34,810 nucleotides of DNA from Phycisphaerae bacterium (lineage in GTDB: Bacteria > Planctomycetota > Phycisphaerae > Phycisphaerales > SM1A02): NCBI GenBank assembly GCA_002683195.1, contig NYSW01000016.1, forward strand, positions 40,387 through 75,196, in the 5' to 3' direction. Each line of letters opens with the position of its first letter. Positions within the stretch are counted from its first letter, which is position 1. The notes under the pieces were generated by a model that worked only from the letters and a program-made list of their open reading frames with translations, had not been told where the DNA came from and did no database searches. Below, piece after piece: positions 1 through 34,810 of this stretch. The position numbers and the translations under genes were made by a program.

Positions 1-1058
1 GTTCCGTTCTCGATCGCCCACGGAAGTCCTGAATAGGTGCCGTTGAGATTCGCGGCGGGATCCTCGAGCCGGACCGAACCGGTGAACTCGGAACGAAGCG
101 AGGCACCCTGCCCCTGAGAATGCACCCGATTGACCTGGAACGCCAGTTGACCGGCGAATTCGTCGATCGCCTCGATCGCGGGATTGACCGTCTCCTCCCG
201 CTGGCGAACGAGGGCTCCGATCGATCCGGACTTGATGTCGAGCAAGGTTCCGTCGTCACCCACTCGCACCGAGACTTCGATGCCTTCGGGCCCGCTCTCC
301 CGTCGAAGCTGGATGCCCCGACTCTCCCCCGCCAGGACCAACGGCGTCGATCCGACCAGGATGTCCACCGAGCCGTTGGGCTGATCGATCGTCGTGACGT
401 CGATGAAGCCGGCCAGCTCGTCGATCAGTTGATCGCGACGATCACGAAGACTGTTCGCGCCGCCCGTGGCACCACCTTGACCGCCTTCGGTCTCGGCGAT
501 CTGCTGATTCATGGTCGCGATCTCGCCCAGCAGGCCGTCGACCCGGTCCACCGAGGTGCCCAGAGCCCGATCGGACTCCTCACGGAGGGTCACGTACTCG
601 TCGCGGATCATGTTCACATGATCCGCGACACTCACCCCCTGCTGGATGACCACCGTGCGGATGGCGTTGTCCAGGGGGTTGTTGGCGAGTTCGCTGAAGG
701 CGTTGAAGAAGGTCGAAAGTCGGGACGAGAGATCGTCCTCGGAGAGTTCGTTCTGAATCGTCTCGACCGCGGACAGGAACCGCTGATCGATGCCCGCGGA
801 GTTTTCGTCACTGATCGCGTCGCGAAGTCGCGACTGCAGGGCGTGATCGATCGCTCGATTCACGCTGACCAGCGACACCCCGCTGCCTACGAACTGGTTC
901 CGGCCGATCGCCTCGGGGCGACTGGGCGAGAGGTTCGCGATCTGGCGGTGATAGCCGGGAGTGGCCGCATTGGCCATGTTGTTGCCGGCCACGCTGATCG
1001 CAGCCTGACTGGTGAGGATGGCCGACCGACCGATTTGCAGGGCACCATTCAGTCCCAT
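1..1058 (-). CDS. flgK: Flagellar hook-associated protein 1 FlgK (partial, C-terminus beyond window)
   Basis: FlgK is the first hook-filament junction protein, exported by the flagellar type III apparatus and assembled at the distal end of the hook. The visible 352 codons begin MGLNGALQIG and carry the flagellar rod/hook signature NNMANAATPGYHR at residues 26-38. They continue through the helical D0/D1 region, with 'ETEGGQGGATGGANSLRDRRDQ' type sequence (shown here only in part) typical of FlgK: a long coiled segment followed by 'LRDRRDQLIDELAGFIDV'. The ATG at 1058-1056 is preceded by a strong AGGAGG five bases upstream, which fixes the start. It lies 10 bp after the flgN stop, as last visible gene of the flgI-flgJ-flgN-flgK unit. 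The 3' end is off the left edge, where flgL would be expected. Identification is confident; the remainder cannot be judged. Confidence 0.93.
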   Translation of the reverse strand, partial: MGLNGALQIGRSAILTSQAAISVAGNNMANAATPGYHRQIANLSPSRPEAIGRNQFVGSGVSLVSVNRAIDHALQSRLRDAISDENSAGIDQRFLSAVETIQNELSEDDLSSRLSTFFNAFSELANNPLDNAIRTVVIQQGVSVADHVNMIRDEYVTLREESDRALGTSVDRVDGLLGEIATMNQQIAETEGGQGGATGGANSLRDRRDQLIDELAGFIDVTTIDQPNGSVDILVGSTPLVLAGESRGIQLRRESGPEGIEVSVRVGDDGTLLDIKSGSIGALVRQREETVNPAIEAIDEFAGQLAFQVNRVHSQGQGASLRSEFTGSVRLEDPAANLNGTYSGLPWAIENG

Positions 1059-1068
1059 TCCTACCTCC

Positions 1069-1605
1069 TCAGCTGGTCAGGTCGACGCCGGCCACGAGGG
1101 GAGATCCCTCGCGAAGCCGACCACGACGTCCGTAGACTCCGGTTCCAGAAAGCGCCCCGGTGACGCTCTGGACGATGCCGGCCATGTGTCTGGCCAGCGC
1201 TTCCCCCGCATTCCGCAGGAGCGACTGCTCCCGCCTTGCCTGTTCGACGAGCTGCCGAAGTTCCGCGGCTCGAACCTCCAGGCGGTCGGAGGTGCCCGAG
1301 GGCAACGCCGACGCGATGATGGAGATGGTCGAGTCCGCGTCCAGCCCCAACGCCGTCGCCGCGTTTTTTCCCGCGGCCTCACGACGGTCATCCAGAACCT
1401 TGAGACGTTGGACGATCTTCTCCTGCACCTCGGCGATTCCCGGGACCGCGGCGATGTCCGCGGTGCGGATCGCCTCCCGCTGTCGATCGATGGTGCTCAG
1501 CAGACGTCGGTATCCCTCGGCCTGGGTGTCGAGGATCTCCTGGAGTTCTCGAACCGCGACCAGAGCCGCGGCGGACGGTCGTTTCAGAGGTGTGGGGTGA
1601 CTCAT
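1069..1605 (-). CDS. flgN: FlgN-like flagellar export chaperone
   Basis: A 178-residue, largely alpha-helical protein with a coiled-coil look (residues about 15-150) and no membrane segment or signal peptide. Its size, helical heptad pattern and position directly before flgK fit FlgN, the cytoplasmic chaperone that escorts FlgK and FlgL to the flagellar export gate. FlgN sequences are poorly conserved, so the call leans on context as much as on sequence. The start codon overlaps the flgJ stop by four bases (ATGA), and the stop sits just ahead of the flgK ribosome binding site, so the three are probably translated together. The last 25 residues are Gly/Arg rich (GVYGRRGRLREG) and unlike the helical body. 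Confidence 0.75.
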   Translation of the reverse strand: MSHPTPLKRPSAAALVAVRELQEILDTQAEGYRRLLSTIDRQREAIRTADIAAVPGIAEVQEKIVQRLKVLDDRREAAGKNAATALGLDADSTISIIASALPSGTSDRLEVRAAELRQLVEQARREQSLLRNAGEALARHMAGIVQSVTGALSGTGVYGRRGRLREGSPLVAGVDLTS

Positions 1606-2150
1606 GAACGGGTCTCCGATGCCACTTGATTCGGGGGTGCGGCGGTTGTTCCAAGCGTCTTCTCGATCCGCTCCAGCAAGCGACGTTCCATCGAGGCGAC
1701 CCCGGTGAATTCAGTCGATGCCGCGATCGAATCCGCGATCGCCCGATCGAAGAGATGGCCGAATCGCTTCTCCCCGGTACCCGGGGCGAAGAGTCCGGTC
1801 GGCGCCGACTTCTCACGTGCGTCGCGAATGATCGGCTCGAGGAACGCGGATGAAATCAATCGTTCGGCTCCGACCCGAGCCAATCCCTCGGCGGTCCCGA
1901 TCTGGGGATCCGCAGGATCGGCACCGAGACGAGCCGCCATCCGGCGGAGCAGTCCAGCCTGATCTTCGGTGGCCGGCGCCGGCTTCACCGTGGTTTCAGT
2001 GGCGGTTTCAGTGGCGGTTTCAACCGCGGGGAAAGACTCCCGTACGTCCTGAAAACCGACGTCCGGAATCGAGGCCGATCGGGTTTCCGGCCGAACGCCC
2101 GTGTACTGCTGACCGATGGTGTCGATCATGTTGGTGCCGGGTGACATCAT
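1602..2150 (-). CDS. flgJ: FlgJ-type flagellar rod-binding protein (no muramidase domain)
   Basis: A 182-residue protein matching the N-terminal rod-binding part of FlgJ. The segment around residues 95-160 (AERLISSAFLEPIIRDARE, then a GLFAPGTGEKRFGHLFDRAIADSI stretch seen in part) resembles the FlgJ rod-binding pattern: an aliphatic 'FL..i...re', a Gly-rich turn, then 'f..l.d.aia..ia'. The C-terminal glucosaminidase domain of enterobacterial FlgJ is absent, which is common outside gamma-proteobacteria; another enzyme must then open the peptidoglycan for the rod. Residues 42-55 are a low-complexity Thr/Glu/Ala linker made by a 12-bp tandem repeat. Start ATG overlaps the flgI stop, with a second in-frame ATG directly after it; the stop overlaps the flgN start. 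Placed between flgI and flgN/flgK, it fits its usual operon position. Confidence 0.8.
   Translation of the reverse strand: MMSPGTNMIDTIGQQYTGVRPETRSASIPDVGFQDVRESFPAVETATETATETTVKPAPATEDQAGLLRRMAARLGADPADPQIGTAEGLARVGAERLISSAFLEPIIRDAREKSAPTGLFAPGTGEKRFGHLFDRAIADSIAASTEFTGVASMERRLLERIEKTLGTTAAPPNQVASETRS
1993..2028 (-). repeat. 12-bp tandem repeat in flgJ
   Basis: Two perfect copies and one partial copy of GTTTCAGTGGCG (plus-strand reading) encode the Ala-Thr-Glu-Thr linker between the N-terminus and rod-binding part of FlgJ. The period of four codons keeps the frame. Confidence 0.85.
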
Positions 2151-3307
2151 GAGTCGAGGTCCACCTGGATGAAACGAGCCCCGATCGCGCCGAGGTTGAA
2201 GAGTTCACGAAGCACCGCGGCCTGATCCCGAGTCGGGATCTGCAGCTGATCAAGTTGGTTCTTCAGGGTGGCCAGCGTCAGGGACGGTGTTTCTCTTCCG
2301 CTCATCGCGATGAAGCGTTCCGTCTCGATTCGTGGGTTGTCCAGGGTGGCGGGCCGCTCGGGCACCACGCTCTGAATCGTGATGCCCTTGACGCTCACCA
2401 CCGCACTGCTGATCTTGACGTTGCCGCTGATCACCAGCACTTCCGTGGCCGGGTTCCAGCGAATTTCCGCCGGGGGTTCCATGTTTCGGAAGTCGATGCT
2501 CTGTCCGAGGATCCGACCCGCGAACAGGAAGGCGTCTTCCTCGTTTTCGGGAACCATCACCTCGATCTGGCTCATCGAAATCATGCGGGCCAGGTCGATG
2601 AAACCGTCTTCGAGCAGTTCATCGTTGATGGCCTCCACCAGCCGTCGCATGGTGACCGCGCTGCGGTAGGCGGGGATCTGCAGATCGAAGATGACCGAAG
2701 GCAGCGCCCGGAATTCCTCCCAGAGCGGAGCGGCCGCATCCGCCAGTTGAAATCCACCCGGGATCACGCCTCGGGTCGGCGTGCCGACTTCGACTCGCAG
2801 ACGACCTTCGGCGAATCCGATGGTGTTTGCCTCGAGATCCGCGTCGGCGTCGAGCACCAGCCGAGAACTTCGGAGCGGGGCGATCCAGAGGGTGCCTCCC
2901 GCGAGCGATTCGGTGCCTCCACCGGCGGCGGTGACCTGGCAGTCGTAGGTTTGTGCCCCACCGAATAGGGTTGGAATCCTCGCGGAAACGCTGACCAGGG
3001 CGATCGACCCCTCCTTGAGGATGGCATTCAACGTATCAGCCTCGTCGACCGCCTTGGATCGAAGGAGCTGTTCCGCGTAGATCCGGGCGGCGGCGAAGTT
3101 CGCCCCGGTATCGCCCGTACCTTCAAGACCAACCACCACGCCGATCCCGCTGACGGTGAAGGGGCGTTCGAACTCCGAAGCCAGGATGTTCTGGAGCAGG
3201 ACGTCCTGGGCTTGAGCCGGATGGACGACGAGAAGGCCGGCCAGCGCGGTCCATGCGCCAACCATGACCGGAATTATGCTTCGAATGCGCAGGAATTGCG
3301 TCGTCAT
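2147..3307 (-). CDS. flgI: Flagellar P-ring protein FlgI
   Basis: A 386-residue FlgI, the subunit of the periplasmic P-ring that acts as bushing for the flagellar rod in the peptidoglycan. A Sec signal peptide covers residues 1-34 (basic start, hydrophobic core, AQAQ cleavage region). It is followed by the FlgI hallmark VSGIGVVVGLEGTGDTG, equivalent to the usual 'LVGYGLVVGLNGTGD'. The length is normal for the family (about 350-380). Its presence implies an outer membrane. The start ATG has GGAGG six bases upstream. It is the first gene of the minus-strand flagellar unit; flgA and flgH, often next to flgI, are not beside it, since the upstream neighbour is a divergent glycosyltransferase-like gene. 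A sigma-54-type promoter lies immediately upstream, suggesting late or middle flagellar gene control. Confidence 0.95.
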   Translation of the reverse strand: MTTQFLRIRSIIPVMVGAWTALAGLLVVHPAQAQDVLLQNILASEFERPFTVSGIGVVVGLEGTGDTGANFAAARIYAEQLLRSKAVDEADTLNAILKEGSIALVSVSARIPTLFGGAQTYDCQVTAAGGGTESLAGGTLWIAPLRSSRLVLDADADLEANTIGFAEGRLRVEVGTPTRGVIPGGFQLADAAAPLWEEFRALPSVIFDLQIPAYRSAVTMRRLVEAINDELLEDGFIDLARMISMSQIEVMVPENEEDAFLFAGRILGQSIDFRNMEPPAEIRWNPATEVLVISGNVKISSAVVSVKGITIQSVVPERPATLDNPRIETERFIAMSGRETPSLTLATLKNQLDQLQIPTRDQAAVLRELFNLGAIGARFIQVDLDS

Positions 3308-3338
3308 ACGGATCCTCCGAGAGAGACACTCAGAGAAG

Positions 3339-3353
3339 GCGAGCCGCGTGCCA
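3339..3353 (-). promoter_or_regulatory. Putative sigma-54 (RpoN) promoter of the flgI-flgJ-flgN-flgK operon
   Basis: Read on the minus strand the sequence is TGGCACGCGGCTCGC. It matches the sigma-54 consensus TGGCACG-N4-TTGC in the whole -24 box and in three of four bases of the -12 box, with the required 10 bases between the invariant GG (3352-3351) and GC (3340-3339). Transcription would start near 3328, giving a leader of about 20 bases that carries the flgI ribosome binding site. No other intergenic region in the window showed an equally good match by eye. Confidence 0.65.
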
Positions 3354-3390
3354 AACCGAATGCTGCTGCCGGTGGCGGTACTCTTTCTGC

Positions 3391-5595
3391 ATGACCACCC
3401 CCGATCCAGCCCCCTCTGGCGACCGGATTCCGACCGGTCCGGTCCTCGGTCTGGTCATCACCGTGGCCACGATTCTTCTGCTGGGGACTCTGGTTCCCGC
3501 CAATGATTCGAACCGGGGGCTCGAGGCCCTGATCCTGATCGCGAGCCGCGGCTGGCCTGCCCTCCTCTGGTTGGCCGCCGCCATCGCCCTGGGAGACGGC
3601 TTTCTCACCCTTCTGGGCAGCAGCAAGGACGCCAACGGATTCGGCCTGGGTATTCGAGGCGGGATCGGAGCGGCGATCCTGATCATTCTGGACACCAGCC
3701 TCGCGGGCCTGCACCTGCTTGGTCGGGGCGATGAAGCCATCGCCTGGTCCCTGCTGGCCCTTCCTGCGGGAATTCTCCTCGCCCGCAGCCTGCGAAATCT
3801 GCCCAGTCAGCGCACGAACCGGCCGCCACGAGCGTCAGGGCTCGGCCCGATCACCCTGGCCTGGGCGATCCCGATCGGGGTACTGTTGCTTGCCGCGGTT
3901 TCAACCCCTGGCTGGCTCTGGGGCACCGAATTCGGTGGCTACGACGCGTTGAGCTACCACCTCCAGCTCCCCCGGGAATGGTGGTACGCAGGCGGCCTGA
4001 TCGAGACCCCGCACAATGCCTACGGATACCTCCCGGGAGGAGTCTCCGCCGCCTTCCTCCACTTGATGACCCTGTCCGGAGATCCCGCCCAGGCGGCGAT
4101 CTCCTGCCAGATCCTGATGGTCGGCATCACGGTGCTCGCGGCCCTGGCCACCGGTGACCTTGCACGGACGCTCGTCGAGGCCGGCACCCCGTCTCCTTCG
4201 CGAGATCGATCCCGTCTGGCCGGCTCACTGGCCGGCCTCGCCCTGCTCTCCACCCCCTGGGTCGTGGTCGTCGGTTCCCTCGCCTACGACGAAGGCATGG
4301 TCATCCTCTTCGCCGCCGCCAGCGCCTCGATCATCATGAGTGCCGATCGATCCCCCTCCTCTCGTCCGGCGAATCTCAGGATCGGGGCTCTGCTCGGAGT
4401 ACTTCTCGGCGCCGCGATGCTCGCGAAGGCGTCTTCCGGAGTTCTGGTGATTCTGCCGCTTGCAGCGGTCGCCACGGTGACCATTCCACGAAATCGCTGG
4501 TGGCTGATCGCCACCACGACCGCCGGGGTGGGAATGATCGCCTGCCTTCCATGGTTGCTTCGTAATGCCGGCTGGACCGGCAATCCCTTCTTTCCCTTCG
4601 CCACCGGACTCTTCGGCCAGGGCCCCTGGACCTCCGAGCAGGCGGCGAGATTCGCAGCGGCCCATGGCGCGGCGGACCCGCTCACCAATCTTCTGGGCCT
4701 CGGGCGTGAGTTCCTTCTGGATGATCTGCTGGGAGGGCTCCCGGAAGGTGAACCGGTCCGTCCCCAATGGTGGTGGCTTCCGGCGGTCGGCATCGGGGCC
4801 ACGTTCGTCCTCGTCCTGGGTCCACGAACTTCCCGAAGCACCTCTCGCCGTCTCGCCACCGGACTCCTGGTCGGCATCGTCGTCACCCTGCTGGCCTGGA
4901 TGTTCGCCACTCACGGGAAGGCGAGGTTTCTCCTGCCCGTGGCGCCCCTGCTCGCCGTGGCCACGGGCATCGTCATGACTCGATTCCTCGAACCGGGGGC
5001 GCTTCGGATTCCAGTGATCGCGATCGCCTGGTGCGCCGCCCTGGGACCCGGGGTGATGTACGCGACCGAACGCAACGGCGATCCGAGCTGGGGCGTGGCG
5101 GCGGACGAGGCCTTCGACGGAAGCCTCGAAGCCCGTCTGATGGCCGACGCCGATCGGCGCACCGCGGTGGAGCGGCGACGCAATGCCAGCCCCGCCTTCG
5201 TGCTTGAAGATCTCGGCCCGGATGCGAAGACCCTCCTCATCGGCATCGCCAACCCTTTCCATCTCCCGATCGAGGATCGATTCGGTGAGGCCCGGCGTTT
5301 CCAGTACACGACCGTCTGGACCCGGGGTCCGATCGAAGACTCCTTCGCCCGCGATTCCGATGCCAGTCCGGAAGAAGCGGCCCGCAACGCGATCGCCGAA
5401 CTCCGAAAGTCGGGCTTCACGCATCTGTTGATCTCTCCCACCATGTTGGAGATCTGGTCCGACAGTGGCTGGCTGGACCCCGATCTCGAACCGTCCAGAA
5501 TCACCGCCCTTCCCGGCGCTGCGAGCGTCCGGGTGGTCCATGTGTTTCCCGACGGTGGCACCCTCCTCGAGATCGGAGACACTTCGACACCATGA
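3391..5595 (+). CDS. GT-C-type membrane glycosyltransferase-like protein
   Basis: A 734-residue polytopic protein with about 12-13 hydrophobic segments followed by a soluble C-terminal region of about 150 residues. The first large extracytoplasmic loop holds GGYDALSYHLQLPREWW, and further on comes PWLLRNAGWTGNPFFPF. Both resemble GT-C enzymes of the PMT/ArnT/GT83-like group, which use polyprenyl-phosphate sugars on the periplasmic face. Acidic residues in the first loop would be the catalytic candidates. The acceptor and sugar cannot be read from the sequence. Its stop overlaps the start of the downstream parvulin-like lipoprotein (ATGA), so the two are probably co-expressed. The start is chosen because the hydrophobic region follows at once and the ORF opens only there; the ribosome binding site is weak. 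Family-level call only. Confidence 0.7.
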   Translation: MTTPDPAPSGDRIPTGPVLGLVITVATILLLGTLVPANDSNRGLEALILIASRGWPALLWLAAAIALGDGFLTLLGSSKDANGFGLGIRGGIGAAILIILDTSLAGLHLLGRGDEAIAWSLLALPAGILLARSLRNLPSQRTNRPPRASGLGPITLAWAIPIGVLLLAAVSTPGWLWGTEFGGYDALSYHLQLPREWWYAGGLIETPHNAYGYLPGGVSAAFLHLMTLSGDPAQAAISCQILMVGITVLAALATGDLARTLVEAGTPSPSRDRSRLAGSLAGLALLSTPWVVVVGSLAYDEGMVILFAAASASIIMSADRSPSSRPANLRIGALLGVLLGAAMLAKASSGVLVILPLAAVATVTIPRNRWWLIATTTAGVGMIACLPWLLRNAGWTGNPFFPFATGLFGQGPWTSEQAARFAAAHGAADPLTNLLGLGREFLLDDLLGGLPEGEPVRPQWWWLPAVGIGATFVLVLGPRTSRSTSRRLATGLLVGIVVTLLAWMFATHGKARFLLPVAPLLAVATGIVMTRFLEPGALRIPVIAIAWCAALGPGVMYATERNGDPSWGVAADEAFDGSLEARLMADADRRTAVERRRNASPAFVLEDLGPDAKTLLIGIANPFHLPIEDRFGEARRFQYTTVWTRGPIEDSFARDSDASPEEAARNAIAELRKSGFTHLLISPTMLEIWSDSGWLDPDLEPSRITALPGAASVRVVHVFPDGGTLLEIGDTSTP

Positions 5596-6545
5596 GACGC
5601 CTCGAACCCGACCTTCCAATCACCCTTTCGCTGTTCGCGATCCTCGGACTCGCGGGCTGCGCCACCGAGCCACCACCGACCGAGCAAGCGTTCATCGTCA
5701 CCCCGACCTCCAGCGAACGACCGGTTGCGACCGTGAATGGAACCCGGATGAACTTCGCGGAGATCGAGGCCTCGCTGATGGAACTCGGCGGCAGCGCCGT
5801 GGTGCGCGAGCGGGCCCTTGATCTCGCTCTGGCCCGAGAAGCGACCCGTCGATCGATCGAGGTCGATGAAGCGGCCATCGCCCGCGAACGTCGATATCTG
5901 GTCGAGAATCTCGCCGAAGATCCGGATCGAGCGGAGCGAATCCTCGGAGAGCTTCGAAGCAATCGTGGACTCGGGCCGGTGCGCTTTGCGGGACTTCTCC
6001 GCCGCAATGCCATTCTCCGTTCCCTGGTGGCCGAAGAGGTCGTGCTCGATGAGGAGATCGCCCGCGGAGTCTGGGACGCCCGTCACGGTCCGCAGCGGGT
6101 GGTCCGCATCATCTCCACCACGGATCTCCGCACCGCGGAGACCGCACGATCCCGAATCGAATCCGGTGAGGATTTCTCCGTGGTGGCGGTGGAGGCCAGC
6201 ATCGACGCGAGTGGGCCGCGCGGAGGCCGCCTCGCTCCACTGAGCCGCCTCGACCCCTACTGGCCTCAGGCGTTTCGCAAGGCGATCTTCGAACTCGCAC
6301 CCGGCATCCTCTCCGATGCCCTGCCGATCGATGGTCGAATCCTGCTGATCGAAGTGCTGGAAGAACTTCCCGCGGACGGCGTGACCTTCGAGGCCGGGCG
6401 GGCCGACGCCGAACTGGTCGCCCGACTCGCCGCGGAGCGACTCCTCATGGATCGCCTCGCCCGTCGGCTCGTTCCGACCGAATCCATCAAGCCCCTTTCT
6501 CCGGCCCTGCGTTGGAGCCTCGGTCGGGACGCCACCGAAGACTAG
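5592..6545 (+). CDS. Parvulin-type (PpiC/SurA-like) peptidyl-prolyl isomerase lipoprotein
   Basis: A 317-residue predicted lipoprotein: the signal ends in LAGC with the lipidated Cys at residue 23. Residues about 45-150 resemble the helical N-terminal chaperone domain of SurA/PrsA proteins (ATVNGTRMNFAEIEASL opening, then helices). Residues about 165-265 look like a PpiC rotamase domain: 'A..ARSRIESGEDFSVVA', a GPRGGRLAPLSRL turn, and 'AFRKAIFELAPGILSD'. Members of this family assist folding of outer-membrane or secreted proteins in the periplasm. Whether the isomerase active site is intact cannot be told by eye; the domain is short and divergent. It is coupled by ATGA to the upstream GT-C-like gene, and its stop codon is shared, in the palindrome CTAG, with the convergent lptG gene. 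Confidence 0.75.
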   Translation: MRRLEPDLPITLSLFAILGLAGCATEPPPTEQAFIVTPTSSERPVATVNGTRMNFAEIEASLMELGGSAVVRERALDLALAREATRRSIEVDEAAIARERRYLVENLAEDPDRAERILGELRSNRGLGPVRFAGLLRRNAILRSLVAEEVVLDEEIARGVWDARHGPQRVVRIISTTDLRTAETARSRIESGEDFSVVAVEASIDASGPRGGRLAPLSRLDPYWPQAFRKAIFELAPGILSDALPIDGRILLIEVLEELPADGVTFEAGRADAELVARLAAERLLMDRLARRLVPTESIKPLSPALRWSLGRDATED

Positions 6546-7651
6546 GTCTTGAGGTACGCGAGGCGGGCCACCGCGATGGGCAGCAGAAGAGCGACGGGAA
6601 GGAATGCCCCCACTCCCGGCGGAAGTCCGGGCAGGGCCACCGTCATCGCGGCGACCGATCCGATCAACAGCGGGATCGAAACCAGGGCCGCCCGAAGACT
6701 CTGCAGCAGCATCCCGCTGGACGGCGATCGCAGCAGGAAGAATGGAAGGACGATCGCCGGAACGAGGATGTTCACCAGGGCTCCGGAGAAGCGTGCGAAG
6801 ATCGTTCGTTCGATCCGATCATCCCCCGTGCGCCCCTGCTCCTGAAGGTCCCGGAGCTGGGAGAGCGAGAGCATCTGGGCGAAATTCAGACTGCGACGGG
6901 CGAGAAGCATTCGGGGTGAAAGATCCGTGGACCAGAAGTCGACCGAGACCCGGTCAGCCTGCAGGTTCTCATCGCTGATCGCCCCCATCCGCCGTCCTCC
7001 CTCGAGGATCCATCCTTCGCGAGCCTCGTCCCAGACGCCCGCCTCCGCGGAGATCCTGCCGCTGGTGGTGCCGGTTTCGTCCCGTTCCAGAATCAGGATC
7101 GACTCGGCCCGTTTCGAACGGGGGTCCAGCGAGGCCGCGTACATCAGACTGCCGCCACCATCGCGCATCAAGGCCACTTCGAAGTTCTCGATGCCCGGCT
7201 CGAGAATCGACTTGTGATCACGAACCAGTCGGGAAGCCAATCGCGGCAGGACGAATTCCTGATCCAGGAGTTGAAGCACCACCAATCCGAACTGGGCCAC
7301 GAGGATGGCGGCGACCACCCGGTGCAATGGAACCCCGGCCGCCATGATCGCGACCAGTTCCCGCGTTCGATACATCTGAACCAGCGTGAATCCCGCGGCG
7401 CCGATACCGACCAGTCCGGTCATGAAGGCGAAGAACTGGAAGATCCGCGGCCCATGGAAATCCAGCACCGCGAACACCAGCATGACGGGGTACGAACGTC
7501 CTTCGCGTTCGGCCATCTCATGGGCCGCATCGGAGAACTTGTCGAACTGGACCACCACGTCGATCGAAATCGCGAACACGAACAACAGCCCCAGAAGGAG
7601 CACGAAGTTCGAGAGGTAACGAACGATGATGTGACGGTCGATCAGGTTCAC
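6542..7651 (-). CDS. lptG: LPS export permease LptG-like (YjgP/YjgQ family)
   Basis: A 369-residue permease of the LptF/LptG family, one half of the transmembrane core of the LptB2FG ABC transporter that extracts lipopolysaccharide from the inner membrane. It has the expected layout: two or three helices at the N-terminus (LSNFVLLLGLLFVFAISIDV; FFAFMTGLVGIGAAGFTLVQ), the family motif MYRTRELVAIMAAGVPLHRV at about residues 88-107, a periplasmic domain of about 150 residues, and three helices at the C-terminus. Length is normal (about 360). Its start lies 6 bp after the stop of the lptF-like gene, so the two form an operon. The stop codon overlaps that of the convergent plus-strand lipoprotein gene, leaving no room for a terminator between them. 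Confidence 0.85.
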   Translation of the reverse strand: MNLIDRHIIVRYLSNFVLLLGLLFVFAISIDVVVQFDKFSDAAHEMAEREGRSYPVMLVFAVLDFHGPRIFQFFAFMTGLVGIGAAGFTLVQMYRTRELVAIMAAGVPLHRVVAAILVAQFGLVVLQLLDQEFVLPRLASRLVRDHKSILEPGIENFEVALMRDGGGSLMYAASLDPRSKRAESILILERDETGTTSGRISAEAGVWDEAREGWILEGGRRMGAISDENLQADRVSVDFWSTDLSPRMLLARRSLNFAQMLSLSQLRDLQEQGRTGDDRIERTIFARFSGALVNILVPAIVLPFFLLRSPSSGMLLQSLRAALVSIPLLIGSVAAMTVALPGLPPGVGAFLPVALLLPIAVARLAYLKT

Positions 7652-7657
7652 GGTGAA

Positions 7658-9253
7658 TCAGTTGCGTCGTAGACGCCACCAGGCTGCGGCGCAGAGAAAG
7701 GCGAGGAGCGTGTTCCCCGACCAGAGCAGAAGGTGGCCGGAGAATGCGGGGCCTCGTCGAAGCGTCTGCTCCCCGCCGGAAATCAGGAGAATGTCCGCGA
7801 TCGCGGGGAGGAAGGCGACCACGTAGACCAACAGCGGCGTGGCATGCCGAAGTCGAATCGCCAGCAACGATCCCAGAACCAGAAGCAGCGGCCCGGTCAG
7901 GGCCTGGGCTGCTCGCTGTTGAATACGAGCATCGATGTCCCATCCGAGACGTTTGATCTCGCTCTGGATGGATGACCACTGTGCCTTTGCATCCGCCCCG
8001 ATCGAAGGCCGGGCGTACGCGACATCCTCGCCCTTCGCCCAGGTCATCAGACCGGCGGCGTCGAGCGCTTCCGTCGATCTGGAATCATGATCGATCAGGG
8101 CGAGAGATCGGGCCTTCCGAGGGATCAACTCCCGATCGGGGTCCTCCGACTCCTCCAGGTCGATCACCAGATCGACCAGTGGCGCTCCCTCTCGTTGCCG
8201 AACCGACCATTCAAGCCGGTTCACACCCGTCTCTCGCGGCTCCCCCTGATCCGTCATCCGGACGATCGGATCGAGCAGCACGCCCGACCGGTTCGCTCCG
8301 GACAGAATCGTCCAGGTGATCCCTCGTCCCAGATCCGCGAATTCGACTTCACCGTCGACCAGCAACCGTCGATCGACCTCGGCGGTGAGTTCGTGGACGC
8401 CTCGGATGGTTCGAAGCTCCCGCAATTTGTCCTGCACTCGCCAGAATTTCAACGGATCGGCCCGGATCTCGAGCATCTTCGGAAGCGTGAAGAGCTTGGG
8501 ACCGGGTTCGAGCCGGTTCCCCAGGTCGATGGCCCGTGGTTCGGCGGCCGGCATCCGAACCAGGGTTTCATCGTCGGCCCGGAACACCGTCGCGTCGCCG
8601 AGAATCAGTTTCAGGATGGAGCGGCCTTCGATGCGATACAGATCGAGGGTCGCGTACTCCGCGGTGAATTCCGTCTCCGGACGACCTTCCCGATCGACCT
8701 GAAGGGCCGCGACTCCGACCAGCACCAGCCGGGTCTCCACACCCTCTTCTTCCGGATCATCCTGGACCAGGACGTCATCCGCGTAGATCCGGGTCTCACC
8801 CAGATCAAAGGCTTCACCCCGCTCGACCGCGGATGCCAGCAGTCGCGTGACGTCCCGGGCGAGCATCGATTCCATGCGGGCCCAGAAGACCGGCACCACG
8901 AAGTTGACCAGGGTGATCATCACCAACAGCAGGGCGATACCAAGCAGGATCACCGGCCGAAGAATTCGGCCATAGGACAGACCCGCGGCACTCATCGCGA
9001 GGATCTCGTTGTCCGAGGCCAGCCGGTGCATCACCAGCGTCGCCCCGAAGCCCGCGGCGAACGGCAGGGCGTACTGCAACATCGGAACCGACGCCATCGC
9101 CACGTAGCGCAGGATGTCGGCACCGCCCAACAGATTTCGCGCCAGCGGCTTGATCGCCACTCCGAAAGCGATCACCGCCACCAGCACCGCGGTGGTCAGG
9201 AGGATCGTTTTGAGAAGTTCCACCGCGACGTAGCGGGTCAGGAGGCCGAACAT
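7658..9253 (-). CDS. lptF: LPS export permease LptF-like, enlarged
   Basis: Second LptF/LptG-family permease, partner of the adjacent gene in the LPS transporter core. The N-terminus holds three helices and the motif SDNEILAMSAAGLSYGRILRP, and three helices close the C-terminus (LTGPLLLVLGSLLAIRLRH; LLVYVVAFLPAIADILLI; LLLWSGNTLLAFLCAAAWW). At 531 residues it is about 160 longer than typical LptF (about 366 in E. coli); the excess lies in the periplasmic part, about residues 130-430. The start at 9253 (MFGLLTRYV) is chosen because the reading frame upstream to 9484 gives Arg/Pro-rich sequence with no membrane character, although the ribosome binding site here is weak. The LPS export genes lptB, lptA and lptC are not in the window. 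Confidence 0.85.
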   Translation of the reverse strand: MFGLLTRYVAVELLKTILLTTAVLVAVIAFGVAIKPLARNLLGGADILRYVAMASVPMLQYALPFAAGFGATLVMHRLASDNEILAMSAAGLSYGRILRPVILLGIALLLVMITLVNFVVPVFWARMESMLARDVTRLLASAVERGEAFDLGETRIYADDVLVQDDPEEEGVETRLVLVGVAALQVDREGRPETEFTAEYATLDLYRIEGRSILKLILGDATVFRADDETLVRMPAAEPRAIDLGNRLEPGPKLFTLPKMLEIRADPLKFWRVQDKLRELRTIRGVHELTAEVDRRLLVDGEVEFADLGRGITWTILSGANRSGVLLDPIVRMTDQGEPRETGVNRLEWSVRQREGAPLVDLVIDLEESEDPDRELIPRKARSLALIDHDSRSTEALDAAGLMTWAKGEDVAYARPSIGADAKAQWSSIQSEIKRLGWDIDARIQQRAAQALTGPLLLVLGSLLAIRLRHATPLLVYVVAFLPAIADILLISGGEQTLRRGPAFSGHLLLWSGNTLLAFLCAAAWWRLRRN

Positions 9254-9474
9254 CGGTACATCGTCGTCGGGGAGGGCTGCCCCCGCAACCCTTCGCCCCA
9301 AGGATCTCGGACCAGAGACGTTCCGTCTGAGACGGCTGGTACCGGCGAGGAGGGACCGAAAACCACGGGAGGTCCTTACCCCCCTGGAGGGATCTGCTCC
9401 GGGCCCGAGTGGATCCGATGAATGAACAAGTGGATCTTCGACCCTCGAAGTCGCCCCCGGGAGGAGGAACAGCC
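9254..9474. promoter_or_regulatory. Divergent intergenic region between lptF and the pseudopilin operon
   Basis: This 221-bp stretch separates two divergent units and should hold promoters for both. Visible structure: CCGTC-TGA-GACGG near 9326, the perfect inverted repeat CTTCGA-CCC-TCGAAG at 9436-9450, and a direct repeat GTGGATC just before it (near 9410 and 9430). GAGGAGGA at 9461-9468 is the ribosome binding site of the downstream gene. No convincing -35/-10 pair was recognised. The ORF frames crossing it are GC-driven and not coding in appearance. Confidence 0.4.
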
Positions 9475-9930
9475 ATGACCGCACAACGCCTTTCGACCCG
9501 CCGCGGGCTGAGCCTCATCGAATCCGTCATCGCCACCGCGGTGCTTGCGGTCGCCATCACCGGAATCTTTTCCGCCCTGGCGGCCGGAACCGCGCACGCC
9601 GGGGCATCCGCGGATGACCTTGCCGCCTCCGTCGCGGCCGAGGACCTCCTCGACCGGGTTCTTCATGACTGCGATCGACGCGGAATCGATCCCCTCGATT
9701 GGAATGGCCATCAGGAGATGCCCGGCGAACTCGTCGATGCCCAGGGTCGCCCCATTCTCGGCGGGGCCGCTCGCGTCGGCCGTCGAATCGTGGTCGAGGA
9801 ATCCACTCGACGAATCGGTGACGGCCCCCGGATCGAGGGCCGGATGCTTCAGGTGATCGCGGTCGACCGGACCGGACGGCGACTGGGGAGCGTGGAACGC
9901 TGGATCCCCCAACTCAACGGAGGGTCATGA
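9475..9930 (+). CDS. Type II/IV prepilin-like protein (PulI/GspI-like minor pseudopilin)
   Basis: A 151-residue protein with a class III prepilin leader: basic STRRG, cleavage after Gly, then LSLIESVIATAVLAVAI with the conserved Glu at +5 and a hydrophobic helix. The globular part is small and carries no recognised domain. The start ATG at 9475 has GAGGAGGA six bases upstream and gives a short, normal leader; an upstream in-frame ATG at 9409 would add an unlikely proline-rich extension. It is the first of four overlapping genes encoding pseudopilin-like proteins, in the order I, J, K/X, H seen in type II secretion or type IV pilus minor-pilin clusters. No ATPase, prepilin peptidase or secretin gene is next to it, so which machine it serves is open. 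Confidence 0.75.
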   Translation: MTAQRLSTRRGLSLIESVIATAVLAVAITGIFSALAAGTAHAGASADDLAASVAAEDLLDRVLHDCDRRGIDPLDWNGHQEMPGELVDAQGRPILGGAARVGRRIVVEESTRRIGDGPRIEGRMLQVIAVDRTGRRLGSVERWIPQLNGGS

Positions 9931-10532
9931 TGAAACGCCACGGTCTCACGTTGGTCGAACTTCTCGTGGCATTGGCGGTCACGACGATCGTCGCCGCGGG
10001 CGTCGCTTCGCTTCTGAGCGGTGTGACCGCCGGACTTGCCGCCGGCTCGGACACCCGGACCGCCATGCTTGCCAACGCGGCGAGCCACCGTCGCCTCACC
10101 GAACGCCTCGAGACCGCCGACTGCGTTCTGAACATCGACGCCCGTCGAACCCTGTTGTGGAATGGAGACCATCGTCCCGGCGGCGCGGTCGAATGCAGCG
10201 AGGCCACCTGGATCACCTACGACCCCGACCGCGGAGAACTCATTCGCGAAGTGGTTGAATTTCCCGAAGACTGGGGCCCCTTCGAACTGGCCATGTCGGA
10301 CCACCGCCTCGGCCCGCGTTCGAACGACCTCGACGTCCTCGCCGGCCTTCGTGGCCGTGGTTTCGTTCAACGCGTGGTTCTGGTCGACGGGCTTTCCGAT
10401 GCCACGTTCACCGCCGCCCCAGATGGTTCGACTCTCCGCCTCGATCTCGCATTCGACCTCCAGACCGGCCCGTCCCCGGCGACCACCGTGGTCCGAATGG
10501 TCGGCATCACTCCCCAGGAATGGGAACAATGA
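9927..10532 (+). CDS. Prepilin-like protein (PulJ/GspJ-like minor pseudopilin)
   Basis: A 201-residue pseudopilin-like protein. Its leader is very short (MMKRHG), with cleavage expected before LTLVELLVALAVTTIVAAGV, including the Glu at +5 and a hydrophobic helix. The remainder is a globular domain of mixed composition, in the size range of GspJ. The upstream stop overlaps the first ATG (ATGA); a second ATG at 9930 is better spaced from the GGAGGG at 9919-9924, so the true start may be either. It belongs to the same coupled operon as its neighbours. The J-like assignment rests mainly on order and length; sequence alone supports only 'prepilin-type N-terminal methylation domain'. Confidence 0.75.
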   Translation: MMKRHGLTLVELLVALAVTTIVAAGVASLLSGVTAGLAAGSDTRTAMLANAASHRRLTERLETADCVLNIDARRTLLWNGDHRPGGAVECSEATWITYDPDRGELIREVVEFPEDWGPFELAMSDHRLGPRSNDLDVLAGLRGRGFVQRVVLVDGLSDATFTAAPDGSTLRLDLAFDLQTGPSPATTVVRMVGITPQEWEQ

Positions 10533-12145
10533 GTCGCCATCGACGAACTGCGCAATCGGTTTCTTCGACGCCCCGTCACCGAGGTGCGGCGATGCTCCTC
10601 GTTCTGGTCGCGATATCGGTGGGACTGATGCTCACCGCGACCTGGCTCGATGGTCGCCGGGAATCAGTGCCGGTGGCCCAACGAATCGCGGCCGCCACCA
10701 TTGCGCGACACGCGGCTGCCAGCGGATTGGACCTCGCCAGCTCGACCCTCGATGCCGAACCAGACTGGCGAACCGCGATCGCTCAGGGCCGCTTGGACCA
10801 GTCTTTTCCAATCGACACGGCGATGGCCCGCTGGGAAGTCCGGGACGCGGACGACGACGGTCCCGTCGATGACCAGACGATCCGTGTCCTCCTCCGCTGC
10901 GTCGCCACGGTCGACGGCCTCGAAGCCGCCAGCGAGCAGACCCTCGAATTCGAGCCGGCGGAACCGGTGATTGATCTGGGATTCGGAGAAACCGCGATCA
11001 TCGCCGAGCGATCGATTCGCGTCCTCGACCGATCGGCCATCCTTCCCTGGACCGGCCCCGGACTTCAGGACGTCGGTCCGGTGGTGATCGGCACCCTGGG
11101 AGGCGATCCGGTCGATGTGCAGTTCGGCCCCGAAGCCATTGCACCCGGAACCGAGGTTCTGGTCTTCGAAACCGACTCCGACGGCGTCCAGGCTCCAGGT
11201 CAAAGACTGATTCGCGAAGAACTGCCCCCGATGGCCGCCCCCGACGTACCGACCGGTCCTGCCATGCCCCGAAATTCCATGCCGTCGATGCAAGCGGCCT
11301 TCTGCGCTGATTCCGGTCCCAGTCGGCGGCGAGCAGGCGCAGAATCCGATGGAAGAATCGTGGTTCGAGAAGATCAGGTCATCCGAAGTCTCGGAGACCT
11401 CAGCATCACCGATTCGGATGACCGGATCGTGGTGGAGGATGGCACCCTGGTTCTCGATGCGACCCGCGATCTTCATCTTCGCGACACCCACATCACCGTC
11501 GGCCCCCGCGGTTCCCTCATCCTGCGGGCCGGGCGCCGACTTCGAATTCAGAACACTTCGATCGAAGGCACGACCCCGGACGAACGTGAGAGCGACCGCG
11601 GAGGCATGCTGTCGATCGAATCAGCCTCGGTCGCCGATCGCGTGCTGATCACATCCGACCAGGACATGGTCTTCGAACTCGGATCGGATTCGCTGGTGGT
11701 TGGAACGATTCTCGCGCCGGAATCCACGGTCAGGCTCAGTGGCGACGCGGTGCTTCATGGACGAATCGTCGCGTCCCGAGTCGAACTTCGCGATCAGGCC
11801 ATCGTCTATGCCCGCCCCGACGACGGGCGAATCATCGGTCTCACCGCCCCCGAGGGGCCGCATCGAACTCCTGAAGGGCTTTTGATCGAAGCGGTATGCG
11901 TTCCGGAACGGACCGACCCGGAGACTCTCACCGCCATCGCGGAAGAGATGGGAGTGACGGTCTGCGCCGCGGGGCAGGTCATCGCGCCGTCTCCCGCCGC
12001 GTCGGAACGCCATGAAGAAAAGAATTCCGAGTCGATCAGAAAACACCGATACGAACGTCAATGGAAAAGAGATCGATCCGATCGCTCTCGGAACCGGGAT
12101 CGGAACCGGGATCGGAACCGGGACCGAAAGCGAGGCCGACGATGA
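10529..12145 (+). CDS. Large PilX/GspK-like pilus-associated protein with repeat-encoded basic tail
   Basis: A 538-residue protein with an N-terminal hydrophobic helix after RHRGA (AMLLVLVAISVGLMLTATWL), as in PilX/GspK-type proteins that lack a canonical Glu+5 leader. The middle is unassigned. Residues about 310-450 look like a beta-solenoid built of short strands (IVVEDGTLVLDATRDLHL; later VVGTILAPESTVRLSGDAV, HGRIVASRVELRDQAIVY). The latter resembles the polymer-like C-terminal domain seen on some PilX proteins (DUF7305 type). The last 50 residues are highly charged and finish in RNRDRNRDRNRDRKRGRR, encoded partly by a 12-bp tandem repeat. Start and stop both overlap neighbours by ATGA. 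It is long for GspK (about 330). The exact role is uncertain, probably minor-pilin complex tip. Confidence 0.65.
   Translation: MSRHRRTAQSVSSTPRHRGAAMLLVLVAISVGLMLTATWLDGRRESVPVAQRIAAATIARHAAASGLDLASSTLDAEPDWRTAIAQGRLDQSFPIDTAMARWEVRDADDDGPVDDQTIRVLLRCVATVDGLEAASEQTLEFEPAEPVIDLGFGETAIIAERSIRVLDRSAILPWTGPGLQDVGPVVIGTLGGDPVDVQFGPEAIAPGTEVLVFETDSDGVQAPGQRLIREELPPMAAPDVPTGPAMPRNSMPSMQAAFCADSGPSRRRAGAESDGRIVVREDQVIRSLGDLSITDSDDRIVVEDGTLVLDATRDLHLRDTHITVGPRGSLILRAGRRLRIQNTSIEGTTPDERESDRGGMLSIESASVADRVLITSDQDMVFELGSDSLVVGTILAPESTVRLSGDAVLHGRIVASRVELRDQAIVYARPDDGRIIGLTAPEGPHRTPEGLLIEAVCVPERTDPETLTAIAEEMGVTVCAAGQVIAPSPAASERHEEKNSESIRKHRYERQWKRDRSDRSRNRDRNRDRNRDRKRGRR
12088..12123 (+). repeat. 12-bp tandem repeat, three copies, in the tail of the PilX-like gene
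   Basis: Three perfect copies of TCGGAACCGGGA lie end to end. In the gene's own frame they encode Arg-Asn-Arg-Asp units. In the frame of the next gene, if that gene started at 12061, they would encode Ser-Glu-Pro-Gly units. A fourfold-codon period keeps the frame when copies are gained or lost. Confidence 0.9.
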
Positions 12146-12660
12146 ATGTCCGACCGCACCACGCTCGAGGCCGCGGTTTCTCCCTGGTCGAACTGACCGT
12201 GACGGTCGCGGTCCTCGTGACCGTCGCGATGGTGATGGTCCCGCTCGTCGGTCGGGAGTCCGGGTCCCGGCTGACCGCGGCCGCCAGCATGCTCCGAGAT
12301 GATCTCGAACAGGCCCGTCATCGAACCGTGGTGGACCCCGGGACTCCGATCGCATTGATCCTGGACGCCGATGGCGGGGGTTGGATGCTTGCCAACGACG
12401 ACCGTACCCGGCCGATTCTTCGGGCCGACGGTCGCCCGTGGCGAGTTCGGTTCGGTACCGACGTGGCCGCGGCCCTGGAAGGCGTACAGGTACGGCGGCT
12501 TGATGCCCCCGCCACCTCCAGTCTCTCGTTCGACGCCGAAGGAGTGGCTCGCGCGGATGACACGCCTCGCTTCGAAATCGCAGATGGTGACCAGGCCTGG
12601 ATCGTCCGCATCGGACTGGTCACCGGGGTGGCCAGGACGACGGTTCGCACCAGTCTCTGA
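12142..12660 (+). CDS. GspH-like prepilin protein
   Basis: A 172-residue protein with a class III prepilin leader (MNVRPHHARGRG), cleavage expected before FSLVELTVTVAVLVTVAMVM with Glu at +5, then a globular part. The sequence after the helix (SRLTAAASMLRDDLEQARHRTVV) is the helix end and 'l...l..AR..Av' pattern typical of GspH/FimT-like pseudopilins. The start at 12142 overlaps the upstream stop (ATGA) and gives a compact leader; the in-frame ATG at 12061 would add a repeat-encoded SEPG extension and is less likely. It closes the four-gene coupled operon and runs into a convergent sigma-54 regulator gene 17 bp further on. Confidence 0.75.
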   Translation: MNVRPHHARGRGFSLVELTVTVAVLVTVAMVMVPLVGRESGSRLTAAASMLRDDLEQARHRTVVDPGTPIALILDADGGGWMLANDDRTRPILRADGRPWRVRFGTDVAAALEGVQVRRLDAPATSSLSFDAEGVARADDTPRFEIADGDQAWIVRIGLVTGVARTTVRTSL

Positions 12661-12677
12661 GCGGGTTCGGTCCCGGG

Positions 12678-14081
12678 TCATCGAAGCCCGTATTCCTTCA
12701 ACTTGCGATAGAGCGTTCGTTCTCCGATGCCCAGCAGGTTGGCGGTCTGCTCTCGATTCCCGCCGGTCAATGCGAGGGTCTGGCGAATGGCCTCCTTTTC
12801 GAGGCGGTCCAATCCCACGCCGGCGAGGGAACCGCCTTCGATGCCACCGGAGTCGTCGTCGTGATCCTCGCTTCGAATCTCCTCCGGAACATCCCGGACT
12901 TCGATCCGATCTCCTTCACAGGCGATCACCATTCGGTGAACCGCATTGAAGAGTTCCCGAACGTTGCCGGGCCAGGAGTAGCCGACCAGCCTCAGCATCG
13001 CGGGTTCGGTGACCAGAGGGATCGGCTGATCCATCTCGGCCGCGAAGCGGCCCGCGGCATGGTTGACCAGCAGTGGAATGTCATCCCTCCGCGACCGCAG
13101 GGGCGGAATATGAATCTCGACCCCGCGGATACGGAAGTACAGGTCCTCCCGGAAACCTCCATCCTCGGATGCCTTGCGAAGATCGCGGTTCGTGGCACTC
13201 ACGAATCGAACATCGACCTTCTTGGGATCGTTGGAACCAAGACGGATCACTTCCCCGCTTTCCAGAACTCTGAGCAGGCGAGGCTGCATCGAGACCGGCA
13301 TGTCCCCGATCTCGTCCAGGAACAGCGTGCCGCCGTCGGCGTACTCGAAGACGCCTTCTCGATCCCGATCCGCCCCGGTGTAGGCGCCACGAACATGACC
13401 GAAGAGCTGGTCCTCGAGAAGACTCTCGCTCTGGCCCGCGGTGTTGAAGGTGGCATACCGCTTGGACGCCCGCTTGCTCAACCGATGAATCGCGGCGGCC
13501 ACCAGTTCCTTGCCGGTGCCACTTTCTCCGGTCACCAGCACCGGAAGGGTGCTCGGTGCGACCTTCCGGATCTGATTGATGACCCCTCTGATCCCGGCCG
13601 ACTCGCCGATGATGCCCTCGATGCCGTAGGCCGCGTCGAGTTGATCCTCGAGTCTGGCCGCTCGATGACGGAGCAGAACCGTCTCCGCGGCTCGGTCGAC
13701 GAGATTCCGGAAGACCACGAGATCGAGTGGCTTCTCGATGAAGTCGTACGCCCCGCCCTGCAGGGCCGCCTTGGCGGTCGGAATGTCTCCGTGGGCCGTC
13801 ACGAGGATCGTGGCCGCGTCCGGTTGTTGTTCCTGCACCAGTGAAAGGACATCGAGTCCGGCGGTCTCATGTTCCATCACCAGATCCGTGACCACGACGT
13901 CAAACACCCCGTGAAGGAGTTCCTCCCGGGCTGCTTCGAGTCCGTTCACGATGGTGCAGACATGCCCGGGCTTGCGAAGCGCCTCGGCCATCACCTCCGC
14001 GTGCTCCCCCTCGTCGTCGACGATGAGGACCTGGGCCCGGACCGTTCGTTCCGCTTCTGACGCTCGTGTCGATCCAGTCAT
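12678..14081 (-). CDS. NtrC-family sigma-54-dependent response regulator
   Basis: A 467-residue regulator with three domains. The receiver domain (about 15-130) has the acidic pair D22/D23, phospho-acceptor D66 (VVVTDL), T95 and K117. The AAA+ domain has Walker A GESGTGKE at 185-192, the sigma-54 contact loop GAYTGA at 232-237 and Walker B GGTLFLDEIGD near 250-260. The Fis-type helix-turn-helix at the C-terminus ends GIGERTLYRKLKEYGL. The protein should open promoters with sigma-54 holoenzyme after phosphorylation by a histidine kinase, which is not in the window. GAYTGA replaces the usual GAFTGA. The start at 14081 (MTGSTRAS) is preferred to the one at 14150, which would add proline-rich sequence over the promoter region. 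Targets are unknown; the flagellar operon with a sigma-54 promoter in this window is one candidate. Confidence 0.9.
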   Translation of the reverse strand: MTGSTRASEAERTVRAQVLIVDDEGEHAEVMAEALRKPGHVCTIVNGLEAAREELLHGVFDVVVTDLVMEHETAGLDVLSLVQEQQPDAATILVTAHGDIPTAKAALQGGAYDFIEKPLDLVVFRNLVDRAAETVLLRHRAARLEDQLDAAYGIEGIIGESAGIRGVINQIRKVAPSTLPVLVTGESGTGKELVAAAIHRLSKRASKRYATFNTAGQSESLLEDQLFGHVRGAYTGADRDREGVFEYADGGTLFLDEIGDMPVSMQPRLLRVLESGEVIRLGSNDPKKVDVRFVSATNRDLRKASEDGGFREDLYFRIRGVEIHIPPLRSRRDDIPLLVNHAAGRFAAEMDQPIPLVTEPAMLRLVGYSWPGNVRELFNAVHRMVIACEGDRIEVRDVPEEIRSEDHDDDSGGIEGGSLAGVGLDRLEKEAIRQTLALTGGNREQTANLLGIGERTLYRKLKEYGLR

Positions 14082-14162
14082 GCCCGCGATTGTAGGTTGG
14101 AACCCATCACCACCTCCATCGAGACTCCAAGGTGGGGCCGAAAGCCCCATCCCGCCGATAGA
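14082..14162. promoter_or_regulatory. Divergent regulatory gap between the sigma-54 regulator and murC
   Basis: This 81-bp gap must carry the promoters of both divergent genes. It contains a perfect inverted repeat TGGGGC-CGAAA-GCCCCA at 14133-14149, without a T-run on either side, so it is a possible operator or leader hairpin and not a terminator. No convincing promoter boxes were recognised. Confidence 0.4.
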
Positions 14163-15701
14163 ATGGCGGTGATGTCACCCTCGCCCGTCCCTCCTCCCTC
14201 CGATCCCCCCACTTCCGTGACTCCTCCCGGCTCGAATGATCCTTTTCGCCATCGTCGCATCCACCTCCTGGGGATCGGTGGATCGGGCATGTGCGGACTC
14301 GCGCGGATCATTCTCGATCGCGGAGCCAGGGCCAGCGGCTCCGATGCCGTCGAATCAGAGGCGGTGGCCGATCTTCGGACTTCCGGGATCGAGATCGCCA
14401 CTGGAGAGGATCCCGCCGCCAGCGAACTTCCGGAAGGGTGCGATCTGGTCATCGCCAGTGCCGCCATCCGGGAGGACGACCCGGCACTCCAGGCCGCGGA
14501 CAGAGCCGACGTGCGAGTCCTCAACTACGCGGATGCAGTCGGACTGGCCATGAGAGGTCGGACCGGGGTCTCCATCGCCGGCACCCATGGCAAGAGCACC
14601 ACGACCTCGATGCTCGCCCATTGCCTCGTCGAGTGTGGGCTGGATCCCAGTTACATCGCCGGGGCTCGATGCCCGCAGCTCGGAGGTGGCTGGCGGGTCG
14701 GAGCCTCCAGCCTGGGTGACGCTCCCGAGACTCGCCCCGGAATCTTCGTGGCCGAGGCGTGCGAATTCAACCACTCGTTCCATCGGCACCAGCCGACGGT
14801 GGCGTTGATCAACAACGTCGAAGAGGATCATCTCGACTTCTACGGTTCGATCGACGAGATCGTCGAGAGCTTCCGTGATTTCGCCCGCCTGCTGCCTCCG
14901 GAATCCGAGGGAGGGAGGCTGCTCATCGCCCACGATGGTGGCCACCGCCGGGAAATCTGCACTGGCCTGGCAGCGGGCGTCAGCACCTTCGGTTTCGCAC
15001 CGGGCGCCGACTATCAGGTCGTCCATGATGCCTCCGCCGGACGGATCGGCCTGCTCGAGGACGGGGCGTACATCGTGGGGTGGGACACTCGACTGGCCGG
15101 CGATCACAACGCCTTGAATGCCGCCGCGGCCGCGATTCTCGCCCATTGGCTGGGCGCGGACTGGGATGCCATCGGCCAGGCCATGGCCGGCTTCGAAGGG
15201 GTCGACCGTCGCATGCAGCGGCTGGGCACGGTCGCCACCCGCGACGGCGGATCCGCGGGCGTCATTGATGACTACGGTCATCATCCGAGCGAGTGCGACG
15301 TGACGCTTCGGGCCATCCGCACCTCTTTCCGTCCCCGCCGATTGATCTGTGTCTTCCAACCCCATCAGCACAGCCGAACTCGATTCCTGCTCGAACAGTT
15401 CGCCCACGCGTTCACCCAGGCGGACCTCGTGATCGTCCCCGAAATCTTCTTCGTGCGGGACAGCGAGGAAGAGCGTCGAAGAATCTCCGCCGCCGATCTG
15501 GTCGATCGGCTTCGCGAATCCGGCACCACGGCGATGCATGTCCACCCGTTCGCCGCCATCGTCGAACACCTCGAGGAAGTGCTCGCCGACGGCGATCTCG
15601 TGGTGGTGATGGGCGCCGGCCCCGTCTGGCAGATCGGCCGTGATCTCGTCGAACGCGGTACCTCCCCCAGGGCCGATCGTGACCGGGAGAACACCCCGTG
15701 A
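14163..15701 (+). CDS. murC: UDP-N-acetylmuramate--L-alanine ligase MurC
   Basis: MurC adds L-alanine to UDP-N-acetylmuramate in the cytoplasm, using ATP. All family landmarks are present: the dinucleotide-like HLLGIGGSGMCGLARI at about 34-49, the ATP loop GTHGKSTTTS at 140-149, EACEFNHSF and VALINNVEEDHLDFYGS in the central domain, and DDYGHHPSE plus FQPHQHSRT in the C-terminal domain. The length (512) is slightly above the usual 460-490 because of a Pro/Ser-rich N-terminal extension of about 30 residues and a Gly-rich insertion. ATGs at 14163 and 14172 are both possible starts; the one at 14097 would overlap the promoter gap. The stop overlaps the GTG of murB. First gene of a murC-murB-ddl-ftsQ-like series, a dcw-cluster order. 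Confidence 0.95.
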   Translation: MAVMSPSPVPPPSDPPTSVTPPGSNDPFRHRRIHLLGIGGSGMCGLARIILDRGARASGSDAVESEAVADLRTSGIEIATGEDPAASELPEGCDLVIASAAIREDDPALQAADRADVRVLNYADAVGLAMRGRTGVSIAGTHGKSTTTSMLAHCLVECGLDPSYIAGARCPQLGGGWRVGASSLGDAPETRPGIFVAEACEFNHSFHRHQPTVALINNVEEDHLDFYGSIDEIVESFRDFARLLPPESEGGRLLIAHDGGHRREICTGLAAGVSTFGFAPGADYQVVHDASAGRIGLLEDGAYIVGWDTRLAGDHNALNAAAAAILAHWLGADWDAIGQAMAGFEGVDRRMQRLGTVATRDGGSAGVIDDYGHHPSECDVTLRAIRTSFRPRRLICVFQPHQHSRTRFLLEQFAHAFTQADLVIVPEIFFVRDSEEERRRISAADLVDRLRESGTTAMHVHPFAAIVEHLEEVLADGDLVVVMGAGPVWQIGRDLVERGTSPRADRDRENTP

Positions 15702-16651
15702 GCAGTCATGCGTCCGGAGGAATCTTCGGCGACCTCGATGTGCAGGTCGAACTCGACGCCCCCATCGGCCGCGAAAGCTGGTTCTGCGCCGGGGGGACCG
15801 CGGACATCCTGTTGCACCCTCGGGATCCGGCGACCCTCGCGGAAGTCGTTCGGCGTTGCCGACGCACCGGCACCCCGTTGCGGATTCTCGGCGAGGGGGC
15901 GAACCTGCTGGTGGCGGACGAAGGGGTCGGCGGCATCGTGGTCAGACTCGATGCCCCTGCTTTTCGCGCCGTGGAACGAAATGCCGATGGCGAAGTCGAC
16001 CTGGTCAGGGTCGGCGCGGGAGCGGACCTCGCCCGGACCCTCATGGACCTGGCCCGCAGCGGCCTCGCCGGCCTCGAGACCCTCATGGGCGTGCCGGCAT
16101 CGATCGGCGGTGCGATCCGCATGAATGCCGGCGGTCGATACGGATCCATCGGAGATGTGGTGCATGCGGTGGCCTGCCTCGACGAGCACGGAGAGACGAG
16201 GGTCTATCCGGCGTCCGAACTCCGCTTTGAATATCGACGCACGAACATCGCCGATCCGATCGTGCTGTGGTCGGTCTTCCGGGTTCGCCAGACCGATCCG
16301 GTCGGACTTCGCGATCGCATCAAGGAGATCGCCGCCTACAAGAAGAGCACCCAGCCTCTGGCGGAGAAATCCGCCGGCTGCATGTTCCGGAATCCCGTGG
16401 ACCCGGGATCCGGAGAGACGATCTCCGCCGGTCGCTTGATCGATGAAGCCGGGCTCAAAGGCCTTCAAATCGGCTCCGCCACGGTCTCCGAGATCCACGC
16501 CAACTTCATCACGATCAAGCGAGGCGGCAAGTCCGACGATGCGATCTCTCTCTCCGACGAAGTCATCCGACGGGTCGCTGACGCACGGGGAATCCAATTG
16601 CAGCGGGAAGTCGTGGTGTGGAGACGAGACCAGGAGGCGACGAGGTCGTGA
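15698..16651 (+). CDS. murB: UDP-N-acetylenolpyruvoylglucosamine reductase MurB
   Basis: MurB is the FAD enzyme that reduces UDP-GlcNAc-enolpyruvate to UDP-MurNAc with NADPH. FAD-binding landmarks are ILGEGANLLVADEGVGGIV and LMGVPASIGGAIRMNAGGRYG; the C-terminal substrate part has AYKKSTQPLAEKSAGCMFRNP. The active-site residue that is Ser229 in E. coli (SAGS) is Cys here (SAGC), a variant seen in many MurB proteins and expected to act as the proton donor. The 317 residues fit the shorter, type II-like class. The start is GTG at 15698, overlapping the murC stop (GTGA); the stop overlaps the GTG of ddl in the same way. It is enzymatically after MurA and before MurC. Confidence 0.95.
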   Translation: MSSHASGGIFGDLDVQVELDAPIGRESWFCAGGTADILLHPRDPATLAEVVRRCRRTGTPLRILGEGANLLVADEGVGGIVVRLDAPAFRAVERNADGEVDLVRVGAGADLARTLMDLARSGLAGLETLMGVPASIGGAIRMNAGGRYGSIGDVVHAVACLDEHGETRVYPASELRFEYRRTNIADPIVLWSVFRVRQTDPVGLRDRIKEIAAYKKSTQPLAEKSAGCMFRNPVDPGSGETISAGRLIDEAGLKGLQIGSATVSEIHANFITIKRGGKSDDAISLSDEVIRRVADARGIQLQREVVVWRRDQEATRS

Positions 16652-17580
16652 CCATGCTCGCGGGAAAGACCATCACCATTCTCATGGGCGGTCCCGATGC
16701 CGAACGCGACGTGAGCCTTCAGTCCGGAGACCGCGTCGCCGCCGCACTGGAGACCTTCGATGATCTTCGGGTCGTTCGGCGGATCATCGATCACCCCGAC
16801 CTGCGGATGCTGCGGGACGCGCTCGCTGCCGACGCTGCGGATGTGGTTTTTCCCGTCCTTCACGGCCCCTGGGGCGAAGGTGGTCCACTGCAGGAGCTCC
16901 TGACCCGGATCGAACTTCCGTTCGTCGGATCCGGTGCCGAAGCGGCCGCCTTGGCCATGGACAAGATTCGAACCAAGGAAGCGGTGCGTGAACTGGGAAT
17001 TCCCCCCCCCCGCTCGAGTCACGTCGGGGCTGACGGAACCATCGATCTTGAAACGCCGTTCGTGGTGAAGCCCGTCGACGAAGGTTCGAGCGTCGGCGTC
17101 CGCGTGGTGCGAGACGCGGGGCAGACCTCGACCGTGGTGGCCGAGCTTCAGGCCAGTCACCAGCGACTCATGGCCGAATCCTTCATCGCCGGCCGGGAAC
17201 TCACGATCGGAATCGTGGGCGAAGAGGCCCTCCCGGTGATCGAGATCCTCCCCTCCGAAGGGCTCTACGACTACGAGGCCAAGTATCTCCGAAACGACAC
17301 GCGATACGAAGTGTCTCCCCCCCTGCCCCGCGGGCTCGAAACCCTGCTCGCGGACTGGAGTCGGAAGATCCATCGAGGCATCGGCGCTCGAGACCTGTCG
17401 AGGATTGATTGGCTTCTGGCGACCGACCCCGACGGAACGCCGAGGCCGTGGTTCCTGGAGGTCAACACGATCCCCGGGATGACCACTCACTCCCTCGTCC
17501 CCATGGCGGCTTCCGCCCGCGGAATGACGATGCCTGCCCTCTGCCGGGATCTCGTGGCGGCCGCTTTCCTGCGTGGCTGA
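16648..17580 (+). CDS. ddl: D-alanine--D-alanine ligase
   Basis: Ddl makes the D-Ala-D-Ala dipeptide for peptidoglycan precursors. The 310-residue protein has MGGPDAERDVSLQSG at the start, HGPWGEGGPLQELL, the ATP-grasp segment FVVKPVDEGSSVGV, ESFIAGRELTIGI, the omega-loop YDYEAKY and the metal-binding EVNTIPGMT. Tyrosine in the omega loop agrees with a dipeptide ligase and not a D-Ala-D-Lac enzyme. GTG at 16648 overlaps the murB stop (GTGA) and is taken as the start; ATG at 16654, eight bases after a GAGG, is an equally reasonable start. A run of ten C lies inside the gene at 17002-17011. It forms part of the mur gene series. Confidence 0.95.
   Translation: MTMLAGKTITILMGGPDAERDVSLQSGDRVAAALETFDDLRVVRRIIDHPDLRMLRDALAADAADVVFPVLHGPWGEGGPLQELLTRIELPFVGSGAEAAALAMDKIRTKEAVRELGIPPPRSSHVGADGTIDLETPFVVKPVDEGSSVGVRVVRDAGQTSTVVAELQASHQRLMAESFIAGRELTIGIVGEEALPVIEILPSEGLYDYEAKYLRNDTRYEVSPPLPRGLETLLADWSRKIHRGIGARDLSRIDWLLATDPDGTPRPWFLEVNTIPGMTTHSLVPMAASARGMTMPALCRDLVAAAFLRG
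17002..17011 (+). repeat. C10 homopolymer inside ddl
   Basis: Ten consecutive C residues encode part of the Ile-Pro-Pro-Pro-Arg stretch, about one third of the way into ddl. Such tracts slip easily in replication and in sequencing; here the frame is intact. Confidence 0.9.
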
Positions 17581-17631
17581 CCCAAACCGCGATTCTGGGG
17601 TCGCAGAGACGGTTGAGCCGATGACTTCGTC

Positions 17632-18597
17632 ATGGCCAAACGCGCACCCAGTAAACGATCGAAGACCTCCGGTCGGCGAAAAACCGCCTCCGGCACCTCC
17701 CGGCTCGAGGCGATCAAGGAGACCCTCACTCCCGGTCCCGCCACGAAAACAGCGATCCGGATCACCGGCTGGCTGGCCCTTGCGGCCGGGGTGACCACCG
17801 GATTGGTGATGGGGATTCCGGAACTCGAACAGCGAGCGGTCGCCCGAGATCTCCAGTCGACGAACGACCTGACGATTGAATTCCAGAACGCGCCCGATTG
17901 GTTTCGGATCGATCGCACCCTTCCGCGGGAGCTCGAGGGCATCGTCATCAACACCGTCGGGGACCATCGACGATCCGCGCGAATTCGCGAGGGCCTGATC
18001 GAGGCTCACGCCGCCCTTGAGGCCACACACTGGTTCGAGTCGCTCGATCAACTCCGCTGGATCGACGCCGACACCATTCGAGTCGAAGGTCGATGGGTCC
18101 GTCCCGCAGCCGTGGTCTACGCCAAGATCGATGGCGAGAACAAGGACGTCCTGGTCGACGTCCGAGGTCACCGCCTGGCCTACGCCTTTGAAGCCGGAAG
18201 CGCCCGCGATCTCCCTCGGATCAAAGGTGCGGACCGAAGCCTGGCTCCACCGGTCGGTGATTTCTGGGGCGATGACGTGGTGGCCGGAATCGCACTCAAC
18301 GATGCCATCTCCGATCGCGGCTGGTCGGAGCAGATCCAGTTGATCGACGTGTCCAATCATGGGAATTCCAAACGAGGCCTGGTTCTTCGGACCAACGGTT
18401 GCTCGATCATCTGGGGCCGTTCTCCCGACGACCCGAGTCCATCCGAAGTTCCGACCGCGCAGAAACTCGAATATCTCGACTATTACGCCCGCGAGTTCGG
18501 CGATTTCGAAGAACACTGCGCCGGAGGCGAGCTCGATGCTCGCCCGGACATGCTGATTCAGTCACCAAACTCGATGATCCGCGACCGATCCCGCTGA
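17632..18597 (+). CDS. FtsQ/DivIB-like bitopic membrane protein
   Basis: A 321-residue protein with a basic cytoplasmic N-terminus of about 40 residues, one membrane helix at about 42-62 and a periplasmic remainder. This is the topology of FtsQ/DivIB, the scaffold of the division complex. The C-terminal part has a 'KRGLVLRTNGCSIIWGR' strand followed by 'EVPTAQKLEYLDYY', resembling the end of FtsQ, where a short strand and Gly-Arg precede the 'K...L' helix. It directly follows murC-murB-ddl, where ftsQ lies in dcw clusters. A clean POTRA domain cannot be confirmed by eye, and the overall similarity is weak. ftsA and ftsZ do not follow; an unknown membrane protein gene comes next. The start has no clear ribosome binding site. 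Confidence 0.55.
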   Translation: MAKRAPSKRSKTSGRRKTASGTSRLEAIKETLTPGPATKTAIRITGWLALAAGVTTGLVMGIPELEQRAVARDLQSTNDLTIEFQNAPDWFRIDRTLPRELEGIVINTVGDHRRSARIREGLIEAHAALEATHWFESLDQLRWIDADTIRVEGRWVRPAAVVYAKIDGENKDVLVDVRGHRLAYAFEAGSARDLPRIKGADRSLAPPVGDFWGDDVVAGIALNDAISDRGWSEQIQLIDVSNHGNSKRGLVLRTNGCSIIWGRSPDDPSPSEVPTAQKLEYLDYYAREFGDFEEHCAGGELDARPDMLIQSPNSMIRDRSR

Positions 18598-18635
18598 TCG
18601 GGCGACCGGATCTCGGTTCGCCCTATGCTCCGGTG

Positions 18636-19316
18636 ATGAACTCCCACTCCGAAACCACGCCCGTCCACCCCGCGGAGCTCCCGCGCGGCCTGGTTTTTGG
18701 CGCCAGCATCTGGGTCGCAGCCTCCTGGCTGGTGGCCATCGGCGTGCGGCCCCCCCTGCAACCGACCTCCACCGCCTACACGCCCGCGGCGCGGATGCTG
18801 ATCGTCGCGCTGACGATCGGGGTCGTCGTCGCCTGGCCCCTGGCCCGATTCTCCGCGGCGTCCCCCAGGCGTCCGATCGCGGCCGCGATGCTCGACACCG
18901 TGTCGCTTCTGGCCTTGACGCAGATCGTTCTCTGGCCCCTTCGCCTGGTCACCAGCTGGACCGTCCCCCGCCTGAGCATTCTGGCCTTCGATCTCGTGGC
19001 GATCACGGTCCTGGTCGGCGGTCTGATTGCGTTGCTCGGTTGGAACCGGTCCGGACGAACCCTCGCGATGAGCGGACTCCTCGCGTGGCTTGTCGGGCCG
19101 CCCCTGATCGGACTCGGCCTCTCGGATCCAACCGCCTTTTCCGAACTCAGCCCGCTGGTTCGAGCCTGGTCTCTTGGTGGCGGCGGCCCGGCCGCTCCCG
19201 ATCCGGGAACGTGGGCCCAGACCATCATCGTGGGCGTCGTCGGATGCGTGCTTTGGGCTCTCGCCATCAAATCCGCTCCCATTGGCGGACTGGCGACTCC
19301 GGCGTCATCGAGGTAG
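18636..19316 (+). CDS. Unrecognised six-helix membrane protein
   Basis: A 226-residue protein with about six hydrophobic helices (for example LVFGASIWVAASWLVAIGV, MLIVALTIGVVVAWPLARF and WAQTIIVGVVGCVLWALAI) and short loops. The longest loop is Gly/Pro-rich, between helices five and six. I do not recognise a family. The start at 18636 is chosen because it begins just before the first helix, although the frame is open back to 18399 within the upstream gene. It lies 38 bp after the ftsQ-like gene and before a hairpin terminator, so it may be the last gene of the murC-led unit. A role in the envelope is a guess from position only. Confidence 0.55.
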   Translation: MNSHSETTPVHPAELPRGLVFGASIWVAASWLVAIGVRPPLQPTSTAYTPAARMLIVALTIGVVVAWPLARFSAASPRRPIAAAMLDTVSLLALTQIVLWPLRLVTSWTVPRLSILAFDLVAITVLVGGLIALLGWNRSGRTLAMSGLLAWLVGPPLIGLGLSDPTAFSELSPLVRAWSLGGGGPAAPDPGTWAQTIIVGVVGCVLWALAIKSAPIGGLATPASSR

Positions 19317-19342
19317 CCTGATTTCGCTCGAGTTCGCACAAC

Positions 19343-19367
19343 GCCTCGCCACCCCGGCGAGGCTTTC
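19343..19367 (+). terminator. Likely Rho-independent terminator before greA
   Basis: A perfect 8-bp stem GCCTCGCC / GGCGAGGC with loop ACCCC is followed by TTTCT. It lies 27 bp after the stop of the six-helix membrane protein gene and about 45 bp before greA, so it would separate the mur/ftsQ-like unit from greA. The U-run is short. Confidence 0.6.
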
Positions 19368-19413
19368 TGCACCAATCACTCCCCGCCGACTCGCCCAGAC
19401 CTCGGAGAAGACG

Positions 19414-19878
19414 ATGGAATTCCTCACCCGTGAAGACAAGGAAAATCTTGAACAGGAGCTGAAGGAGCTTCACTCGAGGGGCAAGGAAATCATCGTGCGA
19501 ATCGCCGAAGCTCGAGCGCTCGGTGACCTCAAGGAGAACGCGGAATACCACGCGGCTCGTGAGGACCAGGGCATGAACAATGCCAAGATCAAGGAGATCG
19601 AGGGCCGGCTCGCCAACTCTCAGGTGACCGACGAACTCAACATCCCCGAAGACATGGTCTTCGTGGGCGCGACGGTCAGACTTCGAGAAATCGACAACGA
19701 CGACGAAGATCTGTACAAGATCGTCGGCACCGCCAGCGGCGACTTCTCCCTGGACTACATCGAGGTCACCAGTACGAGTCCACTCGGCGAAGCGCTCATG
19801 AAGGCTCGAGTGGGCGACGTGGTGAGGGTCGATCTGCCCAAGGGCCCCACTCAATTCCAGGTCCTCGAACTCATGTGA
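19414..19878 (+). CDS. greA: Transcription elongation factor GreA
   Basis: GreA inserts its coiled coil into the RNA polymerase secondary channel and stimulates cleavage of backtracked RNA. The 154-residue protein has both expected parts: an N-terminal antiparallel coiled coil (about 1-75), with the conserved tip region ARALGDLKENAEYHAARE carrying the two acidic residues that hold the catalytic metal (D and E of GDLKENAEY), and a C-terminal FKBP-like domain ending SPLGEALMKARVGDVVRVDLP. Length is normal (about 158). The start has GGAG about seven bases upstream. It appears monocistronic, with a hairpin terminator upstream and cls 77 bp downstream. Confidence 0.96.
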   Translation: MEFLTREDKENLEQELKELHSRGKEIIVRIAEARALGDLKENAEYHAAREDQGMNNAKIKEIEGRLANSQVTDELNIPEDMVFVGATVRLREIDNDDEDLYKIVGTASGDFSLDYIEVTSTSPLGEALMKARVGDVVRVDLPKGPTQFQVLELM

Positions 19879-19955
19879 GCGTTTTCGGCGACCCTTGAAC
19901 GCTGCCCCGATCTGCTCTCGGATGATCTTCATCCAAACCCAAAGCGGGGATCGCC

Positions 19956-21428
19956 ATGCTTCAAATCCTGCGGCATATCAGTGACTACGGGCTGCTCGGC
20001 GAGCTCTTGCTGCTCGGTGACTTTCTGGTCCGAATGTCGCTCGCCATCTGGGTGCTGGCTCAGAAGAGACGAAGTCCGGAGTCCCGGATCGGCTGGATCC
20101 TTCTTCTCCTCGGACTTCCGTTCATCGGGACCGTGATCTTCCTGCTCGTCGGCGAGACCCGCCTCGGTCGACGCCGCATCGACCGCCACCGTCGAATTCG
20201 AGAAGCCCTCGATCGTCCGGATATCCACGCCGACGGTGACACCGAAGCGAGGGCCCATGACGAACTTGATCGAAGCAGCTCGCACCTGGCTCGCCTTGCC
20301 GAGCAGATCAGTGGCGGCGCGCCGGTTCGAGGCAACACCATCGAGTTGTTCGGAGACACCGCCGAAGTCATCCGCCGGATGGAAATCGACATCGATGGCG
20401 CCAAGCGACATTGCCATCTTCTGTTCTACATCTGGCTTGATGACAAGGCTGGAACGTGCATCGGCGAGGCCCTCATCCGCGCGGTCGGGCGAGGCGTGAC
20501 ATGTCGAGTGCTGGTCGACGCGGTGGGAAGCAAGCTGTTTCTCCGCTCCCATCTCTGCGAACGGATGAGGGAAGCCGGAGTCCAGGTGAAGGTCGCGCTT
20601 CCCGCCAATCCCATCCGCGCCATCTTCGCGCGGCTCGATCTGAGGAATCACCGAAAGATCGCGGTCATCGACCATGAACTGGCGTGGACCGGAAGCCAGA
20701 ATCTCGCGGAGGCCGATTTCGCGTTGAAACCCAGGTTCGCCCCGTGGGTCGATTGCGTGGTTCGGCTCGTCGGCCCCGTCGCAAAGGAACTTCATCTGCT
20801 GTTCGTCGAGGGTTGGTTTCTCGATGCGGGAGAGTCCCTGGTCGATGAACTGCTCGAACCCGTGCCGACGCGAGAGAACGGGGTCATCGCCCAGGTGGTG
20901 GCTTCCGGACCCAATTTCCGAAACCATGCGGCGACCCAGCTGATCCAGTCCTGCATTCACGAAGCGGATGAGGAACTCGTCCTCACCACGCCCTACTTCG
21001 TTCCCGACGGCGCCACCATCGTCAACCTCGCGACCGCGGCCCGACGCGGCATCAAGGTGACGGTCGTGGTGCCACGCCGAAACGACTCTCGCCTGGTGGC
21101 CCTGGCCAGCCGGTCCAACTACGCCCCCCTCCTCGAAGCCGGCGTCCGAATGTTGGAATTCGAAGGCGGCCTTCTTCATGCCAAGACGATCACCGTCGAC
21201 CGCAGAGTCGCTCTGGTGACCAGTTGCAATCTGGATCGCCGAAGCTTCGATCTCAACTTCGAGGCCGGGGTCCTGATATTCGACTGCGACTTCGCCAGCA
21301 ACCTGCGTTTCCTGCAGCAGTCCTACTGCGACCGAAGCGTCGTGGTCGATCCCCGGAAATGGGGAGCCAGACCGAGCCGCACCCGGCTGCTGGAGAACGC
21401 GGCGGGCCTGCTCTCTCCGTTGCTCTGA
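19956..21428 (+). CDS. cls: Cardiolipin synthase (phospholipase D family)
   Basis: A 490-residue membrane enzyme expected to make cardiolipin from phosphatidylglycerol. Two hydrophobic segments lie within the first 70 residues (GLLGELLLLGDFLVRMSLAI; IGWILLLLGLPFIGTVIFLL). Two HKD catalytic motifs follow: NHRKIAVID...GSQN near residues 230-250 and HAKTITVD...SCNLDRRS near 408-430, both with intact His, Lys and Asp. Length and layout match bacterial Cls (about 480-490). The start follows GGGG nine bases upstream. A perfect inverted repeat GGATGA-TCT-TCATCC lies at 19920-19934 in the short leader. The downstream neighbour is convergent after six bases. Other PLD-family transferases are possible, but the two N-terminal helices favour Cls. 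Confidence 0.9.
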   Translation: MLQILRHISDYGLLGELLLLGDFLVRMSLAIWVLAQKRRSPESRIGWILLLLGLPFIGTVIFLLVGETRLGRRRIDRHRRIREALDRPDIHADGDTEARAHDELDRSSSHLARLAEQISGGAPVRGNTIELFGDTAEVIRRMEIDIDGAKRHCHLLFYIWLDDKAGTCIGEALIRAVGRGVTCRVLVDAVGSKLFLRSHLCERMREAGVQVKVALPANPIRAIFARLDLRNHRKIAVIDHELAWTGSQNLAEADFALKPRFAPWVDCVVRLVGPVAKELHLLFVEGWFLDAGESLVDELLEPVPTRENGVIAQVVASGPNFRNHAATQLIQSCIHEADEELVLTTPYFVPDGATIVNLATAARRGIKVTVVVPRRNDSRLVALASRSNYAPLLEAGVRMLEFEGGLLHAKTITVDRRVALVTSCNLDRRSFDLNFEAGVLIFDCDFASNLRFLQQSYCDRSVVVDPRKWGARPSRTRLLENAAGLLSPLL

Positions 21429-21434
21429 ACCCGT

Positions 21435-23150
21435 TCAGAATCCACGATCGTCGGAAGCCCGCTCGATCACCAGCCGTCGCCCGGGTGAGGCGATCTCCTC
21501 GACCACCGTCCCGTCGGGCCAAAGCACCCGGACCGCGATCGGGCCCGATCCATCCCGAGGGAAACCGAAGTGGGCCTCCGGGGCCGCATTCGACTGATAG
21601 GGCCCGCCGCCCCTGATCCAGCGACGCTGGATGCCATCACCTCGGGTGGCCGTGACTTCCGCACCCGCGGACGGAACCGGTCTCACCACCAGCCAGTCAT
21701 CCGTCCGATCGTGCTGGTTCTCCAGCAGGCGAGGCGGCCCGTTGTGTTCCATCACGACGACGTCCACGTCACCATCAAGGTCGAGGTCCGCGAAGACCGC
21801 CGCCCGGTCTCGATGAGGTGTTCGAAGCCATTCGTTCGCTTCGAACATCAACGCGTGAGCAGGATCACGCGAATCCATGAACTGAAAACCATCACCACCC
21901 CGCACCCAGAGCCCCGGCGATTGCGCATAGGAACTGTCCATGTTCTCCACCGTCGCCTGCGGATAGACGTGGCCGTTGAACACCACCAGATCCTCGTCAC
22001 CATCGTGATCGAGATCGACGAATTCCGTCGCCCATCCGAGCATGGGTCGGGAACCCTCCGCGAGCCCGAGAGGCCGGGTTCGGTCATCGAAGAATCCGTC
22101 TCGATTGAGGTGGAGCGTGTTGGTGTCGCTGGAAAAGTTGGTACTGAACACATCGGGAGTGCCATCGCCATCGACGTCCCCGATGGCCATGCCCATGGTC
22201 GCTTGCGCGTCACCCTCACGATTGGTCGCCACCCCGGTTCGCACCCCGACTTCCTCGAAACGCCAGTCGCCGAGATTCCGGAAGTACTGGTTCGGATGAG
22301 AATCGTTTCCGATCAGAACGTCCTGACGTCCATCCCGATCGAAGTCGGTGATGACCAGATTGAGTCCGTAGCGGGCGATTCCGTCGACCTCGCGTCGCTC
22401 GAACCGCCCGCCGACGTTTTCGTACCAGCGATCGGCACGGGCGGAAAGACCTCGGGGACCGGAGAGCACTTCGATGCCACGAAAGGTCGAGGTTCCGGGA
22501 GGATCGGCGGGATCGAATTCGAGGTACCCGACCACCACGAGGTCGAGATCACCATCGCCATCGAGATCACCCAACCCCATCGACGAAGACCATCCTTCCT
22601 CCGCCCTCCCCGTGCCAAGGCCCCAGGCCGAAGTGCCATCCTCGAAGCGACCATCGCCACGGCCGAGCCAGAGTCGGTCCCCACCGAGGGTTGCAATGAT
22701 CAGATCGTCGATGCCGTCACCATCGACGTCTCCCACGGCGTTCCCGAAACTCCAGTCCTGGTGAGCTTCAAGACCAGAATCACCCGTGGCGTCCTCGAAG
22801 GCCAGACGCCCTTCCTCCACGGTGAGGTTGCGGAAATACCGGGCACCCGGCCCGGATGACGGCGCATCGAGCGTGGCGCCGTTGGGGAAGACCAGATCAA
22901 GATCACCATCCCCATCACCGTCGATCAAGGCGAGGCCACCGCCCTTGACCTCCACGATCGTGGTCGAAGGATCCCCCCCGCTGGTCGATCGAAACGAATC
23001 GAGTCCCGAGCCCTCGGTCACATCGAGAAGGACGATCGATGGCGCGTCCATGGACGGCGACCGATCCGAACCCGACTCGTGTCCGCATCCGAACAGGGAC
23101 GCGAGGAGCGTTCCGAACAGCGACGCGGATTGGAGAGGACGCGGACGCAT
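21435..23150 (-). CDS. CRTAC1-family lipoprotein: FG-GAP beta-propeller with ASPIC/UnbV domain
   Basis: A 571-residue predicted lipoprotein (signal ending LASLFGC, Cys at residue 22). It carries about seven FG-GAP/VCBS-type calcium loops of the form D-x-D-G-D-x-x-x-D (for example GDVDGDGIDDLII, GDLDGDGDLDLVV, VDLDHDGDEDLVV), which together should form one integrin-like beta-propeller. The last 75 residues fit the ASPIC/UnbV domain (GAEVTATRGDG, GGPYQSNAAPEAHFGF, VRVLWPDGTVVEE). Such proteins are common in planctomycetes and their function is mostly unknown; binding or scaffolding at the cell surface is plausible. The ATG at 23150 overlaps the stop of the upstream TPR gene (TGATG), with a GTG alternative at 23153. 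It converges with cls, with no terminator seen between. Confidence 0.85.
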   Translation of the reverse strand: MRPRPLQSASLFGTLLASLFGCGHESGSDRSPSMDAPSIVLLDVTEGSGLDSFRSTSGGDPSTTIVEVKGGGLALIDGDGDGDLDLVFPNGATLDAPSSGPGARYFRNLTVEEGRLAFEDATGDSGLEAHQDWSFGNAVGDVDGDGIDDLIIATLGGDRLWLGRGDGRFEDGTSAWGLGTGRAEEGWSSSMGLGDLDGDGDLDLVVVGYLEFDPADPPGTSTFRGIEVLSGPRGLSARADRWYENVGGRFERREVDGIARYGLNLVITDFDRDGRQDVLIGNDSHPNQYFRNLGDWRFEEVGVRTGVATNREGDAQATMGMAIGDVDGDGTPDVFSTNFSSDTNTLHLNRDGFFDDRTRPLGLAEGSRPMLGWATEFVDLDHDGDEDLVVFNGHVYPQATVENMDSSYAQSPGLWVRGGDGFQFMDSRDPAHALMFEANEWLRTPHRDRAAVFADLDLDGDVDVVVMEHNGPPRLLENQHDRTDDWLVVRPVPSAGAEVTATRGDGIQRRWIRGGGPYQSNAAPEAHFGFPRDGSGPIAVRVLWPDGTVVEEIASPGRRLVIERASDDRGF

Positions 23151-24004
23151 CACCCGGCTTCCAGCGAGGAATCGGGCAACACATCACCGTCTATCGGTAC
23201 GCCGAGTCGAAGACGAGCCCGACGTTCCTCACCTCTCGCCCACGCGGCCTTCTCCTGATCTTTCAGACGCTCATGCCCGCGAGCCAGTTTCGCCCAGCCT
23301 TCATACGAATCGGCGAACTGGATCACACCTTTGTGAAATGACTTCGTCGCCTCCTCGAATCGATCCAGTTCCCAGAGCGCGTCGCCACGGCGGATCCAGG
23401 TCTTTCCGATCGAACGCCGGCGGGCGGCGCCGGCGATCTCCAGCTCCAACGCCCTGTCGAACGCCACCAATGCCGATTCCGGTCGGCCGAGTTCCAGCAA
23501 GGAACGCCCACGACCGAACTCTGAGTCCGGGGTGTCTGGCTGACTCGCAAGATGACTGGCGAACGCAACCTCGGCTTCGCGGGGCCGCCCCAGATAGAAC
23601 AGGCACCATCCGCGGAAATGATCCAGCGAGTCCCGGCCCGTGAACTCCCGCGGATCCTGGAGGATGGCCTCGAATTCCCGCAACGCCGGCGCGTAATTCT
23701 TCTGCTTCTGGATCGAGAGGGCTCGAAGGAAGCGAGGACGGGGATGATTCGGGTGATCCGCGAGCACCGCCTCGAACACCAACTGGGAATCCTCGAATTG
23801 GCCGCCGCTCAACAACTGAAGGCCCAGATCAAGCCGTGGGTCCGGCAGTGGTACGGCGGCGATGGACTCGGCCGAATCCGGCTCCGGCGCGGGCGTAACG
23901 TCCGATAGTTGGCCACACGCGGCCAGCAAGAGGGTTGGAAGGCTCATCCGAACCATCCAGCGAGGGGCGGCGTGTTTCCTTGATTTGACCATCAGTCGAA
24001 ACAT
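23150..24004 (-). CDS. TPR-repeat lipoprotein
   Basis: A 284-residue predicted lipoprotein with the lipobox LLAAC (Cys at about residue 30), then about five to six tetratricopeptide-like helical pairs (LDLGLQLLSGGQFEDSQLVF; PRFLRALSIQKQKNYAPALR; FGRGRSLLELGRPESALVAF; WIRRGDALWELDRFEEATKS; WAKLARGHERLKDQEKAAWA). TPR proteins are protein-binding scaffolds; the lipid anchor places it in a membrane facing the periplasm. It is co-translated with the downstream CRTAC1 lipoprotein through TGATG, and the same TPR-then-CRTAC1 order recurs at 28757-33609. The start is uncertain: ATGs at 24049, 24004 and 23992 are all in frame and none has a clear ribosome binding site. Confidence 0.75.
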   Translation of the reverse strand: MFRLMVKSRKHAAPRWMVRMSLPTLLLAACGQLSDVTPAPEPDSAESIAAVPLPDPRLDLGLQLLSGGQFEDSQLVFEAVLADHPNHPRPRFLRALSIQKQKNYAPALREFEAILQDPREFTGRDSLDHFRGWCLFYLGRPREAEVAFASHLASQPDTPDSEFGRGRSLLELGRPESALVAFDRALELEIAGAARRRSIGKTWIRRGDALWELDRFEEATKSFHKGVIQFADSYEGWAKLARGHERLKDQEKAAWARGEERRARLRLGVPIDGDVLPDSSLEAG

Positions 24005-24308
24005 CCGATCGTGGTGAGGGTGAAACCGATTCTCGGATCTCTGATTCACGAACCTTGGAGGCCGGCTTCAAGACTTCCGGACCTCACTTCGAAAAACAGG
24101 GATCCAACCGAAGATTCCCGCGTCCGATCATTGGACTGGAACCCTTCGACGGGCAACAATACTGAGGAGAGGGTAGCCCAGCGGCGAGGTGAGTTCCTCG
24201 GCGCCGATCGAAAGGGCTGCTTTCCGTTTTTTCGGACCATCGCAAGATCTGACATCCGGGTACCCCTTTCCGCGCTGCGCGGAGCCGCGTATCCATTGGA
24301 GCCGACCC
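24005..24308. promoter_or_regulatory. Divergent promoter region with a structured leader before the di-heme oxidoreductase gene
   Basis: A 304-bp gap without a supported gene. A possible sigma-70-type promoter on the plus strand is TTGGAC (24131-24136), 18 bases, then AACAAT (24155-24160). Downstream lies a potential folded leader: GTAGCCC at 24174-24180 can pair with GGGCTGC at 24214-24220 around an inner hairpin CGAGG-TGAGTT-CCTCG (24185-24200). An overlapping alternative GAAAG-GGCTG-CTTTC (24210-24224) is followed by CG and six T. Another short hairpin, CCGCG-CTG-CGCGG, lies at 24270-24282. The mutually exclusive hairpins, one ahead of a T-run, would suit an attenuator, but this is only a reading of the sequence. 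Confidence 0.4.
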
Positions 24309-26036
24309 GTGAGACCAGAAACCCCGCGACGAGTCCTGATCGCCGGCATCCTCACGACGTCCATCGCCACCCTCGCCGGCGTGCTCTCTTCGTCCGAGGC
24401 CGGACCCCTGGATGGACGTGATGGTGAACGCCGACGCGGCCTCCTGATCAGTCCGCAACCTCCCGTCGGTTCACCGCTGGTCGGGCTTGACGCCGATCAA
24501 CTCGAGAAATTCGGCTTGGGACGAGTTCTCTACGCCACCCCGATTCCGATCGAGGACGGCCTCGGCCCGGTCCTGAACAAGTCCAACTGCAGGTCCTGCC
24601 ACTCGAATCCCGACGGCGGCCCCGGCAACATCGCGGTCACCCACTTCGGCTACTCGGACAAGGGCGAATTCGTGACCCTCCCCGGGGGAACGCTTCGGCA
24701 ACTCGTCGCGATCTCGTCCGGATGCGAGGAAGTCATTCCGCCCGAAGCGAACTTCACGACCAACCGGATCACGCCAGGGATGATGGGCTACGGACTGGTC
24801 GAAGCCATCGCCGACGCCGACATCGCCGCGAACGAAGACGTGAGCGACGCCGATGGCGACGGAATCAGTGGCCGGGTCCACTGGGTCGATGACCTGGCCG
24901 CACCCGCCGGTTCGCCTCAACGCGCCGGTCGGTTCGGGTGGAAGTCCATCATCGCGACCATCGAGCACTTCTCCGGCGATGCCAGCCTCATGGAGATGGG
25001 CCTGACCAATCAGATCCTCGGCGAGGAGACCGCACCCAACGGAGACCTCGCGAAACTCGCCCTCTGCGATGACGTCGCCGACCCCGAGGACCACCCCGAC
25101 GTCGAAGGCTTCACCTTCGTCGACCGCGTCACCCACTTCCAGCGATACATGGCCGCACCGCCACAGAGTCCGCGGGGTGGCATGCACGGCGAGACGGTGT
25201 TCAACGACCTGGGTTGCAACGCCTGTCACGTCCCGAGTTTCACCGCCGCCGATGACCCCGGCCTCGAATCCGCGATCCGCGGGGCGACGGTCCGGCCGTA
25301 TTCCGATTTTCTGCTCCACGACATGGGGCTTCTGGGAGACGGTCTTCCGCAGGGCCAGGCCGGCGAAAGCGAGTTCCGAACCACCCCGCTCATGGGCGTC
25401 GCTCGGCGAGAGACACTCATTCACGACGGACGCATCTCGGGCGGGCTCATCGAGGATCGTCTCCGACTGGCGATCGCCGCCCACGGACCATTCGGTGAAG
25501 GTGCGACGGCGGCCGCGAACTGGGTCTTGCTCGAGAAGGACGACGATGAGGCGCTGATTCGATTCCTGAAGTCACTCGGCCGGGCCGATTTCGATCTCAA
25601 CGACGATGACGTCATCGATCTCAGCGATTGGCAGGGTTTCCTGGATTGCGCGGCCATCGACACCGTGATCTCACCGGACATGACGTGCGGAATCGCGGAC
25701 ATCGATCAGGACGGCATGGTTTCCCAGACCGATCTGGATTCCTTCCTCATCGCGTTCAGCGGTGAGAACGGCGACTGCGACGGCGACGGGGAAACCAACC
25801 TCGAAGAGATCTTCAACGGCGCTCCGGACAACGATCAGGATGGTGTTCCTGACGACTGCCCGGCCCCCTGCCCCGGTGATTTCAACGGCGACGGCAGTGT
25901 GACCGGCGCCGACCTCGGACTCATGATCGCGGCGTGGGGCTCCTGCAGTGGATGCCCCGAAGACCTGACCGGAGACGGCCTGGTCAACGGCGCGGATCTC
26001 GGATTGATGATCGCCGGCTGGGGCCTCTGCCCCTGA
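24309..26036 (+). CDS. Di-heme oxidoreductase (DHOR-type) with C-terminal dockerin-like tag
   Basis: A 575-residue exported protein. A signal peptide covers about residues 1-31 (PRR, then VLIAGILTTSIATLAGVL, SSSEA). Two c-type heme sites are CRSCH at 94-98 (preceded by GPVLNKSN, as in the family) and CNACH at 303-307, matching the di-heme oxidoreductase/DUF1111 group related to MauG-like peroxidases. After the catalytic part come acidic calcium-loop segments (DFDLNDDDVIDLSDW; ADIDQDGMVSQTDLDSF) and a duplicated dockerin-like end (about 521-575) with two NGADLGLMIAGWG-type units and terminal Cys. The GTG start at 24309 has GGAG seven bases upstream and yields a proper signal peptide; ATG at 24189 would add unlikely sequence. 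The substrate is unknown. It is followed by a gene with the same tag. Confidence 0.85.
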   Translation: MRPETPRRVLIAGILTTSIATLAGVLSSSEAGPLDGRDGERRRGLLISPQPPVGSPLVGLDADQLEKFGLGRVLYATPIPIEDGLGPVLNKSNCRSCHSNPDGGPGNIAVTHFGYSDKGEFVTLPGGTLRQLVAISSGCEEVIPPEANFTTNRITPGMMGYGLVEAIADADIAANEDVSDADGDGISGRVHWVDDLAAPAGSPQRAGRFGWKSIIATIEHFSGDASLMEMGLTNQILGEETAPNGDLAKLALCDDVADPEDHPDVEGFTFVDRVTHFQRYMAAPPQSPRGGMHGETVFNDLGCNACHVPSFTAADDPGLESAIRGATVRPYSDFLLHDMGLLGDGLPQGQAGESEFRTTPLMGVARRETLIHDGRISGGLIEDRLRLAIAAHGPFGEGATAAANWVLLEKDDDEALIRFLKSLGRADFDLNDDDVIDLSDWQGFLDCAAIDTVISPDMTCGIADIDQDGMVSQTDLDSFLIAFSGENGDCDGDGETNLEEIFNGAPDNDQDGVPDDCPAPCPGDFNGDGSVTGADLGLMIAAWGSCSGCPEDLTGDGLVNGADLGLMIAGWGLCP

Positions 26037-26119
26037 CCGAAGATCGAAACAGGTTCCTCGGGACCATGATTGAAAACGACCCACACCCCATCCGCCACGG
26101 CGGACCCTTGGAGAGCCAG

Positions 26120-28597
26120 ATGCGATTCGGCAGCACGTTTGAAAACGGTTTGAGTCTCTTGGCCGGTGTCGCGATCACCGCGAGCGCCAGCGCCCAATGG
26201 GTGGACCTCGTTGAAGCGACGGATTCACGACTGGTGATCGATCCGCTCTACTCGGTGAACGACAACATCGAGAAGGATTTCGCCTGGGACGACTTCGACA
26301 AGGATGGATGGATCGATCTGGTGATCGTCCGCAAGTTCCCGGGGTCGATCGAAGGTGGCGCCCGCAACATCCTGCTGATGAACGAGGAAGGCGTGCTCAT
26401 CGACCGTACCGATCAGTATGCCAGCACCTCGGATGTCAGCGGCGACAACGGATTTCTCGCCCTGACCAACGACCGGGATGTGAAGGTCGCCGACTTCGAC
26501 AACGACGGCTGGCCGGACCTGGTCACGTCGACCACCATGAGCGACGACAAGAGCGCCCGCATCGGCCAGCCCCGGATCTACATGAACCGGGGCGAGGACA
26601 TCGACGGGAACTGGCTCGGCTTCCGTTTCGAAGACGACCGGATTCCGGTGCTCTTCGCGAAGAACGGCAACGCGGCGAATCCTCGTGCCTGTGCGATCGA
26701 TGTCGGGGACCTGAACAATGACGGTTACCCCGACATGTACTTCGTCGACTACGACACGCCGGAGACGAGCGGAACGATCTGCATCGATCTCAATGGCGAC
26801 GGCGACACCAACGACGTGGTCGACGGCGTGAACGAATGCAACCAGTCCCCCAGCGAAGATCCGAGCAAGGACTACGACGGCAAGCTCCTGTTCAATCAGG
26901 GCGCCAAGAACCCCGGATACTTCATCGATACCACGACCAGCCGCATGACCTCGAACCAGCTGGACCAGGCCTTCGGCAACGAGTGCGCCATCCGGGACGT
27001 GAACAATGACGGCCTCCTCGACGTCATCCGAGTGAACACGTTGACCGGCGGGCAGAACATCGCGGTTCTCTACCAGACCGAGGGATCCAGTTGGATCGGC
27101 CCGGTGGAGATCACCGCGGGCGCTCCCTACGGCATGAACGCCGCCGACCTCGACAACGATGGCGACATCGACATCATCACCGCCGACGATGGCCAGGATG
27201 CCTACGTGCTCAACAATGGCAACAACGGCTCCGGGCAGGCCACCTGGACTCGTTACACGATGCCCGATTCGCTGAATGAATTCGGAAATTCGATCCAGTT
27301 CGGGGACCTCGACCAGGATGGCTGGAAGGACGTGATCATCGCCGACGTCGATTCCGACCTCGGCCCTTTCTGCCCGAGTTCCGGCCGTCGGATGCACATC
27401 TATCAGAACACCGGGGTCGCCACCAATCTTCTGGTCGAGAACGAACTGATCCTCCCCAGCTGGGCCCTCGACTCCACCTATGACGCGGCCCCCATCGACC
27501 TCAACAACGATGGCTGGCTCGACCTGGTCATTGGTGGCTGCTACGGACTCAGCGTCTGGATGAACAACCCGCCGATCGGCATCGATTTCACCTATCCCGC
27601 GGGAATCCCCTCGGCGATCGAACCGGGAGCCTCCACCTCGATCGCGGTGAACCTGTCGGCCTTCGGTGGCACGATCAACCAACGGACCCCCGCCATGGAA
27701 GTCATGGTCAACGGCGGGTCGGCGATCGAGATTCCGATGAACGGCTCCGGTGACTCCTGGACCGCCACGCTGCCCGCCTTCGCGTGCGAGGACGACGTCC
27801 GTTTCGTCTTCACCGCGGACCTTCAGGGAGGTGGCGAGTTCCGAGATCCAGCCCTCGGCGAATATTCGACGATGGTGTCATCCGGCATCGTCGTCACCTT
27901 TGAAGATGACATGGAGTCCGGAACCGGTGGCTGGACCACCACCAATGACGGTGCCACCGCCGGTGCCTGGGAGATCGCTGATCCGGTCGCGACCACCGCC
28001 GCCGGTCAGCAGTTCGCCCCGGGTGAATCCTCCGACGGTGATTTCTGCTGGGTCACGCAGAACGGCAGCCCCGGCGGTTCCGCCGGCACGGCCGACCTTG
28101 ACGGCGGCCCGGTCACCCTGACCTCGCCGGTGATGGATCTGTCCGATGGAAACGCGACGGTCAGTTTCGACTGGTGGTTCATGAACGACGACTTCGGCAC
28201 CGCAGCCGAGGACTCCTTGCTGGTTCAGGTGAGCAATGGTGGAGACTGGGTGACCGCCCGGACCATCACCAACGGCTCCGCGGGCTGGAACTCGGCGTCC
28301 TTCGTGGTCGGCGACTTCGTGAGTCCCTCCGCGACCATCCAAGTCAGGTTCCAGTGTTCCGACGCCCCCAACAACTCGCTCACTGAAGCCGGCATCGATG
28401 CCTTCAAGGTGGAACGGGTCGAATGCGAAGACGTCGCCTGCCTCGAAGATCTCAATGGAGACGGCCTGATCAACGGTGCCGATCTCGGCCTGCTCATCGC
28501 GGGTTGGGGCACCGCGTCCGGCGACATCAACGGTGACGGCACCACCAACGGTGCGGACCTCGGTTTGATGATCGCGGCATTCGGAACCGACTGCTGA
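26120..28597 (+). CDS. Secreted FG-GAP repeat protein with C-terminal dockerin-like tag
   Basis: An 825-residue exported protein with signal peptide (MRFGSTFENGLSLLAGVAI, cleavage after ASAQ). Residues about 40-490 contain seven FG-GAP/VCBS calcium loops (DDFDKDGWIDLVIV, ADFDNDGWPDLV, GDLNNDGYPDMY, RDVNNDGLLDVI, ADLDNDGDIDII, GDLDQDGWKDVI, IDLNNDGWLDLV), one predicted propeller. An Ig-like segment follows, then a jelly-roll-like domain at about 590-770 (SGTGGWTTTNDG; SFDWWFMNDDFG) similar to MAM/laminin-G-like adhesion modules. The last 52 residues are a dockerin-like pair ending in Cys, as in the upstream gene. The start at 26120 has GGAG six bases upstream; earlier in-frame ATGs would hide the signal peptide. 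It lies 83 bp after the di-heme gene and ends at a strong terminator. No enzyme motif was seen; a binding or matrix role is inferred. Confidence 0.8.
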   Translation: MRFGSTFENGLSLLAGVAITASASAQWVDLVEATDSRLVIDPLYSVNDNIEKDFAWDDFDKDGWIDLVIVRKFPGSIEGGARNILLMNEEGVLIDRTDQYASTSDVSGDNGFLALTNDRDVKVADFDNDGWPDLVTSTTMSDDKSARIGQPRIYMNRGEDIDGNWLGFRFEDDRIPVLFAKNGNAANPRACAIDVGDLNNDGYPDMYFVDYDTPETSGTICIDLNGDGDTNDVVDGVNECNQSPSEDPSKDYDGKLLFNQGAKNPGYFIDTTTSRMTSNQLDQAFGNECAIRDVNNDGLLDVIRVNTLTGGQNIAVLYQTEGSSWIGPVEITAGAPYGMNAADLDNDGDIDIITADDGQDAYVLNNGNNGSGQATWTRYTMPDSLNEFGNSIQFGDLDQDGWKDVIIADVDSDLGPFCPSSGRRMHIYQNTGVATNLLVENELILPSWALDSTYDAAPIDLNNDGWLDLVIGGCYGLSVWMNNPPIGIDFTYPAGIPSAIEPGASTSIAVNLSAFGGTINQRTPAMEVMVNGGSAIEIPMNGSGDSWTATLPAFACEDDVRFVFTADLQGGGEFRDPALGEYSTMVSSGIVVTFEDDMESGTGGWTTTNDGATAGAWEIADPVATTAAGQQFAPGESSDGDFCWVTQNGSPGGSAGTADLDGGPVTLTSPVMDLSDGNATVSFDWWFMNDDFGTAAEDSLLVQVSNGGDWVTARTITNGSAGWNSASFVVGDFVSPSATIQVRFQCSDAPNNSLTEAGIDAFKVERVECEDVACLEDLNGDGLINGADLGLLIAGWGTASGDINGDGTTNGADLGLMIAAFGTDC

Positions 28598-28625
28598 TCT
28601 CCGAACGTCCGGCCTGAAGCTCACT

Positions 28626-28659
28626 CCGCCCCGTCGGCATCTGCCGGCGGGGCGGTTTT
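28626..28659 (+). terminator. Strong Rho-independent terminator
   Basis: A 13-pair stem (CCGCCCCG-T-CGGC against GCCG-G-CGGGGCGG, one T-G pair) with loop ATCT is followed by TTTT. It lies 28 bp after the FG-GAP gene stop on the plus strand. On the other strand no T-run follows, so it serves the plus-strand pair. It also ends in front of the convergent CRTAC1 gene. Confidence 0.9.
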
Positions 28660-28756
28660 CTGCGCGACATCCCTGCCGTTCGAGTGGCATGGTGGAACGT
28701 GAGCGAAAAGGAACTGGAGGAACCCTGACCCGGGACCGACGGCCGACGTGGGCCGA

Positions 28757-30622
28757 TCAGTCTCGACCGAAACGGACCCGGCCGGATCCGATCGGTCCTT
28801 CGATCCCCCTGACGTCGCCATCCGGCCAACGGATCTCGAGCCGATCGAGGGCCGAGGCCTCTCCGAGGCCGAACACCGCCACGGGTTCCACTTGGGAGAG
28901 ATAGCTCCTCGTGGGCATGATTCGACGCACCATGGTGCGATCGCCCACCGTGCCGACGAGGACGGCACCGATTCCATCGGGGTTCCCGGGGCGACCATCC
29001 AGACGGACCTGAACCCCGGAACCGGTCGAGGCATCATTCCGGAGCACCACCGGTGGACCAGCGACCTGCGTGAGAATCAGATCCAGATCACCGTCGAGAT
29101 CCAGGTCGCCGCTGGCCAGTCCACGACCCACGATGGGAGTCGACAGGTCACCGAGCGCTTCGCCGGGAACCTCACGAAAACCTCCGCCTCGCGAGGGTGG
29201 CAGACCGCGAAAGACCTGCGCGGGTTGTCGGTACGCCTGGCTGGCCTGCACGACCGTGATCTCCTCTTCCAGATGACCATTGGCCTGCACCAGATCCTCG
29301 ATGCCGTCGAGGTCGAGATCCGTGAAGAGCAGACCGAAGGTCAATGCCCGCCGGGTCGGCCCCGAAACACCCTCCCCCGCGGCGTCATCGAAGAAACCCG
29401 ACTCCCCTGATCTCCGAACGAACAGCGAACTCGGTTCGTTGGCGAAGTTTCCGATCGCGACCAGCGTCTCCTCGCCTCCGCGGGCCGGCCGAGTCGCGAC
29501 GTCGATTCCCATGGCGCCGGTCGCGGCTCCGGAGCGATCGAAGGCGATCCCCAATCGTCGGCCTCGTTCCTGGAAGTGCGCGGTTCCGTCGTTGATCCAG
29601 GCGGCGTTCGCCGTGGTGTCGTTCGCCCCCACCACGTCGAGATCACCATCGTCATCCAGATCGACCATCGCGATCGCCAGGCCCTTGCCTTCCGGTTGAC
29701 CGGTCTCCGCATTCATCTGCCGAAGCCCCCGCGCCTCGGACCGGTCCTCAAGCCGCATCCGACCGTCCTCATCCTGCTCGTTCACCAGCAGAAAGGGAAC
29801 GGTTCCCGCGAAGCCGGTGGGCGGGCCGTACGCACGACCGAGTCCATCGATTCGAAAATCGACGGCCGCATCCAGTTCCGGCGACCAATCGACGTAGCAG
29901 AGGCCCACGAGGTCCAGATCGTCGTCCTGATCCAGATCTGCGAATCCAACCGCGGTGCTCCATGCATGCGTCTCGGGAATTCCAAACGCGTCACTTCCAT
30001 CCACGAACCGGATCCGACCGGCGGAAGATTCGTTCAGCAGCAATCGGTCTCGGCCCATCATCGAGATGAACAAGTCAGGATCACCATCCGCATCGACGTC
30101 TCCCACCGCGACCCCCATGCCATGACCGGAAAGCAACGGCAGGCCCTGCACCCGAACGAAACGGGGCGATCCATCTTCGGACTCCGTGTTCCGGTAGGCG
30201 ACGACTGCCGCTCCCGGCCCCTCGGCAAGAAGGTCGCCTCCATCGATGAAGACCAGATCCGGCCGCTCATCGCCATCCAGATCCACCACCGCCACGCCAC
30301 CACCGAGGGATTCAGGCAGGAGTTTGCCGCCCCGAGCTCCATTGTCCCGAACGAAATCCACGCCCCATTCATCGGTCACTTCCGTGAACGGCATCGCCAG
30401 GTCGACGACCTCGGGCGCGGGAGACGTGTCGATCGAAGGTGCTTCGACCTTCGTCTGATCCACGGTTCGTTCCTCCACCACGGGAGAGAGAAGGGTTCGA
30501 GCCAGCAGCACTCCGCCGACCACCACCCCCAATCCGACCCCCACGTAGAGGCTCCGGCGAAAAGCCACCGCGATGACCGCATCACGATCCCTCGACCGCC
30601 GGGATCCGCCGGAGTCATTCAT
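28757..30622 (-). CDS. Membrane-anchored CRTAC1-family protein (FG-GAP propeller with ASPIC/UnbV domain)
   Basis: A 621-residue protein with a single N-terminal membrane helix (about 24-45, SLYVGVGLGVVVGGVLLA) after a basic cytoplasmic start, so it is anchored and not lipidated, unlike its paralogue at 21435. About six FG-GAP calcium loops follow (VDLDGDERPDLVF, GDVDADGDPDLFI, ADLDQDDDLDLVG, VDLDDDGDLDVVG, TDLDLDGIEDLVQ, GDLDLDGDLDLIL). The C-terminal ASPIC/UnbV domain is clear (GAVLVGTVGDRT, SYLSQVEPVAVFGLG, LEIRWPDGDVRG). The start overlaps the stop of the multiheme cytochrome gene (ATGA) and has GGAGGAG eight bases upstream. Tight coupling suggests it is a periplasmic or surface partner of that cytochrome. 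Function is not established. Confidence 0.85.
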   Translation of the reverse strand: MNDSGGSRRSRDRDAVIAVAFRRSLYVGVGLGVVVGGVLLARTLLSPVVEERTVDQTKVEAPSIDTSPAPEVVDLAMPFTEVTDEWGVDFVRDNGARGGKLLPESLGGGVAVVDLDGDERPDLVFIDGGDLLAEGPGAAVVAYRNTESEDGSPRFVRVQGLPLLSGHGMGVAVGDVDADGDPDLFISMMGRDRLLLNESSAGRIRFVDGSDAFGIPETHAWSTAVGFADLDQDDDLDLVGLCYVDWSPELDAAVDFRIDGLGRAYGPPTGFAGTVPFLLVNEQDEDGRMRLEDRSEARGLRQMNAETGQPEGKGLAIAMVDLDDDGDLDVVGANDTTANAAWINDGTAHFQERGRRLGIAFDRSGAATGAMGIDVATRPARGGEETLVAIGNFANEPSSLFVRRSGESGFFDDAAGEGVSGPTRRALTFGLLFTDLDLDGIEDLVQANGHLEEEITVVQASQAYRQPAQVFRGLPPSRGGGFREVPGEALGDLSTPIVGRGLASGDLDLDGDLDLILTQVAGPPVVLRNDASTGSGVQVRLDGRPGNPDGIGAVLVGTVGDRTMVRRIMPTRSYLSQVEPVAVFGLGEASALDRLEIRWPDGDVRGIEGPIGSGRVRFGRD

Positions 30623-33609
30623 CGGGATTCTCCTCCCAGGGAAGGCGGGCCCGACATCACCGTCCGGTCGGATGCCACGTCCGTTTCCGAAGCGGTCGAT
30701 GCGTCATCATTCAAGTCGTAGATCGCGATCGGCTCGGCCGCGTGGTCGGCGATCTCGCTCCGGCTTCGTGCGAGCCGGATGGCGCGATCTCGAGCGTTGT
30801 CGTCGGGGCGGATGACTTCGAATTCCGCCAGGGCCCGGGCGGCACCCTCATCGTCTCCCGCCGCCTCGAAGAGCCGGGATGCAAGGAACCAGGTTCGTGC
30901 TCTCTGGGAATTGAGCTCGAGTGAACGATTCACCGCCTCCAGTGCACGTCCGATCTCCGCTTCGTAGGCCTCGTCGGTCGCGGCTCGTCGGGCGATCTGG
31001 AATCGGACGGTCGCAAGCTCGTTCCACACCCGCTCGTCGCGGGAGAAGTCGTAGCCACGCTCCACCGCGGTGGCGTACCGGGATGCGATGATCCGCTCGA
31101 TCCGCCGAACCGCCTCCTCGAGATCGCCGAGTTCCCTCGCCACCGCCGCGGCATACCAATCGAGGGCCCAGGGCCACTTGAGTTCGGGGTTCTCCGCAGC
31201 CCGGGCCAGTGCCTTGGAGGCATCATCGATCCGACCTTCGATGATCATCGCTCGCCCTTGATTCAAAGCGCCATCCGCCAAGCCAAGCTTCTCCACCTCC
31301 GCGAAGGCTTCGATCGCCTGCGCGAGCTGTCCCTTGGCGACGCCGCCGCCGGAACCCGCTCGCACCAGACCGATGCCGTAGTCGTTCCAACGCTGCCAAT
31401 CCGGAGCTTCAAGCGTGGTGCTCGCCACCAATTCGGACGCTCGCCCCACGGGGATCGTGATGGTCGTCTCGGCCATGTCGAGCACCGGAAGCGCCTTGGA
31501 CAGACGTTCGCCTTCCTCGACTCCGAATGCATGTCGCATGAGCCGGGTGTCGAACTTGCGGTATCGCACCCGACCTCGGATCACCAGTTCACCGGAGGCA
31601 TCGTCAGGAATCCGAATTCGATAGTGCGTGAGATCCGCGGCCCCGGGGGGGATCTGGTGGTTGAAAAGCGGAACGAAGATGTCCTCGGGATTGCGTTGCT
31701 CGATTCGATTGCCATCACGATCGAGAAGCCAGACATTCAGGAACTTCGACCACGGGTCCACCACGCCATCCTCGCCGATCAGTCCGCTCCGACCCAGGGG
31801 CGAAGCATCGGCGATGGGATCAGGTCGCAGCCCGACTTGGATTTCGATCCAGATCTCGTTGGAGTCCGCGGTTCCCTGCGTCAACGGATGTCCGAGGCCG
31901 AGGGTGCGAGTCAGCGTTTCGAGCAACACCGTCTCACCAGGCTCGACCCACACTTCGTTCATGCCCACCGGACCGCGGAATTCACCATTGACCCGACCTT
32001 CGGCCCGCAGGCCGATCAGATCCATGCGAAGGGCGTCTTCGTTCATCCGCACGCAGGCGTCGACCACTCGGTCCAATCTGGCCTGGGATTCCGGTCCGGG
32101 CTCGAGCGCGGCGGCGATCGCCGCCAGCCCGGTGTTCGCGGCATGGAAACCGTGATGGTGTTCGGTCGGAACTCCGGAGTCGTCCCGAATGCGAGCCGCA
32201 ATGCCCTCGCCCGGCACCAGCGGCATGTGACAACCATTGCAATCCGGGCTGATCGCCGGCGGCCAGTACCAGGAACCGATTCCTCGACCCGAGACCCCGG
32301 AAAGACGCCAGGTGTCGTAGTGATTCTGTCCTGGAAGCCACTTGTAGCCGTTCAGCGCCTCGGGCAGGAAGACCTTGTGACAAGCTCCGCAGAACTCGGC
32401 CGACTCGTGCACCGGCTTCAGGAAGGTCCGTTTGTGGAAATCGGGCTTGGCTAGAATCAGTTGTCGGTTGACCCACTGCAGAAACGGCGAGTCACTGAAC
32501 GCGAATGGATATCGCGGGGGATCCCGGAAGGTGTACGAAGCGTTTCCCAGGGTCGAGACATCCTCGATCCCGTGGCAGACGATGCAACCGATGCTCGCAC
32601 TTCCCAGCGGATCGGTCGCGGTCTCCTGCGCCAACGAAGGATCGGTCCAACGTTCCTGCTCCCAGCTCCCGGACATCAGGATCGCGGGATCGTGACATCC
32701 AGCGCAGAAACGACTCGGTTCCAGGTCATGGAAGCGATCAAGCATCGCCTGCCGGGTGTTCCGAACCGAGAACGCATAGAGCGGGTTGTTGAACGAACTC
32801 GCGGCGTGGGCCGAATCACCCCACTGGGCGTGGGCATCCTCATGGCAACTGATGCAATGCTCGTTGCCGAGGAGATGCTCGAGCGGAATCGTGCCGCCAC
32901 TGGCGGTTTCCACCAAGGAAGGGCCGAAGGCATCGTTCGAAGACGTGGCCAAGGCGACCAGCCCACCGGATCTGGTGGCCGGCGGAGGCTCCACCGTGGT
33001 CACCATCACCGCCAGCACGGCGGTCACCAGCCCTGCCCCGGACCAACCGATGCTCTGCTTCCAACGAAGCTTCGGTCCCACCAGACGATGGAGAACGAAG
33101 AGCCAGATGGCGAGCAAGGGACTGACCGCATGAACCCAGAAGATCACCTGGCGAGTCGGGGGATGATCGATGCCGAAGCGAATGCCGGCGAAATCGACTC
33201 GAACCAGCAGGAGTCCGGTGATCAGAAGCGCCACGCCGATCCACAGCAGCGCCCACCCCACGGCCACGGCACGGCGATTGGGGCGGTAACGCCCCCTCCA
33301 CGCGTGCATCGCCCCGTAGACGACGAACGGAATCAGGAGCAGCAGTCCGAGTCCGAGGTGAACGAGAATCGCCCACAGATAGGACCCGTCTTCACGGGAA
33401 TCTCCGGTCCACCACGCTGCAAGGTCGACCGCGGTGAGATAGATGCTGTCGAGCGCGAGTAATCCGAAAAGGACGAGCACGATTCGAAGCCAGATCCGGA
33501 GCCCGCGAGTCACGACCGGTCCGCTCGGACCGCGCCGCTTCCGGGACGTTCCGGCATGGGATTCGCCAGAGCGTGTCGTGTCCTGATTCTGGATCTGGGA
33601 GTTGCTCAT
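30619..33609 (-). CDS. Membrane pentaheme c-type cytochrome with C-terminal TPR region
   Basis: A 996-residue protein. Residues about 35-205 form about five membrane helices. Four histidines lie at helix ends in two pairs (VH...MH in helix 2; VHAV...LH in helix 4), as in membrane b-type cytochromes. Five CxxCH heme sites follow: 252-256 CISCH, 302-306 CAGCH, 342-346 CIVCH, 407-411 CGACH and 457-461 CNGCH, in a region resembling cytochrome c554-like multiheme proteins. A beta-rich middle part follows, then helical TPR-like repeats at about 735-950 (GALNQGRAMIIEGRIDDASK; WYAAAVARELGDLEEAV). It may pass electrons from quinol to a periplasmic acceptor; the b-heme idea is inference. The start ATG lacks a clear ribosome binding site. 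Coupled to the downstream CRTAC1 gene. Confidence 0.8.
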   Translation of the reverse strand: MSNSQIQNQDTTRSGESHAGTSRKRRGPSGPVVTRGLRIWLRIVLVLFGLLALDSIYLTAVDLAAWWTGDSREDGSYLWAILVHLGLGLLLLIPFVVYGAMHAWRGRYRPNRRAVAVGWALLWIGVALLITGLLLVRVDFAGIRFGIDHPPTRQVIFWVHAVSPLLAIWLFVLHRLVGPKLRWKQSIGWSGAGLVTAVLAVMVTTVEPPPATRSGGLVALATSSNDAFGPSLVETASGGTIPLEHLLGNEHCISCHEDAHAQWGDSAHAASSFNNPLYAFSVRNTRQAMLDRFHDLEPSRFCAGCHDPAILMSGSWEQERWTDPSLAQETATDPLGSASIGCIVCHGIEDVSTLGNASYTFRDPPRYPFAFSDSPFLQWVNRQLILAKPDFHKRTFLKPVHESAEFCGACHKVFLPEALNGYKWLPGQNHYDTWRLSGVSGRGIGSWYWPPAISPDCNGCHMPLVPGEGIAARIRDDSGVPTEHHHGFHAANTGLAAIAAALEPGPESQARLDRVVDACVRMNEDALRMDLIGLRAEGRVNGEFRGPVGMNEVWVEPGETVLLETLTRTLGLGHPLTQGTADSNEIWIEIQVGLRPDPIADASPLGRSGLIGEDGVVDPWSKFLNVWLLDRDGNRIEQRNPEDIFVPLFNHQIPPGAADLTHYRIRIPDDASGELVIRGRVRYRKFDTRLMRHAFGVEEGERLSKALPVLDMAETTITIPVGRASELVASTTLEAPDWQRWNDYGIGLVRAGSGGGVAKGQLAQAIEAFAEVEKLGLADGALNQGRAMIIEGRIDDASKALARAAENPELKWPWALDWYAAAVARELGDLEEAVRRIERIIASRYATAVERGYDFSRDERVWNELATVRFQIARRAATDEAYEAEIGRALEAVNRSLELNSQRARTWFLASRLFEAAGDDEGAARALAEFEVIRPDDNARDRAIRLARSRSEIADHAAEPIAIYDLNDDASTASETDVASDRTVMSGPPSLGGESR

Positions 33610-33756
33610 GATTCGCGCTTGTCCCTTCCCCTATCGGATCGATCTGTCTTCAAATTCGCCGGCAATTCACCTTCGTCCAAACTATGTCCCAGACGACGGA
33701 CCAGACGACGGACCAGACGACGGTCCAGACATCAGGATCACGTCGGCGGGTGACGA
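33610..33756. promoter_or_regulatory. Intergenic region upstream of the pentaheme cytochrome gene, with tandem repeat
   Basis: The 147-bp gap between the ferredoxin stop and the cytochrome start, both minus strand, should hold the cytochrome promoter. I could not settle on -35/-10 boxes. A 12-bp tandem repeat occupies its distal part. No terminator hairpin with a T-run for the ferredoxin gene was seen. Confidence 0.4.
33689..33730. repeat. 12-bp tandem repeat, 3.5 copies
   Basis: Copies of CCAGACGACGGA run at 33689, 33701 and 33713 (the third ends in T), followed by a half copy. It lies between the ferredoxin and cytochrome genes. The copies could be iterated protein-binding sites or simple slippage; an ORF through them overlaps ferredoxin and does not look real. 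Confidence 0.85.
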
Positions 33757-34155
33757 TCAGTGAGGGATCTCTTTCACGGCATTTCGATTCCAGGCCGGAA
33801 CCCGGACTCGGATGGGGCCCTTACCGGTGATCTTGCATTGGCAGGCGAGCCGGCTGTCGATCTGAAGCCCCGGAGCCTCTTCGACCCGGTCCTCTTCGTC
33901 TTCGTCACCCTCCGACACCTGATCCATCCCCTGCTCGACATAGACGTGGCAGGTGGAGCAGGCACAGACCCCTCCACAGGCGTGCTCGATGTTGATTCCG
34001 TTCTCGATCGCCAGTTCGAGCAGATTCTCCTTCTCTCCACCCATCAGGTTCCACTCAACCTGCTCGGTATCGGTGAGCCCGTGAGGATCTTCGAGAATGA
34101 AGGTGACGGGGACGACCGGCGGGCCGTGCTCCTCATCGCTGTGACGCATGTGCAT
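33757..34155 (-). CDS. Adrenodoxin/Isc-type [2Fe-2S] ferredoxin
   Basis: A 132-residue soluble ferredoxin. The cluster ligands are seen in ACGGVCACSTC (Cys-x5-Cys-x2-Cys, with an extra Cys in between) and in LACQC near the C-terminus, the pattern of adrenodoxin/Isc-Fdx proteins that carry single electrons in iron-sulfur assembly or to oxygenases. The segment between the third and fourth ligands holds an acidic stretch (SEGDEDEEDRVEEAPG), a likely partner-docking surface. No isc or suf genes are adjacent. Start choice is uncertain: GTG at 34203 and ATGs at 34155 and 34149 are in frame; 34155 gives a length close to the family. The upstream gap to rlmN holds repeats. Confidence 0.85.
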   Translation of the reverse strand: MHMRHSDEEHGPPVVPVTFILEDPHGLTDTEQVEWNLMGGEKENLLELAIENGINIEHACGGVCACSTCHVYVEQGMDQVSEGDEDEEDRVEEAPGLQIDSRLACQCKITGKGPIRVRVPAWNRNAVKEIPH

Positions 34156-34168
34156 GACGGGGGAATCC

Positions 34169-34265
34169 GAAAAGGGGCGACCTGGTGAGAAGGCACTCTC
34201 CACGGTCTTTACCGTGGGAGGCCGGAAAGTCAGCCCTGAAAAGGGGCGACAGACTTCCGGCCCCT
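34169..34265. repeat. Direct and inverted repeats upstream of the ferredoxin gene (possible REP-like remnant)
   Basis: The 13-bp sequence GAAAAGGGGCGAC occurs at 34169-34181 and again at 34238-34250. The second copy sits in a palindromic block: GGCCGGAA(A)GTC at 34220-34231 pairs with GACTTCCGGCC at 34252-34262 (one bulge) around an inner CCCT-GAAA-AGGG hairpin at 34234-34245. Alternatively AGGGGC (34242) pairs with GCCCCT (34260-34265). A separate hairpin CACGGT-CTTT-ACCGTG lies at 34201-34216. The left copy may fall inside the ferredoxin frame if its GTG start is used. Confidence 0.7.
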
Positions 34266-34370
34266 ACATGATAGAACGCCGGACGAGCCGTATACGGCCG
34301 ATCCGATGCCCGTCGGTGCTACTCTTTACGATTCTTCCTCTGATTTGGTCGCCCACGACGCTCCACTACC

Positions 34371-34810
34371 GTGCCATCACCCTCTCCGCCAACCTCAGCC
34401 GGACAGAATCGGAATTCCGGTTCCGGGTCTCACCCCCGATCCGAGCCCTCGGCCCCATCGCTGGACCCACTGGACCCACTGGGCCTGACTGGCCAGGCGT
34501 TCGTCGAAGCCTCGCGAAACGTCGAGGGCACCCGCCGCGGCCGCGAGGCACTTCAGGCCTATCGGAGCTTCCATCGCGAAGGACAGGTCCCCCCCGGCAC
34601 CACGCCCGGGCTTCATCCCATCGGGCGGCGGGAGATTGAAGGCGAGACCATCAAATTCACGCTCACCCTCCCGGGGGGCGTGGAGACCGAATCGGTGCTG
34701 ATCCCGATGCGGCGTCGGGACGGAAGCCTGACCCGGACGCTCTGCGTGTCCAGCCAGGTGGGATGCGCCATGGGATGTCGTTTCTGCGAGACGGCGCAGA
34801 TGGGGCTCAT
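34371..34810 (+). CDS. rlmN: RlmN/Cfr-family radical SAM 23S rRNA methyltransferase (partial)
   Basis: The visible 146 codons include the radical SAM cluster motif CAMGCRFC (Cys-x3-Cys-x2-Cys), preceded by RTLCVSSQVG, which is diagnostic for RlmN/Cfr enzymes that methylate A2503 of 23S rRNA or related RNA positions. Upstream, EIEGETIKFTLTLPGGVETESVL fits in part the beta-strand region before the motif. The 'ETAQMG' after the cluster differs from the common 'CATG' version of RlmN, pointing to a divergent subgroup. The frame has no ATG: it is open from 34344 and GTG at 34371 is the only plain start, so the N-terminus (Pro/Ser-rich, with LDPLDPLGL from a small repeat) is uncertain. The 3' part is beyond the window, including the methylated Cys. 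Confidence 0.8.
   Translation, partial: MPSPSPPTSAGQNRNSGSGSHPRSEPSAPSLDPLDPLGLTGQAFVEASRNVEGTRRGREALQAYRSFHREGQVPPGTTPGLHPIGRREIEGETIKFTLTLPGGVETESVLIPMRRRDGSLTRTLCVSSQVGCAMGCRFCETAQMGL

Follow-up and report, generated by a model that had tools for sequence, protein, structure and literature searches.

The window analysed here, a stretch of 34,810 nucleotides from a Phycisphaerae bacterium, carries a block of six genes with a phospholipase D-like gene on one side and a ferredoxin gene on the other. Its features, in order along the forward strand, are as follows.

19956-21428, plus strand: phospholipase D/cardiolipin synthase-like gene, adjoining the block
21435-23153, minus strand: CRTAC1 lipoprotein (P0001) with an UnbV_ASPIC domain and the lipobox LFGC; overlaps the TPR lipoprotein gene
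23150-24049, minus strand: TPR lipoprotein (P0002), TPR by Pfam, lipobox LAAC
24189-26036, plus strand: di-heme oxidoreductase of the DHOR family with a dockerin-like tag (P0003), apparently a separate module
26066-28597, plus strand: FG-GAP protein with the same tag as P0003 (P0004), partner of the di-heme protein
28757-30622, minus strand: beta-propeller protein of the CRTAC1 type, with a single hydrophobic helix at the N-terminus (P0005, 621 aa)
30619-33609, minus strand: pentaheme cytochrome of the membrane, TPR at its C-terminus (P0006, 996 aa); the core pair begins with this gene
30739-31401, minus strand: C-terminal TPR-like helical repeats of P0006, residues 737-957, from the predicted fold
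31447-32103, minus strand: beta-rich domain of P0006, residues 503-721, aligning with the second half of pentaheme cytochrome c552
32227-32856, minus strand: five heme c motifs of P0006, residues 252-461, from the motif alignment
32998-33507, minus strand: five-helix transmembrane module of P0006, residues 35-204, likely cytochrome b-like
33757-34203, minus strand: 2Fe-2S ferredoxin, on the strand of the pentaheme gene and 147 bases upstream of it

An earlier note, made from the sequence, had described the six genes, two translational couplings, the five CxxCH motifs, the di-heme protein and the tags, and all of these were borne out. The coupling of the TPR lipoprotein to the CRTAC1 lipoprotein reads GTGATGCG, and that of P0006 to P0005 reads CGATGAATG, an ATGA overlap. 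P0004 likely starts at 26066 or 26120, and not at the first start of its open reading frame (25934). The ferredoxin gene lies beside the core pair in all ten close relatives (L001-L010); its nearest NCBIfam model is an ISC-type one, with a score below the cut-off of that model. A plasmid collection searched with the DNA of the block gave no match. The conservation surveys that follow cover the genomes of relatives, as distinct from the whole genome to which the window belongs.

The AlphaFold2 model of P0006 (pLDDT 89.2, pTM 0.86) runs from membrane helices through a heme part and a beta-rich domain to TPR-like helices. The CxxCH motifs begin at residues 252, 302, 342, 407 and 457, with hydrophobic stretches N-terminal to them, and all five are kept in 169 of 171 aligned sequences, the remaining two being cut or broken. 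Candidate distal ligands are H268, H486 and H574, each present in 169/169 sequences, and H392, present in 166/169, which makes four near-invariant histidines for five hemes; H484 and H662 vary. Variants that had been counted as four-heme proteins from their number of CxxCH motifs were rejected as such, since the alignment places a CX4CH motif at heme I and hence five motifs in all. This CX4CH form (such as CGTSGCH) was seen in 22 of the 171 aligned sequences (loci L140-L149, L221, L223, L227, L232, L234, L240, L242, L244, L245 and L247-L249).

Several lines of comparison place the heme part. P0006 scores 26.4 bits against the Pfam family Cytochrome_C554 (cut-off 20.8) and matches Thermochromatium tepidum cytochrome c552 (PDB 5ze8) with an E-value of 0.0031 by sequence and 5.9e-6 by profile. 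The best 50 Foldseek matches to the whole model are mainly TPR proteins, and a second look at the matches found the fold of pentaheme cytochrome c552 in the periplasmic part. Five heme c motifs, with attachment predicted from the motif, fall within a single periplasmic domain, and the beta-rich, Ig-like second half of the fold is shared as well. Judged from the model and these matches, the periplasmic part of P0006 is predicted to fold like the pentaheme cytochrome c552/ExtKL ("PHC") family. Against the NCBIfam ExtKL equivalog, NF040886, the protein reaches 30.1 bits, far under the cut-off of 250. For the C-terminal TPR, Pfam makes no call on this sequence, whereas the predicted fold does show such repeats.

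The five predicted membrane helices span residues 35-68, 75-106, 112-135, 150-176 and 183-204. H84 and H160 are invariant in 79/79 aligned homologs, and H102 and H174 are each found in 53 of the 79. In a second set of 72 sequences, 27 have both H102 and H174 and 1 has one alone; these two histidines come and go together, though following lineage. Mean net charges of the loops, taken over the 79 sequences, are +3.8 and +3.5 for those expected inside, versus -0.9 and +0.3 for those outside, which fits an N-in/C-out topology. On helices 2 and 4, H84/H160 mark one end and H102/H174 the other, the arrangement known from di-heme cytochromes b. From this pattern, the invariant pair is likely a b-heme site. 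Searches of the membrane part against cytochrome b family profiles gave none above cut-off, the best cytochrome b-type profile being formate dehydrogenase gamma (E 0.062; 13.3 bits against a cut-off of 115.85), and no Pfam family exceeded its cut-off.

The partner, P0005, combines FG-GAP repeats with an ASPIC/UnbV domain, the organization of CRTAC1-type proteins. Its score against Pfam UnbV_ASPIC is 55.9 bits, compared with 38.1 bits for P0001 and a cut-off of 23.4, and by sequence it matches the CRTAC1 structure 9etn (E 3.3e-12). In an alignment of 116 sequences, made up of P0005 and its matches over 450 bits, E104, N197, Y243, P268, D335, M371 and R500 are present in 116/116 and H450 in 114/116; alignment position 92 is His in 104/116 and Arg in P0005. 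Read from the sequence, Y243, D335 and H450 each fall 14-15 residues past the start of successive calcium loops, which would probably place all three along one rim of the propeller.

The pairing of these two genes extends well beyond the window. A search with P0006 scored 7997 candidates and returned 3615 proteins at E <= 0.001. At E <= 1e-30, and with forms that vary, homologs occur in 58/199 Planctomycetota, 38/149 Acidobacteriota and 4/145 Verrucomicrobiota genomes. A pattern scan gave 79 named genome loci in these three phyla. By an open-reading-frame rule, 71 of the 79 have a same-strand CRTAC1 start downstream; it lies within 50 bases of the pentaheme stop in 67/71, and the two genes overlap by 1 or 4 bases in 53/71. 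These gaps are minimal values because the nearest start codon was taken. By an HMM rule, the heme domain was matched in 75 of the 79 loci, of which 6 lacked room; where at least 700 bases were available, CRTAC1 lay downstream in 65/69, that is, in 64/66 loci bearing TPR and 1/3 others. Among the pattern-scan exceptions, one locus is without CRTAC1 in 2 kb (L012) and another has it about 3.3 kb off (L018).

To lessen the bias of the pattern scan, we also drew genomes evenly, taking 60 of 81 match places in Planctomycetota, 36 of 48 in Acidobacteriota and 4 of 5 in Verrucomicrobiota, or 100 loci. Five of these (L124, L126, L131, L135 and L219) had no room for a judgement, and in 74 of the remaining 95, across the three phyla, a CRTAC1 gene on the same strand follows within 700 bases. 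In 12 genomes counted, ASPIC/UnbV genes number only 2 to 10 per genome, so adjacency by chance should be rare. The absence of any conserved neighbourhood, which the earlier note had named as the result that would count against it, is thus not what the genomes show for the heme protein and CRTAC1. Given how often the two genes stand together in Planctomycetota and Acidobacteriota, P0006 and P0005 likely form one electron-transfer complex.

The presence of the CRTAC1 neighbour tracks with the membrane module of the cytochrome. It was found in 71/83 loci whose pentaheme protein has at least three predicted helices ahead of the heme motifs versus 3/12 with fewer (Fisher p 4e-5), and in 15/15 loci without TPR versus 59/80 with TPR (Fisher p 0.036), the reverse of what the earlier note implied; both associations are descriptive, as the tests ignore shared ancestry. 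The pairing can do without TPR and follows the transmembrane domain. We discarded TPR as what determines it, given that every TPR-less locus with room in this sample has its CRTAC1, and the same counts set aside, as a general rule, the earlier proposal that TPR and CRTAC1 work as a pair. The 21 loci without an adjacent CRTAC1 include 12 with three or more predicted helices. Two of the exceptions have CRTAC1 farther downstream, at about 2.2 and 5 kb (L210 and L218), and two genomes with split pairs (G026 and G089; loci L108 and L111) encode a P0005-type CRTAC1 elsewhere, at 760 and 738 bits (L155 and L159). ASPIC/UnbV genes were present somewhere in all ten genomes searched on this point. A soluble form of about 770 residues, with TPR and one predicted helix and without the membrane module, was seen at nine Acidobacteria loci (L224-L226, L228, L230, L231, L233, L238 and L239); none of these has CRTAC1 directly downstream, and four have a CRTAC1-like match elsewhere in the retrieved DNA.

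TPR and CRTAC1 do meet in Acidobacteria. In 37 of the 44 Acidobacteria loci with enough DNA, a single protein carrying both follows directly after the core pair, and in this form the suggested association of the two stands; five of the 37 frames are short or cut (L034, L043, L053, L059 and L070). Pfam confirms TPR, FG-GAP and ASPIC in three of these fusions, and the model of a natural fusion (pTM 0.56) has a propeller that matches 9etn. At one locus the CRTAC1 partner and the next TPR-CRTAC1 gene form one frame of 1549 residues (L071:12619-17268). Elsewhere (L014 and L016) a third gene of 1250-1280 aa has FG-GAP over the cut-off and ASPIC just below it, with no TPR found, while a 1186-aa neighbour at L015 proved to be a transcription-repair helicase unrelated to the system. 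The TPR/CRTAC1 lipoprotein pair of the window resembles a split version of the Acidobacteria fusion. Orthology is a different matter: at L041, P0001 scores 224 bits against a separate downstream CRTAC1, 172 against the first CRTAC1 and 70 against the fusion, and we dropped P0001 as an ortholog of the fusion.

The neighbourhood survey that the earlier note had proposed, for TPR and CRTAC1 genes side by side, did not bear out the pairing: across 40 regions, 3/37 CRTAC1 proteins match the commonest TPR models, and 2/37 close same-strand neighbour genes carry TPR. The regions come from ten genomes that form a biased set, since in most of them the pentaheme gene had no close CRTAC1. The same regions hold a protein with seven CxxCH motifs and TPR directly after a CRTAC1 gene (L180:6169-8100), possibly a second, different heme/CRTAC1 pair, and three genes in a row with two CxxCH each, beside a CRTAC1 gene and on the opposite strand (L168:6416-12090).

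Taken on sequence and structural models, the pair at 28757-33609, a membrane-anchored pentaheme cytochrome and a CRTAC1 propeller, would be a quinol-linked electron-transfer complex facing the periplasm, a reading to which we give about an even chance. One heme b, close to the periplasmic face, would be ligated by H84 and H160; this lineage would have a second, towards the cytoplasmic face, with H102 and H174 as its ligands. Quinol would feed its electrons in at the b-heme module, and from there they would travel along the five c hemes to a partner bound to the CRTAC1 propeller. Anchored by an N-terminal helix of its own, the propeller may dock on the heme domain and hold an acceptor or substrate at the conserved polar rim formed by E104, Y243, D335, H450 and R500. 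TPR could be an optional docking arm, optional because the TPR-less forms keep their propeller partner.

The nearest rival reverses the direction of flow. The propeller could be the catalytic subunit of a periplasmic dehydrogenase, oxidizing a substrate in its central funnel and sending electrons inward through the c and b hemes to quinone. We saw no catalytic metal or cofactor motif in support of such a role, and in a fold search, run with the fusion model in place of P0005, many non-enzymatic propellers score alike or better; we regard this reading as unlikely. It is doubtful, in our view, that the cytochrome serves instead as a conduit to outside acceptors in extracellular electron transfer, with CRTAC1 and TPR as surface adaptors. 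Wenzhouxiangella is an aerobic genus, and the homolog that we found in Wenzhouxiangella marina counts against a conduit. So do the five predicted membrane helices of P0006 and the finding that, at ten loci, no other open reading frame has more than one CxxCH. The membership of the heme domain in the PHC family speaks for a conduit, in that ExtKL has been proposed to act in extracellular electron transport and the cable-bacteria sPHC is described in PMC11976967 as structurally akin to the nanowire cytochrome AvECN. That the CRTAC1 protein is an assembly factor or a copper/thiol chaperone for the cytochrome, and not a working subunit, seems improbable: SCO1/SenC matches in 4/37 CRTAC1 proteins of the ten genomes (L150-L189) hint at such a function, but P0005 itself is without one.

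The rest of the block looks to have a history of its own. P0003 scores 133.5 bits against DHOR (PF06537; cut-off 22), covering profile positions 214-499 of 499, and has two heme motifs (CxxCH at residues 134 and 343), as expected of a member of this family. Its PDB profile matches are weak (9l08, E 2e-6; the di-heme peroxidase 1iqc, E 2e-4), and most others fall on an EF-hand-like tail (among the best 60 of 168 matches). The C-terminal tag described earlier as dockerin-like is indeed shared by P0003 and P0004, but at 20.2 and 22.7 it falls below the Dockerin_1 cut-off of 22.9; for the GC-type dockerin model, P0003 reaches 23.7 against a cut-off of 29 and P0004 has no match. The tag was set aside as the link between the two proteins, being widespread, with 142 matches in the genome of one close relative (G001), and homologs stay paired though the ends of their di-heme proteins differ. 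An FG-GAP match accompanies the di-heme homolog at 20/20 loci, within 2 kb at 18/20 and on the same strand at 17 of those 18. One of these loci (L206) has a P0001-like CRTAC1 (47% identity) beside the di-heme/FG-GAP pair.

Di-heme homologs occur in 35/199 Planctomycetota genomes, 23 of which also have the pentaheme gene. The two share a contig in 1/23 genomes, a close relative, which is weak evidence of distance since many contigs are short, and a DHOR gene was seen beside the core pair only in close relatives. The six-gene block is whole in all five close relatives with enough flank (L001, L002, L006, L008 and L009), and the flanking phospholipase D-like gene is kept in 2 of the 5. Both the di-heme/FG-GAP pair and the pair of TPR and CRTAC1 lipoproteins have the look of independent modules, added to the locus in a single Phycisphaerae lineage. 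The view of the earlier note, in which the products of the six genes make up a single redox and scaffold assembly of the envelope, is very unlikely: the intact block, beside a flanking gene that is kept less often, is in its favour, but relatives this close (block proteins about 44-80% identical) may show mere synteny, the di-heme/FG-GAP module stands on its own, the contig linkage is sparse, and the tag occurs genome-wide.

Each part of the core pair has known relatives. P0006 is like the PHC family, comprising T. tepidum cytochrome c552, Geobacter ExtKL and the cable-bacteria sPHC and lPHC, in its five heme motifs and its predicted fold. It differs in that the chain of the heme part also includes TPR and a module of five transmembrane helices, with its invariant histidine pair, and in being paired with a CRTAC1 protein. 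According to PMC11976967, sPHC and lPHC have one or more pentacoordinate hemes. According to PMC5877670, the Geobacter ExtKL genes share a cluster with genes for a Rieske protein and a membrane cytochrome b, which speaks for the quinol-linked reading. P0005 has the FG-GAP propeller and ASPIC/UnbV domain of cartilage acidic protein 1 (CRTAC1; 9etn), but is bacterial, has its own N-terminal membrane helix and is encoded next to a multiheme cytochrome. P0003 is a member of the DHOR family, but one that is tagged and paired with an FG-GAP protein.

In the literature searched, we found no biochemical function for animal CRTAC1 or its bacterial relatives, the latter appearing as a domain name only. 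The closest parallel comes from hydrazine-synthase-like clusters of Planctomycetota and others, where a CRTAC1 gene lies between the alpha-like and beta-gamma-like genes (PMC12758564). As in the window, a CRTAC1/FG-GAP gene there stands beside heme-enzyme genes, but the CRTAC1 neighbour is the only feature seen in common, and the section on these clusters describes no TPR-pentaheme unit. This is a second instance of a CRTAC1 gene with heme-enzyme genes. Across the available portions of PMC12758564, PMC11976967, PMC5877670 and PMC3174227, the link between CRTAC1 and heme-enzyme genes appears in the first alone; the words ASPIC and operon occur in the available text of PMC3909097 and PMC9957290. 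The open-access literature searched, with most subscription papers outside its scope, gave no description of the pentaheme/CRTAC1 unit. The parts belong to known families; in that literature we met neither their combination nor its distribution.

We tentatively suggest, as a possibility that we hold less firmly than not, that the pair represents a respiratory complex of a new type, in which cytochrome b and pentaheme cytochrome c are joined in one enzyme chain and a CRTAC1 propeller is the catalytic or substrate-holding subunit; it would occur in Planctomycetota, Acidobacteriota and a few Verrucomicrobiota. If the complex is quinol-linked, about a quarter of the sampled genomes in two major environmental phyla would carry an uncharacterised respiratory branch. 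If it is a new respiratory complex, it would also give a first biochemical role to the CRTAC1 proteins of bacteria, whose human relative is a matrix protein; for these bacterial proteins the pair offers a testable setting.
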